NCBI RefSeq assembly: GCF_000426845.1
Contig: NZ_AUGD01000010.1
Span: 1-64,000, forward strand
Reading direction: 5' to 3'
DNA length: 64,000 bases
From: Bradyrhizobium sp. in8p8
GTDB taxonomy: Bacteria; Pseudomonadota; Alphaproteobacteria; Rhizobiales; Xanthobacteraceae
Shown: in pieces, positions 1 to 64,000 of the stretch
How the letters are laid out: each line of letters begins with the position of its first letter
Numbering within the stretch: the first letter of the stretch is position 1
Translations under genes and position numbers: made by a program
Notes under the pieces: model-generated
The model's database searches: none
Seen by the model: the letters and a program-made list of their open reading frames with translations, nothing else
What the model was told of the DNA's origin: nothing

Positions 1-18
1 GCACCCGGCCTTCCCTGC

Positions 19-38
19 GCCCTCTTGGACGAGAGGGC
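19..38. other. Hairpin in the gene-free left edge (1-228)
   Basis: The first 228 bases hold no convincing gene. The only structure seen is a 7-bp inverted repeat, GCCCTCT and AGAGGGC, separated by 6 bases. It has no T-run, so it is not a clear intrinsic terminator. It may belong to the 3' flank of a gene outside the window. Confidence 0.3.
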
Positions 39-228
39 GGAGAGATCAAGCAAAGCTCGGCTGGATCAGCCGCGAGATCGGGAAGGTGTGCAAATTGGAA
101 ATGCATGCTGAGGCGCCATCGCCGACCGCAACGATTGTCATGCATGATCAAGGGCGGCAACGATTGATCGACGGCAGTCGTTGGCGCTAAAACGAGCGCA
201 CGCTGGGACGCCTCGGAGGACCGATGAC

Positions 229-888
229 ATGGCTGCGCTGAAACTTGCGATCGGCAACAAGAATTACTCGTCATGGTCGATGCGGCCCTGGCTCGCGCTA
301 CGGGCCAACGACATTCCTTTCGTGGAGACGCTGATCCCGCTTTACACCGATGATCCCGCCGACAAGGAACAGATCCTGTCATTCAGCCGCGCCGGCAAGG
401 TGCCGGTGTTGGTCGACGGCGACATCACGGTCTGGGATTCGCTCGCGATCATCGAATACATCGCCGAGCGCTATCCGGAAGTGAAGCTGTGGCCCGACGA
501 TGTCGCTGCGCGCGCGCATGCGCGCTCGGTGTGCGCCGAGATGCATTCCGGCTTCGCCGCTCTGCGCAACGAATGCGGCATGAACCTGCACCGGCCGATC
601 CGTCCCGTGGCGCTGTCGGCCGACGCCAAGTCCAACATCGCGCGCATCGAGGAGATATGGCGCGAGTGTCGCACCCGCTATGGCGCGACGGGTCCGTTCC
701 TGTTCGGCCGCTTCGGTGCGGCCGACGCCATGTATGCCCCGGTCGTGCATCGCTTCCGCACCTACGCCATCGAGGTGGCGCCCGACACCAAAGCCTACAT
801 GGAAACGATGATGGCGTTGCCGGCCTTCCAGGAATGGACGCGTGAGGGGCTCGCCGAAACGCTTCGGATCGCGAAGTTCGAGGACTGA
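229..888 (+). CDS. Glutathione S-transferase family protein
   Basis: Predicted 219-residue cytosolic glutathione S-transferase. The N-terminal third has the thioredoxin-like pattern of the family: an early NYSSWSMRPW segment at the glutathione-site position, then a GKVPVLVDGD segment and WDSLAIIEYIAERYP. The C-terminal part is a typical helical domain. The start at 229 is preferred over an upstream in-frame codon because the GST fold begins at MAALKLAIGN and GGAGGA lies about eight bases upstream. Enzymes of this family conjugate glutathione to electrophiles; the substrate cannot be told. The gene stands alone in its orientation here. Confidence 0.85.
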   Translation: MAALKLAIGNKNYSSWSMRPWLALRANDIPFVETLIPLYTDDPADKEQILSFSRAGKVPVLVDGDITVWDSLAIIEYIAERYPEVKLWPDDVAARAHARSVCAEMHSGFAALRNECGMNLHRPIRPVALSADAKSNIARIEEIWRECRTRYGATGPFLFGRFGAADAMYAPVVHRFRTYAIEVAPDTKAYMETMMALPAFQEWTREGLAETLRIAKFED

Positions 889-1158
889 CCGGCGCTGGCC
901 GGGGCAGAAGGCTGGTGGCTGGCGGCCATGCCGCCGGAGAGCTGCGACAGCCTGCGACATGCCGCCGAACGAGCGCCGCCGGTGGTATCATCGGCCCGCC
1001 GCCTGTCCAGCTATCACCCTGAAATGCCAGCAAAATTTGAGCGTTTGCCATTCCGGCTCGGCGCTGGCCAAAACGGCCGGGCGCGTGCTATACAGCCGCC
1101 CGGGTTTCCGGCCGGCCATCGCAGTGGGACACTGGGCGAGGCAGGCGCTGTTTGAGTA

Positions 1159-1362
1159 ATGGAGAGGGTGTTGAAGCACAAATTCCCTGTGGGATCGCGC
1201 GTCCTGTTCACGGCCAGCAATGTTGCGCGCCCCGCTGCGAGTGGCTCGTATGAGGTGATCCGCCTGCTGCCGACAGAAGGCGACGACTGCCAGTACCGGA
1301 TCAAGAGCTCAACCGAAGCCTTCGAGCGCGTCGCCAAGGAAAGCCAGCTCGCGCTCTCCTGA
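1159..1362 (+). CDS. Small conserved-looking hypothetical protein
   Basis: 67-residue protein with no domain I can name. The residues look like a real small folded protein: a basic start (MERVLKHKFPVGSRVLF), a beta-rich middle (SGSYEVIRLLP, CQYRIKSS) and an acidic/polar end. It resembles small RNA- or nucleic-acid-handling beta-barrel proteins in general texture, but this is only an impression. It has no signal peptide or membrane segment. Codon use is that of its neighbours. The reading frame is closed by TGA at 1360-1362. Confidence 0.6.
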   Translation: MERVLKHKFPVGSRVLFTASNVARPAASGSYEVIRLLPTEGDDCQYRIKSSTEAFERVAKESQLALS

Positions 1363-1443
1363 GGCTGCCCGCACCTGCGCATTGGTGCCATCAGGAATTT
1401 GTGTCCTGCCGCCGTCAAAAGGCCCGCTTCACCTTCACATGGT

Positions 1444-1465
1444 GAGTCGGGGCAGTTGCCGACTC
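1444..1465. other. Hairpin upstream of the 1517 gene
   Basis: Inverted repeat GAGTCGG and CCGACTC with an 8-base loop, about 50 bases before the next start codon. There is no T-run. It could be a leader structure or a weak terminator of the 1159-1362 gene. Function is unknown. Confidence 0.3.
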
Positions 1466-1516
1466 GCGGTGCTCGCTTGACCATTCGCTCTTTGCTCGCG
1501 TGAGGGGACGCCGCGC

Positions 1517-2518
1517 ATGAACTGGGCATGGGCCACTTCGCTCGAACAAATCTGGATCTCGCCGGCCTTCCCGATGTGGATGACGCTGGCGGCCGCCGGA
1601 TTTTTCGGATTGATCCTGCTGATCACGCTGATGCGTGCCGACAGGTCGGTCGCCAACGGCGCGCTGACTGTCATTACGCTGCTATCGATCGCGATCGCCG
1701 GGGCGGCCACCGTGCGCGTCCAGGGACCGGAAGGGCAGCCCGCTCCAGCCGAAGCGCGCGCGCAAGTGGCGGTGACAGCAAGCCTGCCGGCGCTGTCCTG
1801 CCTCGACGATCTCGCCGGCGATGCCGTCGCTGCGGGATGTGAGAAGGCGCTGTTCGGCGCGCCGGATGCCGCCGCTGCGGCCGTCTCCTACACGGCCGCC
1901 AGGATTGATCGGCTGACCGCTCTTGGCGACGTCGCCACGGCCGAGCCGGGCCTGACATTGGACATGAAGGTGCTGCGCAAGTCGCTCGAGCGTGATCGCT
2001 ACGGCCTTGTCGCGCATGTGCTGATCACGCGCGATGGCTGCACGCCGTTCGATTGCGCCGCGTTCCGCTCGCTGACCGACCAGCAGCATGTCGCCGCCAA
2101 CATGAGCTCTCATCTCTACGACACGCTGATCGCGCGCTATGCGCCGGCCTGGAATGCGCCGGCAGCGGCATCGGGGGTGCCGGTCACCGCCGCCCTTACC
2201 GGGCTGCCGCCGTCGCTGCCGACGGGCAAGCCGACCAATGCGGAGTTCCCGAGCGCTTCATCGACGCCGCCGGTGAGCATCATGAATCCAGAGCCGACGG
2301 CAACGACGCGGCAGGCGGCGCCCGCCGCAAGTGCCGCGCCGGCCCCGCGTGCGCCCGCCCCGACTTCGGCACATGCTGCAGCGCCTGCGGCACCAGCACC
2401 AGCTGCGGCTGCGAAGAAGCCACCGGCACCGAAGGCGGCACGGGCTCCCGCCCCACCGGTTCCGCTCGCGCCTCCGCCGCCAACGACGGCTGCGCCCGCG
2501 GCTGCGGATAACGAGTAG
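1517..2518 (+). CDS. Hypothetical membrane protein with long Ala/Pro-rich tail
   Basis: 333-residue protein of unknown function. Two hydrophobic segments near the N-terminus (about residues 20-40 and 47-63) should anchor it in the inner membrane. A middle region (about 85-210) contains four cysteines, including CLDDLAGDAVAAGC and CTPFDC, which could pair outside the cytoplasm. The last 110 residues are almost all Ala, Pro, Thr and Ser with some Lys, a low-complexity tail that may span periplasm or peptidoglycan. The start ATG at 1517 follows a G-rich ribosome-binding stretch (GAGGGGACG). No operon partner is evident. Confidence 0.65.
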   Translation: MNWAWATSLEQIWISPAFPMWMTLAAAGFFGLILLITLMRADRSVANGALTVITLLSIAIAGAATVRVQGPEGQPAPAEARAQVAVTASLPALSCLDDLAGDAVAAGCEKALFGAPDAAAAAVSYTAARIDRLTALGDVATAEPGLTLDMKVLRKSLERDRYGLVAHVLITRDGCTPFDCAAFRSLTDQQHVAANMSSHLYDTLIARYAPAWNAPAAASGVPVTAALTGLPPSLPTGKPTNAEFPSASSTPPVSIMNPEPTATTRQAAPAASAAPAPRAPAPTSAHAAAPAAPAPAAAAKKPPAPKAARAPAPPVPLAPPPPTTAAPAAADNE

Positions 2519-2560
2519 ATCGGCATTTCCAATGCCCTGCTGCCCGGCTAATGCTTGGGC

Positions 2561-3001
2561 ATGCCGCTACATCTGATCAAGCTCGCCGTCGGCTGCGACT
2601 CCGTCAAGGAACTGAAGGAGTGGGTGGCCGAACGGATGCAGACCGCCAAGAAGAAGGGTCTGCCGCAACATCACATCCACATCACCCGCATGGTGCCCAA
2701 GCGCGACGCCGAGATCCTGGCGGGCGGATCGCTCTACTGGGTGATCAAGGGCGAGATCGCCGCGCGGGAAAAGATCATCGGAATCGAGCCGTTCCGCGAC
2801 AAGGACGGCATTGGCCGCTGCCGGATCGTGATGCAGCCGAAGGTGATCTCGGTCTCGCCGCGGCCGATGCGACCGTTCCAGGGCTGGCGCTATCTCACCG
2901 ACGATTCGGTGCCTGCCGATCTCGGCAAGTCCGCAGCCGGCTCGATCGCGGCGATGCCGGAGCCGATGCGGCGCGAACTGCGCGAGCTCGGTCTGCTCTA
3001 A
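2561..3001 (+). CDS. DUF1489 family protein
   Basis: 146-residue protein matching the DUF1489 family as I remember it: MPLHLIKLAVGCDSV at the start, a HHIHITRMVPKR segment, GGSLYWVIKGEIAAR in the middle, and an end region RPFQGWRYL. The family is widespread in alphaproteobacteria and has no assigned function. I start it at ATG 2561; a TTG two codons upstream is the alternative. It is soluble, with no signal peptide. It converges with panC on the other strand. Confidence 0.8.
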   Translation: MPLHLIKLAVGCDSVKELKEWVAERMQTAKKKGLPQHHIHITRMVPKRDAEILAGGSLYWVIKGEIAAREKIIGIEPFRDKDGIGRCRIVMQPKVISVSPRPMRPFQGWRYLTDDSVPADLGKSAAGSIAAMPEPMRRELRELGLL

Positions 3002-3047
3002 GCATGGTCCCGGAAAAGCGCGCAGCGATTCTCCGAAAAGATCATGC
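3002..3047. repeat. Imperfect palindromic intergenic repeat
   Basis: 46-base imperfect palindrome starting GCATGGTCC and ending ATCATGC, with internal CGGAAAAG and CTCCGAAAAG arms. It lies between the convergent DUF1489 and panC genes. Similar elements recur between genes in rhizobial genomes, as I recall. It could form a hairpin at the 3' ends of both transcripts. Confidence 0.55.
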
Positions 3048-3064
3048 TCAAGCAATAAGCTGCT

Positions 3065-3916
3065 TCAGACCGCGATATTGTCGATCAGCCGGGTGCTGCC
3101 GAGCTTGGCCGCGACCAGGATCCGCAAGGGGCCGTCCTTGCGCGAGGTGACCGGCGCCAGTGTCTGCGCATGGCGGAGCTCGTAATAGTCGAGCGCAAAG
3201 CCCGCCGCCTTGATCATCTCGGCGCCGCCGGCCATCGCCGGCGCAATTGAATCGCCGGCACGGATGCGACCGGCGCTCTCCTTCATGGCACGGTAGAGGA
3301 CCGTGGCGGTCTGACGCTCCTCGGGCGAGAGGTAGACGTTGCGCGAGGACATCGCGAGCCCGTCGCGCTCCCGCACGGTGCGGGAGCCGATCACCTTGAC
3401 GCCGAGGTCGAGGTCGCGCGCCATCTGTGTCACGACCCGCAACTGCTGGAAATCCTTCTCGCCGAAGATCGCGACGTCCGGCCGGCACTGCGTGAAGAGC
3501 TTGCCGACGACGGTGGCGACGCCGCCGAAAAAGTGGGGGCGGAAGCGGTCCTCGAGGCCGGCCAGCGCCGGTCCTTCCGGCACGATGCGGGTGGCAAAGC
3601 CCTCCGGGTACATGGCCTCGACGCCCGGGTGCCAGACGATATCGACGTCCTCGGCCGCGAGCTTGGCGATGTCGGCCTTCCAGGTGCGCGGATAGGCGCC
3701 GAAATCCTCGGTCGGGGCGAATTGGGTCGGGTTGACGAAGATCGACACCACGACGCGGCTGGCGCGCCGCTTGGCGAGGCGAACCAGCGACACATGTCCG
3801 TCATGGAGGGCTCCCATGGTCGGGACCAGCGCGATAGTGGCCTTTCTGCTGCGAAGATTGTCTATGGCGCGTCGGAGTGCGGGGACCGTGCGGACGATCA
3901 AGGGGGGTGATGACAT
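3065..3916 (-). CDS. panC: Pantothenate synthetase (pantoate-beta-alanine ligase)
   Basis: 283 residues, the usual family length. PanC condenses pantoate with beta-alanine using ATP, the last step of vitamin B5 synthesis, in the cytoplasm. The nucleotide-binding HIGH-like motif is in [11 protein letters not shown] (about residues 31-41), followed by FVNPTQFAP, the FGEKDFQQL segment, and the SSRNVYLS signature. The start at 3916 gives [11 protein letters not shown], which matches the family N-terminus; the open frame continues upstream without family similarity. No panB is adjacent in this window. Confidence 0.95.
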
Positions 3917-4138
3917 CAGGACTCGACAGTGTTGAGAATCGGCGCGGGCGCATCCTGGCGCCCGCCATAACCTTAACAAGGGGCGATGGTGGACGCCATG
4001 CATCCGGATGCGGCACAGCATCCCGCGCGACATCGCACTCAGTCTTGGCAAGTGGATGGATCATAGACGAAAGACGGCGACGCGATTCATGATGAAGCCG
4101 GGCGCGCTGCCATTTGCATGACCTGTCACGCATTTCAC

Positions 4139-4158
4139 TTGACCGCAGACGCGGTCAA
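4139..4158 (+). promoter_or_regulatory. Perfect palindrome upstream of mipZ
   Basis: TTGACCGCAGACGCGGTCAA: 8-bp perfect arms around AGAC, ending 35 bases before the mipZ start. TTGACC could also serve as a -35 box. It does not match the CtrA consensus TTAA-N7-TTAA. It is a candidate operator for an unidentified dimeric regulator. Confidence 0.45.
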
Positions 4159-4193
4159 CTCGAAGATATTCATTGAGGGTGTTGAGGAGCGCT

Positions 4194-5117
4194 ATGCTTT
4201 TGCAGGCTAGCCAAGGCCAATCCGGCTCGGCGCATGTGGTTGTGCTCGGCAACGAGAAGGGCGGCTCCGGAAAGTCGACCACTGCCCTGCATATCGCCGT
4301 TGCGCTCCTGAAAGCCGGCCAGCGTGTCGCCACCATCGACCTCGACTGCCGTCAGCAGAGCTTCACCCGCTACATCGACAACCGCGCGGCCTGGGCGCGT
4401 CGCACCAAGCTCGACCTGGAACTGCCGGTGCATCGCTGCATCAAGCTCGGCGAGACCATGCAGATCGCGGAGAACGAAAACTCGGAGTTCCAGCAGTTCA
4501 TGGAAGCCGTCTCGGCGGTCGAGAGCAGCTTCGACTTCATCGTCATCGATACGCCGGGCACCGACAGTTATCTAATGCGGCTTGCGCATTCGATGGCCGA
4601 TACGCTGGTGACGCCGATCAACGACAGCTTCCTCGATTTCGACGTGCTCGGCACCGTCGATCCCGCCAATTACGCGGTGACCGGCGAGAGCCACTATGCC
4701 GAGATGGTCCGCGACGTCAGGCGCAAGCGCCGCCAGCTCGACGGCGCAACCACCGACTGGATCGTCGTGCGCAACCGCCTGTCCATGCTCGGCTCCCGCA
4801 ACAAACAGCTCGTCGCCGAGGGTCTGAAGGATTTGTCGCTGCGGCTCGGCTTTCGCTACGTCGACGGCTTCGCCGAACGCGTCGTCTACCGCGAATTCTT
4901 CCCGCGCGGCCTGACCGCCCTCGACGAGATCGACGAGGCCACACTCGGCATGCGGCCCAATCTCGGCCATCTTACCGCGCGGGAAGAGGTGACGAGCCTG
5001 CTGCGCCAGCTCAGGCTGCCGCTTGACGAGCGCGGGCGCCGCCGCGCGGCCAATCGTGCCGAGTGGTTCAGCCAGGTCGACCAGCCGCTAGAGGTCCACG
5101 ATATCCTCGGCGCTTGA
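4194..5117 (+). CDS. mipZ: Division-plane positioning ATPase MipZ
   Basis: 307-residue ParA/MinD-type ATPase. The deviant Walker A motif KGGSGKST spans about residues 22-29, followed by VATIDLDCRQQSFTRYIDNR, DFIVIDTPGTDS and TPINDSFLDFDVLGTVDP. These segments match Caulobacter MipZ along the length, including the C-terminal VVYREFFPRGLTALD. MipZ binds ParB at chromosome origins and forms a bipolar gradient that blocks FtsZ assembly except at midcell. The start at 4194 follows GAGGAGCG; an upstream TTG at 4173 is less likely. A palindrome sits just upstream. Confidence 0.92.
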   Translation: MLLQASQGQSGSAHVVVLGNEKGGSGKSTTALHIAVALLKAGQRVATIDLDCRQQSFTRYIDNRAAWARRTKLDLELPVHRCIKLGETMQIAENENSEFQQFMEAVSAVESSFDFIVIDTPGTDSYLMRLAHSMADTLVTPINDSFLDFDVLGTVDPANYAVTGESHYAEMVRDVRRKRRQLDGATTDWIVVRNRLSMLGSRNKQLVAEGLKDLSLRLGFRYVDGFAERVVYREFFPRGLTALDEIDEATLGMRPNLGHLTAREEVTSLLRQLRLPLDERGRRRAANRAEWFSQVDQPLEVHDILGA

Positions 5118-5462
5118 GGCCGGCGGTACGGCGCTACTTCCAGGCGAGCGAGGCGACCGCCTGCCGCGGGAACCCGGCATGCGACCGGCGCGTTTTCATC
5201 CCACGTTGACTACGAAATTGAACCCAATCGAGACTGGTTGCGTCGGATGGTAAGCTGCACCTGACGTGGTGGTATGACGATGAGGTGCTCATAAAACGTG
5301 TGCGACGCACAATCGAAGGGCTGCGAATTCACACTATTTAGCCTTCCTGTCACGCTGCTGTGACATATATTGGGGAATAGGCGAGAAGGGGCCGAAGAGC
5401 TCCGGAAGAACACGATTTTCAACAGGGATTCAGGCCGCCAGGGCCTGAGGCTGAGGACGAAA
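5118..5462 (+). other. Gene-free interval before the hydrolase gene, with an inverted repeat
   Basis: No gene is supported in this 345-base gap. It contains TGTCAC and GTGACA arms separated by 6 bases at 5348-5365, followed by TATATT (5366-5371), which could be a -10 element. The repeat is a possible operator for the downstream hydrolase. The AT content rises here relative to the flanking genes. Confidence 0.4.
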
Positions 5463-6323
5463 ATGAAGCGTGGAATTGCCGTTCTGGTTTCGGTCAGTGC
5501 TCTCTGCGGCATCGCCTATTTCACGGCGAGCAAGTGGGCGATCAAGCACGAGACAGTCACCTTCTACGATGCCTCGCGCGACAATCGTCCGGTGCCCGTC
5601 TACGTCGCGGTGCGCCGCGACAAGGAAATGCAGGCCAATGCCGGCATGATCAAGCTGCCGGTTGCCGTGATCAATCATGGCAACACCGTCAAGAATACCG
5701 AGTACGGCTTCCTTGCGAACATTTTCGCTGCGCGGGGCTACATGGTCTTGAGCCCGCAGCATGACTTGCCGACTGATCCTCCGATGGTGACAAAACCCGG
5801 CGAGCTCTACGTCGGTCGGCTGCCCCAGATTCTGCGCGGTGTCGCCAATATCCATCTCGCGATGCATGAGATGAAGAAGGTTCAACCCAACGCCGACTAC
5901 GACAGGGTGACGATGGTCGGCCACTCCATGGGGGGCGACATCACGATGTACTTTGCCAAGGAGTATCCGGACGAGGTCAAGCGGGTGGTCACGCTCGACA
6001 ACCTGCGCGTGCCCTTCGTCACCGCCGGCAAGTTCAAGATCCTCTCGTTCCGCTCCCAGGATCCGCAATTCAAGACCGACGCTGGTGTGCTCCCGACGGA
6101 CGAGGAATGCGAGAAGGCGGGTATCCAGGTCGTGAAGACCGAATTCCAGCACAACGACATGCGCGACACCGGTCCGGATGTGGCCAAGAGTTCGATCCAG
6201 AGCATGCTCGACAAGTTCCTGAGCGCGACCGATAGCGACGTGGCGCCGGTCGACACGCAATCCTCGCCGCCCAAGATCCTCGAGCCTGGTCCGGTCGCCC
6301 TGATGGCACCCGCCAAGAGCTGA
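5463..6323 (+). CDS. Exported or membrane-anchored alpha/beta hydrolase
   Basis: 286-residue serine hydrolase. An N-terminal hydrophobic stretch (about residues 4-24) is a signal peptide or anchor. The nucleophile elbow is GHSMGG, with preceding NHGNTVKNTEYGFLANIFAARGYMVLSP forming the oxyanion strand region. An acid and a histidine (FQHNDMRDTGPD) lie downstream in the expected order. The substrate is unknown; homologues are usually annotated only as alpha/beta hydrolase. The start at 5463 is chosen because the signal sequence begins there; upstream in-frame codons give a charged, unlikely extension. Confidence 0.75.
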   Translation: MKRGIAVLVSVSALCGIAYFTASKWAIKHETVTFYDASRDNRPVPVYVAVRRDKEMQANAGMIKLPVAVINHGNTVKNTEYGFLANIFAARGYMVLSPQHDLPTDPPMVTKPGELYVGRLPQILRGVANIHLAMHEMKKVQPNADYDRVTMVGHSMGGDITMYFAKEYPDEVKRVVTLDNLRVPFVTAGKFKILSFRSQDPQFKTDAGVLPTDEECEKAGIQVVKTEFQHNDMRDTGPDVAKSSIQSMLDKFLSATDSDVAPVDTQSSPPKILEPGPVALMAPAKS

Positions 6324-6458
6324 CGCAGAAGAACTGCCGTTACTGCTCGATTGTAACGATCGCTTAAGCCTCCGCTGGCGCCGCCTGCGGAGGCTTTGCA
6401 CATTGACCGGACGGGATGCGCTGACCACATTATCCCATTACCCAGGGTGCAAGCAGCG

Positions 6459-7207
6459 ATGTCGGGCGAACCCATCAAACCACGCAGTCGCGATGCCGTC
6501 AGGGCGCAAGCAGACGGCACGCTTCCGCGTGTGGGGACGTCCACCTCGGAGGACATCGCGGCCTTTGTTGCCAAGGCGCGGGCACTGTCGCCGCATGCAC
6601 CAGGCGCGAAGGGGCGGCTGATTTTCGCGCTGGATGCGACCATGAGCCGGCAGCCGACCTGGGACATGGCCTGCGCGCTCCAAGCTGAGATGTTTCGCGA
6701 GGCCGCGGCTCTCGGCAGTCTCGATATCCGGCTGGTGTATTATCGCGGCTTCAGCGAGTGCCGCGCTACGGGTTGGATCTCCGACAGCACCAAGCTGGCG
6801 GCGCTGATGAGCAAGATCGATTGCCGCGGCGGCGATACCCAGATCGGCAAGGTGCTGGGCGAGGCCCGCCGCGAGGCGGTTGCATCCGGCGTCCGGGCCG
6901 TGGTCTTTGTCGGCGACGCCATGGAGGAAGAAATCGGCGAGCTCTGCGCAAAGGCTGGCGAGCTTGGCATGCTCAAGGTGCCCGTCTTCATGTTTCAGGA
7001 AGGCCATGATCCCATCGCCGAGCAGACCTTTCGCGAGGTCGCGCGTCTGACCGGCGGTGCCTGGTGCCGATTCGATCCGGTGCTGCCGCGCAACTGCGGG
7101 AGCTGCTGCGGGCAGCCGCGGCCTATGCGGCGGGCGGACGCGAAGCGCTGCTGCAGCTGGCGAAGAGCGCAAGCGGCGCGGCCAAGCTGATCGGCCAGAT
7201 GAAGTAG
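6459..7207 (+). pseudogene. VWA-domain protein gene, frameshifted near the 3' end
   Basis: The reading frame from ATG 6459 encodes a von Willebrand A-like domain: LIFALDATMSRQPTWD carries a DxTxS metal-site motif, and VRAVVFVGDAMEEE a second conserved strand. After the codons for CRFDP (about 7079) the frame becomes Cys/Arg-rich and unconvincing. The natural C-terminus is found one frame back: GAAAQLRELLRAAAAYAAGG and onward to a TAG at 7205-7207. Restoring one G in the GG run at 7079-7080 joins the two. This is either a real single-base deletion or a sequence error. The intact product would be about 249 residues. It directly precedes the J-protein gene. Confidence 0.75.
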
Positions 7208-7275
7208 CATCTGGCGCGGCCCGCGACGTCCGTGTCTGCGATGCAATTTGCGCGAAGCGCGACTATATTCCGGCC

Positions 7276-8001
7276 ATGACCCTGATTGCCGGCGCTGTCG
7301 CTGTTATCACACTTTACCTGCTGCTCCAGATGTTCCGCTCCGCCAATCCGGCGGCGCTCGCGCGTGTCGTCAAGTTCGGTGGCGGCGTGCTTGCGCTGGC
7401 GGTCGCAGCCTTCACGGGTTTGCGCGGCGAACTGGCGGTTGCGATTCCGCTCGGAATTTTTGGCGCCGGGCTACTCGGCTGGACCCCGTTGGCGAATGCC
7501 GGCTTCGGCAATGTCGGAGGATTGTTCGGCGGCGGCGCGACGCGCCCGTCCGGTCAGGCCTCGCGGGTGCGCTCGCAATTTCTGGACATGCGGCTCGACC
7601 ACGATTCCGGCCAGCTTACAGGTCAGATCGTCGCAGGGCCTCACGCCGGGCGCGATCTCGGCGAGTTCGATCTTGCTGGCCTGCTGGAACTGGTCCCGAC
7701 CTTCGACGGCGAAAGCGTTGCCTTACTTGAAAGCTATCTGGACCGCCGGTTTCCCGCTTGGCGTCAGAACGCGCAGAGCGATGCGGCAGGGGGGCAGCGC
7801 CGCACGGCGGCGAGCGGCAAAATGACGGCGGAGGAGGCCTATCAGATCCTTGGCTTGCAGCCGGGAGCGAGTCGCGACGACATCAGCCGGGCGCACAAGT
7901 CCCTGATGAAGAAACTCCATCCCGACCAGGGGGGCTCGACGTATCTCGCTGCCCGGGTAAACGAGGCCAAGGATACTCTGCTTCGCACGCATAACGGCTA
8001 A
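7276..8001 (+). CDS. Membrane-anchored DnaJ-domain protein
   Basis: 241 residues. Two to three hydrophobic segments in the first 70 residues anchor it in the inner membrane. A Gly-rich linker follows, then a middle domain (about 97-165), and a C-terminal J-domain with the HPD motif at residues 215-217 (MKKLHPDQGG). J-domains stimulate Hsp70 (DnaK) ATPase, so this protein should recruit DnaK to the membrane. The C-terminal J-domain arrangement is like DjlA or mitochondrial Tim14/Pam18. The start at 7276 is the ATG that opens the first membrane segment. A transcription terminator follows at 8179-8208. Confidence 0.85.
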   Translation: MTLIAGAVAVITLYLLLQMFRSANPAALARVVKFGGGVLALAVAAFTGLRGELAVAIPLGIFGAGLLGWTPLANAGFGNVGGLFGGGATRPSGQASRVRSQFLDMRLDHDSGQLTGQIVAGPHAGRDLGEFDLAGLLELVPTFDGESVALLESYLDRRFPAWRQNAQSDAAGGQRRTAASGKMTAEEAYQILGLQPGASRDDISRAHKSLMKKLHPDQGGSTYLAARVNEAKDTLLRTHNG

Positions 8002-8178
8002 CTCCGGCACAACGCTACAAACGCCCGTACCGCGTGAGCTCCGTTTGCTCTGTCTTCCGTCGCCCCGATGCCCGCCGTTGCCGGCGTGGTCGATCCCTTG
8101 AGCAAAGTCTTAACCGTAAATCCTTGACGAGAGGTTTTCGCGCAGCAGCCGAGGCTTGCGCCGTACCCCCAAAACAAA

Positions 8179-8208
8179 AATGCCCGCGCAACGCGCGGGC
8201 ATTTTTTT
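8179..8208. terminator. Bidirectional intrinsic terminator
   Basis: Perfect 9-bp stem TGCCCGCGC / GCGCGGGCA with an AAC loop, flanked by an A-run on the left and seven T on the right. It serves the J-protein gene (plus) and the carboxypeptidase gene (minus), which converge here. Confidence 0.9.
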
Positions 8209-8223
8209 GAGGAATGGAGGAGA

Positions 8224-10080
8224 TCAGTTGCGCACGGTGATGCAAGAGATCTCGGCGCGCTTTAATGTGCGGCAGACCGCTTCGGCCTGGTCACGCTCGA
8301 GGCCGGCGAAGCGGGCACGGTAGAGCTTGCGATTGTCCTTGGCGACAACCGGCTCGGTGAACGGGTCTGCCCTGCTCAGCAGGCCGCGGGCGGAGCTGCG
8401 CGCGGCGTCGATGCGCTGCTGAGCTTCGGTCTCGCTCTCGAGCGCTCCGACCTGGACGATCCAGCCGCTGTGAGTGACGGCCGGCTTGGAGTTGGTGCTC
8501 ATTTGGACCGGGTGTGACGCCGGGTCGGCAGACGCGAGCTTTGGAGCGGCGGGAGCGGGAGCAGCCGCGGTCGCGGCCGGGAGCACCCCAAGGATGCCGT
8601 TGCCGGTGCCGAAGCCCGCCGGCTGCCGCGGCAGCTCGGCCCGGACCATCTCGGCCTTCGGCGCTTCCGGCCGGCTCACCGGCTCCGGCCTGTTGATGAG
8701 ATCGGCCCTGGCGACGACCGCGCCGGAGGTTTCCGCGACCTCGGAGCGGGGCGGGATCGTGCTGGTGACCGGCGGCGCGGCCTGGACGGCGACCTGGGCC
8801 GGGGCGGCGGAGGCGACCTTCACGGCGCCGGCCTTGACTTGAACGGTCTTGACGCGAACCGGCTTCATTGGCTCGGAGGAGCCGGGAATGATGGAGAGCG
8901 GCTGGCTCGAGATCACGCCGTTGGTGAGCGGCGCTGGCTCGACCTTGGACTCCGTCGGCCGAACTTCGGGCTTGGCAGCTTCAGATCTGGACGGGGCGGG
9001 CGGTATTGCGGCAGTCGCAGCGGCCAACGTCGATAGACGTGCGGCAAGGCGCGACGGGGCAGCCTCCGAAGCAGGGGCCGCGACGGCCTGGACCTGCGGG
9101 GCGGCGCGGGGTGTATCCGACGCATCGGCGATGGTACTGACGTCGGCGTTGTTGCGCTCGGTAACGGCGGCGACGGTGTGGACGGTTGCGCCCTTCTCGA
9201 GGTTCTCCGCGAGAAGGTTGCGCATGATGGCGTCGCGTGAGCCGCCGCTGCGGCCGCCGAGCACGACACCGATCAGGTGTCGGTTGCCGCGACGCATCGA
9301 ACTGACGAGATTGAAGCCGGAAGCGCGGGTGTAGCCGGTCTTGATGCCGTCCACGCCCTCGACGCTGCCGAGCAGGCGGTTGTGGTTGCGGATCGACTGT
9401 CCTCGCCAGTTGAACGTCGAGGTCGCGAAATAACGATAATAGCGGGGGAAGCGCTCCTGAATGGCGCGACCGAGCGTGGCCTGGTCGCGCGCGGTCGTGA
9501 CCTGCTCGTCATTGGGAAGGCCGTTGGCGTTGCGATAGACCGTCCGGGACATGCCGAGCGAGCGCGCCTTGCGCGTCATCATCTGGGCGAAGTCGTTTTC
9601 GTTCCCGGCAATCGCTTCCGCGATCACCACGGCGGCGTCATTGGCTGAGCGGGTGACGAGGCCCTTGATCGCGTCTTCGACGCGAATGGTCTGGCCGGCA
9701 CGCAGATTCAGCTTGGTCGGATCCTGATCTGCGGCGTGCTGCGAGACGGGCATCTCGGTGTCGAGCTTCAGCTTCCCGGATTCGAGACGCTCGAACAGCA
9801 GGTACAGCGTCATGATCTTGGTCAGGGAGGCGGGATGGCGGATTGCGTCAGGGCTTGTTGCCTGGAGCACCGCACCGGAATTGCCGTCGACGATGATGGA
9901 CGCGAATTTCGGGCTGGAGCTCTCCGACACGTCGCGCTGCACCTTGTGGTGCGTATAATGGCGCCGGTGACGCCGCGCCTCGGCAGCGTCAGTGGTGAGG
10001 ATGATCGCGGTGGTGACCGTAAGAAGCCCGAAAACGCCAACCCGCGCCCAACGCGAGGAAGACAAGTTTTTACGAAGCAT
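8224..10080 (-). CDS. D-alanyl-D-alanine carboxypeptidase with C-terminal SPOR domain
   Basis: 618-residue penicillin-binding protein of the low-molecular-weight class (peptidase family S11). A signal peptide occupies about the first 34 residues. The catalytic motifs are SLTK (85-88), SAN (145-147) and KTG (247-249). A long Pro/Ala-rich linker (about 330-530) leads to a SPOR domain at the C-terminus (from SGWIVQVGALESE to the end), which binds denuded glycan at the division site. The enzyme trims terminal D-Ala from peptidoglycan stem peptides in the periplasm. The linker and SPOR tail make it longer than E. coli DacA (about 400 residues). Confidence 0.92.
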   Translation of the reverse strand: MLRKNLSSSRWARVGVFGLLTVTTAIILTTDAAEARRHRRHYTHHKVQRDVSESSSPKFASIIVDGNSGAVLQATSPDAIRHPASLTKIMTLYLLFERLESGKLKLDTEMPVSQHAADQDPTKLNLRAGQTIRVEDAIKGLVTRSANDAAVVIAEAIAGNENDFAQMMTRKARSLGMSRTVYRNANGLPNDEQVTTARDQATLGRAIQERFPRYYRYFATSTFNWRGQSIRNHNRLLGSVEGVDGIKTGYTRASGFNLVSSMRRGNRHLIGVVLGGRSGGSRDAIMRNLLAENLEKGATVHTVAAVTERNNADVSTIADASDTPRAAPQVQAVAAPASEAAPSRLAARLSTLAAATAAIPPAPSRSEAAKPEVRPTESKVEPAPLTNGVISSQPLSIIPGSSEPMKPVRVKTVQVKAGAVKVASAAPAQVAVQAAPPVTSTIPPRSEVAETSGAVVARADLINRPEPVSRPEAPKAEMVRAELPRQPAGFGTGNGILGVLPAATAAAPAPAAPKLASADPASHPVQMSTNSKPAVTHSGWIVQVGALESETEAQQRIDAARSSARGLLSRADPFTEPVVAKDNRKLYRARFAGLERDQAEAVCRTLKRAEISCITVRN

Positions 10081-10360
10081 GGAACCCCGTCCCCGTTTCT
10101 GACTTGATCACCGGCTCGTGAGGCGAAATTGTGCCCACCGGACCCGGGATCTTTACCTGCTCAGGCCGTCCTTCCGCTGTTGTCCGTCGCGGAGGACGTT
10201 GGACCCGAGCCGCTGTTCTGGCTAAGGCGATGTTCTGAAACGGCTTTAGCCGCTCGCGGAAGTGAACACGTCCAGGGAATCAAGGTAGGGGGCCGCGGTT
10301 TCCAAAAGCTTAAGGAACTATTGCGGGAAACCTCCGCAATCGCTGCGATTTGCGTCGACA

Positions 10361-10377
10361 TTTGTGCGTTGCACAAA
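10361..10377 (+). promoter_or_regulatory. Operator-like palindrome, copy 1, upstream of phasin gene
   Basis: TTTGTGCGTTGCACAAA: perfect 7-bp arms around GTT. It lies just upstream of the -35 box. A partial second copy starts exactly 30 bases downstream. TGC-N3-GCA symmetry resembles sites of the polyhydroxybutyrate-responsive repressor PhaR in other proteobacteria. Confidence 0.65.
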
Positions 10378-10382
10378 GATTC

Positions 10383-10410
10383 TTGACTTTTTTGTGCGTT
10401 GCACTATTTT
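10383..10410 (+). promoter_or_regulatory. Phasin promoter with embedded operator copy 2
   Basis: -35 TTGACT (10383-10388), 16-base spacer, -10 TATTTT (10405-10410). The spacer holds TTTGTGCGTTGCAC (10391-10404), the second copy of the upstream palindrome. A repressor bound here would block RNA polymerase. The phasin ATG is 57 bases downstream. Confidence 0.65.
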
Positions 10411-10467
10411 TGGGCGTGGTCAGGGAGCCGGGGCTTCCCGACGCGAGCCAGGGAAAAGGATTCCGAC

Positions 10468-10806
10468 ATGTTCAAGGTTGAAGATTTTCAGAACTACGGG
10501 AAAGAGCAGTTCGAGCAGTGCGTTGCCTCCGCGACCTCGGTGCAGCACGGCCTCCAGGCGATCGCCAGCGCTTATGGCGACTACACTAAGAAGTCGTTCG
10601 AAGACACCAAGTCCTTCGTCGAGAAGCTTTCCGGCGTGAAGTCGCTGGACAAGGCCATGGAAGCACAGACCGATTTCGCCCGGTCCGCCTATGAGACCTT
10701 CGTTGCGGAATCGCAGAAGATCGCCGGCCTCTACAGCGACCTCGCCAAGCAGGCGTTCAAGCCGGTCGAAACCATCGTGTCGAAGTTCACCCCGGCCGCG
10801 AACTGA
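10468..10806 (+). CDS. Phasin family protein
   Basis: 112-residue amphipathic helical protein of the phasin family, which coats polyhydroxyalkanoate granules. Segments typical of the family are MFKVEDFQNYGKEQFEQC, AIASAYGDYTKKSFEDTKSF and ESQKIAGLYSDLAKQAFKPVE. It has no signal peptide. The start at 10468 follows GGGAAAAGGA. The promoter carries two TGTGC-N3-GCAC palindromes, so expression probably tracks polyhydroxybutyrate through a PhaR-type repressor. A strong terminator follows. Phasin copies are usually several per Bradyrhizobium genome, so the exact paralogue name is not assigned. Confidence 0.88.
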   Translation: MFKVEDFQNYGKEQFEQCVASATSVQHGLQAIASAYGDYTKKSFEDTKSFVEKLSGVKSLDKAMEAQTDFARSAYETFVAESQKIAGLYSDLAKQAFKPVETIVSKFTPAAN

Positions 10807-10834
10807 TCCGCTCAACACGCTCCTAGAGCCAAAA

Positions 10835-10859
10835 GCCCGGCCACACTGGCCGGGTTTTT
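10835..10859. terminator. Intrinsic terminator between phasin and tadG-like genes
   Basis: Perfect 8-bp stem CCCGGCCA / TGGCCGGG with a CAC loop followed by five T. On the minus strand a shorter T-run follows, so it probably terminates both convergent genes. Confidence 0.88.
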
Positions 10860-10880
10860 CGTTTGCGGTGCGGGCTTGGC

Positions 10881-12542
10881 TTATCTCGCCACGCGCAGCT
10901 TGGAAATCTGCGTCAGGATATTCTTGAACGCGTCCGAGGTCTGAGAGGCGCTCGTGATCATCTGGAAGTTCCCATTGGTCGCGCAATCCTGCAGCACCTG
11001 AGATTTCGCGTCCGCATTGTTGATGTTGACCTGGATCGTGAAGATCGTGACCGGGTTTGCCGTGTCGGCTTTGATGTTCTGGCAGAGGATCGCCTGGCGG
11101 GCGTCGATGCTGGACTGGCTCGTGCTCCAACGGTTCTGGGTATTCAAGCCGTCGGACAGCAGCACAATGTAGTCCTTGTAGACGTAGTTGCTGGCCTTGC
11201 TCGGCGCCGAGATCGGCGGATTGGTCGTGCTGAGAGATTGCCATCCCCACGCAAGACCAATGGCCTGGTTGGTATTGCCGCTCGGTACCATCGCCGTGAT
11301 CTGGTCCTTGAGCGTCTGCCACTGGTTGCTCATCGGAAACACGGTGGCCGGCAGGCAGCCTGACCATTGCTCAGCATAGAACTGCGACGAGGGGGTCCCG
11401 CCGCCCGAGCCGGGGGCCGAGTTCTTGGTGTCGTAGTCCTGATCGCGATCGTTGACACAGCCGGTCCAGGTGCTGCGGTCTGGCGCTGCCGCCGCCGTCG
11501 CCGCCGTGCCGTCGCCGCGCCAGAGATGGCAGATCTTGCCCGAGCCGCTGCCTGTGCAGGTGCAACTCGTGCTCGATCCGCAGCTTGCGCCCGACCCGGT
11601 GGCGGTGGTGTAGCAACCATTGTAGTAGATGCCGGCTTTGCCTGCCCGCTTGTTGCCGCTGTCTACGCTGGGACAGATATATCCAGCGTACGTGCCGGTC
11701 GACGGTATCTTACCGTACGGCGCAGCCTTGGCGCCGGGCAGGGTCGCTGGTCGGTCCATGCAGGTGAAGCCGTGGGTGCTCTTCGTGAAGGGGCAATCCG
11801 ACCCGCCGACCGCTGAATTGAAGGCGCTCGACTTATTGTTCACCAGGATCGGAGGCTCGGCCTCCCATTCGGTCCAGTTGATCCAGGACGCACCTACATT
11901 GGTCGTGCCGACGTTGACGTCCTTCGAGAATGGAATGATGGAAATGTAAACGTCGCCCGTCTGCTTGTTGTAGTTCGACAGGGTGTCGATCATGTCCTTC
12001 GCCGCGGCTTGCATTGCCGCCATTTTGCCGTTTTGGGCCATCGATCCCGTATTATCCAGGACCATCGCCACCCGCATGCGGGTGTTTCCCCATGCCGCAG
12101 TCGAGCTCACGTTGTATCCTAACTTCGGAAACCCCGCGATCTTCATGAAATCGGTAGGCATGGTGCCCGATCCTGTGACCACGATATTGGAGATTCCGCT
12201 GGAGTCCTTCGGCGTGTAGCTGGCATGGATATCTGCGGTCGAAACCGTGCCGGTGCGGCCCGTGTAGAGGCCGCTGAAATAGGACTTTGTCTTCTCTTCG
12301 ATCTGGGATTCCGAGATGACGCCGTTGGTCAGGTCCTTGGAAACCATCAACGCCGCCGAGTCGAGCGCAACCTGCAGCGAGGTACGGGCTTGGACGACGC
12401 GGCTGTAATCCACCGCGGCGCCGACGAAACCCAGCACCGGGACCAGCGCTATGGCGAAGATGACGGCGATATTGCCTTGCTCGGCCGCTGCAAAGCGGGC
12501 GAGTTGTCGACCAAGGCGGCTGACGAGGGGCAGGCGAGACAT
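10881..12542 (-). CDS. TadG-like pilus-assembly protein with VWA domain and Cys-rich insert
   Basis: 553 residues. The N-terminus has the TadE/TadG pattern: a charged stretch, then a hydrophobic segment (about 23-45, GNIAVIFAIALVPVLGFVGAAVDYSR). A VWA domain follows with a DNTGSM metal-site motif near residue 160. Between about 235 and 410 there is an insert holding ten cysteines, including the cluster CGSSTSCTC, which should be oxidised in the periplasm. The C-terminal part (SNYVYKDYIVLLSDGLNTQNRW) completes the VWA fold. TadG proteins are linked to Flp pilus secretion, but no other tad genes lie here, so the role is uncertain. Confidence 0.82.
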   Translation of the reverse strand: MSRLPLVSRLGRQLARFAAAEQGNIAVIFAIALVPVLGFVGAAVDYSRVVQARTSLQVALDSAALMVSKDLTNGVISESQIEEKTKSYFSGLYTGRTGTVSTADIHASYTPKDSSGISNIVVTGSGTMPTDFMKIAGFPKLGYNVSSTAAWGNTRMRVAMVLDNTGSMAQNGKMAAMQAAAKDMIDTLSNYNKQTGDVYISIIPFSKDVNVGTTNVGASWINWTEWEAEPPILVNNKSSAFNSAVGGSDCPFTKSTHGFTCMDRPATLPGAKAAPYGKIPSTGTYAGYICPSVDSGNKRAGKAGIYYNGCYTTATGSGASCGSSTSCTCTGSGSGKICHLWRGDGTAATAAAAPDRSTWTGCVNDRDQDYDTKNSAPGSGGGTPSSQFYAEQWSGCLPATVFPMSNQWQTLKDQITAMVPSGNTNQAIGLAWGWQSLSTTNPPISAPSKASNYVYKDYIVLLSDGLNTQNRWSTSQSSIDARQAILCQNIKADTANPVTIFTIQVNINNADAKSQVLQDCATNGNFQMITSASQTSDAFKNILTQISKLRVAR

Positions 12543-13019
12543 GACGATCCCCGAAATCTGTGCTTTGCCTGATTTCGGGGCATGCCTTTGAACGTCAGGT
12601 AAATTGAACCGTAGAAATCCGGGGCCATCGCGGGAAAACTGTCGCAGGCCAGTTAATACCCGGGTTCCTGGTCAACACGTTCTAAACACGAGAGCTGGAA
12701 TTTTTTGTCAAATCGGTCCGGATTGATTAACCTGAGGGGGATCGCCCGGACCGGGAATCGGGCTGCCGCCGCCGCATCGGCCCAGCCTTCGCGTGCTTGC
12801 GGCCAGCCTGAGGCGGGCCCATATTGCTGGCGAACAATCCGGCTTGGCCGGATTATCGGGAGCGGCGATCCAACAAAGCGGCGCGCCTGCGCAAGGCCCA
12901 AAGGGCGGGCTGCGCGGTCGCCGCCATTCGCTTCCGTGGGGAATTTGAACGCCTGTGCCATGCCGCAATTGACTTTCAGTATTGATCTGCCCGCGCCAGC
13001 CGCTGCCGACGCTCCTCGC
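12543..13019 (+). other. Gene-free leader region upstream of clpS
   Basis: 477 bases between the divergent tadG-like and clpS genes. The clpS frame stays open far upstream (to about 12705), with an ATG at 12960, but the sequence before 13020 does not look like ClpS. A candidate promoter is TTGTCA (12705-12710), 17-base spacer, TAACCT (12728-12733), which would give a leader of about 280 bases. Confidence 0.4.
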
Positions 13020-13352
13020 ATGAGCAATGACGAGAACCGTTCGGGCAACCCTTCAGGTCCGAACACCTCGGTGATCACCAAGGTCAAGCCGAAGACCAAG
13101 CGCCCGAACCTGTACCGTGTGCTGATCCTGAACGACGACTACACACCGATGGAGTTCGTCGTGCACGTGCTGGAGAAGTTCTTCAACAAGGATGTCGAAG
13201 CCGCGACCAAGATCATGCTCCACGTCCATCATCACGGCATCGGCGAGTGCGGCGTGTTCACCTACGAGATCGCCGAGACCAAGGTGACGCAGGTGATGGA
13301 TTTCGCCCGCAAGCACCAGCATCCGCTGCAATGCGTGATGGAAAAGAAATAG
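13020..13352 (+). CDS. clpS: ATP-dependent Clp protease adaptor ClpS
   Basis: 110-residue N-recognin that delivers substrates with N-terminal bulky residues to ClpAP. The core is clear: [20 protein letters not shown] holds the Asn-Asp pair that binds the substrate alpha-amino group, and [21 protein letters not shown] the conserved His and hydrophobic pocket. A flexible polar N-terminal extension of about 30 residues precedes it, as expected for the ClpA-inhibiting tail. An alternative start at ATG 12960 would add 20 residues; neither has a strong ribosome site. clpA follows 290 bases downstream in the same direction. Confidence 0.95.
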
Positions 13353-13642
13353 GACGCCTGCGACGGCGCGTTGGTCGAACCCCGCTCTCGTGCGAGTCGC
13401 GTGTGATCGTCGCGTGAGGCCCCCCGCGCGAAAGCCCTCGGCCGGCAAACTACGGAATTTTACGCCGGTGCCGCTTCCGCCTAAATCGGAACGGGTTTTG
13501 CATCGAAAATACCGCAGGTGTGTCGCCGCCGAGTCGCGGAACCGGTCTTTCGCCGCGATCTTGTATAACTATATGTGACAAAGGTTGTTGTTGCCTGACC
13601 GGGCGATCACGACCATGATGGTGGGGGCCATAGAGGACGCGA

Positions 13643-16051
13643 ATGCCGACTTTTTCCCAAAGCCTTGAACAATCCCTGCATCGTGCGCTGGCGATCGCAA
13701 ATGAGCGTCATCACCAATACGCGACGCTCGAGCATCTCTTGCTCTCTCTGATCGACGACTCCGATGCAGCCGCCGTCATGCGCGCCTGTAGCGTCGATCT
13801 CGACAAGCTCCGTACGAGCCTCGTCAACTATCTCGAAACGGAATTCGAGAACCTGGTGACGGATGGTGCCGACGACGCCAAGCCGACCGCCGGGTTTCAG
13901 CGCGTGATCCAGCGCGCGGTGATCCACGTGCAGTCGTCCGGTCGCGAAGAGGTGACCGGCGCCAACGTGCTGATCGCGATCTTCGCCGAACGCGAAAGTC
14001 ATGCGGCGTATTTCCTGCAGGAGCAGGACATGACGCGCTACGACGCGGTCAATTACATCAGCCACGGCATTGCCAAGCGGCCGGGCGTATCCGAGGCGCG
14101 ACCCGTGCGCGGCGTCGACGAGGAGACGGAGACCAAGGGCAACGAGGACGCCAAGAAGAAGGGCGAGGCGCTCGAGACCTATTGCGTCAACCTGAACAAG
14201 AAGGCGCGCGACGGCAAGATCGACCCGGTTATCGGACGCAATTCCGAGATCAACCGCGCCATCCAGGTGCTGTGCCGCCGGCAGAAGAACAATCCGCTGT
14301 TCGTGGGCGAAGCCGGTGTCGGCAAGACCGCGATCGCAGAAGGCCTCGCCAAGCGCATCGTTGACAGCGAGGTGCCGGAGGTGCTCGCGGCTGCCACTGT
14401 GTTCTCGCTTGACATGGGCACGCTGCTCGCGGGCACGCGCTATCGCGGCGATTTCGAAGAGCGCTTGAAGCAGGTGCTGAAGGAACTCGAGGCGCATCCC
14501 AACGCCATCCTGTTCATCGACGAGATTCATACCGTGATTGGTGCGGGTGCGACGTCGGGCGGGGCGATGGATGCCTCGAACCTGCTCAAGCCGGCGCTGG
14601 CCTCGGGCACGATCCGCTGCATGGGCTCGACGACCTACAAGGAATACCGCCAGCATTTCGAGAAGGACCGCGCGCTGGTGCGGCGCTTCCAGAAGATCGA
14701 CATCAACGAGCCGACGGTCGAGGACGCCATCGCGATCCTCAAGGGCCTCAAGCCGTACTTCGAAGACTATCATCGGCTGAAGTACACCAACGAGGCGATC
14801 GAGGCTGCGGTGCAGCTTTCCTCTCGCTACATCCACGACCGCAAGCTGCCGGACAAGGCGATCGACGTGATCGACGAGTCGGGCGCGGCGCAGATGCTGG
14901 TGGCCGAAAACAAGCGCAAGAAGACCATCGGCATCAAGGAGATCGAGACCACGATCGCCTCGATGGCGCGGATCCCGCCGAAGAGCGTGTCGAAGGACGA
15001 TGCCGAGGTGCTCAAGCATCTCGAGCAGACCCTGAAGCGCACGGTGTTCGGCCAGGACAGGGCGATCGAGTCGCTCGCGGCCTCGATCAAGCTGGCGCGT
15101 GCCGGCCTGCGCGAGCCCGAGAAGCCGATCGGCTGCTACCTGTTCTCGGGTCCGACCGGCGTTGGCAAGACCGAGGTCGCCAAGCAGCTCGCGGCGACGC
15201 TCGGAGTCGAGCTCCTGCGCTTCGACATGTCCGAGTATATGGAGCGGCACACCGTGTCGCGCCTGATCGGCGCGCCTCCCGGCTACGTCGGCTTCGACCA
15301 AGGCGGCCTGCTCACCGACGGCGTCGACCAGCATCCGCATTGCGTGGTGCTCTTGGACGAGATCGAGAAGGCGCATCCGGACCTCTACAACGTGCTGCTC
15401 CAGATCATGGATCACGGACGGCTCACCGACCACAACGGCAAGCAGGTCAACTTCCGTAACGTGATCCTGATCATGACCACGAACGCAGGTGCGGCGGATC
15501 TCGCCAAGCAGGCGTTTGGCTTCACGCGCACGAAGCGGGAAGGCGACGACCACGAGGCGATCAACCGGCAGTTCGCGCCGGAATTCCGCAACCGTCTCGA
15601 TGCCATCGTCTCGTTCGGCCATCTCAGCGTCGAAGTGATCGGAACCGTCGTCGAGAAGTTCGTGCTTCAGCTGGAGGCGCAACTCGGCGATCGTGACGTC
15701 ACCATCGAACTGTCGGAGCCAGCCAAGGCCTGGCTGGTCCAGCACGGCTACGACGAGCAGATGGGCGCACGTCCGATGGCCCGCGTCATCCAGGAGCACA
15801 TCAAGAAGCCGCTGGCCGACGAGGTGTTGTTCGGCAAGCTCAAGGGCGGCGGCCACGTCCGCGTCGTTCTCGTCAAGGATGAGGCCGACGAGACCAAGGA
15901 GAAGATCGGCTTCGAGTTCGTCGAAGGTCCGGTTACGCCGAAGCAGGAGAAGCTCCCCGGCGCCCGCAAGCGCCCGTCGGGCAAGTCGAAGCCGGGAGGT
16001 CCCGGCGGCTCGAAGGGGCCGACCTCCAAGGGGCCGCTGGTCAAGGCCTGA
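13643..16051 (+). CDS. clpA: Clp protease ATP-binding subunit ClpA
   Basis: 802-residue AAA+ unfoldase that feeds substrates into ClpP. The N-domain (1 to about 145) starts MPTFSQSLEQSLHRAL. The first ATPase module has Walker A GEAGVGKT near residue 222 and Walker B LFIDEIHT. The second has Walker A GPTGVGKT near 505 and VVLLDEIEKAH. The ClpP-docking IGF-type loop is expected near AKQAFGFTRTKREGDD. A Gly/Pro/Lys-rich tail of about 45 residues follows the D2 domain and is longer than in E. coli ClpA. A strong terminator lies 23 bases after the stop codon. Confidence 0.97.
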   Translation: MPTFSQSLEQSLHRALAIANERHHQYATLEHLLLSLIDDSDAAAVMRACSVDLDKLRTSLVNYLETEFENLVTDGADDAKPTAGFQRVIQRAVIHVQSSGREEVTGANVLIAIFAERESHAAYFLQEQDMTRYDAVNYISHGIAKRPGVSEARPVRGVDEETETKGNEDAKKKGEALETYCVNLNKKARDGKIDPVIGRNSEINRAIQVLCRRQKNNPLFVGEAGVGKTAIAEGLAKRIVDSEVPEVLAAATVFSLDMGTLLAGTRYRGDFEERLKQVLKELEAHPNAILFIDEIHTVIGAGATSGGAMDASNLLKPALASGTIRCMGSTTYKEYRQHFEKDRALVRRFQKIDINEPTVEDAIAILKGLKPYFEDYHRLKYTNEAIEAAVQLSSRYIHDRKLPDKAIDVIDESGAAQMLVAENKRKKTIGIKEIETTIASMARIPPKSVSKDDAEVLKHLEQTLKRTVFGQDRAIESLAASIKLARAGLREPEKPIGCYLFSGPTGVGKTEVAKQLAATLGVELLRFDMSEYMERHTVSRLIGAPPGYVGFDQGGLLTDGVDQHPHCVVLLDEIEKAHPDLYNVLLQIMDHGRLTDHNGKQVNFRNVILIMTTNAGAADLAKQAFGFTRTKREGDDHEAINRQFAPEFRNRLDAIVSFGHLSVEVIGTVVEKFVLQLEAQLGDRDVTIELSEPAKAWLVQHGYDEQMGARPMARVIQEHIKKPLADEVLFGKLKGGGHVRVVLVKDEADETKEKIGFEFVEGPVTPKQEKLPGARKRPSGKSKPGGPGGSKGPTSKGPLVKA

Positions 16052-16073
16052 TCTGCAAGGGTGACAAATCGAA

Positions 16074-16101
16074 AAGGCCGGCTGAGAGCCGGCCTTTTTT
16101 T
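16074..16101 (+). terminator. Intrinsic terminator of clpA
   Basis: Perfect 10-bp stem AAGGCCGGCT / AGCCGGCCTT with a GAG loop, followed by a T-run. It also separates clpA from the convergent lipoprotein gene. Confidence 0.92.
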
Positions 16102-16130
16102 GCTTGCGCCGATGGCTGCGCCAGGAGGCC

Positions 16131-16580
16131 TTACGTTCCGGCCTGCGGTTCGCGCGGCGGCCGCGGCTTCCGCGGTGCGCGCGGTGCTGCGTGGGGGACC
16201 GACGGCTGCATCGTCACGATGACCGGATTCGGCTTGTGATCGGTTGCTGCGCCCGTCGCGGCATCGACCCCCATGCCGATGAGGCCGCCTGCGAGGAGGT
16301 TGCCGGCGAAGCCGGCGGCTCCGGTGCCAGACACTTCCTTGGTGAGTTGCACCTTTTGCGACTGGTAGCCTTCCTTCTCGAAAGTGATCGTAATGTCGGC
16401 GCTGCGCTTGGCGACGATGGCGCATGGCGTGGTGCAGGTGGTGGGCACCTCGAGCCCGCTCACCACGGCTTCCACGCCTGACGGTGTCGATGCGATACTG
16501 ATGTTCTCGGTCGTGCCGCGCGTGACCGACGCGCAGCCGCCCAGCATGACGCTGAGCGCCACAATTCCAAATGAACGCAT
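16131..16580 (-). CDS. Small lipoprotein, PEGA-like
   Basis: 149 residues with a lipoprotein signal: a short hydrophobic stretch and the lipobox LGGC at Cys16, so it should be lipidated. The body resembles a PEGA-type beta domain (NISIASTPSGVEAVVSGLEV ... TITFEKEGYQSQKVQL), a fold common in surface lipoproteins. A Gly-rich helix-like segment (GAAGFAGNLLAGGLIGMGVDAATGAA) suggests association with membrane. The tail is Pro/Arg-rich. Function unknown. It converges with clpA. Confidence 0.75.
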   Translation of the reverse strand: MRSFGIVALSVMLGGCASVTRGTTENISIASTPSGVEAVVSGLEVPTTCTTPCAIVAKRSADITITFEKEGYQSQKVQLTKEVSGTGAAGFAGNLLAGGLIGMGVDAATGAATDHKPNPVIVTMQPSVPHAAPRAPRKPRPPREPQAGT

Positions 16581-16706
16581 GAAATGCCCCTTGTCCCGGC
16601 CACACTCAAGCGCAACCGGAGCGCGAGGGCAATAGGTCGTAGGTCCCGATAGTTAAATCTCGCAGCGGTTGTGCACGGAACTGGGATAACCTGGACGTGG
16701 CTCCCG

Positions 16707-18128
16707 CTAGTCTCCCCGCAGACGCTGGTCGTCCTGCACGCGAACGTGCTCGGCCCCCCGTGCGCCCGCAGGAGATAGCCGCAGCATGCTCAGCACCGCG
16801 CCGCAGAGCGCAAAGCCGACGCCGGCGAGGAGTGCCAGCCTGGTCCCCTCAACCGGATACCTTCCGAGCAGCAGCGCTACCAGGGCTGCTCCCGTGGTCT
16901 GGCCGAGCAGGCGCGCCGTCCCCAGCATGCCGCTGGCGCCGCCGGCGCGCTCGCGCGGCGCGGCCGCGATCATGGTGCGGTTGTTTGGCGTCTGAAACAG
17001 GCCGAAGCCGGCACCGGCCAACGCCATCCGCCAGATCACGTCGAATGGCGTGGGGCTTGCGGGCAGGAAGGCGAGCGCGGCGAGGCCGCAGGCGAACAGC
17101 GTGAGCCCGATGCCGCCCAGCAGCCCGGCCGGATAATGCTCGACCAGGCGGCCGGCCAGGGGCGCCGCGAACGCCACCGCGATTGGCCATGGCGTGATCA
17201 AGAGGCCCATATGCACCGCCGAATAGCCGAAGCGGCTCTGGAGATAGAAGGGGATTGCGACGAAGGCGAGCATCTGCCCGCAGAACGATGCAATCGAGGT
17301 GGCAATCGACAATGCGAACACGGGAATGCGCAGCAGATCGAGCGGCAGGAGCGGCGAGGTCATGTGAGTCTCGCGATAGATCAGCAGCGCACCCGCGACG
17401 AGAGCGATTGCGAACTGCACGAGCCAGGTGATCGCAGGCGCGCCATGGCCGACGCTGTCGATTGCGGCGATGCCGACGCCGAACGTGATCGCCGACAGGC
17501 CCGCACTTTGCCAGTCAAAGCGACGGCTGGCCGGTTTGGTGTGCGGCAGGCTGCGCAGGCCCAGCACCAGCGTCGCTGCACCGAGCGGCACGTTGATGGC
17601 AAACAGCCATGGCCAGCTTCCGACGGCGAGGATGCCGGCGGCGAGCGTCGGTCCGACCGCAGCCGAAAAGGCGACGACGAGAGCGTTGAGCCCGATGCCG
17701 CGGCCGAGCTGGCTGCGGGGATAGGTGAAACGCACCAGCGCCGCATTGACGCTCATGATGCCCGCAGCGCCAAAACCTTGGATGACGCGTGCGAAGGTCA
17801 GCATCGGCAGCGTATCTGCCAGTGCGCAGAAGGCGGATGCCAGCGTGAAGAGCACCAGCCCGACCAGATAGACGCGGCGATAACCAACGACCTCGCCGAG
17901 CGAAGCCAGCGGCAGCAGCGCGATCGTGATCGCGAGCTGGTAGCCGTTGACGATCCAGATGGAGAAGGCCGGGCTTGCATCCAGGTCGGCCGCGATGGTC
18001 GGCAGCGCAACATTGGCGATGGCGCTGTCGACCACCGCCATGATGATGCCGAGCGCAATGGTCAGCACCGCCCAGTTGCGCTGCGGCTGCGGAAGTCCGT
18101 CGGCATGCTCGATCGGTGCGGACGACAT
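16707..18128 (-). CDS. MFS multidrug exporter, EmrB/QacA (DHA2) type
   Basis: 473 residues with about 14 predicted membrane segments, the DHA2 layout. Family motifs: AVVDSAIANVALPTIAADL in helix 1 (the DxxxxNVALP pattern), GYRRVYLVGLVLF in loop 2-3, and ARVIQGFGAAGIMSVNAALV in helix 4. These transporters export drugs or metabolites with proton antiport. The substrate is unknown and no membrane-fusion partner is adjacent. The start at 18128 (MSSAPIEHAD) places helix 1 correctly; the frame runs open upstream but without similarity. A cytochrome gene lies 90 bases upstream on the same strand. Confidence 0.88.
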   Translation of the reverse strand: MSSAPIEHADGLPQPQRNWAVLTIALGIIMAVVDSAIANVALPTIAADLDASPAFSIWIVNGYQLAITIALLPLASLGEVVGYRRVYLVGLVLFTLASAFCALADTLPMLTFARVIQGFGAAGIMSVNAALVRFTYPRSQLGRGIGLNALVVAFSAAVGPTLAAGILAVGSWPWLFAINVPLGAATLVLGLRSLPHTKPASRRFDWQSAGLSAITFGVGIAAIDSVGHGAPAITWLVQFAIALVAGALLIYRETHMTSPLLPLDLLRIPVFALSIATSIASFCGQMLAFVAIPFYLQSRFGYSAVHMGLLITPWPIAVAFAAPLAGRLVEHYPAGLLGGIGLTLFACGLAALAFLPASPTPFDVIWRMALAGAGFGLFQTPNNRTMIAAAPRERAGGASGMLGTARLLGQTTGAALVALLLGRYPVEGTRLALLAGVGFALCGAVLSMLRLSPAGARGAEHVRVQDDQRLRGD

Positions 18129-18217
18129 CGAAGGCGTGTTCGGTTGAGATGCGGTTGCTGGTCCGCAACTTGGCCCGAGCCGGGAAGGTTCCAGCCTGAG
18201 CCATAGCCATCTCCGCC

Positions 18218-18556
18218 CTATTTCGGCTTCCGCAGCTCCTGAATCGCCCTGAGATAGCTCACCACGCCCTCGGCGTCGTCGCGGCCGAACCGCGCCGTCG
18301 GCATGAAGCGGTGAATGCTGCTGTAGCCGTCCTGCAGGCGTTGCAAGAAATCGGGGTCGTAGAGTTTGTTCTCGCCGAGGTTCCGGAAAGGCGGTGCCAG
18401 TTCGTTCGGGCTGGTGCCCGACCTGCCGACCGCATGGCACTGCGCGCACATCTGCTGCAGCAACGCCTCAGCGCGCCGCTGTTCGGCGTCCAGAGCTTGA
18501 CTACTGGTGCTCCAGAGAACGCCGACCGCTAGCAGCGCCGGTGCGAGGCAATTCAT
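18218..18556 (-). CDS. Periplasmic c-type cytochrome
   Basis: 112 residues. A signal peptide covers about the first 22. The haem-binding motif CAQCH is at 37-41 and a likely axial methionine is Met85 (HRFMPTARF). The length and single haem indicate a small class I cytochrome c. It would carry electrons in the periplasm, but the partner oxidoreductase is not in this window. The start at ATG 18556 puts the signal peptide at the N-terminus; an upstream in-frame codon adds ten unlikely residues. Confidence 0.88.
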   Translation of the reverse strand: MNCLAPALLAVGVLWSTSSQALDAEQRRAEALLQQMCAQCHAVGRSGTSPNELAPPFRNLGENKLYDPDFLQRLQDGYSSIHRFMPTARFGRDDAEGVVSYLRAIQELRKPK

Positions 18557-18721
18557 CGTTCTTGTCCATCGTTCTGGCGCTAGCATCCCGTTGCCCGAAC
18601 GCTCACCTCTTCATAGAGCACAGTGAACAGAACCTTCGTGGCAAATCGGCGCATCGCGAGACTCTCGAGCGCGCAGCGTGCCAGAGCCGATTCAAGCGGG
18701 CTTGACGCAGCTCAACACATC

Positions 18722-19747
18722 TTACACCGCCGGCGGATTGCGCTCGGTGAAAGTCACGCGCTGGTGCCAATAGGGGTAAGGCAGCGTCACCTTGCTCGCG
18801 GCGTCGAGCTTTGCGATCTGGTCCTTGGTCAACGACCAGCCGACTGCGCCGAGATTTTCGCGCAGCTGGGTCTCGTTGCGCGCGCCGATGATCAGCGTCG
18901 AGACTGTGGGGCGCTGGAGCAGCCAGTTCAGCGCGATCTGCGAGACGCTCTTGCCCGTTTCCTTCGCGATTTCATCGATGGCGTCGACGACCTGATAGAC
19001 ATGCTCGTCCGGCACGGGCGGGCCGAACTCGGCCGTCTTGGGCAGTCGGCTGACTTCCGGCTTCGGCTGGCCACGGCGAATCTTCCCGGTGAGGCGGCCC
19101 CATCCGAGCGGCGACCAGACCACTGCACCCAAGCCTTGGTCGAGCCCGAGCGGCATCAGCTCCCATTCGTAGTCGCGTCCGATCAGCGAGTAGTACGTCT
19201 GGTTGGCGACGTAGCGCGGAAAACCGTGCCTGTCCGCGACGGCCAGCGACTTCATCAGGTGCCAGCCCGAGAAATTCGAGACGCCGACATAGCGAACCTT
19301 GCCGGCACGGACGAGCACGTCGAGGGTGGCGAGCACCTCTTCAGGCGGGGTGAACGCGTCGAAGCCATGGAGCTGGAACAGATCAATGTAGTCGGTGCCG
19401 AGCCGGCTCAACGACCCATCGACGGCAGCCAGCAGATGTTGGCGTGACGAGCCAATGTCGTTCGGACCGTCGCCGAAGCGGAACGTCGCCTTGCTGGAAA
19501 TCAGAACCTTGTCGCGGCGCCCCTTGATGGCTTGCCCGAGCACCCGCTCGGATTCGCCGAGCGAGTAGACGTTCGCGGTGTCGAACATCGACACGCCGGC
19601 CTCGAGGCAGATGTCCAGAAGGCGCCGCGCCTCGGTCGCGTCCGTAGCCCCCCACGCGGCGAGGCGGCCGACGCCGCCGAAGGTGCCGGTTCCAAGACTC
19701 AAAGCAGGCACCATCAGGCCCGAACGGCCCAGGCGTCGGTGTTCCAT
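18722..19747 (-). CDS. Aldo/keto reductase
   Basis: 341-residue NAD(P)H-dependent reductase with a TIM-barrel fold. The catalytic tetrad is visible: Asp56 and Tyr61 in MFDTANVYS, Lys86 in LISSKATF and His127 in FQLHGFD. The cofactor region near the end includes NWLLQRPTVSTLIIGARNETQL. Length and sequence resemble the YajO/Tas-type general aldo/keto reductases. The start at 19747 gives MEHRRLGRSGL, which is the usual N-terminus. Substrate unknown; no linked pathway genes. Confidence 0.93.
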   Translation of the reverse strand: MEHRRLGRSGLMVPALSLGTGTFGGVGRLAAWGATDATEARRLLDICLEAGVSMFDTANVYSLGESERVLGQAIKGRRDKVLISSKATFRFGDGPNDIGSSRQHLLAAVDGSLSRLGTDYIDLFQLHGFDAFTPPEEVLATLDVLVRAGKVRYVGVSNFSGWHLMKSLAVADRHGFPRYVANQTYYSLIGRDYEWELMPLGLDQGLGAVVWSPLGWGRLTGKIRRGQPKPEVSRLPKTAEFGPPVPDEHVYQVVDAIDEIAKETGKSVSQIALNWLLQRPTVSTLIIGARNETQLRENLGAVGWSLTKDQIAKLDAASKVTLPYPYWHQRVTFTERNPPAV

Positions 19748-19921
19748 TGATCTGCTCCACGGCTGAACGACTGGCTGCTGCACGCTGTTCTGATGCCGGA
19801 TGGTAGCGCAGGCCTTCAGCCCGGACTATTGCGCACTCACATGGCGGCCCTGCGTTGCGCCGTCTTGTTACGCCGTTGTGCTCGGCGAGCGAGCACCCGT
19901 GGTCGTCACCGCATCCAGACC

Positions 19922-21316
19922 TCAGCGAGAAAGGTCATCAAGGAGCCGGAGCACGTCCACCGACGCCTCTTCGACGAGCGAGATCTCCCTGAGGGCTCCG
20001 GCAAGGTCGCCGTCTGCGAAGAGCTTCGCGGCCCGTTTTCCGTGGTCGTGAACGAGGGCGTGCGGCTTCTCGAGCGGTCCGAATGCCCGGTGATTGCGCA
20101 TCGCCAGAGAGCCATCGCCGTAGTACCATTTGCCCAATCGGCAGGAATGATGATCGGCAAGTTCGTCGGCCTTGAGCGTTGCGCGGCCGATTGCCATGTC
20201 TGCGAGGCGCTTCTTCCAGATGACGTGGTCCGCCTTGGCGAGCCGGGGAATCTTGTTGTCGAAGGACAGGCCGGAAATGCCCTGAAGTTGTTTTCCAGCG
20301 ATTCCCTGGGCGACGTCGAGCTGCGACGAAATCTTCTTGATCTGCTCGACGTTCGCCAGCGTCATCTGGGCGATCGCGGCGATGCCCTCGGCCACTTCCC
20401 GGGAGGCATCGGTTTGCTGATTGAGGATGCTGGCGATCTCGTCCATGCCGCCGGTCAGGGTGATTGTCCGATTTTCGACGTTGGACATCTCCTCGCCCAA
20501 CTGCGTGACGACGCCCTTGCTCTCGGCAGCCGCCGACTTGCAATCGGACATGGCGGTCACGATCAAGTCGACTTCGTCTCTCAGGCGCTGGATCCGCTCG
20601 CGGATGTCTTCCGTCGCCCTGCCGGTCTGCTGCGACAGTCCCTTGACCTCGGATGCGACCACGGCAAAGCCGCGTCCGGCTTCTCCAGCGCGTGCGGCTT
20701 CGATCGTTGCATTCAGCGCCAAGAGATTGGTCTGCCTGGCGATCGCATCGATCGACCCTACGATGGCGCCAATTTCTTCGGACGCCGCACTGAGTGCCAG
20801 GACCTTGTCCGACGCGTCGTTCGCAGTCGCCTCGACCCGCTCCATCGCCTTGGATGCGAGCCGGACCGTGGACATTCCCTGTTCTGCGCCAGCTCTCATT
20901 TGCGCGGCGTTTGCAGCTGCATCTTCTGCGTTCGATCTGATCTGTCCCACCGAAGCGACCATCTCCTCGCTGGCGGCGGCGAGCGCCTGCGTACGCTGGT
21001 CGACATCCCGGCAAGCGGTGAGCATTCGGGCTGCGGAGATCGCGGTTTCATTGCTCTGGACGTTGATATCGACGATGGCGTCCAGCTTGTTCGACGCGTC
21101 TTCGGCCAATCTGGCCGCGAGATTTGCGACGGCCTTGGACAGGCGGTCTTCTCCCTTGCAGCCAGGCGCGAGAAAATTGCCCTCGGTCAAGGCCTCGATA
21201 TACTCTGCCAGAGCCTCGTCACGGGCTTGCAGCATCGTCAACTGGTCCGGCGCTGTGAGAGATCCCTCCAGAGCAACGATCGAACGTTTGCGATTGGCGC
21301 TGGAGAACATGGACAT
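19922..21316 (-). CDS. Soluble methyl-accepting chemotaxis protein with C-terminal CZB zinc domain
   Basis: 464 residues with no membrane segment or HAMP. A short N-terminal region leads to the coiled-coil signalling domain, whose hairpin tip IARQTNLLALNATIEAARAG lies near residues 192-211 and would contact CheA/CheW. The last 120 residues form a chemoreceptor zinc-binding (CZB) domain: His and Trp in DHVIWKKRLADM, CRLGKWYYGDG, and two His in LEKPHALVHDHG give the 3-His/1-Cys zinc site. CZB domains are reported to sense zinc and, through it, hypochlorous acid. A cytoplasmic receptor of this type would report internal redox or metal state to flagellar control or another Che pathway. Confidence 0.9.
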   Translation of the reverse strand: MSMFSSANRKRSIVALEGSLTAPDQLTMLQARDEALAEYIEALTEGNFLAPGCKGEDRLSKAVANLAARLAEDASNKLDAIVDINVQSNETAISAARMLTACRDVDQRTQALAAASEEMVASVGQIRSNAEDAAANAAQMRAGAEQGMSTVRLASKAMERVEATANDASDKVLALSAASEEIGAIVGSIDAIARQTNLLALNATIEAARAGEAGRGFAVVASEVKGLSQQTGRATEDIRERIQRLRDEVDLIVTAMSDCKSAAAESKGVVTQLGEEMSNVENRTITLTGGMDEIASILNQQTDASREVAEGIAAIAQMTLANVEQIKKISSQLDVAQGIAGKQLQGISGLSFDNKIPRLAKADHVIWKKRLADMAIGRATLKADELADHHSCRLGKWYYGDGSLAMRNHRAFGPLEKPHALVHDHGKRAAKLFADGDLAGALREISLVEEASVDVLRLLDDLSR

Positions 21317-21511
21317 GCGGCTTTCCGACGAAGCTTGGTAGAGAGGCCCGAAGTCAATTTAGGCACTGATACTAAACAGCTGGTAAGCTTTCCTATCGGA
21401 ATTCTGCAAACGGCTGGCGTTTGGCTGCGTTGTTGCCCGAGAGATGCGTGGCGTAGTGCGCCACGGCATCTGCCATCGTACCGAGGTCGCCAGGGCACCT
21501 CCTGACGGATC

Positions 21512-22468
21512 TCAGTGCCGCAACTGGCTCTGCCGGAAGTCGCGTGGAGACATTCCGAAACGCTCGCGGAAGACGCGGCCGAAATGCGAGAGGTCGTTGA
21601 AGCCCCAGGCGAAGGCGATCTCGCTGATGTGGCGATGGGCGAGCACGGGTGAGGCGAGATCACGCCGGCATCGGGCCAGGCGTTCGGCAAGAACATAACG
21701 CTGGAAAGAGGTGTCCTCGTCGGCGAGAAGGTGGTTGACGTAGCGCGGCGAGATGCCAAGCGCGGCGGCGGTCTCCGCGAGCGAGAGGTTGGAATCGGCG
21801 AGGTGCGCGCGGATTTGCGCCTTCAGTCGAAAGAGCAGGGCCGAGCGGTGGGTCGAGGACGGTAACGATGTTCTGCCGAGCCGCTCACTCAATGCCATCG
21901 CAAGCAGATCAACGGCCTGCTCCGACAGCGCGTCGGCGGTATCCGGGGGCATCCCGTCCGCGGTTTGGCAAAGGCGAAAGATGAAATCATAGGCGAGCCG
22001 CTCGAGCGGCGCGTGGGCGCCGAACGAGATCGCGGTCAGCATCTCGGTGCCCGCCAGCCGGCGATGCAGCATCTCGCGCGGCACCTTGAAGATGCTCTGG
22101 GTGAAGACGTCCTTGAACTTCAGCTCATACGGACGCGTGGTGTCGTACAGCGCGAACTCGCCGGGGTGAATCACGGTCTCGCGGCCGTCCTGCACCACGG
22201 CGCCGTTGCCCCGATTGCCGAGCGCGATGAGCACGAAATCCTGATCCGAGCGGGCGATGCGCGAGGGCGTGCGGAAGACGTGCTGGCGGTCGGAGCAGAC
22301 CTCGGAGCACACCGCCTTGCCGAGCGAAGCCTGGGTAACCGAGCCGTGGAAGGCACTGCCGAGGTCCGACTTGCAATCGAGCCCGACGAAGACGTCGCAG
22401 ACGATGTTCTGCCAGAGGGCTAGCCGCCGATGGCCGGGGCTGCCGTCTGTCGTGAACTGGATCGGCAT
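21512..22468 (-). CDS. AraC-family transcriptional regulator
   Basis: 318 residues. The N-terminal two thirds is a cupin-like AraC ligand domain (about 1-190), with GNRGNGAVVQDGRETVIHPGEFALYDTTRPYELKF. The C-terminal 100 residues carry the double helix-turn-helix, ending HISEIAFAWGFNDLSHFGRVFRERFGMSPRDFR. The start at 22468 is supported by GGAGG just upstream; the frame is open for 61 further codons without similarity. The gene is divergent from the nitrilase gene with 182 bases between them, so the nitrilase is its likely target, as with NitR in Rhodococcus. Confidence 0.92.
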   Translation of the reverse strand: MPIQFTTDGSPGHRRLALWQNIVCDVFVGLDCKSDLGSAFHGSVTQASLGKAVCSEVCSDRQHVFRTPSRIARSDQDFVLIALGNRGNGAVVQDGRETVIHPGEFALYDTTRPYELKFKDVFTQSIFKVPREMLHRRLAGTEMLTAISFGAHAPLERLAYDFIFRLCQTADGMPPDTADALSEQAVDLLAMALSERLGRTSLPSSTHRSALLFRLKAQIRAHLADSNLSLAETAAALGISPRYVNHLLADEDTSFQRYVLAERLARCRRDLASPVLAHRHISEIAFAWGFNDLSHFGRVFRERFGMSPRDFRQSQLRH

Positions 22469-22497
22469 TTGGAGAGCCTCCCTTTCACATCCTGCAA

Positions 22498-22514
22498 TTG
22501 GCTTGGGACGCCAA
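22498..22514. promoter_or_regulatory. Inverted repeat between AraC regulator and nitrilase genes
   Basis: TTGGC and GCCAA arms with a 7-base spacer, about 30 bases upstream of the regulator start. It is a candidate site for the regulator in the shared control region. The arms are short. Confidence 0.35.
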
Positions 22515-22650
22515 CCGAAGCAAATCCCGTACCGGCCGGCGTCGCGTCCAGTCGAGTTTTTGTTCCGCCGCGGTCGAGCGCCTGCCTCTCCGGCTTGCCA
22601 AATAGACTGCATCGGACGTGGCTTGCGATCAACCGGCAATGGAGGCGGCA

Positions 22651-23667
22651 ATGGGCATCGAACATCCGAAATACAAGGTGGCGGTGGTGCAGGCGGCGCC
22701 GGCCTGGCTCGACCTCGACGCCTCGATCGACAAGTCCATCGGCCTGATCAAGGAGGCCGCGGACAAGGGCGCCAAGCTGATCGCCTTTCCGGAGGCCTTC
22801 ATCCCCGGTTACCCCTGGCATATCTGGATGGACTCGCCGGCCTGGGCGATCGGCCGCGGCTTCGTCCAGCGCTATTTCGACAATTCGCTCTCCTACGACA
22901 GTCCCCAGGCCGAGCGGCTGCGTGATGCCGTGCGCCAGGCCAAGCTCACCGCCGTGATCGGCCTGTCCGAACGCGACGGCGGCAGCCTTTACCTGGCGCA
23001 ATGGTCGATCGGGCCCGACGGCGAAACCATTGCCAAGCGCCGCAAGCTGCGGCCGACCCATGCCGAGCGCACCGTCTATGGCGAAGGCGACGGCAGCGAT
23101 CTGGCCGTACATGCCCGGCCCGACATCGGTCGCTTGGGCGCGCTGTGCTGCTGGGAGCATCTTCAGCCCTTGTCGAAGTACGCGATGTACGCCCAGAACG
23201 AGCAGGTCCACGTCGCGGCCTGGCCGAGCTTCTCGCTCTACGATCCCTTCGCCCCGGCGCTCGGCGCCGAGGTCAACAACGCTGCCTCGCGCGTCTATGC
23301 GGTGGAGGGCTCCTGCTTCGTGCTCGCGCCTTGCGCGACGGTGTCGCAGGCCATGATCGACGAACTCTGCGATCGGCCCGATAAGCATGCGCTGCTGCAT
23401 GCCGGCGGAGGCTTTGCCGCGATCTATGGCCCCGACGGCAGCCAGATCGGCGAGAAGCTGGCGCCGGATCAGGAGGGCCTGCTGATCGCCGAGATTGATC
23501 TGGGCGCCATCGGTGTTGCCAAGAACGCGGCAGATCCCGCCGGTCATTATTCACGGCCGGATGTGACGCGGTTGCTGCTCAACAAGAAGAGGTCCCAGCG
23601 CGTCGAGCAATTTGCGTTGCCCGTCGACACCGTTGAGCCCACTGATATCGCCGCGGCGGCGAACTGA
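22651..23667 (+). CDS. Nitrilase
   Basis: 338-residue branch 1 nitrilase, converting nitriles to carboxylic acids and ammonia. The catalytic triad is Glu48 (FPEAF), Lys132 (RRKLRPTH) and Cys167 (LCCWEH). The segments PGYPWHIW and HVAAWPSFSLY are typical of aliphatic/arylaceto nitrilases. A second glutamate near TVYGEGDGSD is also conserved. The start at 22651 follows GGAGG at the right distance; ATG 22639 is an alternative. Substrate preference cannot be told. Regulation is likely by the divergent AraC protein. Confidence 0.93.
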   Translation: MGIEHPKYKVAVVQAAPAWLDLDASIDKSIGLIKEAADKGAKLIAFPEAFIPGYPWHIWMDSPAWAIGRGFVQRYFDNSLSYDSPQAERLRDAVRQAKLTAVIGLSERDGGSLYLAQWSIGPDGETIAKRRKLRPTHAERTVYGEGDGSDLAVHARPDIGRLGALCCWEHLQPLSKYAMYAQNEQVHVAAWPSFSLYDPFAPALGAEVNNAASRVYAVEGSCFVLAPCATVSQAMIDELCDRPDKHALLHAGGGFAAIYGPDGSQIGEKLAPDQEGLLIAEIDLGAIGVAKNAADPAGHYSRPDVTRLLLNKKRSQRVEQFALPVDTVEPTDIAAAAN

Positions 23668-23698
23668 CCAAGGAGCGCGAGACGACCCGCCGTCGCCG

Positions 23699-24337
23699 CT
23701 ATGCGGCGCAATGGCCGAGCAGCTCAGGATGTGCGGCGCAGATGTGGTGCGCGCCGGCATCGCGAAGCTCGGCCTCGCTGCCGTAGCCATAGAGTACGCC
23801 GATGGCGGTCATGCCGTTGCTCCTGGCTCCGACCACGTCATGGCTGCGGTCGCCGATCATGATCGCACCGGCGGGATTGATCTTGATCTCCTCGATCGCG
23901 TAGCGGAGCAGGTCGCGCTTGTCGACGCGGGTCCCGTCGAGCTCGGAGCCGAATACGCGCTCGAAATACGGTTTCAGGCCGAAATGATCGACGATGCGGG
24001 TGGCGTAGACGGCGGGCTTGCTGGTCGCGACGAACATGCGCTGGCCCGTCGCTGCGAGCGACGTCAATGTGTCCGCAATTCCGCTGTAGGCCTCGTTCTC
24101 GAACAGGCCGATATCGCTGAAGCGCTCGCGATAGAGCAGCAGCGCCCGGTCGGCGAGCTCATCGGTTCCCGTGAGTTTTCTGAGGCTCGCAAGCAGCGGA
24201 GGGCCGATGCACCAGGTCAGTTCGTCCTCGTTCGGCACCGGAACGCCGAGCCGCTCCAGTGCGTATTGAATCGAGCGGGTGATCCCCGGCTTGGGGTTGG
24301 TCAGCGTGCCGTCGAGATCAAAAAAGATTGTCACCAT
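23699..24337 (-). CDS. HAD-family hydrolase, phosphoglycolate phosphatase-like
   Basis: 212 residues. HAD motif I is FFDLDGTL with the nucleophile Asp7 and acid Asp9; motif II is in MFVATSKP; motif III Lys is within the YFERVFGSELDG-KRDLL region; motif IV is IMIGDRSHDVVGAR. The cap is the small helical type of phosphoglycolate phosphatases (Gph). The substrate may be 2-phosphoglycolate or another small phosphate ester. The frame runs open far upstream across the opposite gene; only the part from 24337 has family similarity. It converges with the nitrilase gene. Confidence 0.9.
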   Translation of the reverse strand: MVTIFFDLDGTLTNPKPGITRSIQYALERLGVPVPNEDELTWCIGPPLLASLRKLTGTDELADRALLLYRERFSDIGLFENEAYSGIADTLTSLAATGQRMFVATSKPAVYATRIVDHFGLKPYFERVFGSELDGTRVDKRDLLRYAIEEIKINPAGAIMIGDRSHDVVGARSNGMTAIGVLYGYGSEAELRDAGAHHICAAHPELLGHCAA

Positions 24338-24427
24338 GGGACCGGGACCTGCGTTGATACTGCCGGTCGTTGCTAGTTGGCTGGGGTTCCAAGTCAAGGT
24401 CCCATTTGTCCTGATAACGTCGATGCC

Positions 24428-25381
24428 ATGCGGATAGCTCTGATCATCGCTGTCGTGTGCCAAACGCTCATGTTCACGCCGGTGCTCGCGGAGGAGACAC
24501 CGCCGGCCGCCGCGCCCGCGAATGCCGAGGAAACTGCGAAGCCGACGGAGAAATCGGAGGACGCCCGCGAGAGCGATACACGCCAGTCGATCTGCCTCAT
24601 CGTGGAGGCGGCCGCACGCGACAACAACCTGCCGCTGGAGTTCTTCGCGCGCGTAATCTGGCAGGAGAGTCGCTTCCAGGCCGATGCGGTCGGCCCCATG
24701 ACGCGCAGCGGCGAGCACGCGCAAGGAATCGCGCAATTCATGCCGGGGACGGCAAGTGAGCGCGGGCTGCTCAATCCGTTCAATCCAGTGCAGGCGTTGC
24801 CGAAATCGGCGGAGTTCCTGAATGAGCTGCGCAACCAGTTCGGCAATCTCGGCCTTGCCGCGGCCGCCTACAATGCCGGTCCGCGGCGGGTGCAGGAATG
24901 GCTCGCGGGCACCGGTGGAATGCCGGAGCAAACCCGCAATTACGTCTATGCCATCACCGGTACCAGCATCGATGCCTGGGCCAAGGCTGGCTCGACCGGC
25001 AAGGGCCCGCCGAGCTCGCCGCCGACGAGCTGTGGCGATCTGATGGCGCTGCTCAAACGGGCGCCGAATCCGTTCGTCGCCGAGCTCGAGCAGCATGTGG
25101 AGCTTGCCGCTGCAAAGAGTTGGGGCGTGCAGCTCGCGGCCGGCTTCGATCGCAACAAGGCGCTTGCGATGTACTCCCGAGCGGTTACGAAGCTGAGCGC
25201 CGTGATCGGCGAGCGCGACCCGAGCCTGCTCTCGTCCGTGATGCGCAGCCGCGGCACGCGCGCCTTCTATCAAGTGCGCATCGGTGCCGATACGCGCGCC
25301 GAGGCCGATGATCTGTGCAACCGCATCCGCAAGGCGGGTGGCGCGTGCTTCGTGTTGAAGAACCGAGGGTTGCCGGGCTAG
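24428..25381 (+). CDS. Lytic transglycosylase with C-terminal SPOR-like domain
   Basis: 317 residues. A signal peptide (about 1-21) exports it. The transglycosylase (SLT) domain has the catalytic Glu80 in VIWQESRFQADAVGP, then AQGIAQFMPGTASERGL and GLAAAAYNAGPRRVQEWL. It cleaves the MurNAc-GlcNAc bond of peptidoglycan with formation of 1,6-anhydroMurNAc. The last 45 residues (AFYQVRIGADTRAEADDLC) look like a SPOR domain, which would direct it to septal glycan. The start at 24428 puts the signal peptide at the N-terminus. It is divergent from the HAD gene. Confidence 0.88.
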   Translation: MRIALIIAVVCQTLMFTPVLAEETPPAAAPANAEETAKPTEKSEDARESDTRQSICLIVEAAARDNNLPLEFFARVIWQESRFQADAVGPMTRSGEHAQGIAQFMPGTASERGLLNPFNPVQALPKSAEFLNELRNQFGNLGLAAAAYNAGPRRVQEWLAGTGGMPEQTRNYVYAITGTSIDAWAKAGSTGKGPPSSPPTSCGDLMALLKRAPNPFVAELEQHVELAAAKSWGVQLAAGFDRNKALAMYSRAVTKLSAVIGERDPSLLSSVMRSRGTRAFYQVRIGADTRAEADDLCNRIRKAGGACFVLKNRGLPG

Positions 25382-25538
25382 GCGCCCCGTCGTCCCCGGC
25401 TCGCGCCAAGTGGCGTCCCGGAATGACAGCGCTGGATCTCGGAGCAATGCATGCCAGCCCCGCCGCCCCCTTGCTTGACGCGCGACGCCGTCTCGCCCGT
25501 TATGCAGGCCCGATTCCGCAACCCGGCCAAGATCTTCA

Positions 25539-26279
25539 GTGGCGCTTCCTCCGCTCGATTCACCACAATGGAATAGCCCTTGGCTTGCCTTCGGCTGGGG
25601 GCTGTGCTCGATCACACAGACGATCCTCACCATCGTGCTCTTCGTGACCTATCTCGGCATCGGCGCGTTGGCGCATGACACTCACTTCAGCCTGATCTGG
25701 GCGCTGTGTTCGACGCTGTTCGTCTGGGCAGGTCCGGCGCAGATCATTCTGATCACGACGCTCGGCTCTGGCGCGACCATTGTTCAAGCGGCGATCGCAG
25801 TGACCGTCAGCGCGATCCGTTTGTTTCCGATGGTGGTCTCGGTGCTGCCGCTGATGCGCACGCCGACGACCAAGCGGCGCGAGCTGATATTTGCCGCACA
25901 TCTCACCGCCGTGACGCTGTGGGTTGAGTGCCATCGCTTCCTGCCGCAGGTGCCGCGTGAGCGGCGCATCGCTTTCGTTCATGGCCTCGGCTGCGGCCTC
26001 GTCTCGGTCTGCCTCGTCGCCAACACAGTCGGCTATGTCCTCGCCGCCAACCTGACGCAGACGCTTGGAGCGGCGATCCTGCTGTTGACGCCGCTGTCCT
26101 TCTTGTTCTCGACCGCGCGCAACAGCCGCGAGATCGCCGATGTCGTCGCGCTCGTACTGGGCATCGTGCTCTATCCGGTGGCCGCCAAGATGAACTCGGG
26201 CCTCGACATCCTGGTCAGTGGCGTCCTCGCCGGCACGATCGCCTATGGCGTGCATTGGTGGCGACAGGTGCGCACATGA
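25539..26279 (+). CDS. azlC: AzlC-family branched-chain amino acid exporter subunit
   Basis: 246-residue inner-membrane protein with about seven hydrophobic helices. It matches the AzlC family: FVWAGPAQIILITTLGSGAT, AIRLFPMVVSVLPLM and the later GLGCGLVSVCLVANTVGYVL. AzlC works with the small AzlD subunit to export branched-chain amino acids. The start is the GTG at 25539; no strong ribosome site is visible and the N-terminus is the least certain part. Its TGA overlaps the azlD ATG (ATGA), so the two should be translated together. Confidence 0.85.
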   Translation: MALPPLDSPQWNSPWLAFGWGLCSITQTILTIVLFVTYLGIGALAHDTHFSLIWALCSTLFVWAGPAQIILITTLGSGATIVQAAIAVTVSAIRLFPMVVSVLPLMRTPTTKRRELIFAAHLTAVTLWVECHRFLPQVPRERRIAFVHGLGCGLVSVCLVANTVGYVLAANLTQTLGAAILLLTPLSFLFSTARNSREIADVVALVLGIVLYPVAAKMNSGLDILVSGVLAGTIAYGVHWWRQVRT

Positions 26280-26627
26280 GCTTTGCGCAGGCGGTCGGTG
26301 ACTGGCACGCGCTTGTCGTGCTGTTCGTTGCCGGCGTCATCCCCAACCAGATCTGGCGCATGCTTGGCCTCTGGTTCGGCGGCGGCATCGACGAGGGTTC
26401 GGAGCTGCTGGTCTGGGTGAGGGCGGTCGCAACGGCGATCCTCGCGGGCGTTATCGCCCAGATCGTGGTCCAGCCGCCAGGCGCGCTTGCCAGCGTGCCT
26501 GATGTTCCTGCGCTACGGCGCGGTCGCTGCTGGCCTTGTCGTCTTCCTGCTGACCCGCCGCTCGATCTTTGCGGGCGTGGTCGCGGGCGAGGTCTTCATG
26601 CTGGCCGGCAAGTGGTGGTTGGGCTAA
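26276..26627 (+). pseudogene. azlD: AzlD-family protein, frameshifted
   Basis: The frame from ATG 26276 encodes a normal AzlD start: three hydrophobic segments with FVAGVIPNQIWRMLGLWFGGG and WVRAVATAILAGVIAQIVVQPP. At about 26498 the frame turns Arg/Cys-rich. The proper C-terminus is in another frame: LMFLRYGAVAAGLVVFLLTR through FMLAGKWWLG and TAA at 26625-26627. One extra C at 26498, or two missing bases there, explains the shift. The intact protein would be about 115 residues, the usual length. Without it AzlC would lack its partner. A sequence error is possible. Confidence 0.78.
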
Positions 26628-26659
26628 AACCGCCGGCGAACAGCTAAGGAACTGAACAC

Positions 26660-27151
26660 ATGGTCCGCGAACAGGATCTCCGCGAGGGCGAGGTCGCCAT
26701 CGAGCTGCCGCCGGCGCAAGATGCCGGTCTCGTCTTCATTGGCCGCATCCGCACCCCCTGGACGTCACGGCTGGAGACGCCGCGGCAGGGGCGTCAGGAC
26801 GGCCCGATATGCCGGCTCGAGATCTTCGAGCCGTTTGTCCCGGCAATCAAGGGCGTCGATTTCTACAGCAATCTCGAAGTGCTCTACTGGCTCGACAAGT
26901 CGCGCCGCGACATCATCCTGCAGAGTCCGAAGAATAACGAGAAGACCCGTGGGACATTTTCACTGCGCTCGCCGGTACGGCCCAATCCGATCGGCACGTC
27001 GATCGTGAAGCTGGTCGGGATCGAGGGCAACGCGATCCTGGTGCGCGGCCTCGACTGCCTCGACAACACGCCGCTGATCGATCTCAAGCCCGACCGCTGC
27101 GAGTTCACGCCGCTGGCCGCGCCGCAGAAGGGCGATTTCGAGACGGAGTAA
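26660..27151 (+). CDS. trmO: tRNA methyltransferase TrmO (YaeB/VirR family)
   Basis: 163-residue SAM-dependent methyltransferase of the TrmO family, which N6-methylates t6A at position 37 of some tRNAs. The family core is present: IGRIRTPW near the start, GICRLEIF-type segment, LEVLYWLDKSRRD, FSLRSPVRPNPIG and the ending LDCLDNTPLIDLKP. It is smaller than E. coli TrmO (about 235) because it lacks the C-terminal extension, as do many alphaproteobacterial members. It follows the azlD lesion by 33 bases and could be cotranscribed. Confidence 0.88.
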   Translation: MVREQDLREGEVAIELPPAQDAGLVFIGRIRTPWTSRLETPRQGRQDGPICRLEIFEPFVPAIKGVDFYSNLEVLYWLDKSRRDIILQSPKNNEKTRGTFSLRSPVRPNPIGTSIVKLVGIEGNAILVRGLDCLDNTPLIDLKPDRCEFTPLAAPQKGDFETE

Positions 27152-27189
27152 TAGCGCGCCGGTCTAGCCCGTCAGGGAGCCCTTGCGAC

Positions 27190-27251
27190 GAAGCAATCAA
27201 GACTGTCGCCGTGAGCGCAGTCTGGAGTGCTTCGCTTCGCTCGCAATGACG
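27190..27251. repeat. Intergenic repeat-like element
   Basis: GC-rich stretch ending GCTTCGCTTCGCTCGCAATGACGG. The TCGCAATGACGG end is the same as that at 31491-31502. It resembles the right half of a palindromic intergenic repeat found in bradyrhizobia. It lies between convergent trmO and the HIT gene. Confidence 0.5.
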
Positions 27252-27264
27252 GAGTGTGAGGCAA

Positions 27265-27693
27265 TCAGCCGGCCTTCAACGCCGCGATCAGCTTGGCTGC
27301 GTGGTCTTGCAGCAGCTTGTCATCTTCCTTGCGGCTTGCCGGCGGCAGCATGGCGACGCCATCGTGGCGCGGCATCACGTGCATGTGCAGGTGAAACACC
27401 ACCTGTCCGCCGGCCGGTTCGTTGAACTGCTGCACGGTGATGCCGTCGGCATTGAACGCCTTCATCGCGGCCGCTGCGATCTTGTGCGCGCCGCGGGCGA
27501 CATGGGCGTAGTCGTCCGGCTTGATGTCGAGGATGTTGCGGGCAGGGGCTTTCGGAATCACCAGCGTATGGCCTGGTACGCGGGGCATGATGTCGAGGAA
27601 GGCGAAGACGTGCTCGTCCTCGTACACCTTGTGGCAAGGCAGCTCGCCGCGCAGGATCTTTGCGAAGATGTTGTTGGTGTCGTAGGCGGTCAT
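27265..27693 (-). CDS. HIT-family (histidine triad) hydrolase
   Basis: 142-residue cytosolic HIT protein. The triad motif HLHMHVMP supplies the catalytic histidines, and NIFAKILRGELPCHKVYEDE with FLDIMPRVPGHTLVIPK forms the nucleotide pocket. The enzyme hydrolyses phosphoramidates of nucleotides such as AMP-NH2 or AMP-Lys (Hint branch). It is the last member of the minus-strand series RidA-GDPD-DUF482-HIT, 61 bases after the DUF482 gene. Confidence 0.93.
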   Translation of the reverse strand: MTAYDTNNIFAKILRGELPCHKVYEDEHVFAFLDIMPRVPGHTLVIPKAPARNILDIKPDDYAHVARGAHKIAAAAMKAFNADGITVQQFNEPAGGQVVFHLHMHVMPRHDGVAMLPPASRKEDDKLLQDHAAKLIAALKAG

Positions 27694-27753
27694 TGGTAGC
27701 TCCTCGGCGGCTCCTCGAGATTTGCGCTTACTGTCACCAGCACCGGCAAGGCG

Positions 27754-28995
27754 TCAAGGCGCCTCGTCGGCGCCTTTGCGGAAGGGGCCGAGCTCGGCCA
27801 GCTCCCGGCCGGCCTCCGCAACATAGGCGCGCTCGCGCTTGAGATAATCGTCGATAGCGCGGCGCAGGCCAGGGTCGGCGATGAAGTGGGCGGAATGGGT
27901 GGTGCGCGGCAGGTAGCCGCGCGCGATCTTGTGCTCGCCCTGCGCGCCGGCCTCGACGTGTTTCAATCCGTGTTTGATCGCAAAATCGATGGCCTGGTAA
28001 TAACAGACCTCGAAATGCAGGAAGGGATGGTGCTCGAGCGCGCCCCAATTGCGGCCGAACAGCGTGTCCGAGCCGATGAAGTTGATCGCGCCCGCGATCC
28101 AGCGATCGTTCCGGCGCGCCATCACCAGCAGCACGTCCTCGCTCATGGTCTCGCCGATCAGCGAGAAGAACTCGCGCGTCAGGTACGGCCGGCCCCATTT
28201 GCGCGAGCCGGTCTCCATGTAGAAGTCGAAGAAGGCGTCCCAGGCGTCCTCGGTAATGTCTTTGCCGGTCAGCCAGTGGATGGTGATCCCGGCGGCGAGC
28301 GCATCGCGACGCTCGCGCTTGATTGACTTGCGGTGGCGCGAGTTCAACGTCGCCAGGAAATCGTCGAAAGTCGCAAAGCCCTCATTATGCCAGTGGAACT
28401 GCTGGTCGGTGCGCTGGAGGAAGCCGTGCTCGGCGAGCAGCTTCCATTCGGCCTCCCGCGCGAAGGTGACGTGGACGGAGGACGCCTTCGTGACGCCGCA
28501 CAGCGCCACCAGTCCGCTCGCCAGGGCTTCGGTGATCTGCGCACGGTCGACGCCGTCGCGGACCAGCAGCCGCGGCCCGGTCGCCGGCGTGAAGGGAACG
28601 GAGACCTGAAGTTTCGGGTAATAGCGCCCGCCGGCACGCTCATAGGCGTCCGCCCAGCCGCGGTCGAAGACGTATTCGCCCTGGCTGTGTGATTTCAGAT
28701 AGCAGGGCACGACGCCGGCGACGCGGCCGCCGACCTTGGCCACGAGATGCCGCGGACCCCAGCCGGTGCGGATGGTCGCCGAACCCGATCTCTCGACGGC
28801 AGATAGAAATGCGTGCGACACGAACGGGTTATAGGCAGGTCTTGAGAGGCCGAGGGAATCGCCTGGAATGGCGGATGAGATTCCTGCGCCATGCCCCTTG
28901 CACTTGTCGCCGGGACTGGCGCAAGCGTCCCAATCCTCGGGCGAGACTTCGCCAATGGACGGTACGGCCTCGAGCGTAATGTCGGATGATGCCAT
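27754..28995 (-). CDS. DUF482 / FemAB-like GNAT-family protein
   Basis: 413 residues of the DUF482 family, related to peptidyl-transferring FemAB and GNAT acyltransferases. Recognisable parts are PAYNPFVSHAFLSAVE, the SRHRKSIKRERR segment, and WDAFFDFYMETGSRKWGRPYL with FEVCYYQAIDFAIKHGLK near the end. Databases call it a peptidoglycan biosynthesis-type protein, but no activity is established as far as I know. The start at 28995 (MASSDITLEAV) excludes 59 open but unconvincing upstream codons. It follows the GDPD gene by about 157 bases on the same strand. Confidence 0.85.
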   Translation of the reverse strand: MASSDITLEAVPSIGEVSPEDWDACASPGDKCKGHGAGISSAIPGDSLGLSRPAYNPFVSHAFLSAVERSGSATIRTGWGPRHLVAKVGGRVAGVVPCYLKSHSQGEYVFDRGWADAYERAGGRYYPKLQVSVPFTPATGPRLLVRDGVDRAQITEALASGLVALCGVTKASSVHVTFAREAEWKLLAEHGFLQRTDQQFHWHNEGFATFDDFLATLNSRHRKSIKRERRDALAAGITIHWLTGKDITEDAWDAFFDFYMETGSRKWGRPYLTREFFSLIGETMSEDVLLVMARRNDRWIAGAINFIGSDTLFGRNWGALEHHPFLHFEVCYYQAIDFAIKHGLKHVEAGAQGEHKIARGYLPRTTHSAHFIADPGLRRAIDDYLKRERAYVAEAGRELAELGPFRKGADEAP

Positions 28996-29152
28996 TGCGC
29001 CCAAGATCGTGCATCGCAGCAGCGACTTCAAGGGGGCTGGAGCCACACGCGTGCAGCGCGTCCTCGGCGGTGCGCTGCAGTCCCAAATCGCCACCGCAAC
29101 GCTACCGCGTTGCAGCCTGTCCGGAACAGGAGTGATAGCGCAGGCCGCCCCC

Positions 29153-29899
29153 TTACGGCACGAATCCCTCAAAGATCATCTGATCTGCATACCGCCCGAC
29201 CCGCGCCCGCTGCTCCGGCGTGCGCACGGTCCAGCCGAGCAGGGCGCAGCCGAAGACGTTGCGGGCGATCCAGGGTGCCGGGGCCGGAAGGTGGTCGACC
29301 TTGAAAGCGACGAAGTGGGGCTGGGTCTGGAAGCCGTGGCGCAGGTAGAGCATGCTGTCGCGCTGCTCCGGGGTCAGGTTGGCCCAGTACTCGTCCTCAT
29401 AGGTCCGTTGCGCGACGATGCCGCGCGGACGGGAGGGAAGCAACTGGCGCAGCGCCAGTACCTGGTCGGGATCGAACGACATGCCGACCGCGGGGCCGTC
29501 ATAGGACGCCAGCACCTCGGCCATCCGCTTCACCAGCTTGCGGTCGCCGCCAAAATGGCTCTTTACCTCGATCACCAGCGGCACCCGGCCGGCAACCATG
29601 GCGCAGAGATCGCTGAGCGACATCATTCGCTCGGCGGTGTCCCTGAACTTGACCGCCTTCAGCTCCGCAGCGGTCTTCGAGATGACGTCCCCCGTGGCCT
29701 CGGTGAGACGGCCCAGCGCGTGATCATGATGCACCATGGCCTCGCCATCGGACGAGAGCTGGATATCGACCTCAATGGAGAAATTGCCCGCAATCGCAGC
29801 CTGTACCGCGCCCGGCATGTTCTCGACGATGCCGCGCGAGATGTCATGCAGGCCGCGATGGGCGACCGGCCGGGCTGTCAGCCAATCCGGGGCGCGCAT
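29153..29899 (-). CDS. Glycerophosphodiester phosphodiesterase
   Basis: 248-residue GDPD-fold enzyme that hydrolyses glycerophosphodiesters to glycerol-3-phosphate and an alcohol. The family motifs are PVAHRGLHD, IEVDIQLSSDGEAMVHHD and VPLVIEVKSHFGG, which hold the general base/acid histidines and the metal-binding acids. There is no signal peptide, so the product is cytosolic. It starts 5 bases after the RidA stop codon, so the two are cotranscribed. Confidence 0.92.
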   Translation of the reverse strand: MRAPDWLTARPVAHRGLHDISRGIVENMPGAVQAAIAGNFSIEVDIQLSSDGEAMVHHDHALGRLTEATGDVISKTAAELKAVKFRDTAERMMSLSDLCAMVAGRVPLVIEVKSHFGGDRKLVKRMAEVLASYDGPAVGMSFDPDQVLALRQLLPSRPRGIVAQRTYEDEYWANLTPEQRDSMLYLRHGFQTQPHFVAFKVDHLPAPAPWIARNVFGCALLGWTVRTPEQRARVGRYADQMIFEGFVP

Positions 29900-29904
29900 T
29901 CGTC

Positions 29905-30372
29905 TCAGGCGACCTCGAACACGCCTTCGACCTCGACTGCCGCGTCGGCCGGCAGGGAGGCGACGCCGACGGTGGTACGGGCATGGCGGCCCTTGTCACC
30001 GAAGGCGGCCACCATGAGATCGGAGGCGCCGTTGAGCACCTTCGGTCCGTCCAGGAAGTCGGGCGCTGAATTGATGAAGCCGCCGAGACGGACCACGCGG
30101 ACGACCTTGTCGAGGTCGCCGAGTGCGGCCTTGACCTGGGCCAGCAGGTTCACCGCGCAGCCGCGGGCGGCCGCCGCACCGTCTTCGATGGAGACGCCGG
30201 CACCCAGCTTGCCCTTGGCGATCAGCTTGCCGGTGGGATCGAAGCAGACCTGGCCGGAGACGAACAGCAGATTGCCGGTGCGCACGAACGGGACGTAGTT
30301 GGCGACGGGAGTGGGGGCCTCATGCAGCTTGATGCCCTGTTCCGCCAGTTTCTGCTCGACCGTGCCCGCCAT
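29905..30372 (-). CDS. RidA-family protein (Arg retained)
   Basis: 155-residue member of the YjgF/YER057c/UK114 family. The segment HARTTVGVASLPADAAVEVEG keeps the arginine that RidA enzymes use to bind the carboxylate of 2-aminoacrylate, so deamination of reactive enamines is plausible. FVSGQVCFDPTGKLIAKGKL is the other conserved part. It is longer than E. coli RidA (128), as in the RutC-like/TdcF-like groups with an N-terminal extension. It heads the minus-strand run with GDPD. Divergent from eipB. Confidence 0.88.
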   Translation of the reverse strand: MAGTVEQKLAEQGIKLHEAPTPVANYVPFVRTGNLLFVSGQVCFDPTGKLIAKGKLGAGVSIEDGAAAARGCAVNLLAQVKAALGDLDKVVRVVRLGGFINSAPDFLDGPKVLNGASDLMVAAFGDKGRHARTTVGVASLPADAAVEVEGVFEVA

Positions 30373-30594
30373 GTCCGACCTCGTTGTCCAAATCATTCGC
30401 CCCGGCGCGTTCGCTTGAGACCCGGGCAGGCCCTGTTTCGCCCATCGTGCCGGCACATGCAAGCAACTGGATGGGCCTGCATTTGGTTGAGACAGAGCAC
30501 CCGGTTCAGTCAACTTGACTTGAAACGGTCTCAGTTGCGACGCAATGGAACGGTCATTAAAATGTCCAATCTGCGCTTTCCTCAGGGAACAGAC

Positions 30595-31440
30595 ATGGTG
30601 CACCTTTTCCGGACTTCGCTCGGTGTGATGGCGCTCGCGGCGGCCACTCTTGGCCCCGGCTGCGGGGCGCTGGCCGCCAACGGTCCGTTTCTCGCGCATC
30701 AGGCGCTCTACGACCTCAGCCTCGTCAAATCGCGCTCCAATTCGGTCAACAGCGCCCGCGGCCGAATCCTCTACAATTTCACAGGGAATGCCTGCGAGGG
30801 CTATACCTCGGAATTCCGCCAGGTGTCCGAGCTCGACAGCGGCGAGGGCAAGGTCACACTGAGCGACCTCCGCTCCAATTCCTGGGAGGATGCCGCCGGC
30901 AAGAGCTATCGCTTCAAGATCGAGACGCGGATGAATGAGGCCGATGCCGGCCGTGTCGACGGCTCGGCCGAGCGCGATGGCGACCAAATCAACGTCAAGC
31001 TGAAGCTGCCGGCACCGAAAAGCTTTACGCTCGACGGCAAGATCGTATTCCCGACCGAGCAGATCCAGCGCATCATCGCGGCCGCCAAGGAGGGCAAGTC
31101 GCTGCTCGAGCTCTCCGTCTATGACGGCTCGGACGACGGCCAGAAGGTCTACAACACGCTGACCGTGATCGGTCAGCCAATCCCCGCCGACCGTGCCACG
31201 TCTTCGGACCCGTCGACCGCGGACGAGCACATGAAATCCCTGAAGCGCTGGCCAGTCACCGTCAGCTATTTCGACCGCGACGCCCAGCAGAAGGAAGGCG
31301 AGCAGACGCCTGTTTATGCGATGGCGTTCGAGCTCTACGAGAACGGCGTCTCGCGCCAGCTCGTGCTCGACTACAACGATTTCGTGATTTCCGGCGCGAT
31401 GGGCAAGTTCGACGTGAAGGACAGCAAGCCCTGCAATTGA
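30595..31440 (+). CDS. eipB: EipB-like periplasmic protein (DUF1849)
   Basis: 281 residues with a cleavable signal peptide (about 1-28, ending GALAA). The body matches DUF1849, whose Brucella member EipB is a periplasmic beta-spiral protein needed for cell-envelope integrity. Two cysteines, Cys67 (GNACEGYTSEF) and Cys280 (last residues, KPCN), sit at nearly the same positions as the disulfide reported for EipB. A start at ATG 30562 would add 11 residues ahead of the signal; 30595 gives a better signal peptide. Divergent from the RidA gene. Confidence 0.85.
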   Translation: MVHLFRTSLGVMALAAATLGPGCGALAANGPFLAHQALYDLSLVKSRSNSVNSARGRILYNFTGNACEGYTSEFRQVSELDSGEGKVTLSDLRSNSWEDAAGKSYRFKIETRMNEADAGRVDGSAERDGDQINVKLKLPAPKSFTLDGKIVFPTEQIQRIIAAAKEGKSLLELSVYDGSDDGQKVYNTLTVIGQPIPADRATSSDPSTADEHMKSLKRWPVTVSYFDRDAQQKEGEQTPVYAMAFELYENGVSRQLVLDYNDFVISGAMGKFDVKDSKPCN

Positions 31441-31457
31441 GGGGCGCGCTCTGTCCT

Positions 31458-31502
31458 CCGTCATTGCGACCGAAGCGAAGCTATCCAGACTCGCAATGAC
31501 GG
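31458..31502. repeat. Palindromic intergenic repeat
   Basis: Perfect 12-bp arms CCGTCATTGCGA (31458-31469) and TCGCAATGACGG (31491-31502) with a 21-base loop. It lies just after eipB and before the second RidA-like gene. The right arm recurs at about 27240-27251. The element may act as a terminator-like hairpin or a mobile palindromic repeat. Confidence 0.75.
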
Positions 31503-31567
31503 CACTGGCTCTCGGCTCGCTCTCCAGCTACGCTCGATTGCAACCTACAAAAATCCGGGAGGCACCC

Positions 31568-31969
31568 ATGCCCAAGCTTGATCATCTCCGCCCCAGCGGT
31601 TTGCATAACAATCCGGCCTATTCTCACGTCGTCACAGCTTCCGGCGCCCGCACCATCTACATCTCCGGACAGGTCTCGGTCGACGAGGAGGGGCGGATCG
31701 TCGGCGAGGGCGATATTGCCGCCCAGACGACGCAGGTGATGCAGAATCTCGGCCACGCGCTGAAAGCGGCCAACGCCAACTACGCCAACATCGTCAAGAT
31801 CACGACTTTCGTCGTGAACTACAAGCCGGAGCTGCGCCCGATCATCGGCAAGGCCCGCTCCGCGTTCTTCGAAGGCATGGAGCCGCCGGCCTCGACGCTC
31901 GTCGGCGTCTCCGCACTCGCCGCGCCGGAATGGCTGATCGAGATCGAGGCGGTAGCCGTCGCGGATTGA
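31568..31969 (+). CDS. RidA-like protein lacking the catalytic arginine
   Basis: 133-residue YjgF-fold protein. The fold is clear: IYISGQVSVDEEGRIVGEGD, MQNLGHALKAANANYANIVKIT and the C-terminal IEIEAVAVAD. At the place where RidA enzymes have Arg-x-x-V the sequence reads PASTLVGVSAL, so the key arginine is a serine. It is therefore probably not a 2-aminoacrylate deaminase but one of the uncharacterised Rid subfamilies. The start at 31568 follows GGGAGGCACCC. It is separated from eipB by a palindromic repeat. Confidence 0.85.
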   Translation: MPKLDHLRPSGLHNNPAYSHVVTASGARTIYISGQVSVDEEGRIVGEGDIAAQTTQVMQNLGHALKAANANYANIVKITTFVVNYKPELRPIIGKARSAFFEGMEPPASTLVGVSALAAPEWLIEIEAVAVAD

Positions 31970-31991
31970 GCCGGGCTACGCCGACCTGGCT

Positions 31992-32025
31992 TTGGCTAGC
32001 TCTAGTAGTTGGCTAGCTCTAGTAG
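31992..32025. repeat. 17-bp tandem duplication at the end of the ACT gene
   Basis: TTGGCTAGCTCTAGTAG occurs twice in direct contact (31992-32008 and 32009-32025). The stop codon of the minus-strand ACT gene lies in the first copy. 17 is not a multiple of three, so the duplication changes the C-terminal frame. Confidence 0.92.
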
Positions 32026-32400
32026 AACGGCCATCGCCTCGTCGGCCCTGTCCACCGGCACAAACAGGTGATCGTGATAGAAGGCCGAAACGGCATTCAC
32101 GCTGATGCCGGCTTCGGCCAGACGTGACGTGACTGCCGCCAGAAGGCCAACCGCATCGAGTGCGGAGTGGACCGTCAGGGTGATCAGGCGCGAGACGAAT
32201 TGATAGCGTAAGCCTGCGCGCTCAGCCGCTTCTTGAGAGATCACCAGCGTCGTGCCTTCCTGCTCGCGAAACGTCAGGAGCGGATCTAGTGCTGAGGGGA
32301 TCCCCTCGCTTTTCGAAAGCCTGCAGAAAACGAAGATGCCGGGCCGCAGCTCCGGCTCAATGTGTTTAAGCAGCGCGGCGAGATCGCGTTCACCTATCAT
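32002..32400 (-). CDS. ACT-domain protein with altered C-terminus
   Basis: 132-residue protein with an ACT-type domain in the second half (LITLTVHSALDAVGLLAAVTSRLAEAGISVNAVSAFYHDHLFVP), a fold that binds amino acids or other small ligands. The ATG at 32400 overlaps the dinB TGA (TGATG), so it is translationally coupled to dinB. The protein ends LLELANY. Removing one copy of the 17-bp tandem repeat would give LLELAKARSA and a stop, probably the original end. The function is unknown. Confidence 0.8.
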   Translation of the reverse strand: MIGERDLAALLKHIEPELRPGIFVFCRLSKSEGIPSALDPLLTFREQEGTTLVISQEAAERAGLRYQFVSRLITLTVHSALDAVGLLAAVTSRLAEAGISVNAVSAFYHDHLFVPVDRADEAMAVLLELANY

Positions 32401-33689
32401 CACTCCGGCGCCTTCTCCGGCCCTTCATACGCAATGCCGCGGATGACAGCGGCACTGCCGAACTTCTTGCGCAGGCTGTCCACGGCGCGTTCGGCGTGCG
32501 CAGCGCGGCGGTCTAGCATATCGGTATCGTCGGAGGCCGAGCCCTCGCGCAGCGCGCTGACGCCGGCGCCCATCAGGCGGAAGGCGGTGCCGTCGATCTC
32601 TTTCGCCAGCATCTCGCGGCAGATCGCAAACATCTTTGCAGCGAGCTGCGTCGGCGCGGCAATCGATTGCGAGCGCGTGCGCTGGCGGAAATCGGCGGTC
32701 TTCAGCTTCAGCGTGACCGTCGAGCCGGCGAGCTCGGCGCTCTTGAGGCGGGACGACGTCTTCTCGCACAGCCGCCAGAGGATCTTCTCCAGCGTCGGGA
32801 AATCACGAATGTCGGTCTCGAATGTGGTCTCGCTGGAGATCGTCTTGGCCCCGCGGTCAGGCTCGACGCGGCGGTCGTCGATGCCGCGCGCGAGCCTCCA
32901 TAACCTGCGTCCATCGCTCGGGAACTGCCGCATCATCTCGATCTCGTCGGCCTTCTGGAGGTCGGCGATGACGCGGAAGCCACGCTGCACGAGGCGCTCC
33001 TGCGTTGCCGGCCCGACGCCAAAGATGAAGCCGACCGGCTTTTCCGCCAGCATCAAACGGGCTTCCTCTTGGTCGAGCGCGGCAAAGCCGCGAGGCTTGT
33101 CGAGGTCGGACGCGATCTTGGCCAGGAACTTGTTGCAGGACAGGCCGACCGAGACGGTGATGCCGATGTCGCGCTCGATTTCGCGGACAAAGCGCGCCAG
33201 CACCTTTGCCGGGATCATGCCGTGGACGCGCTCGGTTCCGGAGAGGTCGAGGAAGGCCTCGTCGATGGAGAGCGGCTCTACGAGCGGCGTCAGCGCCTGC
33301 ATGGCCTGACGCACTTCACGGCCGACGCGGACGTATTTGGCCATGTCAGGCGGGATCACGGTGGCATGCGGGCAGGCTTCCAGCGCCTTGAACATCGGCA
33401 TGGCGGAGCGGACGCCATAGGTTCGGGCGATGTAGCAGGCTGCCGACACCACGCCACGCTTGCCGCCGCCGATGATGACGGGCTTGTCGGCAATGTCGGG
33501 ATTGTCGCGCTTCTCGACCGTCGCGTAGAAGGCGTCGCAGTCGATATGGGCGATGGTCAGGCTCGCGAGCGCGGCGTGGCGGACGAGGCGAGGGGATCCG
33601 CAGGCGGAACAGCGGCGCACGCCCACATCCAAATCGGCCAGACAATCCCGGCAGAAGCAGCGGGGCCCGGCCGGGTCGGATTTGGTCAC
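32400..33689 (-). CDS. dinB: DNA polymerase IV (Y-family) with N-terminal zinc-ribbon-like extension
   Basis: 429-residue translesion polymerase. Catalytic acids are in IAHIDCDAFYATVEKR and LSIDEAFLDLSG; the little-finger domain begins near SSETTFETDIRDF. The family usually starts at the IAHIDCDAF strand, but here about 42 residues precede it, with CxxC pairs at Cys13/16 and Cys27/30 that could bind zinc. Start is GTG 33689, overlapping the DUF3572 TGA (GTGA). Translesion synthesis by DinB is often SOS-induced; no LexA box could be confirmed by eye. Confidence 0.94.
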   Translation of the reverse strand: MTKSDPAGPRCFCRDCLADLDVGVRRCSACGSPRLVRHAALASLTIAHIDCDAFYATVEKRDNPDIADKPVIIGGGKRGVVSAACYIARTYGVRSAMPMFKALEACPHATVIPPDMAKYVRVGREVRQAMQALTPLVEPLSIDEAFLDLSGTERVHGMIPAKVLARFVREIERDIGITVSVGLSCNKFLAKIASDLDKPRGFAALDQEEARLMLAEKPVGFIFGVGPATQERLVQRGFRVIADLQKADEIEMMRQFPSDGRRLWRLARGIDDRRVEPDRGAKTISSETTFETDIRDFPTLEKILWRLCEKTSSRLKSAELAGSTVTLKLKTADFRQRTRSQSIAAPTQLAAKMFAICREMLAKEIDGTAFRLMGAGVSALREGSASDDTDMLDRRAAHAERAVDSLRKKFGSAAVIRGIAYEGPEKAPE

Positions 33690-33997
33690 GGCACGTCGCG
33701 CTCCCAGGAGGAATCGCCGAGGGCATCGCCCAGGACCTGTCGGGCCCCGGCGACGTTGGTGGGATGCAGTTCGGCCGAGCTGGCAAAGGCCTTCACGGTG
33801 GCATCGTCCCGCATCACGAAATCGAGCACGCTGAGGAGAAAGTTCGGATCCGAGGCGGCATTGCGGAGGGTCTCTGGACCGACCCCCGTCTCGGCCAGGA
33901 ACAGGCCGAGCCGCTCGGGATCGCTCGCGACGAAGGACAGGGCCTGAATCGCAACGATTTCAGCAACTTCGCGGGGGTTGTGAACAGGCTTTTTCAC
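33686..33997 (-). CDS. DUF3572 family protein
   Basis: 103-residue alphaproteobacterial protein of unknown function. It starts MKKPVHNPREVAEIVAIQAL and has FIA-SDPERLGLFLAETGVGPETLR in the middle, typical of DUF3572. It is mostly helical, soluble and acidic. Its stop overlaps the dinB GTG, and DUF3572-dinB adjacency is common in this class, so a role with DinB is possible but unproven. divK diverges upstream. Confidence 0.85.
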   Translation of the reverse strand: MKKPVHNPREVAEIVAIQALSFVASDPERLGLFLAETGVGPETLRNAASDPNFLLSVLDFVMRDDATVKAFASSAELHPTNVAGARQVLGDALGDSSWERDVP

Positions 33998-34120
33998 GGG
34001 GACGGTTTGCCTTTCCGTTAACTTTCGGTCTCTAATTTGGAATCATCATGCCCGAGTCTCGTCCTCAAGTCTTCCGAGCCCAGACAAGCAACTGGAAACC
34101 ACATCGCGGAAAGTCGGCCC

Positions 34121-34185
34121 TCGGGTTTAACGAAACTCAAGCGAATCTGAGGCTAGTTTGAATCCAGTTTTCGAAACGCCGGGAA
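34121..34185 (+). promoter_or_regulatory. divK control region with CcrM sites and a half CtrA box
   Basis: The interval between DUF3572 and divK contains TTAA-N7-CAAG (34127-34141), a weak match to the CtrA consensus TTAA-N7-TTAA. Two GAATC sequences nearby fit the CcrM methylation site GANTC. Cell-cycle control of divK by CtrA is known in Caulobacter; its use here is inferred. Confidence 0.35.
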
Positions 34186-34238
34186 GCGGCGTCTGAGGCG
34201 TCATATGTACCGGTCTGCGGACCTTTCAGGAGGGCGGG

Positions 34239-34604
34239 ATGGCTAAGACCGTCCTGATCGTGGAAGACAACGAGCTCAACATGAAGCTCTTCCGCGACCT
34301 GTTGGAGGCGCACGGCTACCAGACCTCGGGCACCAGCAACGGCTACGAGGCGCTCGACCTCGTTCGCAAGATGCGGCCCGACCTCGTGCTGATGGATATC
34401 CAATTGCCGCAGGTTTCAGGGCTCGAGGTGACGCGCTGGATCAAGGACGATCCGGAGCTGCGCAGCATTCCCGTCGTCGCGGTCACGGCGTTCGCGATGA
34501 AGGGCGACGAAGAGCGCATCCGCGAGGGCGGCTGCGAAGCCTATTTGTCCAAGCCGATCTCGGTCGGCAAATTCATTGAGACGGTCCGGCGTTTTATCGG
34601 ATAG
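34239..34604 (+). CDS. divK: Single-domain response regulator DivK
   Basis: 121 residues, a lone receiver domain. The phospho-acceptor is Asp53 ([13 protein letters not shown]), the acidic pair is in VEDNELNMK, and the conserved Thr and Lys are in AVTAFAMKG and LSKPIS. The sequence [17 protein letters not shown] is characteristic of DivK, which controls the CtrA pathway through DivJ, PleC and DivL. It is followed 14 bases later by pleD, the usual alphaproteobacterial arrangement. No output domain is present. Confidence 0.95.
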
Positions 34605-34618
34605 GAAGTGAGTTCACA

Positions 34619-35992
<1,374 letters not shown>

Positions 35993-36319
35993 GCGGCCGC
36001 GGCCCGAAACTCAAAAACAACCCCATGCACAGTAGCCGGCGCCAGCCGGATCAAGGACTTGCGCGGGGGGCAGGACAGATTGCGCCGGCAGCGGCGCCGT
36101 TTGACCTGTCGGGCAAAACAGGAGCATGCTGGTAGGGTCGGGACGTGCCTGTGGCGATGCTCATTGCGACGCTCGGGTACTTCCAGGAATCCCGCTGTCG
36201 CTCCCTGCGAAGACGGGGAATCCAGTACGCCGCGGCCTCTCGGTTCAATGACGACCGTCTCTGGAATATTGGATCACCCGCTTTCGCGGCCGATGACACC
36301 GAATTGGCGGCGACAGCTT
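35993..36319. repeat. Gene-free interval with degenerate palindromic repeat
   Basis: No gene is supported. From about 36180 to 36310 the sequence has the look of the bradyrhizobial intergenic repeat: GGGGAATCCAGTACGCCGCG, then CGTCTCTGGAATATTGGATC, then a GCGGCCGATGACACC end. The arms are partly complementary but decayed. An open frame across it (36059-36343) has no coding texture. Confidence 0.5.
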
Positions 36320-36928
36320 TTATCGGGGCGCGCGCTTACCTGATGCCGCCGGCCTCTCCGCACCATCCGACACATCCACGCCCGCATTCCGCAACAACAC
36401 CTTCGCCGCTTCCTTGGCCGCGCGCGCCATGGCCGGATCATCGCGCACCAGATCTTGCGCGATGGAGCCGTCGACGAGCAGCACGAGCTGCGTTGCCAGT
36501 GCATCCGCATTGGCAACACCGAGCTCGCTCAGGCGGTCGCGAAACCAGAGGCGTCGGCTTTCCTTGAAGGCGATCGCGATCTTCTTCACGGCGAGGTCCT
36601 GAGGGCCGAGCTCGGCCACCGCATTCACGAACGGGCAACCGCGAAAATCCTTGGCTGCAAAACGCCGCTCCAGCGAATCAAACGTCGCGAGGATCTGCTC
36701 GGCGGGGGGCTTGTCGGAGGGGCGTGCGTGAACGAAGCGGCGCTCGAGATAGGCCGCGATCAGCGCATCCTTGGAGGGGAAGTGATTGTAGAGCGTACGC
36801 TTGGAGATGCCGATCTCGGCCGCGATGGTATCCACACCGATGGCGCGAATTCCTTGCAGATAGAACAGCTTGTCGGCGGTCTCGAGGATCCGCTCTTTCA
36901 TCGTCTGTGGGGCGGGCGGGGGAGCCAT
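36320..36928 (-). CDS. TetR-family transcriptional regulator
   Basis: 202 residues. The helix-turn-helix is at about residues 32-52 (TIAAEIGISKRTLYNHFPSKDAL), after a short Pro-rich N-terminus. The rest is an all-helical ligand domain with DFRGCPFVNAVAELG typical of the TetR subgroup that regulates transporters. The start at 36928 is the first good ATG; the frame runs open further upstream without similarity. It is divergent from an MFS gene with 129 bases between, so it probably represses that gene. Confidence 0.9.
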   Translation of the reverse strand: MAPPPAPQTMKERILETADKLFYLQGIRAIGVDTIAAEIGISKRTLYNHFPSKDALIAAYLERRFVHARPSDKPPAEQILATFDSLERRFAAKDFRGCPFVNAVAELGPQDLAVKKIAIAFKESRRLWFRDRLSELGVANADALATQLVLLVDGSIAQDLVRDDPAMARAAKEAAKVLLRNAGVDVSDGAERPAASGKRAPR

Positions 36929-36980
36929 GCAGCGGAAGGCGTCCTGTTCGCTTGACAGCAACATCCAACCATAGCCTAAG

Positions 36981-36996
36981 TAAACAGGTCTGTGTA
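36981..36996. promoter_or_regulatory. Candidate TetR operator
   Basis: TAAACAGGTCTGTGTA: near-perfect palindrome (ACAG and CTGT half sites with one mismatch in the flanks) in the control region between the TetR and MFS genes. It is of the right size for a TetR dimer. A TTGACA hexamer lies at 36952-36957. Confidence 0.6.
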
Positions 36997-37057
36997 ACCA
37001 AAATCGGTGGCAACAGCAGACGACGGCAATTGCGCCGTGCCCAAAAGGGAGAAGAAA

Positions 37058-38296
37058 ATGCCCCTGCTGCAGGTCCTGCGCCCGACCTTGCCCATCCTGA
37101 TCGGTGCCTCGGTCATGCTGACGCTGAGCATGGGGTTGCGGCAGTCGCTCGGCATCTTCATGCAGCCGCTGACGCATGACATCCATATTTCGATCTCGGA
37201 TTTCACGCTGGCACTGGCCGTGCAAAACCTTGCCTGGGGCTTCCTGCAGCCCCCCGCCGGCGCACTCACCGTGCGTTACGGCTTCCGCCCGATCATGATC
37301 GTGGGCGCACTGATGTACATCGCAGGCCTCGTGCTGATGGCAACGGCGAACGGGCTCGTCAGCATCATGATCGGCGCCGGCGTGCTGATCGGCACCTCGA
37401 TGGCCTGCACCGCCGCGGCGATCGCGATGTCGGTGGCGGCGCGCGCAGTGCCGGAGACCGTGCGCTCGACCGTGCTGGGCATCGTCTCCGGCGCGGGCTC
37501 GCTCGGCGCGCTGTTGTCGGCGCCGATCGGACAGATGCTCAACGAGGGCTTTGGCTGGCGCGTCGGGCTTGCCGGTTTCGTCGTCATGTCGCTGCTGATG
37601 ATCCCGGCCGCGTGGTATGCCGGGCGCGTCGACAAAATCCCGCTGCCGAAGCCCGCCGCCGCCGACCTCGGCGATGCCACGGCTGCGATCGCGGCGAAGA
37701 CAGCGTTCGGCAACGCGTCCTTCGTCGTGATGACCTGCGCCTATCTCGTCTGCGGCATGCAGCTTGTGTTTCTCACCACGCATCTGCCGTCATATCTGGC
37801 GATCTGCGGCCTCGATCCGATGCTCAGCGCGCAGACGCTCGGCATGATCGGCGGCTTCAACGTGCTGGGCTCGCTGTTCTTCGGCTGGGCCGGCCAGCGC
37901 TGGAACAAGCTGGCGCTATTGGGCGCGATCTACATCCTGCGCTCGCTCGCGCTGGCCTGGTATTTCACGCTGCCGGCCAGTCCGTTCTCGACGCTTCTGT
38001 TCGGAGCGATCATGGGCTTCCTCTGGATGGGCGTCGGCCCGCTCGTCGCGGGCGCCGTCGCCGAAATGTTCGGCCTGCGCTGGCAGGCGATGATCCAGGG
38101 CCTTGCCTTCATGAGCCACCAGATCGGCAGCTTCCTCGGTGCCTATGGTGGCGGGCTGCTCTACGACGCGCTCGGCTCCTACACCATGGCCTGGCGCATC
38201 GGCGTCGCGCTCGGCCTTGCCGGCGGCATCGTGCAGGTGGCGTTCGCGCTGATCCGGCCGTCGCAACCGCCGGCCCCGGTGCTGCGGACGGCCTAG
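37058..38296 (+). CDS. MFS transporter
   Basis: 412 residues with about 12 membrane segments. It resembles the oxalate/formate or CynX-like antiporter groups: PILIGASVMLTLSMGLRQSLGIFMQP, AVQNLAWGFLQPPAGAL and MACTAAAIAMSVAARAVPE. It lacks a long periplasmic domain. Substrate unknown. Start at 37058, after an AAAAGGGAGAAG ribosome site. Regulation by the divergent TetR is likely. A decayed copy of its last 60 residues lies at 40670-40845. Confidence 0.88.
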   Translation: MPLLQVLRPTLPILIGASVMLTLSMGLRQSLGIFMQPLTHDIHISISDFTLALAVQNLAWGFLQPPAGALTVRYGFRPIMIVGALMYIAGLVLMATANGLVSIMIGAGVLIGTSMACTAAAIAMSVAARAVPETVRSTVLGIVSGAGSLGALLSAPIGQMLNEGFGWRVGLAGFVVMSLLMIPAAWYAGRVDKIPLPKPAAADLGDATAAIAAKTAFGNASFVVMTCAYLVCGMQLVFLTTHLPSYLAICGLDPMLSAQTLGMIGGFNVLGSLFFGWAGQRWNKLALLGAIYILRSLALAWYFTLPASPFSTLLFGAIMGFLWMGVGPLVAGAVAEMFGLRWQAMIQGLAFMSHQIGSFLGAYGGGLLYDALGSYTMAWRIGVALGLAGGIVQVAFALIRPSQPPAPVLRTA

Positions 38297-38459
38297 CAGG
38301 AAGAGGGTTGGGTCGCCTGCGGAGCTGCGCTCCGCAGCGAGGGCCTGATGCTGAAGCGCGGCGTTGCCAACCGATATTCACTTGACCGGGAAGCCAACGG
38401 TCGGGACGTTGCCGAGTGCGCCAGGGAGACGCGAAACATCGACAGCCGCGATGAGAATC

Positions 38460-40445
38460 TCACGCCGCAGCCGTTGTGGGCTTGTCCTGCCCGGGGGCTT
38501 CGTGCCCCTGTTCCGTTATCCCTGTCGCTTCGATGCACAGCCTAACGGCCTCACCGATGCTCGTCGCAATGAGGTCAGCTTTGGCGCCTGTCCGCAACAA
38601 TTCCATGGCGGCCTGGTCAATGTCGTTGACCCAGCAGCCCAGGATGATGGTTGCCTTCGGCAGTTTCCGCCTCAGACGCCGGACGGAGTACCGCATGTGT
38701 GCCGCAGCGCGGGCATCGAGGTAGACCAAGCAGACAATCGCAACGCCCGTTGTATCCAGGCGAAAGACATTCGTCGTGGAAAGCGATGCTGCGCCTTCGA
38801 CTCGCGCAGCGAGGCCGTGCTCAGTCGAGAGCTGAGCCAGCATGATCGCGGCCGCCTCATCGATCAGGGTGCGTCCGGCCACACACAGGACAGGGTGTTC
38901 ACCCTGCCAATCCGGCGGTAGCGTTTCGCTACGCAGGTAAGGCAAGCGTTCATTGGCCGCATTCTCGGCAATGCCTTCGACCGCGGATGATGCTTCAGCA
39001 TCAGTGGTGGAACTACTCCTCGGGGGCGGCCGGTCGTCCTGATCGGCAAGATCGGCGACAAACTCGCTGACGGCATCTCGAATCTTCATGAGACGTTCCT
39101 GGTCAAGCGCATTGCGCTCCACGTCGGCTTGCGCCAAGTGCAAACCCTTCAGGGCGACCTCATCATAGTACGAAGCCAGCGAACGCTCTTTCAGAAACTC
39201 CTCGGCCTTTTCGGCCGCTTCGGTCGGATCCCCCGCCAGCATCCGCTGATAGAACATTTCCGGCGGAGAAAGCGCCGGTCGGTCTCCAAACATGACGTCG
39301 AGGAATTCCAATCGCTCCACATGCCGCCCCAAAACCACGAGGCAGATCGTGAGGGGGGTCGCGAGGACGAGCCCGATTGGTCCCCAGAGCGCCGTCCAGA
39401 ACGTTGCCGACGCGACCACGGCAACGGGGGAAAGCCCTGTGCTGCGGCCGTAAACCATCGGCTCGATGACATGGCCCACGAGCGGTTCAACGACAAGAAA
39501 TAGAGCGAGAGTCCAAAGCAGCATCGACCAGCCGGGATCGATGGCGACCGCGAGCGCCAGCGGGAATGCGGCAGCGATAACGGCGCCGACATAAGGGACG
39601 AAGCGAAGCGCGGCCGCGAGGATGCCCCAAAGGATCGCGCTGGGAATTCCGATGAACCAGAGGCCGGTGCCGATCACCACGCCGAATGCGCCGTTCAGGA
39701 TGAGTTGGGTCAGAAACAGCTTGCTGAGGCGGCTCGCTGCATCGTCCAACGCAGCGGTCGTACGCTGCAGATCCAGCGAGCCCGCCAGCCGAATGAAGCG
39801 ATTCCGAAGATCCTCGCGCTGAATGAGAATGAATATGACGAAAATGATGATGATGCCGGTGGTAGCGAGCGGATGAATGAGCGGAGAAATCAGGGTTCGC
39901 AGACTCTCCAACGCGCCGGGATCAGGCTGGCGTACCTCGACTGGGACCGGTGGCGGGGAGGCATTTGAGCCGGGGACAATGCCGGTCCTCGGCGCGGATG
40001 GCGCGTCTTTCGGTTTATCAAGCTCCTCGCTGAGATCCTTCAGCATATCGGAAGCACGCTCCAGCGTGCCCCTCCCGGCCTTGGTATCCCGGAATGCCTG
40101 GATCTTGTCGCTGATCGTCGATTGATATCGGGGCAGGTCACCGGCGAGTTGCGTCAGTTGAGTGGCGAGAAGGCTGCCGATCGCGAAGATCAGCATAAAC
40201 GCAACGACAACCACGCTCACGACTGCCAGTCCCCGCGGGACATGGATCCGCTGCAATATTCCGACCAGCGGCGCCAGCACGAAGCTGAGAAGAATAGCCA
40301 GCGCAACGGGCACGAAGATGTCTCGACCGAAATAGAGCATCGAGATAATGATGACGGTCAGAATCCCGGTCGCTACTGCACTCAGCAGCGCCATCAGCTC
40401 TTCGGTGGTGCGTGGCTTGAAGGGCTGTCTCGCTACGGGCCTCAT
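38460..40445 (-). CDS. AI-2E family protein with extra C-terminal cytoplasmic domain
   Basis: 661 residues. The N-terminal half is the AI-2E/PerM transporter family: eight or so membrane segments, FVPVALAILLSFVLAPLVGIL, a long periplasmic loop, and GLSPVAVVASATFWTALWGPIG. The family average is 340-400 residues. Here about 260 more follow: a helical region (ERSLASYYDEVALKGLHLAQ) and a Rossmann-like domain (HPVLCVAGRTLIDEAAAIML ... GVAIVCLVYLDARAAAHMRY ... KATIILGCWV). The C-terminal domain has no metal or haem motif I can name. Solute unknown; AI-2 transport is not established for most of this family. Confidence 0.82.
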   Translation of the reverse strand: MRPVARQPFKPRTTEELMALLSAVATGILTVIIISMLYFGRDIFVPVALAILLSFVLAPLVGILQRIHVPRGLAVVSVVVVAFMLIFAIGSLLATQLTQLAGDLPRYQSTISDKIQAFRDTKAGRGTLERASDMLKDLSEELDKPKDAPSAPRTGIVPGSNASPPPVPVEVRQPDPGALESLRTLISPLIHPLATTGIIIIFVIFILIQREDLRNRFIRLAGSLDLQRTTAALDDAASRLSKLFLTQLILNGAFGVVIGTGLWFIGIPSAILWGILAAALRFVPYVGAVIAAAFPLALAVAIDPGWSMLLWTLALFLVVEPLVGHVIEPMVYGRSTGLSPVAVVASATFWTALWGPIGLVLATPLTICLVVLGRHVERLEFLDVMFGDRPALSPPEMFYQRMLAGDPTEAAEKAEEFLKERSLASYYDEVALKGLHLAQADVERNALDQERLMKIRDAVSEFVADLADQDDRPPPRSSSTTDAEASSAVEGIAENAANERLPYLRSETLPPDWQGEHPVLCVAGRTLIDEAAAIMLAQLSTEHGLAARVEGAASLSTTNVFRLDTTGVAIVCLVYLDARAAAHMRYSVRRLRRKLPKATIILGCWVNDIDQAAMELLRTGAKADLIATSIGEAVRLCIEATGITEQGHEAPGQDKPTTAAA

Positions 40446-40669
40446 TTTGCTGTTCCTGTCCCGCCGTGGACTGAGCGCTCACTGATTTCAGCTGCGAGGG
40501 GCCAGGACGAGGCTGCATAGGACAGCCGCCCAGGGCACTAGTCCGCGCGGTCTTCATGGCGGCGGCCGTTACTCCGGTCGCGCGCTATCGCACGCCAACC
40601 GCTCCTGCCCTGAAAAGGTTCCTGTGAGCTATGAAATGGCGCGATGCGCCACCTCGCTTGCGCCGGGGG
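40446..40669. other. Gene-free interval upstream of the AI-2E gene
   Basis: 224 bases between the AI-2E start and the MFS remnant. No gene or clear hairpin is seen. It should hold the promoter of the AI-2E gene (read leftward). Confidence 0.4.
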
Positions 40670-40845
40670 GCGGCGTGGCCAGGCGATGATCCAGGGCCAC
40701 TCGATCGGCAGCTTCCGCGGCGCTCATGGAGGCGGGGGTGCTGTACGACGCGCTCGAATCCTACGCGATGGCCTGGCGCATCGGCGTCGCGATTGGTCTC
40801 GCCGTCGGCATCGGGCCGGTCGCATTCGGCCCCTGGGCGCATGGC
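40670..40845 (+). pseudogene. Remnant of an MFS transporter gene (3' part)
   Basis: This stretch matches the end of the intact MFS gene at 38085-38270. Shared pieces are AGGCGATGATCCAGGGC, ATCGGCAGCTTCC and GCCTGGCGCATCGGCGTCGC. In frame pieces read QAMIQGHSIGSF and LYDALESYAMAWRIGVAIGL, compared with QAMIQGLAFMSHQIGSF and LYDALGSYTMAWRIGVALGL in the intact gene. A deletion and a frameshift separate the two pieces, and the rest of the gene is missing. It is a decayed paralogue or duplication relic beside the 3' end of the acyltransferase gene. Confidence 0.82.
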
Positions 40846-40888
40846 GGATGCGCTGCAAACGCGTCGCCCGGGCGGCTCACCATTGTCA

Positions 40889-42130
40889 TTACGCCGCTGC
40901 CGCTACCTTCACCTTGACCGAGACGGGCAGCGGAAGGCGAAGCCCCCGGGCGAACGCAGGGCGGCGCGTTACCGGGTGTCTCTGCGGCAGCTTTCCGAAG
41001 CGCGAAAGGATTTGCATCAGTGCGGACCTGACGGCCGGCTCGATCTTCGCGCAAATGAACCAGCAGACCAGGATGAGCATGGCAAGTGCGATCCAAAGCG
41101 CAGAGGTCGCATCGAGACCGGCGTCGACCAATGCACGAATGACCGCCGCGCCGATGACGTTGTGGGTGAGATAGAGCGGATAGGTGATCAGCCCAAGCGT
41201 TCTCAGATAGGCAGGTGCCTCAGGGGAAGCGATGCCGGCGAACCGTCTGTTGCGGTTTGCGGCAAGCGCAATGAGCAGCACCGCGGCCGCCCAAACCATG
41301 ATCGGCACGAGCGCCGATTGATCGGCGATCGCGGGTATGGACGTCAGAAGGAAAGATGCAAAGAAGTAGATCTCCGCCGCGCCTGAAAGACAGGCGACGG
41401 CGACGGCGACCTGCTCCAGCGCAGTCAATTGCCTGTTCGAGAGAATGAACAGCCAGATCCCCAGCGCAAAGAAGCAGCCATGCGTCAACAGAAACGCCGC
41501 GCATGGCACCCGAAACATCAGGATGACGAGATAAGGCAGGTCGGATGGCGTCGTGCATGACAGCACCGCCAGCGCGACCGCGTTGAACAGTGCGCTGTAG
41601 ATGGTGAGGCCGAAGGCGAGGTGCCGCAGAGTGATCCTCTTCGTGAGCATCGCGCAAAACACGAGACCATAGAACGCGATCTCGGCCGCCAGCGTCCAAT
41701 AGACCTCGTCAAGCCAATGGCCCGTGACGCCCTTGGGCACCATCAGCATGGCGTGGATGTAGGGCTGGGTGATTTCGGAGACGGGTCCGCTGCCGAAGAG
41801 AAGCAGGACGAGAAACGTCGCAGTGGCGCACACCCAGACCGCCGGATAAAGCCGGAGCGCACGGCCCAGAAGAAAGCCGCCCGGCGAGGATTGAGCCGCG
41901 GAATTGGCGATGACGAAACCAGAGATGACGAAAAAGATTTCGACGCCGACCCAGCCGAACCATGTGAAGGGCGCGGCAGACGGGTAGAGGACATCGGCGG
42001 CGACGTAGCGCTCGAAGCCCGGGACGCCGATCGAGACCCAGGCCCAGGACCAGAACATCTGGTGAAAGACGGCGACGCCAAGCGCAGCGCCGAAGCGCAG
42101 CGGATCCAGCAGGGGCAAATGGCTTTTCAC
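40889..42130 (-). CDS. OafA-type acyltransferase
   Basis: 413-residue inner-membrane acyltransferase of family 3 (OafA/YrhL, PF01757). About ten membrane helices. The start LPLLDPLRFGAALGVAVFHQ holds the usual RxxA and His of the active region, VGVEIFFVISGFVIANSA is the second conserved part and GRALRLYPAVWVC the third. Such enzymes O-acetylate sugars of lipopolysaccharide, exopolysaccharide or Nod factors. No glycan genes adjoin, so the acceptor is unknown. The last residues are basic/Val-rich and abut the MFS remnant. Confidence 0.88.
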   Translation of the reverse strand: MKSHLPLLDPLRFGAALGVAVFHQMFWSWAWVSIGVPGFERYVAADVLYPSAAPFTWFGWVGVEIFFVISGFVIANSAAQSSPGGFLLGRALRLYPAVWVCATATFLVLLLFGSGPVSEITQPYIHAMLMVPKGVTGHWLDEVYWTLAAEIAFYGLVFCAMLTKRITLRHLAFGLTIYSALFNAVALAVLSCTTPSDLPYLVILMFRVPCAAFLLTHGCFFALGIWLFILSNRQLTALEQVAVAVACLSGAAEIYFFASFLLTSIPAIADQSALVPIMVWAAAVLLIALAANRNRRFAGIASPEAPAYLRTLGLITYPLYLTHNVIGAAVIRALVDAGLDATSALWIALAMLILVCWFICAKIEPAVRSALMQILSRFGKLPQRHPVTRRPAFARGLRLPLPVSVKVKVAAAA

Positions 42131-42338
42131 GGCAATGGACCAGATTCATGCAACGATCCCGTTCGAGATATTGAATCCGGTCGAGGTGCTCTGCGAGGCG
42201 GGTCACACTCGCTTCGCCCGCCAAGCACCGATCATGGAGAGCAGGGTGTCCGTAGCCGGAAGCCCGCAGTAGCCCGCGGCTCCGCCAGCAGCCTTGCAAG
42301 CGGCAGCGCGTCCGAGACACGCTGCGGAGAAAATGAAA

Positions 42339-42359
42339 ACGGGGCCCAGAGGGCCCCGT
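42339..42359 (-). terminator. Intrinsic terminator of rpmG
   Basis: Perfect stem ACGGGGCCC / GGGCCCCGT with an AGA loop. Read on the minus strand it is followed by a T-rich TTTTCATTTT run, 24 bases after the rpmG stop. Confidence 0.85.
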
Positions 42360-42383
42360 CAAAGTCTTCAACGTCCCGCGATC

Positions 42384-42551
42384 TTACTTGATCTTGGCTT
42401 CGCGGAATTCGACGTGCTTGCGCGCAACCGGATCGTACTTCTTCTTGACCAGCTTGTCGGTCATGGTGCGCGAGTTCTTCTTGGCGACGTAGTAGAAGCC
42501 GGTGTCGGCCGAGGACACGAGCTTGACCTTGATGGTGACCGCTTTGGCCAT
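42384..42551 (-). CDS. rpmG: 50S ribosomal protein L33
   Basis: 55 residues, the standard length. The translation [20 protein letters not shown], then [20 protein letters not shown] and [15 protein letters not shown], is bacterial L33 of the cysteine-free type, so it does not need zinc. L33 contacts the E-site tRNA region of the large subunit. It lies between the acyltransferase and LLM genes and ends in an intrinsic terminator. Confidence 0.97.
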
Positions 42552-42676
42552 GTTCTGTACCTCAGAATATCAGGGGAATCTGGAGCCGGCCAAACGGCCC
42601 GCGTTGGCCGGCAACCTAGCCAGAAACCGCCTGATGTCAAGGTTTTACACCCGGAAAAGCACCCGAAACGGGCCCA

Positions 42677-44002
42677 TTAGGCCTCGAAGAAGCGATTTTT
42701 CGGCCGCGGCAGGCCCAGATTCTCCCTCAAAGTGGCCCCTTCATACTCCTTCCGGAAAATGCCGCGGCGCTGCAGCTCCGGGACGACCTTGTCGACGAAA
42801 TCGTCGAGGCCGGCGGGCAGGAACGGGAACATGATGTTGAAGCCGTCCGAGCCGCGCCCGACCAGCCATTCCTCCATCTGGTCGGCGATGGTCTTGGCAG
42901 TGCCGACGAAGGACAGGCCGCCATAGCCGCCGACACGCTGGGCGAGCTGGCGCACGGTGAGCTTTTCGCGCGTGGCGAGATCGACCATGCGCTGGCGGCC
43001 GCTCTTGCTGGCGTTGGTCTCGGGAATCGCGGGGAGAGGGCCATCGGGATCGAAGCCGGAGGCGTCGGTGCCCAGGATCACCGAGAGCGAAGCGATGGCG
43101 CTGTCGTAATGCACGCGGCTGTCGAGCAGCGCGCGCTTTTCCCTGGCCTCATCCACGCTGTCGCCGACCACGACGAAGGCGCCGGGGAGGATCTTGAGAT
43201 GCTCGGGATCACGGCCGGCCTTCTCCATGCGGCGCTTGATGTCGGCATAGAGTTTTTGGCCGTCGGCGAGGCTGCCGCCGCCGGTGAAGACGGCTTCCGC
43301 GGTCTCGGCCGCGAGCTGCTTGCCGTCTTCGGAGGCGCCGGCCTGCACGATCACGGGCCAGCCCTGCACGGGTCGGGCGATGTTGAGAGGGCCGCGAACC
43401 TTCAGATATTTGCCCTTGTGGTCGAGCGTATGCATCTTCGCGGGATCGAAGAACAGCCCGCTCTCGACATCGCGCACGAAGGCATCATCGGCGAAGGAAT
43501 CCCAGAGGCCAGTGACGACGTCGTAGAACTCGCGGGCGCGCCTGTAGCGCTCGGCGTGCTCCATGTGGTCGTCGAGACCGAAATTGAGCGCCGCGTCCGG
43601 GTTGGAGGTGGTGACGATATTCCACCCCGCACGCCCGCCGCTGAGATGATCGAGCGAGGCGAAGCGGCGCGCGACGTGATAGGGCTCGTCGAAGGTGGTG
43701 GAGCCTGTCGCGATCAGGCCGATGCGCTCGGTGACCGCCGAGAGTGCCGACAGCAGCGTGAACGGCTCGAACGAGGTCACGGTGTGGCTTCGCTTGAGCG
43801 CATCGATCGGCATGTTCAGCACGGCGAGGTGATCGGCCATGAAGAAGGCGTCGAACTTGCCGGCCTCGAGCTTTTGGATCAGCTGCTTGATGCGCGAGAA
43901 GTTGAAATTGGCGTCGGGCCAGGCTCCGGGATAGCGCCAGGCGCCGGTGTGGATGCTGATCGGGCGCATGAACGCGCCAAGCTTGAGTTGCCGTTGTGCC
44001 AT
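42677..44002 (-). CDS. LLM-class flavin-dependent monooxygenase (NtaA/SnaA/DszA type)
   Basis: 441 residues, the length of the NtaA/DszA/SnaA subgroup of bacterial luciferase-like enzymes. Features: FDAFFMADHLAVLNMP, IGLIATGSTTFDEPYHVARRFASLDHLS, GRAGWNIVTTSNPDAALNFG and GFNIMFPFLPAGLDDFVD. These two-component oxygenases use reduced FMN to oxidise chelators, sulfur heterocycles or other xenobiotics. No flavin reductase gene is adjacent. The substrate cannot be told. Confidence 0.92.
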   Translation of the reverse strand: MAQRQLKLGAFMRPISIHTGAWRYPGAWPDANFNFSRIKQLIQKLEAGKFDAFFMADHLAVLNMPIDALKRSHTVTSFEPFTLLSALSAVTERIGLIATGSTTFDEPYHVARRFASLDHLSGGRAGWNIVTTSNPDAALNFGLDDHMEHAERYRRAREFYDVVTGLWDSFADDAFVRDVESGLFFDPAKMHTLDHKGKYLKVRGPLNIARPVQGWPVIVQAGASEDGKQLAAETAEAVFTGGGSLADGQKLYADIKRRMEKAGRDPEHLKILPGAFVVVGDSVDEAREKRALLDSRVHYDSAIASLSVILGTDASGFDPDGPLPAIPETNASKSGRQRMVDLATREKLTVRQLAQRVGGYGGLSFVGTAKTIADQMEEWLVGRGSDGFNIMFPFLPAGLDDFVDKVVPELQRRGIFRKEYEGATLRENLGLPRPKNRFFEA

Positions 44003-44117
44003 CGCCCGGTGTCCGTTCTTGGTGCCGTTCGGAAAGACATAGGGACGCGGCGGAACTCCGCCATTGGCGGGGGTGGAAAGATTATTTTGTTTTTGGATGC
44101 GCGCTCAGCAAATTCAC

Positions 44118-44221
44118 GTCATTCCGGGGCGCCGCGCAGCGGCGAGCCCGGAATCCATCGAACCGCGGAGACAGTGGAGGAATGGATTCCGGGCTCGCGC
44201 TACGCGCGCCCCGGAATGACG
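44118..44221. repeat. Long palindromic intergenic repeat (cruciform)
   Basis: Near-perfect inverted arms: CGTCATTCCGGGGCGC (44118-44133) with GCGCCCCGGAATGACG (44206-44221), and inside them GCGAGCCCGGAATCC with GGATTCCGGGCTCGC. The loop is about 20 bases. Total 104 bases. It lies between the Nudix gene and the LLM gene. The outer motif GTCATTCCGGG recurs at 54019-54058. Confidence 0.85.
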
Positions 44222-44253
44222 GAGGAGGGAGCCGTGCCTCCGCAATGTCAGCG

Positions 44254-45006
44254 TCAGCTCAACACATCCTTCTGCATCTTGCCGCCGTAGAAATGGAAGA
44301 ACGGCACCGGCGCATCATGACGAAGCGGGCCGGTGGCAAGGCGGGTGTCGAGCTCGTTGAGCACGTTGCGCGTCATCGGATGCAGATCGGCGAGCGGCTT
44401 TGAGCCGAGCTCGACCCAGACCAGCTCCACCAGCTCGGCATCGGCATGGATCACCCCCTCGACGCGATGGGTGATTGCGGAGGCATCGGCGGTGAAGAAG
44501 CGCGTGTCGAAGCGCTTGACCCGGCCCGGCGGGGTGATCGCCCGCGCGATCAGGAACAGGCTGGAAGGATCGGGCAGGAGGCCGGCATCGGCGAACGGCC
44601 TCCAGGGGCCCTCGAGCTTTGTCACCTTGCCTTCGGCCTTGCGGCCGAGGCAGAGGCCGGTCTCCTCGCAGGCCTCGCGGATCGCGGCAATGGCGAGGGA
44701 CTTCGCGCGCGAAGCCGGCGTCTTCGGGCTGCCCTTGGCGAGATTGGCCTCCAGCTCGGGCGTGATGGGGGCGGCACAGGGCACGCGATAATCGGCCTTG
44801 TCGACGCGTCCGCCCGGAAAGACGAACTTGCCGGGCATGAACACGACCTTGTCGTGCCGCTTGCCGACCAGCACTTTCGGGGTGGTGCCGCTGCGATCGA
44901 CCAGGATCAGTGTCGCCGCATCCCTCGGGCGGAAGTAGGGATGGTGATCGGCTTCCTTCTCCTCGTGAACCCTGGTTTTCTCCTCGGCCTGCGAAATATC
45001 CGTCAT
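44254..45006 (-). CDS. Nudix hydrolase
   Basis: 250 residues. The Nudix core REACEETGL is present, preceded by MPGKFVFPGGRVD. The stretch between the Gly-rich start of the box and the REACEETGL helix is expanded by about 40 residues, as in the NUDT19-like branch. Such enzymes hydrolyse nucleoside diphosphate derivatives, CoA or similar. Start at 45006 fits MTDISQAEEK; earlier frame is doubtful. It follows the DUF983 gene by 34 bases, in the rnr operon. Confidence 0.88.
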   Translation of the reverse strand: MTDISQAEEKTRVHEEKEADHHPYFRPRDAATLILVDRSGTTPKVLVGKRHDKVVFMPGKFVFPGGRVDKADYRVPCAAPITPELEANLAKGSPKTPASRAKSLAIAAIREACEETGLCLGRKAEGKVTKLEGPWRPFADAGLLPDPSSLFLIARAITPPGRVKRFDTRFFTADASAITHRVEGVIHADAELVELVWVELGSKPLADLHPMTRNVLNELDTRLATGPLRHDAPVPFFHFYGGKMQKDVLS

Positions 45007-45040
45007 GTCCTCACCCAAAACCCGTTTTCTTGCTTGTTGC

Positions 45041-45481
45041 TTACACAGGCGGAATACCATCCGGAGGGTTCTCGTCAAACCCGTGCATGCGCAGAGCCCA
45101 TTGCAAGCCGACCACAGCTCCTTTTACCGGCTGCAACAGTGCGAGCGAGGCGATGAAGGTGAAGGGCAGATAGGCCGCGAAGCTGAGCCAGACCGGCGTC
45201 GAATAGTTGGTCTCGATCCAGAGGATGGCCGGCACCACGATGTGGCCGACGATGACGATGACGAGATAGGCGGGCAGATCGTCGGCGCGGTGCGGCGTGA
45301 AGTCGAGCTCGCATTTGGCGCAATGATCTGCCGTCTTCAGGAAAGCACGGAACAGCTTTCCCTCGCCGCAGCGCGGGCAGCGGCCGCGAAAGCCGCGCTT
45401 CATCGCCGTCCACAGGTCGCGCTGCTCGACGAGACCCGTCTCGCGCGTCCAGATCTTTGGCGCCGTGCTGATCATCACCAT
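45041..45481 (-). CDS. DUF983 protein with zinc ribbon and membrane segments
   Basis: 146 residues. A zinc ribbon is formed by Cys35/Cys38 (CPRCGEGKLF) and Cys54/Cys57 (CAKCELDF), followed by two hydrophobic helices. DUF983 is common beside rnr in alphaproteobacteria; its role is not known. Its start overlaps the rnr stop by 7 bases, so it is translated with rnr. Confidence 0.88.
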   Translation of the reverse strand: MVMISTAPKIWTRETGLVEQRDLWTAMKRGFRGRCPRCGEGKLFRAFLKTADHCAKCELDFTPHRADDLPAYLVIVIVGHIVVPAILWIETNYSTPVWLSFAAYLPFTFIASLALLQPVKGAVVGLQWALRMHGFDENPPDGIPPV

Positions 45482-47838
45482 GCCTTGCCCTTCTGTCCTT
45501 TGCTCTTGTTCTTCCTTTTGGCCCGGTTTCCTTTGGCCTTCTTGCCTTTGGCAGGCTTTTGCTTCTCCGGCTTGCGTTTTTTCTCCGGGCTGCGTCCGGG
45601 ATGAGCTTTTGATGGCTTGCGCTGCGGGCGGAAAGATCCGCGCGTGCGCGGGCCGCCCTCGCTCTCCGACGACAGCAGCTCGAACCGCAGTGCGCCGGCG
45701 ATGGGAGCCGCTTCGACCAGACGGACGTCGACGACGTCGCCGAGCTGATACATGGTCCCGCTTCGCGTGCCGACCAGTGCATGGCGGCTCTCGTCATAGT
45801 TGAAATATTCCGTGCCGAGGGATCTGATCGGGATCAGACCATCGGCGCCGGTCTCGCTCAGCTTGACGAAAAGGCCGGCGCGGGTGACGCCCGAAACGCG
45901 ACCCTGGAAGCTGGCGCCGATGCGGTCGGCGAGGTGATGCGCGATGAGCCGGTCGACGGTCTCGCGCTCCGCCTTCATCGCGCGCCGTTCGGTCAGCGAA
46001 ATATGCGCGGCGACCTCGCCGAGAGATTCCGGCGTCTCGCTGTCGGGCAGGGCGCCTTCGCCGAGGCCGAGCGCGCGGACCAGTGCACGGTGCACGACAA
46101 GGTCGGCGTAGCGGCGGATGGGCGAGGTGAAGTGCGCATAGCGGCGCAGGTTCAGGCCGAAATGCCCGTAATTTTCGGAAGAGTACTCCGCCTGGGCCTG
46201 GGCGCGCAGCACGACCTCGCTCACCAGCGGGTAATAGTCATGGCCTTCGAGCTGGGCCAGCACGCGGTTGAACAGCGTCGGGCGCAGCGCGCCTGACTTC
46301 GTGAATGGGACGTCCAGCGTCTCCAGGAACTCTGCGAGCGCATGGACCTTTTCCAGCGTCGGCTCGTCGTGGACGCGGTAGATCAGCGGGAGCGACTTCT
46401 TCTCCAGCATCTCCGCCGCGGCGACGTTGGCGAGGATCATGAACTCCTCGATCAGCTTGTGCGCATCGAGGCGTTCCGGCACGACGACGCGGTCGACCGT
46501 GCCGTCGCTCTTCAAGAGAATTTTTCGCTCGGGGAGATCGAGGTTGAGCGGATCGCGCTCGTCGCGCGCCCGCCTGGCGCAGGCGTAAGCGGCATAGAGG
46601 GGCTTGAGAATCGGATCGAGCAGGGGGCCTGTGGTGTCGTCAGGCTTTCCGTCGATCGCGGCCTGCGCCTGCGCGTAGCTCAGCTTCGCCGCCGAGCGCA
46701 TCAGGATGCGGTGGAAGCTGTGCGAACGCTTCCGCCCGTCGGGGCCGAGCACCATCCGCACCGCGAGCGCGCCGCGCGGCTCGCCCGGCACCAGCGAGCA
46801 GAGATTGTTGGAGATGCGCTCGGGCAGCATCGGCACGACGCGGTCGGGAAAATAGACCGAGTTGCCGCGATCGAGCGCGTCGCGATCGAGCGCGGTGCCC
46901 GGCCGCACGTAGAAGCTCACGTCGGCGATGGCGACGTTGACGATGAAGCCGCCCTTGTTGTTGGGATCGTCATCGGGCTGCGCGTGGACCGCGTCGTCGT
47001 GATCCTTGGCGTCGGGCGGATCGATGGTGATGAGCGGGACGTCGCGCCAGTCTTCTCGCCCCTTCAGGTTCGCGGGCTCGGCGGCTTCCGCCTCGCGCTC
47101 GGCCGCGGACGAGAATTGCAGCGGGATGTCGTGAGCATAGATCGCGATCAGGCTGATCGCCTTCTCGGACTTGACCGAGCCGAGCTTTTCCTTGACCCGG
47201 CCCGATGCGAGGCCGAAGCCGCGCGAGCGGACGATGTCGACGCTCACGAGATCGCCGTCCTGCGCGCCCTGGGTATCGGTCTTGGCGATGTTCAGTTCGC
47301 GGTCCGCGAACTTCTTGTCGACGGCGACGAGCCGGCCGCCGCCTTCAGGCAGGCTGCGGAAGACGCCGAGAATGCGGCTCTTGGCCTTGTCGATGACCTT
47401 GATGATGCGGCCGCGCCAGGCCGGACCTTCGGTCTCGTCGGATCGCTCGACGCGCAGCAGGGCGCGGTCGCCGATTCCGGCCGCGGTGCCCGGCTTCGGC
47501 TTGCGCGGCATCTCGATCAGGATCTTTGGTGGCTCGCCGCTCTCGACCTCGTCCCATTCGGCGGGCGAGGCGATCAATTCGCCGTCACTGTCGCGGCCTG
47601 TGATGTCGGCAAGCAGTGTCGGCGGCAGCGCCTCCGGCTCGGAGACCTTGTGGCGCTTCTTCTTGATGATGCCGTCGTCGGCGAGCTCGCGCAGCATGCG
47701 CCTGAGCTCGGCGCGATCAGCATTCTTCAGGCCGAACTCGCGCGCAATGTCGCGAGTTCCGACCTTTCCCGGATTGGCCTTGATGAAGGCGACGATGGCG
47801 TTCCGGTCGGGAAAGCCAAGGTCATTCTTGCGTTTCAC
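45475..47838 (-). CDS. rnr: Ribonuclease R
   Basis: 787-residue 3'-to-5' exoribonuclease. The RNB catalytic domain has ITIDPPDAKDHDDAVHA with the metal-binding aspartates and NVAIADVSFYVRPG. A cold-shock-type domain precedes it and an S1 domain follows (SFQGRVSGVTRAGLFVKL). The C-terminal 80 residues are Lys/Arg/Gly-rich, helping with structured RNA. The start is GTG 47838, 7 bases after topA, with AGAGG as ribosome site. RNase R degrades structured mRNA and faulty rRNA. Confidence 0.96.
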   Translation of the reverse strand: MKRKNDLGFPDRNAIVAFIKANPGKVGTRDIAREFGLKNADRAELRRMLRELADDGIIKKKRHKVSEPEALPPTLLADITGRDSDGELIASPAEWDEVESGEPPKILIEMPRKPKPGTAAGIGDRALLRVERSDETEGPAWRGRIIKVIDKAKSRILGVFRSLPEGGGRLVAVDKKFADRELNIAKTDTQGAQDGDLVSVDIVRSRGFGLASGRVKEKLGSVKSEKAISLIAIYAHDIPLQFSSAAEREAEAAEPANLKGREDWRDVPLITIDPPDAKDHDDAVHAQPDDDPNNKGGFIVNVAIADVSFYVRPGTALDRDALDRGNSVYFPDRVVPMLPERISNNLCSLVPGEPRGALAVRMVLGPDGRKRSHSFHRILMRSAAKLSYAQAQAAIDGKPDDTTGPLLDPILKPLYAAYACARRARDERDPLNLDLPERKILLKSDGTVDRVVVPERLDAHKLIEEFMILANVAAAEMLEKKSLPLIYRVHDEPTLEKVHALAEFLETLDVPFTKSGALRPTLFNRVLAQLEGHDYYPLVSEVVLRAQAQAEYSSENYGHFGLNLRRYAHFTSPIRRYADLVVHRALVRALGLGEGALPDSETPESLGEVAAHISLTERRAMKAERETVDRLIAHHLADRIGASFQGRVSGVTRAGLFVKLSETGADGLIPIRSLGTEYFNYDESRHALVGTRSGTMYQLGDVVDVRLVEAAPIAGALRFELLSSESEGGPRTRGSFRPQRKPSKAHPGRSPEKKRKPEKQKPAKGKKAKGNRAKRKNKSKGQKGKAW

Positions 47839-47845
47839 TTAACCT

Positions 47846-50584
47846 CTAATTCTTGCCGGCACTCTTTTTGGCCGGAGCCTTGGTCGCGGCCGCTTTGGTC
47901 GGCGACGTCTTCGCGGTCGACGACACGGCAGCGCGCGCCTTGCTGGTGGATTCGGATTTGGTTTTGGCCGCAGCTTTCTTGGCGGCCGGCTTCTTGGGCT
48001 TCGGCGAGGCATCCTCGCCGTTTGCAGCCTTCTTGGTCTTGGCCGGCTTGGCCGCCTTCTTCGCCTTGGTCTTGCCGCCGCCCTTGGCCGCACGCTCGTC
48101 GATCAGCGCGATCGCCTGCGCCAGCGTGATGGCGTCCTTCTCGAACTCGGCGGGAATCGTCGCGTTGACGCCGCCGGCTGTGACGTAGGGTCCGTAGCGG
48201 CCGCTCTTGACCGTAACGGTGCCGAGCGTCGGATGATCGCCGATGGCCTTGCCTGGATCGGCACCGAAGCGGCGGCTCGGGCCCTTCGCCGCCTTCTCGG
48301 CGATCAGCGTCACCGCGCGGTTGAGCCCGATGTCGAACACCTCGTCGCCGGCTTCGAGACTCGCATAGGTCTTGTCGTGCTTGACGAACGGCCCGAAGCG
48401 GCCGAGGCCGGCGGTGATTGGCAGACCCGTCTCCGGATGCTTGCCGATCTCGCGCGGCAGCGACAGCAGCTTCAGCGCAAGCTCGAGGTCGACGTCGCTG
48501 GGCGAAGTGCCCTTCGGAATGCCCGCGCGCTTCGGCTTCTCCCCTTCCTCATAATCCTTCTGCTCGCCGAGCTGGATATAGGGGCCGAAGCGGCCGGCCT
48601 TGACCCAGACATCGCGACCCGTCTCAGGGTCCTGGCCAAGCGAACGGTCGGCCGTGGCCTCGCCGTCGGCGGCGAGCTGACGGGTGTAGCGGCACTCCGG
48701 GTAGTTCGAGCAGCCGACGAAGGCGCCGAACTTGCCGGCCTTGAGGTTGAGCCGGCCAGTGCCGCAATTCGGGCATTGCCTGACATCGCCGCCATCGGGG
48801 CGAGGCGGATAGATGTGCGGCCCCAGCATCTCGTCGAGCACGTCCAGCACCTGGGCGACGCGCAGATCCTTGATGTCGTCGACCGCGCCGATGAAGTCGC
48901 GCCAGAAATCCTTCAGCACCTGCTGCCAAGAGATCTCGTTGTTGGAGATGCGGTCGAGCTGCTCCTCCAGCGCGGCGGTGAAATCGTATTCGACGTAGCG
49001 GCTGAAGAAGCTCTCCAGGAACGCGATCACGACGCGGCCCTTGTCCTCGCCGTGCAGACGCTTCTTCTCCAGCTTGACGTAGCCGCGGTCCTTCAGCACC
49101 TGCAGGATCGAGGCGTAGGTCGAGGGCCGGCCGATGCCGAGCTCTTCCATGCGCTTGACGAGGGAGGCCTCGGAGAAGCGCGGCGGGGGCTCGGTGAAAT
49201 GCTGGGTGACCGACAAGCTCTGCCGTTTCAGGGCGTCGTTTGGGCTCATCGCGGGCAGACGGCGGGAATCCTCGTCCTCCTCGTCGTCGCGGCCTTCTTG
49301 ATAAAGCGCGAGGAAGCCGTCGAACTTGACGACCTGGCCGGTGGCGCGCAGCTCCAGCGTACGGGAGCCTGCCTTCGCGGTGATGTCGACCGTGGTGCGC
49401 TCGAGCTCGGCCGACTCCATCTGGCTTGCGATGGTGCGCTTCCAGATCAGCTCGTAGAGCTTCGCCTGGTCGGCATCGAGCCTGCGGTTCAGGCTGTCGG
49501 GGCGGCGGGACAGGTCGGTCGGCCGGATCGCCTCGTGCGCTTCCTGGGCGTTCTTCGCCTTGGCCTGGTATTGGCGGGGAGCATCGGGAACGTAGGCGTT
49601 GCCGTAATCCTCGCCGATCACCTTGCGCGCCTGGGTGATCGCGGACGGATCGATCTGCACGCCGTCGGTACGCATATAAGTAATGAGTCCGGTGGTCTCG
49701 CCGCCGATGTCGATGCCTTCATAGAGGCGCTGGGCGATGCGCATCGTGTGCGCCGGCGCAAAGCCGTATTTGCGGCTGGCTTCCTGCTGCAGCGTCGAGG
49801 TGGTGAAGGGCGCCTGCGGATTGCGGCGGGCGGGCTTGGCATCGACCGCGGTCACGATGTAGCTGGCGGCCTCCAGCGCCTTCTTGAAGTCCTCGGCTTC
49901 GGCGCCGGTGCCGATGTCGAGGCGCTGGATCTTCTTGCCGTCGGCGCCGACGAGCCGGGCCTCGAAGGCATCGCCGCGCGGCGTCAGCAGGGTTGCGATC
50001 AGCGACCAATATTCGCGCGGCACGAATTTCTCGATCTCGAGCTCGCGGTCGCAGACGAGGCGCAGTGCCACCGACTGCACCCGGCCAGCCGAGCGGGCAC
50101 CCGGCAGCTTGCGCCACAGCACGGGGGAGAGGGTGAAGCCGACCAGGTAATCAAGGGCGCGACGCGCCATGTAGGCGTCGACCAGCGCGCCGTCGATCTG
50201 GCGCGGATGCTTCATCGCATCCGACACCGCCTGCTTGGTGATGGCGTTGAAGACGACCCGCTCGACCTTCTGGTCCTTCAGCGCGCGCTTTTCCTTCAAC
50301 ACCTCCAGCACGTGCCAGGAGATCGCCTCGCCCTCGCGATCGGGGTCGGTGGCGAGAATCAGGCGGTCGGCACCCTTCAAGGATTTGGCAATCTCGTTGA
50401 GCCGGCCGGCCGCCTTGGGGTCGACCTCCCAGATCATCTTGAAATTGGCATCGGGATCGACGGAGCCGTTCTTCGCGGGCAGGTCGCGGACATGGCCGAA
50501 CGAGGCCAGAACCTCATAGGACGAGCCCAAATACTTGTTGATCGTCTTGGCTTTCGCCGGCGACTCCACGATGACGATATTCAT
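47846..50584 (-). CDS. topA: DNA topoisomerase I
   Basis: 912 residues. The Toprim domain opens MNIVIVESPAKAKTI, with ATDPDREGEAISWH downstream. The active-site tyrosine is in GLITYMRTDG at about residue 303. One zinc ribbon (CPNCGTGRLNLKAGKFGAFVG-region with C-x-C) and several C-terminal repeats follow. A very Lys/Ala-rich tail of about 85 residues ends the protein and likely binds DNA. The enzyme relaxes negative supercoils. ATG 50584 is the family start. It heads the topA-rnr-DUF983-Nudix unit. Confidence 0.97.
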   Translation of the reverse strand: MNIVIVESPAKAKTINKYLGSSYEVLASFGHVRDLPAKNGSVDPDANFKMIWEVDPKAAGRLNEIAKSLKGADRLILATDPDREGEAISWHVLEVLKEKRALKDQKVERVVFNAITKQAVSDAMKHPRQIDGALVDAYMARRALDYLVGFTLSPVLWRKLPGARSAGRVQSVALRLVCDRELEIEKFVPREYWSLIATLLTPRGDAFEARLVGADGKKIQRLDIGTGAEAEDFKKALEAASYIVTAVDAKPARRNPQAPFTTSTLQQEASRKYGFAPAHTMRIAQRLYEGIDIGGETTGLITYMRTDGVQIDPSAITQARKVIGEDYGNAYVPDAPRQYQAKAKNAQEAHEAIRPTDLSRRPDSLNRRLDADQAKLYELIWKRTIASQMESAELERTTVDITAKAGSRTLELRATGQVVKFDGFLALYQEGRDDEEDEDSRRLPAMSPNDALKRQSLSVTQHFTEPPPRFSEASLVKRMEELGIGRPSTYASILQVLKDRGYVKLEKKRLHGEDKGRVVIAFLESFFSRYVEYDFTAALEEQLDRISNNEISWQQVLKDFWRDFIGAVDDIKDLRVAQVLDVLDEMLGPHIYPPRPDGGDVRQCPNCGTGRLNLKAGKFGAFVGCSNYPECRYTRQLAADGEATADRSLGQDPETGRDVWVKAGRFGPYIQLGEQKDYEEGEKPKRAGIPKGTSPSDVDLELALKLLSLPREIGKHPETGLPITAGLGRFGPFVKHDKTYASLEAGDEVFDIGLNRAVTLIAEKAAKGPSRRFGADPGKAIGDHPTLGTVTVKSGRYGPYVTAGGVNATIPAEFEKDAITLAQAIALIDERAAKGGGKTKAKKAAKPAKTKKAANGEDASPKPKKPAAKKAAAKTKSESTSKARAAVSSTAKTSPTKAAATKAPAKKSAGKN

Positions 50585-50776
50585 GTAGTTCCAGTAACTT
50601 ACGGGAAAATATGGGGCCGAAAACGAAAGGATTCGGGTCGGCCGTTTCGCCCCGAACATGGGTGGTGAGGCCGCCGCTGTCAAATCGAGGGGTGTAGGAC
50701 TACGCTCTGGAGGGGAGAGTTCTATATCTGGAAAGTTGCAAAATACCACCTTGGAGTTGCGGGTGATGTGAGCGTA

Positions 50777-51052
50777 ATGTCTCATTGGGCGCATGGATTC
50801 GGGTGGGGTCTGGTGACAAGGCCAGGAAAGAAACGGGCGCGTGCTGGATCAGGCTCGCCAGGGGGCTCGCGTCACGAGGAACCGGGGGAGGGCGGCGCTG
50901 ACGAGGCGGTGGCCTTCATCGCCGAGCAGACCGGGGCATTGCGCGAGCTGGCCGAGCGCCACAAGCTCGCCGTGCTGCATTATCTGCTGGGTATGACCAA
51001 GCTGGAGGCTGACGAGCACATGCGACTGCGGACCAAGCGCAAGCTGTCGTGA
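50777..51052 (+). CDS. Hypothetical protein
   Basis: About 91 residues (ATG 50777, or GTG 50768 three codons earlier). The first half is basic and Gly-rich; the second half is a plausible helical unit, AVAFIAEQTGALRELAERHKLAVLHYLLGMTKLEA. That second half looks conserved in texture with small bradyrhizobial proteins, but I cannot name a family. It is divergent from topA. Confidence 0.55.
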   Translation: MSHWAHGFGWGLVTRPGKKRARAGSGSPGGSRHEEPGEGGADEAVAFIAEQTGALRELAERHKLAVLHYLLGMTKLEADEHMRLRTKRKLS

Positions 51053-51117
51053 GGAGCTTCCACATTGACTTGAACTGCCGCGCTCTCGCCGGCGACCAAG
51101 CCCATGTGAGAAACACG

Positions 51118-51447
51118 ATGATCCTCTCGATCCCGGCGGACCAGTTCCGTAACGACGTTCGCGGTCTCGTCATCGCGGCCTGCCTGATCGGAGGACTGAT
51201 CCTCTGGTTTGCGATCGCAGGCCGGTCCGACCGCGTCATCTATCGCGGTGTCGACAAGGCATGGTCCGAGCCCGGTCGCGTCCATCTCAACACGGAGCCC
51301 CCCGGCAATTACGTGATCGAGCGAAACGCAGAATTTGATGCGATGAAGATCGGCTGTGTCTACGCTCTCAACTATGACGCCGGGTTTGGTCGGCAGGGTC
51401 ACAATCCCTGGAAGGCGGTTCGCAGTTTCACTCTTGTCCGGTGCTAG
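51118..51447 (+). CDS. Hypothetical single-pass membrane protein
   Basis: About 109 residues from ATG 51118; the frame is open from GTG 51049, which overlaps the end of the previous gene. One hydrophobic segment (VIAACLIGGLILWFAIAG) is followed by a polar domain with RVIYRGVDKAW and CVYALNYDAGFGRQG. Not recognised. Its TAG stop uses the palindrome CTAG that is also the stop of the convergent HxlR gene. Confidence 0.5.
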   Translation: MILSIPADQFRNDVRGLVIAACLIGGLILWFAIAGRSDRVIYRGVDKAWSEPGRVHLNTEPPGNYVIERNAEFDAMKIGCVYALNYDAGFGRQGHNPWKAVRSFTLVRC

Positions 51448-51923
51448 CCCGACCGACTCCGGCTTACTCCCTTCGATGGCTGGCGTGGTCTGATCGTCGT
51501 GTCGGCTGGCGCGAGAAGGCGTCCGTCCTCCGCGCGCATTTCCAGCTTCTTCACCGGGCGACCTTTCTCGCGATCGACCAGGATGGTCGCGATCTCCTCG
51601 GGGTGGTCGTCGTACTCCTCGCTCCATTGCCGCAGCGCGACCAGGATCGGAAAGGTGCCGCGGCCCTTCGGGGTCAGCACATATTCCTGGTAGGCGCTGC
51701 CGTCGGAAGCGGGCGCGGTCGCCAAAATGCCGTGCTCGACCAGTGACCGCAGGCGCGCGGCCAGAATGTTCTTGGCCATGCCGAGCTTGCTCTGAAATTC
51801 GCCGAAACGGCGTACGCCGAACAGCGCCTCGCGGATGATCAGCAGCGACCACCAGTCGCCGAGGGCCTCTAGCGACCGCGCGATCGGGCATGCATCGCCT
51901 TCGAAGCTCGTTCTTTTCACCAT
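51444..51923 (-). CDS. HxlR-family regulator with single N-terminal cysteine
   Basis: 159 residues, a winged helix of the HxlR/MarR-like family: ALGDWWSLLIIREALFGVRRFGEFQ and LGMAKNILAARLRSLVEHGIL. The only cysteine is Cys12 (GDACPIARSLE), in the place used for redox sensing by YodB, HypR and QorR. It is divergent from an SDR gene, with a candidate promoter (-10 at 51981-51986, -35 TTGCCA at 52004-52009 on the minus strand) and a perfect palindrome in between. Confidence 0.88.
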   Translation of the reverse strand: MVKRTSFEGDACPIARSLEALGDWWSLLIIREALFGVRRFGEFQSKLGMAKNILAARLRSLVEHGILATAPASDGSAYQEYVLTPKGRGTFPILVALRQWSEEYDDHPEEIATILVDREKGRPVKKLEMRAEDGRLLAPADTTIRPRQPSKGVSRSRSG

Positions 51924-51980
51924 CGCTCGCTCTCCCGCGTTCGCACGGCGCCTGAGCCGATCACGCGCTTGTGTGGTTGC

Positions 51981-52009
51981 ATAATAAAACCAAATGCCCT
52001 AGATGGCAA
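51981..52009 (-). promoter_or_regulatory. Promoter of the HxlR gene
   Basis: On the minus strand: -35 TTGCCA, 17-base spacer, -10 TATTAT. It is a strong sigma-70 match and the start codon lies about 58 bases downstream of the -10. Confidence 0.55.
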
Positions 52010-52012
52010 TCT

Positions 52013-52029
52013 AGTTTCATTATGAAACT
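52013..52029. promoter_or_regulatory. Operator-like palindrome between HxlR and SDR genes
   Basis: AGTTTCATTATGAAACT: perfect 7-bp arms around TTA. It lies 2 bases before the SDR ribosome site and next to the -35 of the divergent HxlR gene, so a bound dimer would affect both. Confidence 0.7.
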
Positions 52030-52042
52030 TAAGGAGGCGAGC

Positions 52043-52816
52043 GTGAGACTGAAGAACAAGGCAGCACTGATCACCGGCGGCAACAGCGGCATCGGGCTTG
52101 CGACCGCAAAGCTGTTCGTGGCCGAGGGCGCGAAGGTGGTGATCACCGGGCGCAACAAGCAGACGTTGGAGGCAGCCGCGAACGAACTCGGGTCGAACGC
52201 GCTCGCACTCGCGGCCGATGCCACCGACATCGACGCCACTGAAGCCGCAATCAAGCAGGGCGCGGAAAAGTTCGGCAAGTTCGACATCCTGTTTGCCAAT
52301 GCCGGCATTGCCGGCGGCACGCCGCTGGGATCGGCGAAACCAGAGGTGTTCGAGAAGATCATCAGCACCAATCTGACCGGCGTGTTCTTCACCGTTCAAG
52401 CCGCACTGCCTCATCTCAACGACAATGCCTCGATCATCCTCAACGGCTCGGTGATCTCGGTGCTCGGCATTCCCGGTTACTCTGCTTACGGTGCGGCGAA
52501 AGCCGGCGTGCGCGCGATGGCGCGGGTCATGGCCTCGGAGCTGTCGCCGCGCGGAATCCGCGTCAACGTGGTGGCGCCCGGCGCGATCCGCACGCCGATC
52601 TGGGGGGCTGCCACCGCGACGCCGGAAGCCGAGAAGGAGTTCGAGAAGCGGATCGCGCTGACGACGCCGCTCGGCCGTATCGGTGAAACCGATCACGTCG
52701 CCAAGACGGTGCTGTTCCTCGCCTCCGACGATTCCGCGCATGTGCAGGGCCAGGAGATCTTTGTCGATGGCGGCGCGGTGGCCTCGCCGAGCGGCGCGCC
52801 GATCTATCGCGGCTGA
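52043..52816 (+). CDS. SDR-family oxidoreductase
   Basis: 257-residue short-chain dehydrogenase/reductase. The cofactor motif is TGGNSGIG near residue 14, the NAG motif is FANAGIAGG, the catalytic Ser is in LNGSVIS and the YxxxK pair is in YSAYGAAKAG. The start is GTG 52043 because AAGGAGG lies exactly at ribosome-site distance (52031-52037); the ATG at 52022 would precede this site. It likely reduces a carbonyl or quinone and is probably controlled by the divergent HxlR regulator. Confidence 0.93.
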   Translation: MRLKNKAALITGGNSGIGLATAKLFVAEGAKVVITGRNKQTLEAAANELGSNALALAADATDIDATEAAIKQGAEKFGKFDILFANAGIAGGTPLGSAKPEVFEKIISTNLTGVFFTVQAALPHLNDNASIILNGSVISVLGIPGYSAYGAAKAGVRAMARVMASELSPRGIRVNVVAPGAIRTPIWGAATATPEAEKEFEKRIALTTPLGRIGETDHVAKTVLFLASDDSAHVQGQEIFVDGGAVASPSGAPIYRG

Positions 52817-52884
52817 CGCTCCAAACAAGCTCGGTCGTCCGGCGCAGCATGTGTGTTGCGCGGGACGGTTCAGCGGTCGGGGGG

Positions 52885-53493
52885 CTATGCTGAACGCAGA
52901 GCCGTTGCTGCCTGGAGAGCGCCGGTGAGCGCCTTCTCGCGGTGGTCCGGGTCGATCTGGATTCCGTCGGCGGGGATGAACTCGACGCTGTTGATTCCCA
53001 GGAAGCCGAACACCCAGCGCAGATAGGTTTCGAGGTGCTCGCCGGCCGCGTTTGGCGTCTCGGCGCCGTAAAAGCCGCCACGCGACATTGCGACGATCAC
53101 CCGCTTGCCGCCCGCGAGCCCCTCGGGCCCAGTGGGGCCATACTTAAATGTCTTCCCAGGCACCAGAATTCGGTCGATCCAGGCCTTGAGTTGGCTCGGG
53201 ATCGTGAAGTTGTACATGGGCGCACCGATGACGACGATGTCGGCCGCCAGGAAATCCTCCAGCGCGACCGCGCTCGCCGCGAGGTCGGGCGCGAGTTCCG
53301 CCGGCGCCGGCGCGCCGTGGGCCGCCGCAAGGTGCGACCCGGAGAGATGGGCGAGCGGGGCGTGGGCCAGATCGCGATAGACAACCTCGAGCGAGGGCGT
53401 CGCCTGCCGGAGCCGGTCGACGATGGCGGCGGAAACCTGCCGGCTGACGGATTGGGGGCCGAGCACGCTGGAGTCGAGGTGGAGGAGTTTCAT
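52885..53493 (-). CDS. azoR: FMN-dependent NADH:quinone oxidoreductase / azoreductase
   Basis: 202 residues, the AzoR length. Segments [21 protein letters not shown] and SRGGFYGAE form the FMN site; the start [19 protein letters not shown] is typical. The enzyme gives two-electron reduction of quinones and azo compounds, so it avoids semiquinone radicals. The start at 53493 follows GGAG-type sequence. It is divergent from a second HxlR gene, the arrangement seen with YodB control of azoR1 in Bacillus. Confidence 0.92.
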
Positions 53494-53505
53494 GTGAGGG
53501 TCACC

Positions 53506-53526
53506 CTGGTATAGGTTTGTAACCAG
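53506..53526. promoter_or_regulatory. Operator-like palindromes between azoR and HxlR genes
   Basis: CTGGT-N11-ACCAG (53506-53526), with an inner GGTT-TGT-AACC palindrome (53514-53524). It is in the 84-base gap between the two divergent genes. It is the natural place for the HxlR-type regulator to bind. Confidence 0.65.
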
Positions 53527-53577
53527 AGCTACATGAGTGACTACCGAAATCCCCGCAAGAACGCACTTTTTTGAGCC

Positions 53578-54000
53578 ATGGGCACATCCTTGAAACCTGA
53601 GAACACCGGTTTTCCTGCATCGCCGAGGCCGGATCCCATGCCGCATCCCGACCATGCGGACTGCCGTGGGGTCGCTTCCGTGCTGTCCCGCGTCGGTGAC
53701 AAATGGAGCGTGTTCGTGATCATGATGCTGAGCGACGGGCCGAAGCGATTCAACGAGCTGAAGCGCATGATCAACGGCATCTCGCAGCGGATGCTGACCC
53801 TGACGTTGCGCGGGCTGGAGCGCGACGGCCTCGTCACGCGCACGATCTTTCCGACCATTCCACCGCGCGTGGACTATGAGCTGACCGATCTCGGCCGCGG
53901 ATTGCAGCAGCCGGTGAAGGCGCTGGGCGAGTGGGCGATCGAACACCAGGAGCAGATCGCGGCAGCGCGCACGCGCTTCGACGAGCGGAACGACCGGTAG
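53578..54000 (+). CDS. HxlR-family regulator with single N-terminal cysteine
   Basis: 140 residues, winged-helix HxlR fold: [53 protein letters not shown]. The only cysteine, Cys29 ([10 protein letters not shown]), precedes the DNA-binding helices as in the thiol-sensing YodB/QorR group. It starts at 53578 (ATG) or at ATG 53638, both without strong ribosome sites. Divergent from azoR, its likely target. Confidence 0.88.
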
Positions 54001-54018
54001 AGTCGCGCCTTCCATTCG

Positions 54019-54058
54019 GTCATTCCGGGTTCGGCTCTTCGAGCCGCCCCGGAATGAC
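54019..54058. repeat. Palindromic intergenic repeat / hairpin
   Basis: GTCATTCCGGG (54019-54029) with CCCGGAATGAC (54048-54058), and inside them CGGCTC/GAGCCG around TTC. Same family as the element at 44118-44221. It lies between convergent HxlR and dprA, so it may also end their transcripts. Confidence 0.8.
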
Positions 54059-54094
54059 GCCTTCAGGTCAAGGAAGAGACGTCGGGGTCCAGCA

Positions 54095-55237
54095 CTAAAG
54101 CAGCGACACCAACCCGCCGCCATGACGCTCGAGCTTTCCGGCCAGCTCGAGCTCCAAGAGCACAGTGCGCACGATCGCAGGCGAGGCGCCGGACATCCGC
54201 ACGAGGTCGTCGATCGAGATCGGGGCGGGGCTGAGCAGGCCTGTGATCTGGTCGCGGTCGTGGCCTTGCGGATCGCTCTCGAACGGCTCGCTGTCGGGCT
54301 CGCCTGCGGGGTGCATCAGGGGTCGCTCCATGATCGGCTGCACCGCGTTGATGATGTCGGCGGCTTCGGTGACGAGCGTTGCGCCCTGCTTGATCAGATC
54401 GTTGGCGCCGGCGGCACGCGGATCTAGCGGCGAGCCCGGCACCGCGAACACTTCGCGGCCCTGTTCGGCGGCCATGCGCGCGGTGATCAGCGAGCCCGAG
54501 CGGTGCGCGGCTTCCACCACGACGACGCCGAGCGAGGCTCCGGAGATCAAGCGGTTGCGGCGGGGAAAGTCGCGGGCGCGCGGCTCATGACCGAGCGGCA
54601 TCTCGGAGATCGCCGCACCCGCGTGGTCGAGGATTGCGGCGAGGAGATCGCCATGCTCGGGCGGATAGATGCAGTCATGTCCGCCGGCGAGCACCGCAAT
54701 CGTGCCGCTCTCGATGCTCGTGCGATGCGCGGCCTGGTCGACGCCGCGCGCGAGGCCCGAGATGACGACAAAGCCGGCTTCGCCGAGCTCGCGCGCGAGC
54801 TGGCCGGCGAACTTCAAGCCGGCGCCGGAGGCATTGCGCGAGCCGACGATGGCGATCGTCGGCCGCATCAGGGTCTTGGCGTCGCCGCGCAGGGCGAGCA
54901 GCGGCGGCGCGTCGTCGATCATCGCCAGCCGCGTCGGATAGCCATCCTCGCCGGGCGCGCGCCAGGCGATGCCGAACTTGCGGCTTGCGGCAAGCTCGGC
55001 CCGGGCCTCGTCGGCACTACAGATGCGGCCCGATCGCTGCGCACCGCCGCGGCGCGCCAGATCAGGCAGCCGCTCCAGTGCAGCCCGCGCGGTGCCGAAA
55101 TGATCGACCAGCGAGCGGAAGGTGCGCGGGCCGACATTGTCGGAGCGGATCAGCCGCAGGCGGTCGATCCGCTCTTGCTCGGTCAGCTCCACGCTCGGAT
55201 TGATGACGTCCACGGTGTCTCCTTGTGGGGGCAGCAT
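54095..55237 (-). CDS. dprA: DNA-processing protein DprA
   Basis: 380 residues. The SLOG/Rossmann core is present: [27 protein letters not shown] and [29 protein letters not shown] helix-rich N-terminal part and a short C-terminal winged-helix-like domain ([34 protein letters not shown]) complete it. DprA loads RecA on incoming single-stranded DNA in natural transformation. In this class it usually lies directly between plsY and topA, but here extra genes sit on both sides. Confidence 0.95.
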
Positions 55238-55327
55238 GGAACAACCTGAGGGCGTTGCGCAACAGGGGGTGTGCTTGCGCGACCTTGCCCCGGTGCTAAA
55301 AGCGGTCCCAATAAGAAGGATCTTGCC

Positions 55328-56572
55328 ATGATTTCACTTGCCGACCTCCAGCGCCGCATCGAGGCGGGGGAGCTTTCGCCCGATGCCGCCATCGCGCAAT
55401 CGCACGCCGCGATCGAGGCCAAGGAGAAGGACATCCGTGCCTTCGTGCGGCACGACAAGTCGGCGAAAGCGCAAGGCTCCGGCCCGCTCCGCGGCATCGC
55501 GGTCGGCATCAAGGACATCATCGACACCGCCGACATGCCGACCGAGATGGGCTCGGAGATCTATCGCGGCTGGCAGCCGCGCGCCGATGCGCCGGTCGTG
55601 ATGATGCTGAAGCGGGCTGGTGCCACCATTATCGGCAAGACCACGACCACGGCGTTTGCCTCGCGCGATCCGACGCCGACGCTCAATCCGCACAATCTCG
55701 GCCATTCGCCGGGCGGCTCGTCCGCAGGCTCGGCGGCGGCCGTCGGCGCCGGCATGATCCCGCTGGCGCTCGGCACCCAGACCGGCGGCTCGGTGATCCG
55801 GCCTGCCGCCTATTGCGGGACCGCGGCAATCAAGCCGTCGTTCCGGATGCTGCCGACGGTCGGCGTGAAATGCTATTCGTGGGCGCTCGACACGGTCGGC
55901 CTGTTCGGCGCACGCGCCGAGGATCTCGCGCGCGGGCTGCTTGCGATGACGGGACGTACGGAGTTCTCCGGCATCGTCGCGGCGAAGTCACCCCGCATCG
56001 GCGTCGTCAGGCAGGAATTTGCCGGCGCGGTGGAGCCGGCGGCCGAAGAGGGACTGCAAGCTGCGATCAAGGCCGCCGAGCGCGCCGGTGCCAGCGTTCA
56101 GACGATCGATCTGCCCGAAGCGGTGCAGGAGGCCTGGCGCATCCATCCTGTCATCCAGGACTTCGAGGCGCATCGCGCGCTGGCCTGGGAGTTCTCCGAG
56201 CGTCACGACGAGATCGCGCCGATGCTGCGCGCCAGCCTCGATGCGACGGTCGGGCTGACGCCGAAGGAATATGATGAGGCGCGCCGGATCAGCCGTCGCG
56301 GCCGCCGCGAGCTCGGTGAGGTCTTCGAGAGCGTCGACGTGCTGCTGACCTATTCCGCGCCGGGCACTGCGCCGGCCAAGGAGCTCGCGACCACCGGCGA
56401 TCCCCGCTACAACCGGCTCTGGACGCTGATGGGCAATCCTTGCGTCAATGTACCGGTGCTGAAGGCCGCCGGCCTGCCTGTCGGCGTGCAGGTGATCGCG
56501 CGCTTCGGCAACGATCCGCTCGCACTTGCGGTCGCCTGGTTCCTGGAAGAAGCGCTGGCGAAATCAGGCTAG
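55328..56572 (+). CDS. Amidase signature-family enzyme
   Basis: 414 residues. The Lys-cisSer-Ser triad is Lys62 ([11 protein letters not shown]), Ser131 ([11 protein letters not shown]) and Ser155 ([10 protein letters not shown]), with the same Ser-Ser distance (24) as in fatty acid amide hydrolase. Such enzymes hydrolyse amides to acids and ammonia. It is not GatA: no gatB/gatC nearby and the length is shorter. Start at 55328 follows AAGGATCTTGCC. The stop TAG shares the palindrome CTAG with the convergent patatin gene. Confidence 0.92.
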
Positions 56573-57777
56573 ACTAGCGCGGGTTCCGCCCGAGCCGCCT
56601 CTCGCGTGCGCGCGGGCGCGCTGCCGTCCGCACCTTGTCCGAGCCAGCGCCCGGCCGCCTCGCGGCCGCTTCGGTGCAGCAGGCGAATGAAGCCGCGGCC
56701 GAGATCGGTGGACGAGCGCTGCGCCAGCCCATCGACCGAGTCTTCTGCGGCAATCCGGGACAGCCGCAGCAACGGCGCGGCATGGGCCTGCGCCCATTCG
56801 ATTGCCGCGACCTCGGCGTTGAGCGCGGCGTTGGCCGCGATCTGGTCGAGCCGGCGGTCGATCGCGGCGAGCGTGATCGGCACGTAAGTGTCGCGCGTCG
56901 GCGTAACCTGGACCAGCAGGACATCGGACGTCGTCGTTTCCTGCACCAGCCGCAGCAGCGGCGGGTTGCCGCCGAAGCCGCCGTCCCAGTAGGCCTCGCC
57001 GTCAATCTCGACGGCGCAGTGAACCAGCGGCGGACAGGTCGAGGCCAGCACGACGTCAGCGGTGATGGCGTCGTTGGAAAAGATCTGCGGCCGCCCGTCG
57101 CGGATCCGCGTCGCTGCGATCAGCAGCTTCGGGCAGCGCGTGTCGCGCAGGACGGAGAAGTTGATGTCGCGCGAGACCGCCTGCCGCAGCGGGTCGAGAT
57201 CGAACGGATCGAACTGGCCGGAGCGCAGGGTCGGGCCGAACGCGACCGAGCTCCCCGCGGGCGAAAAGCCGCCGACCAGCATCAGCGAGCGGAACGAGGC
57301 CTCGTGCATCAGCCGGACCCAGAAACGGTTCAGCCGGTAACGGGCACCTTCGCGTCCGCCTTCGGCAAGACCGCTGGCGAGCAGCAGCGCATTGATGGCG
57401 CCGGCGCTGGCCCCACTGATGGTGTCGATCTCAATGGACGTCTCTTCCAGCAACCGCTCCAGGACGCCCCAGGTGAAGGCGGCAAAGGTGCCGCCACCCT
57501 GGAGAGCGAGTGACAATCGTCGCGGTGGCCACTGGTTGGATCGGGGCTGCATGGGCACAATCGGCGCAGCCGTGGTTACGACATCAACTGCAACAGGCGC
57601 TTTCGCAACGGAATCAGGCACCGACGCTGGCGGTGAAATGGGGAGAGGCTTTGGCTCGGCAGGCGGGGAGGGCGCATCGCACCAGACATTGGTTGACGAG
57701 AGCAGCCGGCTCGCCGCGGTGCCAGAACCACCCAGCGAACCAACCCCGTCCTGCGCGCCGAAAATCTTCTCGCTCAT
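56569..57777 (-). CDS. Patatin-like phospholipase
   Basis: 402 residues. A Pro/Ala-rich N-terminal region (about 1-85) precedes the patatin domain: oxyanion loop QGGGTFAAFTWGVLE, nucleophile Ser124 in GASAGAINA and the Asp of the DGGFGG dyad downstream. The family hydrolyses acyl esters of phospholipids. No signal peptide is seen. Start at 57777 (MSEKIFGAQD) is the better of two adjacent ATG codons. Its stop codon shares CTAG with the convergent amidase gene. It lies between dprA and plsY on their strand. Confidence 0.9.
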   Translation of the reverse strand: MSEKIFGAQDGVGSLGGSGTAASRLLSSTNVWCDAPSPPAEPKPLPISPPASVPDSVAKAPVAVDVVTTAAPIVPMQPRSNQWPPRRLSLALQGGGTFAAFTWGVLERLLEETSIEIDTISGASAGAINALLLASGLAEGGREGARYRLNRFWVRLMHEASFRSLMLVGGFSPAGSSVAFGPTLRSGQFDPFDLDPLRQAVSRDINFSVLRDTRCPKLLIAATRIRDGRPQIFSNDAITADVVLASTCPPLVHCAVEIDGEAYWDGGFGGNPPLLRLVQETTTSDVLLVQVTPTRDTYVPITLAAIDRRLDQIAANAALNAEVAAIEWAQAHAAPLLRLSRIAAEDSVDGLAQRSSTDLGRGFIRLLHRSGREAAGRWLGQGADGSAPARTREAARAEPALV

Positions 57778-57935
57778 TCTGAGCAACCGCCGCCATTTCC
57801 GCTGTCACAATGACAGGATCGGAACCCGCTCGCCAATACAACCGTGATTCGGCCGCAAGTTGCGAACAGGATTTGGCATATAATGCAGAAGCGGTGCTCC
57901 GGTATCCGTAGATGCCCGGCTTCGCCGAAAACGCT

Positions 57936-58532
57936 CTAAGCCTTTTCGCCGATCCGGCTTTCCTTGCCGGTCTGCAGGCGCCTGATGTTCTCGCGATGCG
58001 CGTAGAACAAGAGCAGCGTCAGCACCGCCGCCAGTGCGGACAAGGCGAGGTGGCCGAACCACCACAGGAACATCGGTGTGATGAACGCCGCCACCAGCGC
58101 CGAGAGCGAGGAATAGCGGGTGGTGAAGGCAGTGGCCAGCCACAGCAGGCAGAACACCACGGCGCCGGGCCAGAACAGGCCGAGCAGGATGCCGATATAG
58201 ACCGCGACTCCCTTGCCGCCTTTGAATTTGAGCCAGACCGGGAAGAGATGCCCGAGGAAAGCGCCGAGCCCGGCCACCATCGCGGCATTGGGCCCTGCAA
58301 TATAGCCGGCGATCACCACGGCCACGGTGCCCTTGAGCGCGTCGAACAGCAGGGTGCCCGCCGCAAGGCTCTTGCGTCCGGTGCGCAGCACGTTGGTGGC
58401 GCCGATGCTGCCGGAGCCGATCGAGCGGATATCCTGCGTGCCCGCGAGCTTGGTCAGGATCAGCCCGAACGGAATCGAACCGAGGAGGTAGCCGATGACG
58501 AAGGCCACCGGCAGAAAAGCTTCAAGCGCCAT
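57936..58532 (-). CDS. plsY: Glycerol-3-phosphate acyltransferase PlsY
   Basis: 198-residue inner-membrane acyltransferase that moves the acyl group from acyl-phosphate (made by PlsX) to glycerol-3-phosphate, the first step of phospholipid synthesis. Signatures: [36 protein letters not shown] and [18 protein letters not shown]. Five membrane helices. The position after pyrB-pyrC' is conserved in this class; dprA normally follows directly. Confidence 0.96.
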
Positions 58533-58579
58533 GGCGGCAGCTCCAGAGGCAGAATTCCGATATCGAACGATCGTGCGTG

Positions 58580-59887
58580 TCAGACATGCTCATAGACCGT
58601 CCGGCCGCCGACAATGGTGCGCACCACGCGGCCTGTAAAGCGGGCCTCGTCGAACGGCGTGTTCTTGCAGGGCGATTTGAGGACGGCGGGATCGACCACC
58701 CAGGGCGTGTCGGGATCGATCACGATGACGTCGGCCGGGCTGCCGGCCCGCAGGGTTCCGCCTGATAGGCCGAGCAACTCGGCGGGCCGCGTCGACATCG
58801 CGCGGATCAGCGTCTTCAGCTCCAGTTCGCCATTATGCACCAGCCGCAAGCCGGCCGGCAGCATCGTTTCGAGTCCGACGGCGCCGGGCGCGGCTTCCGC
58901 GAACGGCAGGCGCTTGACCTCGACGTCCTGAGGATTGTGATCGGACATGATCACATCGAGCAGGCCGGAGGAGATCGCTGCCACCAGCGCACGGCGATCG
59001 TCCTCGGTCCGCAGCGGCGGCGAGAGCTTCAGGAACGAACGGTAAGGACCGATATCGTTCTCGTTCAATGCCAGATGGTTGATCGAGACCGAGGCGCTGC
59101 AGGCGAGCCCGGCACTGCGGGCGCGCTGGAGGATGTCGAGCGAATCGATGCAGGTCAGCGAAGCCGCGTGATAGCGGCCGCCGGTCAGCGCGACGAGGCG
59201 CAGGTCGCGCTCCAGCATCACGGCTTCGGCGGCATTCGGGATGCCCATCAGGCCGAGCCGGGTCGCGAACTCTCCCTCGTTCATCACGCCTTCGCCGACG
59301 AGGTTGGGGTCCTCGGTGTGATGCACGATCAGCGCGTCGAAGTCGCGGGCGTAGGTCAGCGCGCGACGCATGACCTGGGCGTTGGTCACGCTCTTGTCGC
59401 CGTCGCTGAAAGCCACCGCGCCCGCGGCTTTCAGGAGGCCGAACTCGGTCATTTCCTCGCCATGCATCCCCTTGGTGAGCGCGGCCATCGGCTGGATGTT
59501 GACGATCGCGGTGTCGCGGGCGCGGCGCATCACGAAGTCGACGGTCGCCGAATTGTCGATGACCGGCGAGGTGGCGGGCTGGCAGATGATGGTGGTGATG
59601 CCACCGGTCGCGGCGGCCTGGCTCGCGGAGGCAAAGGTCTCGCGGTGGCTGAGCCCTGGCTCGCCGACGAAGGCGCGCATGTCGATCAGGCCGGGCGCCA
59701 CGATCTTGCCGGAGCAGTTGATGATGTCCGTGCCCTCGGGGACGCCGGCCGCGCCGATGCCGCGGCGGGTCTCGCGGATGGTGCCGTCGGCGATGAGAAC
59801 GTCGCCGATGCCGTCGAAATCCCTGCTGGGATCGACGATGCGAGCATTGGCGAGCAGAATGGGGCGGCGGTCGGTCAACATCGGCAT
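58580..59887 (-). CDS. pyrC': Dihydroorotase-like protein, probably non-catalytic (PyrC')
   Basis: 435 residues with the dihydroorotase/amidohydrolase fold. The metal-binding HxH normally found in the first strand (DxHxHxREPG) is replaced: [18 protein letters not shown] later metal histidine is also lost ([11 protein letters not shown] instead of H-x-x-HxST). The conserved Asp of the active site ([12 protein letters not shown]) remains. Loss of ligands is the mark of the PyrC' proteins that form a structural complex with aspartate transcarbamoylase in Pseudomonas. Its ATG overlaps the pyrB TGA (TGATG), which couples their synthesis. An active dihydroorotase must be encoded elsewhere. Confidence 0.88.
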
Positions 59888-60834
59888 CACGCGTTCGGCA
59901 GGTTGCGGGCGAGCGCTTCCAGCACGGCCATGCGCACGGCGACGCCCATCTCCACCTGTTCGCGGATCAGGGACTGCGCGCCGTCGGCCACGATCGAGTC
60001 GATCTCAACGCCCCGGTTCATGGGGCCGGGATGCATCACGAGCGCGTCCGGCTTGGCATAGGCGAGCTTCTTCTGGTCGAGCCCGAAATAGTGGAAGTAT
60101 TCCGATGACGAGGGCACGAAGGAGCCGTTCATGCGCTCGCGCTGGAGCCGCAGCATCATGACGATGTCGGCGCCTTCCAGTCCCGCGCGCATGTCGCGCG
60201 CCACCTCGACGCCCATCCGCTCGATGCCGGGCGGCAGCAGCGTGGAGGGACCGACGACGCGGACGCGGGCGCCCATGGTATTGAGCAGGATGATGTTGGA
60301 GCGGGCGACGCGCGAGTGCAGCACGTCGCCGCAGATCGCGACCACCAGCCCCTCGATCCGGCCCTTGTTGCGACGGATGGTGAGCGCGTCGAGCAGCGCC
60401 TGGGTCGGATGCTCGTGCGCGCCGTCGCCGGCATTGATGACGGAACCGTCGACCTTGCGCGCCAGCAGTTCCACCGCGCCGGAGGCGTGATGGCGCACCA
60501 CCAGGATGTCAGGGTGCATTGCGTTCAGCGTCACGGCGGTATCGATCAGCGTCTCGCCCTTGCGGATCGAGGAGGACGACACCGACATGTTCATGACGTC
60601 GGCGCCCAGCCGTTTGCCGGCGAGCTCGAACGAGGACTGGGTCCGTGTGGAGGCCTCGAAGAAAAGGTTCACCTGCGTCCGTCCGCGCAGGACGGTGCGC
60701 TTCTTGTCAACCTGGCGGTTGAGCTCGACATATTCTTCCGACAGGTCGAGGAGGCCGGTAATGTCGGCGGCGGAAAGGCCCTCGATGCCCAGCAAATGCC
60801 GGTGGCCGAGGACGAAGGTCGATTTCGATGTCAT
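59887..60834 (-). CDS. pyrB: Aspartate transcarbamoylase catalytic subunit
   Basis: 315 residues. Catalyses carbamoyl phosphate + aspartate to carbamoyl aspartate, the first committed step of pyrimidine synthesis. The carbamoyl phosphate site [19 protein letters not shown] is clear, with [14 protein letters not shown] and [12 protein letters not shown]. The start at 60834 ([13 protein letters not shown]) fits the family. No regulatory pyrI is present; the partner is the PyrC'-like protein encoded by the overlapping gene. Confidence 0.95.
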
Positions 60835-60996
60835 TAAAAGCAGAGCTATAGGGGGGGATGGCGGGGGGAGCAAGCTTCAAATCCCGCAGCTGGACTTATC
60901 CACGGCGCTTTAGAGGCGGGACGGCGCCGCCAGCCTGTGTCCGCGGCGGCCGCTTTGCGCTAGACTCGCGCCGTACGTTGCGTCACGGGCTGGAGT

Positions 60997-62400
60997 ATGA
61001 GGAGCACGCGGTATCTTAATCGACTGGCGCGCTGTGTTGCTGCCATGGCGGCCGCGTGCGTTGTCGGTTTGGCGGCGCCCGCACTGGCGGAGAAACGCGT
61101 GGCGCTGGTCATCGGCAACGATCTCTATCCGAACCTGCCGGCCGACCGGCAATTGAAGAAAGCGGCGAATGACGCGACGTCGGTGGCCGACGCGCTGAGA
61201 TCACTTGGTTTTGAGATCGTGCTGGGGACCAATCTCGGCCGCCAGGCAATGATCGACCGTCTCGCGGATTTCACGGCGCGGCTGGAGCCAGGCGATACCG
61301 CCGCGGTGTTCTATGCCGGACACGGCGTTGCGATCGCGGGCGTGAACTACCTCGTGCCCAGCGATGTGCCGACCGTCAACGAGGGCGCCGAAGCGCGGGT
61401 GCGCGGCGCCTCCATTGCGGAGCCGGATGTGATCGCGGAGCTTCAGGCGAAGTCGGTGCGGGTCGCGTTCGTCGTGATCGATGCCTGCCGCGACAATCCG
61501 TTCCCGCGCGCCGCGGGCCGTTCGATCGGGAACACGCGGGGGCTTGCGGATTCGAAGCCGGCACGCGGGATCTTCACGCTCTATTCCGCCGGGATAGGTC
61601 AGACCGCGCTCGACCAGCTCAGCAGCAACGATACGGCGCATAATTCGGTGTTCACGCGGGTGTTCGTCGAGCAGCTTAAGCGGCCTGAACTGCATCTCGG
61701 CGATCTCGCAGTCGAGGTGCGCGAGCGCGTGGCGGCGCTGGCGCTGACGGCGAGCGATGGCGCCGGAGAGCCCGTGCCGCACGACCAGACGCCGGCCTAT
61801 TACGACCAGACGCTCGGCGGGCGGATCTATCTCTGGGCGTCCCTCTCGTCGGAGCGGCCGGTGGCAGGCATGTTGGTGAAGCCGCAAGCGAGACCGGCGG
61901 TTGCGGAGCGTGCGGCCATGCGTCCACCGCGTCCGTCCGCGGCAGGCGAAAGCTGCGCCCGCAGCGGCTTCGCGACCTATTGCGTCAGCTCGATGCTGAA
62001 GCCGCAGTTCGGCAACTCATACGGCGTGGCGAACTTGTTCGACGCCTCGACGGGAACGGCATGGGTGGAGGGCGCCTCGGGCAGCGGCATCGGCGAATGG
62101 ATCACCATCGAGTTCGAGGCCCCGCGGCGGGTCAAATCGATCCATGTGCAGAACGGCTATCAGAAAACTCCCGATATCTTTGCCAAGAACAACAGGGTTC
62201 GCCAGATCCGATTGCAGTTCTCCGGGGGAGAGTCGCAGACCTTCACCCTCGACGACAAGTTTTCAGCGCAGCTCCTGACGTTGCGGTCGCCGGTTACGGC
62301 CTACTGGCTGCAATTCGTCATCGACGACGTCTGGGCCGGCAACAAATATACGGACACCGCGATCACGAAGCTTCTGGTCAACTCGGATCCGGTGCAATGA
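60997..62400 (+). CDS. Secreted caspase-like peptidase with C-terminal glycan-binding-type domain
   Basis: 467 residues. A signal peptide occupies about 1-31 (cleavage after PALA). The caspase fold (about 33-260) has the catalytic His109 (VFYAGHGVAI) and Cys164 (VVIDACRDNPF), both in canonical motifs. After a Pro/Ala linker (about 295-320) comes a beta domain (SCARSGFATYCVSS ... NSYGVANLFDASTGTAWVEG ... GIGEWITIEFEAPRRV), which resembles the NADase-type glycan-binding or discoidin-like domain. The two-cysteine start of this domain fits an extracytoplasmic site. Its TGA overlaps the next ATG (ATGA), so it is co-translated with a D-Ala-D-Ala dipeptidase. The cleavage target is unknown. Confidence 0.88.
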   Translation: MRSTRYLNRLARCVAAMAAACVVGLAAPALAEKRVALVIGNDLYPNLPADRQLKKAANDATSVADALRSLGFEIVLGTNLGRQAMIDRLADFTARLEPGDTAAVFYAGHGVAIAGVNYLVPSDVPTVNEGAEARVRGASIAEPDVIAELQAKSVRVAFVVIDACRDNPFPRAAGRSIGNTRGLADSKPARGIFTLYSAGIGQTALDQLSSNDTAHNSVFTRVFVEQLKRPELHLGDLAVEVRERVAALALTASDGAGEPVPHDQTPAYYDQTLGGRIYLWASLSSERPVAGMLVKPQARPAVAERAAMRPPRPSAAGESCARSGFATYCVSSMLKPQFGNSYGVANLFDASTGTAWVEGASGSGIGEWITIEFEAPRRVKSIHVQNGYQKTPDIFAKNNRVRQIRLQFSGGESQTFTLDDKFSAQLLTLRSPVTAYWLQFVIDDVWAGNKYTDTAITKLLVNSDPVQ

Positions 62401-63170
62401 TTGCAAGGAAGGACATCACGGCGCGGGCCGCGCTCGTCGCGTTGCTTGCAACATTTGTCCTCGCCCCGGTGCGCGCGCAGACCTTGCCCGGCGGCTTCGT
62501 CTATCTGCGCGACATCGAACCCAGCATCATCCAGGATATCCGCTACGCCACATCGAACAATTTCGTCGGCCGTCCGCTCGCCGGCTATGGCGCGGGCGAG
62601 TGCGTCGTGAAGCGCGAGGTAGGGCTGCGACTGAAGGCGGTGCAAGAAGCGCTCGCCGCCCAGAATCTGTCGCTGAAGATGTTCGACTGCTACCGGCCGG
62701 CGCGGGCCTCGCTCGACATGGTGAAATGGTCGCAGAACGGTCATGAGACGGCGGCCGAGCGGCGCTACAACCCGAGGATTCCCAAGACCGAGCTGTTCCG
62801 CCTCGGCTACATCGCGAGCCGCTCGCAGCATTCGACCGGCGCGGCGCTCGATCTCACGCTGGTCGACCTCAAGGCTGACAATTCCGCCAAATATGATCCG
62901 TCGAAGAGCTATGCCGATTGTACGGCGCCGGCCGAGGTGCGGGCGCCGGAGGGCAGCGTCGACATGGGCACAGGCTACGACTGTACCGACGTCAGGGGCC
63001 ATACGGCGGCACCATCGATCAATCCGGAGCAGCGTGCCTGGCGCAAGCGGCTGGTGGCCGCGATGGCCAGGCAAGGCTTTGTGAACTATTCGAAGGAGTG
63101 GTGGCATTTTTCCCTGCCGGGGGCGGGCGGGGCGGCCTATGATTTCCCGATCCAGCCGCGGACGAGGTAG
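62397..63170 (+). CDS. D-alanyl-D-alanine dipeptidase (peptidase M15D, VanX-like)
   Basis: 257 residues. A signal peptide (about 1-27, APVRAQ) directs it to the periplasm. Catalytic residues: His145 and Asp152 in SQHSTGAALD, Glu234 and His237 in KEWWHFS, and Arg100 in DCYRPARAS, all matching zinc D,D-dipeptidases. Four extra cysteines may form disulfides. The enzyme splits D-Ala-D-Ala, for recycling wall peptides or as part of wall remodelling. It overlaps the caspase-like gene by four bases (ATGA), so the two form one unit. Confidence 0.92.
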   Translation: MIARKDITARAALVALLATFVLAPVRAQTLPGGFVYLRDIEPSIIQDIRYATSNNFVGRPLAGYGAGECVVKREVGLRLKAVQEALAAQNLSLKMFDCYRPARASLDMVKWSQNGHETAAERRYNPRIPKTELFRLGYIASRSQHSTGAALDLTLVDLKADNSAKYDPSKSYADCTAPAEVRAPEGSVDMGTGYDCTDVRGHTAAPSINPEQRAWRKRLVAAMARQGFVNYSKEWWHFSLPGAGGAAYDFPIQPRTR

Positions 63171-63207
63171 ATTCAATTGAAGCGGATGCAGCCGCGAGCA
63201 GGTTTAT

Positions 63208-63224
63208 CTCTCCCGACGGGAGAG
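63208..63224 (+). terminator. Hairpin after the D,D-dipeptidase gene
   Basis: Perfect 7-bp stem CTCTCCC / GGGAGAG with a GAC loop, 38 bases after the stop codon. The T-run is poor, so it is a weak intrinsic terminator or an intergenic repeat. It separates the pair from aidB. Confidence 0.45.
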
Positions 63225-63267
63225 GCGGCACTGCTCGCGTCGAGATGAATTCGATCGGAATTACCCC

Positions 63268-64000
63268 ATGACCCAGCCGAACTTTGCGACCCATGAAGTC
63301 TTCAACCAGTCACCGCCCTTCGAGGACGTCAATCTCTTTACCCTGGACCAGCCGTTGGTCGCGGCGGTGAAGGCCAATGGCGGCGCGGCGGCGGAACGGG
63401 AACTGTCCGCGTTCGGCAAGGAGTGGGGTTCTGCGGCGATGGCCGATCGCGGGCGCCTCGCGAACGAGAACACGCCGAAGCTGCGCAGCTTCGATGCCAA
63501 GGGTCACCGGCGCGACCAGGTCGAGTTTCATCCCGCCTATCACGAACTGATGGCGCACAGTGCGCATGCAGGCGTGCACAATTCGACGTGGACGGCCGAT
63601 GGACGACCGGCGGACGATGCCGCCGAGGTCATCCGCGCGGCAAAATTCTACATGGCTGCGCAGGTCGAGACCGGCCACCTCTGCCCGATCACGATGACGC
63701 GCGCTTCCGTTGGTGCGCTGGCGATGCAGCCCGACTTGCTGGCGCGCGTCATGCCGGTGCTGTCCACGAAGAGCTACGATCCCGGCTTTGCGCCGTGGTG
63801 GGGCAAGCGCGGCATGACGCTCGGCATGGGCATGACCGAGAAGCAGGGCGGCACCGACGTGCGCGCGAACATGACGCGCGCAGTTCGCGACGGGAATGCG
63901 TATCGCATCACCGGTCACAAATGGTTCATGTCGGCGCCCATGTGTGACGCGTTCCTGGTGCTGGCGCAGGCGGATGGCGGGCTGACCTGTTTCTTCATGC
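63268..64000 (+). CDS. aidB: AidB-type acyl-CoA dehydrogenase (truncated by the window end)
   Basis: The first 244 residues of an AidB homologue; the gene continues beyond 64000. HEVFNQSPPFEDVNLFTLDQ, the GRLANENTPKLRSFDAKGHR region, ETGHLCPITMTRASVGAL and MTLGMGMTEKQGGTDVRANM match E. coli AidB closely. AidB is an FAD protein of the acyl-CoA dehydrogenase superfamily induced in the adaptive response to alkylating agents and binds DNA; its substrate is unclear. Start at ATG 63268 fits the E. coli N-terminus. No Ada regulator is visible in the window. Confidence 0.93.
   Translation, partial: MTQPNFATHEVFNQSPPFEDVNLFTLDQPLVAAVKANGGAAAERELSAFGKEWGSAAMADRGRLANENTPKLRSFDAKGHRRDQVEFHPAYHELMAHSAHAGVHNSTWTADGRPADDAAEVIRAAKFYMAAQVETGHLCPITMTRASVGALAMQPDLLARVMPVLSTKSYDPGFAPWWGKRGMTLGMGMTEKQGGTDVRANMTRAVRDGNAYRITGHKWFMSAPMCDAFLVLAQADGGLTCFFM

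Follow-up and report, generated by a model that had tools for sequence, protein, structure and literature searches.

The closest described relatives of the locus studied here fall into three groups. Prokaryotic caspase homologues (orthocaspases and metacaspases, Peptidase_C14) were surveyed in 2012 in 671 sequences and 217 predicted operons; among the metacaspase operons described in the main text of that survey, a Geobacter one contains a wall amidase and an Alcanivorax one mreBCD, and the words "dipeptidase" and "discoidin" are absent from it (PMC3501461). D-Ala-D-Ala dipeptidases of the VanX/PcgL type (M15D) include Salmonella PcgL, which is described as such an enzyme (PMC7933661). Finally, the NADase translocation domain is known from a streptococcal host-directed enzyme, for which 7JI1 is given as a structure (PMC10818452); a streptococcal member of this domain family is reported to bind carbohydrate, and the residues contacting the sugar are named (PMC9887584). 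A literature search of open-licence PMC papers found no paper on a caspase-dipeptidase pair or module.

We analyzed such a pair in a 64,000-nt stretch of DNA from Bradyrhizobium sp. in8p8 (contig NZ_AUGD01000010.1, hereafter the window, to which all coordinates refer; all features lie on the forward strand). The first gene, CASP, encodes a caspase-like protein of 467 aa (60997..62400; open reading frame and profile matches), and the second, DIP, an M15 D-Ala-D-Ala dipeptidase-like protein of 257 aa (62397..63170; open reading frame, profiles, alignment and hydropathy). The sequence confirmed the two predicted reading frames and their overlap, in which the DIP start codon overlaps the CASP stop codon as ATGA (62397..62400). 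Judged by sequence, the components of the pair are members of known families.

CASP consists, in order, of an export-signal-like N-terminus, a caspase domain, a low-confidence linker and a NADase_transloc domain (mean pLDDT of the whole predicted model, 80.5). Hydropathy and reading of the sequence identified a probable Sec signal peptide at residues 1-31 (60997..61089), which has its hydropathy peak at residues 14-25 and ends in ALA before Glu32. The Peptidase_C14 domain spans residues 33-273 (61093..61815) and was matched in Pfam with an E-value of 1.9e-28 and 100.2 bits against a curated cut-off of 21.4. As the original prediction had proposed, the protein carries a catalytic dyad, His109 (61321-61323) and Cys164 (61486-61488), which is shared by all 32 sequences of the alignment, that of the window among them, and the predicted fold was closest to the MALT1 paracaspase 3v4o (TM 0.83 by target length, 22% identity). 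Asp59 and Asp162 were likewise invariant in the alignment and correspond to Asp residues in MALT1, which we take to have a role in P1 choice (Arg/Lys preference). Because of this invariance and correspondence a basic P1 preference of CASP is possible. The linker (residues 281-307, 61837..61917) was modeled with a pLDDT below 50. CASP did not reach the cut-off of the EACC1-associated caspase profile NF047832 (40.8 bits versus 140), and its match to the PADLOC defence caspase profile PDLC02987 (E 2.1e-11) was confined to positions 5-159 of the 453 in that profile; a search of the two genes with PADLOC gave this partial caspase match and nothing for DIP, and on this search of the two genes we do not favor a reading of the pair as a defence system. 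Thus, CASP shares its fold, its His/Cys dyad and a score above the family cut-off with prokaryotic caspase homologues, but differs from them in its export-like N-terminus, its carbohydrate-binding-module-like C-terminal domain and the adjoining D,D-dipeptidase gene.

The C-terminal domain, identified by Pfam, NCBIfam and the predicted model, is a NADase_transloc or NADase-type glycan-binding domain at residues 326-460 (61972..62376). It matched NADase_transloc with an E-value of 2e-31 (109.6 bits versus a Pfam cut-off of 27) and NADase_discoid with an E-value of 1.1e-44 (151.7 bits versus an NCBIfam cut-off of 38), with a conserved Cys320 just before the domain and a conserved Cys329 just inside it. 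A separate model of residues 300-467 reached a pLDDT of 95.2, and its structure comparison gave a CBM32/F5-8C fold with Z up to 16 to carbohydrate-binding modules, on a list of matches from which a missing family is not thereby excluded. This agrees with the glycan-binding fold expected from the beginning. The sequence of 7JI1 matched CASP over residues 344-413 (E 1.1e-5). The same Pfam/NCBIfam domain is present as in the streptococcal NADase, but whereas the enzyme carrying it there is host-directed, here it sits on a caspase encoded next to a wall peptidase.

DIP was matched by Peptidase_M15 (PF01427) with an E-value of 4e-33 and 115.3 bits against a Pfam cut-off of 27. H145 (62829-62831), D152 (62850-62852), E234 (63096-63098), H237 (63105-63107) and R100 were invariant in seven of seven aligned sequences including the window's; by analogy with VanX, these would be zinc ligands and catalytic residues. 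The VanX structure 1r44 was the only PDB sequence to which DIP aligned. The score against the NCBI VanX equivalog NF033115, however, was 150.3 bits and did not reach the cut-off of 320. The predicted zinc D-Ala-D-Ala dipeptidase is therefore upheld as a VanX-like M15 protein but not as a VanX equivalog; judged by its sequence, DIP is related to the D-Ala-D-Ala dipeptidases of family M15 and retains the active-site residues. Unlike VanX, and like the periplasmic PcgL of Salmonella, DIP has an export-signal-like N-terminus (hydropathy and reading of the N-terminus), so that export-type N-termini are predicted on both proteins, as had been proposed. No van-type genes were recognised by eye beside the pair in the window, where the adjoining genes were read as pyrB and an acyl-CoA-dehydrogenase-like open reading frame, and a glycopeptide-resistance reading was rejected.

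DIP has a loop with Lys and Arg residues, roughly 157-187, that is missing in the homologues L106-L108, which raises the question of whether the caspase processes the dipeptidase, for example by cutting this loop, as the possible basic P1 preference of CASP would allow. DIP has no propeptide, since the VanX-type fold follows directly on its signal-like N-terminus, the homologues lacking the loop are still paired with a caspase, and DIP persists in genomes where the caspase is missing; we consider such zymogen control highly improbable.

A 4-nt stop/start overlap (ATGA, GTGA or TTGA, with a candidate start) was available in 20 of the 20 related loci in which pyrB still adjoins the pair (L129-L148). 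Co-translation of the two genes, as originally proposed, is consistent with this overlap, but does not extend to the eight Roseibium/Labrenzia loci, where CASP and DIP lie tail to tail on opposite strands with stop codons at most 46 bp apart in seven. A consensus scan of 60700-63400 for promoters and terminators found none. Compared with the window, dN/dS was 0.09-0.14 for CASP (five pairs) and 0.08-0.13 for DIP (four pairs); both genes are under purifying selection.

Within the genus, a caspase match was found in at least 26 of 195 genomes and a dipeptidase match in at least 189, presences that are lower bounds because only the best candidates per genome (at most 8 in the caspase search, and at most 4, 7 and 9 in three further searches of this analysis) were scored. 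The pair is thus not conserved across the genus, and the dipeptidase often occurs without the caspase; on this point the original prediction, which had named lack of conservation as evidence against itself, in part fails. Where the caspase was present, DIP lay next to it in 25 of 26 genus copies, and the 26th was cut by a contig end. Two genus caspase copies were split by frameshifts, and a distant pair (G347, L209) had a caspase with an internal stop codon. The near-universal dipeptidase, together with the exported type of both hydrolases, is what would be expected if the two proteins were scavengers, each taking up the salvage of proteins and D-Ala-containing peptides released by wall turnover or by dead cells, and were not coupled in regulation. 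Caspases are usually highly selective, however, and the pairing elsewhere of the same C-terminal domain and an M15 gene with a sigma factor or a kinase as the attached part (see below) does not resemble bulk digestion, which makes scavenging a rather unlikely explanation.

Outside the genus, we compared 75 genomes of the order in which a dipeptidase was present. On the DNA examined, the same kind of pair (caspase with NADase_transloc beside DIP) was found at 8 of these 75 DIPs, a different caspase without NADase_transloc at 11, NADase_transloc on another protein at 2, and neither partner nearby at 54. The different caspases carried SH3_3 in all ten that were scanned with Pfam; one caspase that faces DIP (L231) had neither SH3_3 nor NADase_transloc. 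These SH3b-tailed proteins likewise join a caspase to a C-terminal envelope-type domain next to an M15 dipeptidase, but with SH3_3 in place of NADase_transloc, and their DIPs formed one clade on the DIP tree, a clade that also includes one locus cut by a contig end. Of 30 caspases without DIP as a neighbor (2 of 32 were dropped as adjoining DIP, and at least 3 of the 30 were cut by contig ends), SH3_3 was found in two, PG_binding_1 in three, PG_binding_2 in one and NADase_transloc in none. Long NADase_transloc open reading frames (>430 codons) in a 397-genome sample of the order lay beside DIP in 12 of 14 cases, two of these 12 without a caspase.

Such neighborhoods could in principle be a chance arrangement kept by shared ancestry. 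Within the genus, the order pyrB-(CASP)-DIP-aidB was syntenic, and partner presence was clustered on the DIP tree, with 16 changes compared to 36 on average in shuffles (partners counted within 2.2 kb only, on the DNA examined; L283 dropped as short, and four loci removed beforehand, three as duplicates and L214 for lacking DIP). On the CASP tree there were 9 changes, compared to a mean of 15.1 and a minimum of 10 in shuffles (33 of 51 tips with CASP, some genomes represented twice; L098 dropped since pyrC was missing, and L120, a 200-base piece, left out), changes that are not rates because the loci were chosen for or against CASP. Nevertheless, the DIP tree still calls for 16 changes, and other lineages differ in surroundings, orientation and attached domains: pyrB adjoins the pair in L129-L148, and none of the remaining loci with the pair had the genus neighbors on the DNA examined. 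Furthermore, 116 caspase matches in 15 genomes, which were chosen for such loci and in which fragments were counted, correspond to a chance of about 1% of finding one within 2.2 kb, so that 0.7 of the 75 non-genus DIPs would be expected to have a caspase at this distance, whereas 19 did. Inheritance of one chance arrangement is accordingly barely credible.

DIP was also near 33 of 37 public loci with a caspase fused to NADase_transloc, at most 75 bp from the domain match in 32 of the 33 and 1978 bp away in one, these distances being measured between matches of profiles built for this analysis. Four loci with caspase and domain had no nearby DIP (L158, L166, L168 and L175), and a search of the L168 and L175 genomes for M15 gave no match. 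The caspase-dipeptidase link is thus far beyond chance and recurs in many families and contexts; the pairing proposed at the outset is real and wider than supposed, although it is not a fixed trait of the genus. No plasmid record covered 80% of CASP at E 1e-30, and spread by plasmids was rejected as an explanation; seven Cereibacter plasmids matched CASP within residues 40-289. A search for a third recurrent gene at 32 loci yielded, in clusters present in at least seven loci, CASP, DIP, overlapping frames or Roseibium/Labrenzia synteny. Smaller clusters joined six and four loci of different groups, and one joined three, at various distances.

The caspase is one of several parts that the domain carries where it lies beside an M15 gene. 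In other loci with M15 downstream, the domain was found C-terminal to Trypsin_2 (L213), a Ser/Thr protein kinase (L174), VWA/CsgG (L169), an ECF sigma factor with a transmembrane segment (L285), SLH (L284) and zinc-ribbon proteins with a predicted transmembrane segment (L176, L180 and L190). In the order of a Hungatella genome (126 genomes, a second phylum), 4 of 11 domain genes were followed by an M15 gene no more than about 320 bp away. The probability of this by chance is about 2e-10; leaving out the centre genome, which had been chosen for its pair, gives 3 of 10 and a probability of 1e-7. The recurring core is a wall- or glycan-type binding module plus a D,D-dipeptidase with exchangeable outputs. 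The pattern scan leans to close relatives because conserved peptide patterns were required; it keeps 80 of 105 confirmed loci, and several of its loci were cut by contig ends.

These varied attachments fit a sensor with built-in signal removal, in which the domain would be an extracytoplasmic receptor for peptidoglycan fragments, the attached part its output, and the M15 enzyme would destroy the ligand; the lipoprotein-like appearance, by eye, of the M15 partners in L284-L286 points the same way. Yet most domain genes without a caspase have no M15 neighbor (36 of 43, and 7 of 11 in the Hungatella order). In addition, the signal-like N-terminus is the sole apparent long hydrophobic helix when the window CASP model is inspected by eye, which would confine any signal to the periplasm. 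We regard this sensor as possible but doubtful. Its extension, that NADase_transloc is a general receptor of this kind, with M15 erasing the ligand, outputs that vary and a periplasmic caspase as the alphaproteobacterial output, we regard as unlikely, if only slightly more so. Around the 36 domain loci lacking both caspase and M15, 57 of 62 neighbors were scanned (five very long open reading frames were left out), and no family among the best 25 of 71 occurred in more than two of the 57. One neighbor of a domain gene of this type was an Amidase_3.

The reading we favor, to which we give a little less than even confidence, is that both proteins act on peptidoglycan status in the periplasm, where the domain would hold the protease, the caspase would cut and the dipeptidase would clear or alter wall material. 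The C-terminal domain of CASP may hold the protease on the wall, or on a wall-derived glycan or muropeptide. Once the ligand is engaged, the caspase, probably cutting after Arg or Lys, would cleave one or a few envelope proteins. In the same compartment, the dipeptidase would remove D-Ala-D-Ala or D-Ala-terminated material, and thereby either clear the ligand and end the signal, or alter the same wall material. The pair may serve a wall-damage response, as the original prediction had suggested. The module would be an accessory unit of wall surveillance or turnover, with many close relatives keeping the dipeptidase alone.

If the extended reading of NADase_transloc as a general receptor is correct, the condition of the cell wall would be the natural trigger for a class of bacterial caspases. 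The recurrent partner with a predictable substrate, D-Ala-D-Ala, and the fused domain of sugar-binding fold make the role of an exported caspase testable. Moreover, that the domain and M15 occur elsewhere together with a sigma factor or a kinase suggests that bacteria sense the wall in a way so far unrecognised. NADase_transloc, a domain familiar from a streptococcal toxin but poorly understood, would gain a likely role in bacterial envelopes.

The caspase-like gene CASP (60997-62400, + strand) matched Peptidase_C14 followed by a C-terminal NADase_transloc domain, and the adjacent D-Ala-D-Ala dipeptidase-like gene DIP (62397-63170, + strand) matched Peptidase_M15. The overlap that had been proposed to join the two genes was confirmed, the four bases ATGA being common to both. 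Hydropathy analysis placed a short hydrophobic stretch at the N-terminus of both products, followed in each by an Ala-X-Ala-type, Sec-signal-like end as judged by eye, and both genes were under purifying selection. In the end segment of the window, pyrC-pyrB lie on the - strand before CASP, and an acyl-CoA-dehydrogenase-like ORF ('aidB') starts at 63268, after DIP; the names pyrB, pyrC, plsY and 'aidB' are labels assigned by eye rather than by a family search.

We modelled the C-terminal domain of CASP (residues 300-467; mean pLDDT 95.2) and compared its fold using Foldseek + VIA-align 2. Consistent with the glycan-binding-type fold of the original prediction, it grouped with CBM32 modules, F5/8C domains, the carbohydrate modules of a sialidase and of galactose oxidase, and APC10/Doc1 (best structural match in the whole group Z 16.0, rmsd 2.3, 135 aligned). 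The domain may bind sugar, of which fold likeness is not proof; for its namesake, the streptococcal NADase, one report describes domain residues as used in carbohydrate recognition (PMC9887584). The full CASP model (mean pLDDT 80.5, pTM 0.56) ran from the caspase domain through a low-confidence linker to the C-terminal domain, with MALT1 paracaspase as the closest fold to the modelled caspase domain. His109, Cys164, Cys320 and Cys329 were invariant in 32/32 sequences.

Within Bradyrhizobium, conservation of the pair held as adjacency and failed as genus-wide presence: DIP adjoined CASP in 25 of the 26 genomes with a CASP orthologue (69-100% identity; two frameshift-split copies and one cut by a contig end included), whereas these were 26 of 195 genomes, compared to 189/195 that matched DIP at E 0.001, a few only weakly. 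At loci lacking CASP, pyrB adjoined DIP in 19/19 fetched and aidB lay past DIP in 18. On a pyrB-pyrC tree built from 51 selected loci, at least nine changes in CASP presence are needed. Since two further loci, L147 (named Xanthobacteraceae) and L148 (named Hyphomicrobiales), keep the pair beside pyrB at ~60% CASP identity, the best fit is an old pair that was lost repeatedly. Two genus loci, L102 and L103, carry a frameshifted caspase gene beside a DIP gene matched in one frame.

We also determined what stands beside DIP in the 75 non-genus DIP genomes of a 397-genome sample of the order, a few of whose loci are contig-cut. A caspase with NADase_transloc was found in 8/75 (the caspase part of one, L209, is interrupted by a stop codon), NADase_transloc on another protein in 2/75, a caspase without this domain in 11/75, and neither partner, on the DNA examined around DIP, in 54/75. 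A caspase stood beside DIP in 19/75 vs 0.7 expected, the chance that a given gene has a caspase within 2.2 kb being ~1% (116 caspase matches, 15 such genomes). All 10 Pfam-scanned members of the 11 domain-less caspases (all except L236) carried SH3_3. Among 30 control caspases not next to DIP, drawn from the genus and order searches, SH3_3 was found in 2, PG_binding_1 in 3, PG_binding_2 in 1 and NADase_transloc in none. On a DIP tree, DIPs beside SH3b caspases fell in one clade that also takes in a single contig-cut locus, and those beside NADase_transloc were scattered over several places; partner presence required at least 16 changes vs a mean of 36 in shuffles.

In the two loci with the domain on another protein, its partner was Trypsin_2 (L213) or an N-terminal part without a recognised family (L212). 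At L213 (4787-7164, - strand) a trypsin-like protease, not a caspase, bears NADase_transloc next to the dipeptidase: the protease type is swapped on the same module. At L231 (2083-6428) DIP lies between two caspase genes; the same-strand upstream one has SH3b domains, and Pfam found no SH3_3 in the second, which faces DIP from the other side. At L105 the dipeptidase gene begins within an ORF that looks like an ECF sigma factor by eye only (3972-4565, + strand), and a related ORF stood on the same side of that gene in 8/8 Roseibium/Labrenzia loci.

Counted from the domain, the order sample held 30 places in 27 genomes, with DIP in 90 genomes; the 12 places adjoining DIP were all within the 14 frames >430 codons, the other two being in genomes G470 and G279. 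G279 has a caspase with NADase_transloc (L214), where the 9 kb examined gave no dipeptidase match, and a separate SH3b caspase with DIP (L215). In a scan using one genome per species, the domain was fused to a caspase in 37 of the best 80 of 105 confirmed loci; DIP lay no more than 75 bp away in 32 of these and 1978 bp away in L159, and was absent from four (L158, L166, L168, L175). The domain occurred without a caspase in the other 43 of these best 80, seven of which had an adjacent M15-like gene: L171, which begins inside the domain, and L153, L169, L174, L176, L180 and L190, where Pfam confirmed Peptidase_M15 and the genomes had one M15 match each.

L176 belongs to a Hungatella genome (G584) and so takes the arrangement into a second phylum; 126 genomes of its order held 11 NADase_transloc genes and 32 M15 matches in 26 genomes. 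The two genes lay within ~320 bp of each other in four cases (G584, G699, G715, G716) vs 0.012 expected under random placement (P ~2e-10), and without the centre genome 3/10 NADase_transloc genes were paired with M15 (P ~1e-7), both P values being rough as related genomes are not independent. The M15-paired domain was attached to SLH (L284), a zinc ribbon (L176), no recognised part (L286), or, at L285, an ECF sigma and a single TM that follow a zinc-ribbon-like start. Where no M15 gene was adjacent (seven domain genes), the domain came with SLH+LRR (1), LRR (1), a weak SH3_3 match (1) or nothing further recognised (4). The single ORF at L285 (1387-5063, + strand) comprises regions 2 and 4 of an ECF sigma factor, a single predicted transmembrane helix and NADase_transloc, its zinc-ribbon-like N-terminus being a by-eye reading. 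Its frame overlaps that of an M15 gene whose product looks like a lipoprotein; the protein encoded by the L285 ORF is a candidate membrane-bound sigma-factor receptor.

A 2012 survey of prokaryotic caspase homologues counts 217 metacaspase operons, of which 23 hold further proteolysis domains and 16 cell-surface functions. It reports a wall amidase in one operon (Geobacter), mreBCD in another (Alcanivorax) and, shared by four Rhizobium strains, a conserved operon of a protease and a protease inhibitor; its main text nowhere uses the words 'dipeptidase' or 'discoidin' (PMC3501461). A search covering mainly open-access literature gave no published description of the CASP-DIP pair, though one may exist elsewhere in print.

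Across loci, the constant parts are a CBM-like or SH3b domain, predicted to be extracytoplasmic, and a D,D-dipeptidase, and what varies is the enzyme or regulator that the domain carries. This constancy beside a variable attached part favours a shared wall ligand rather than a common task for the attached enzymes. In the window, from localisation onwards, we infer that the caspase would reside in the periplasm, engaged with the wall, with the D,D-dipeptidase as its partner acting on peptidoglycan status. The strongest specific rival, a version in which the unit would work as receptor and ligand-eraser, is rather improbable. The broader reading just given for the window is itself tentative, at a little under an even chance.
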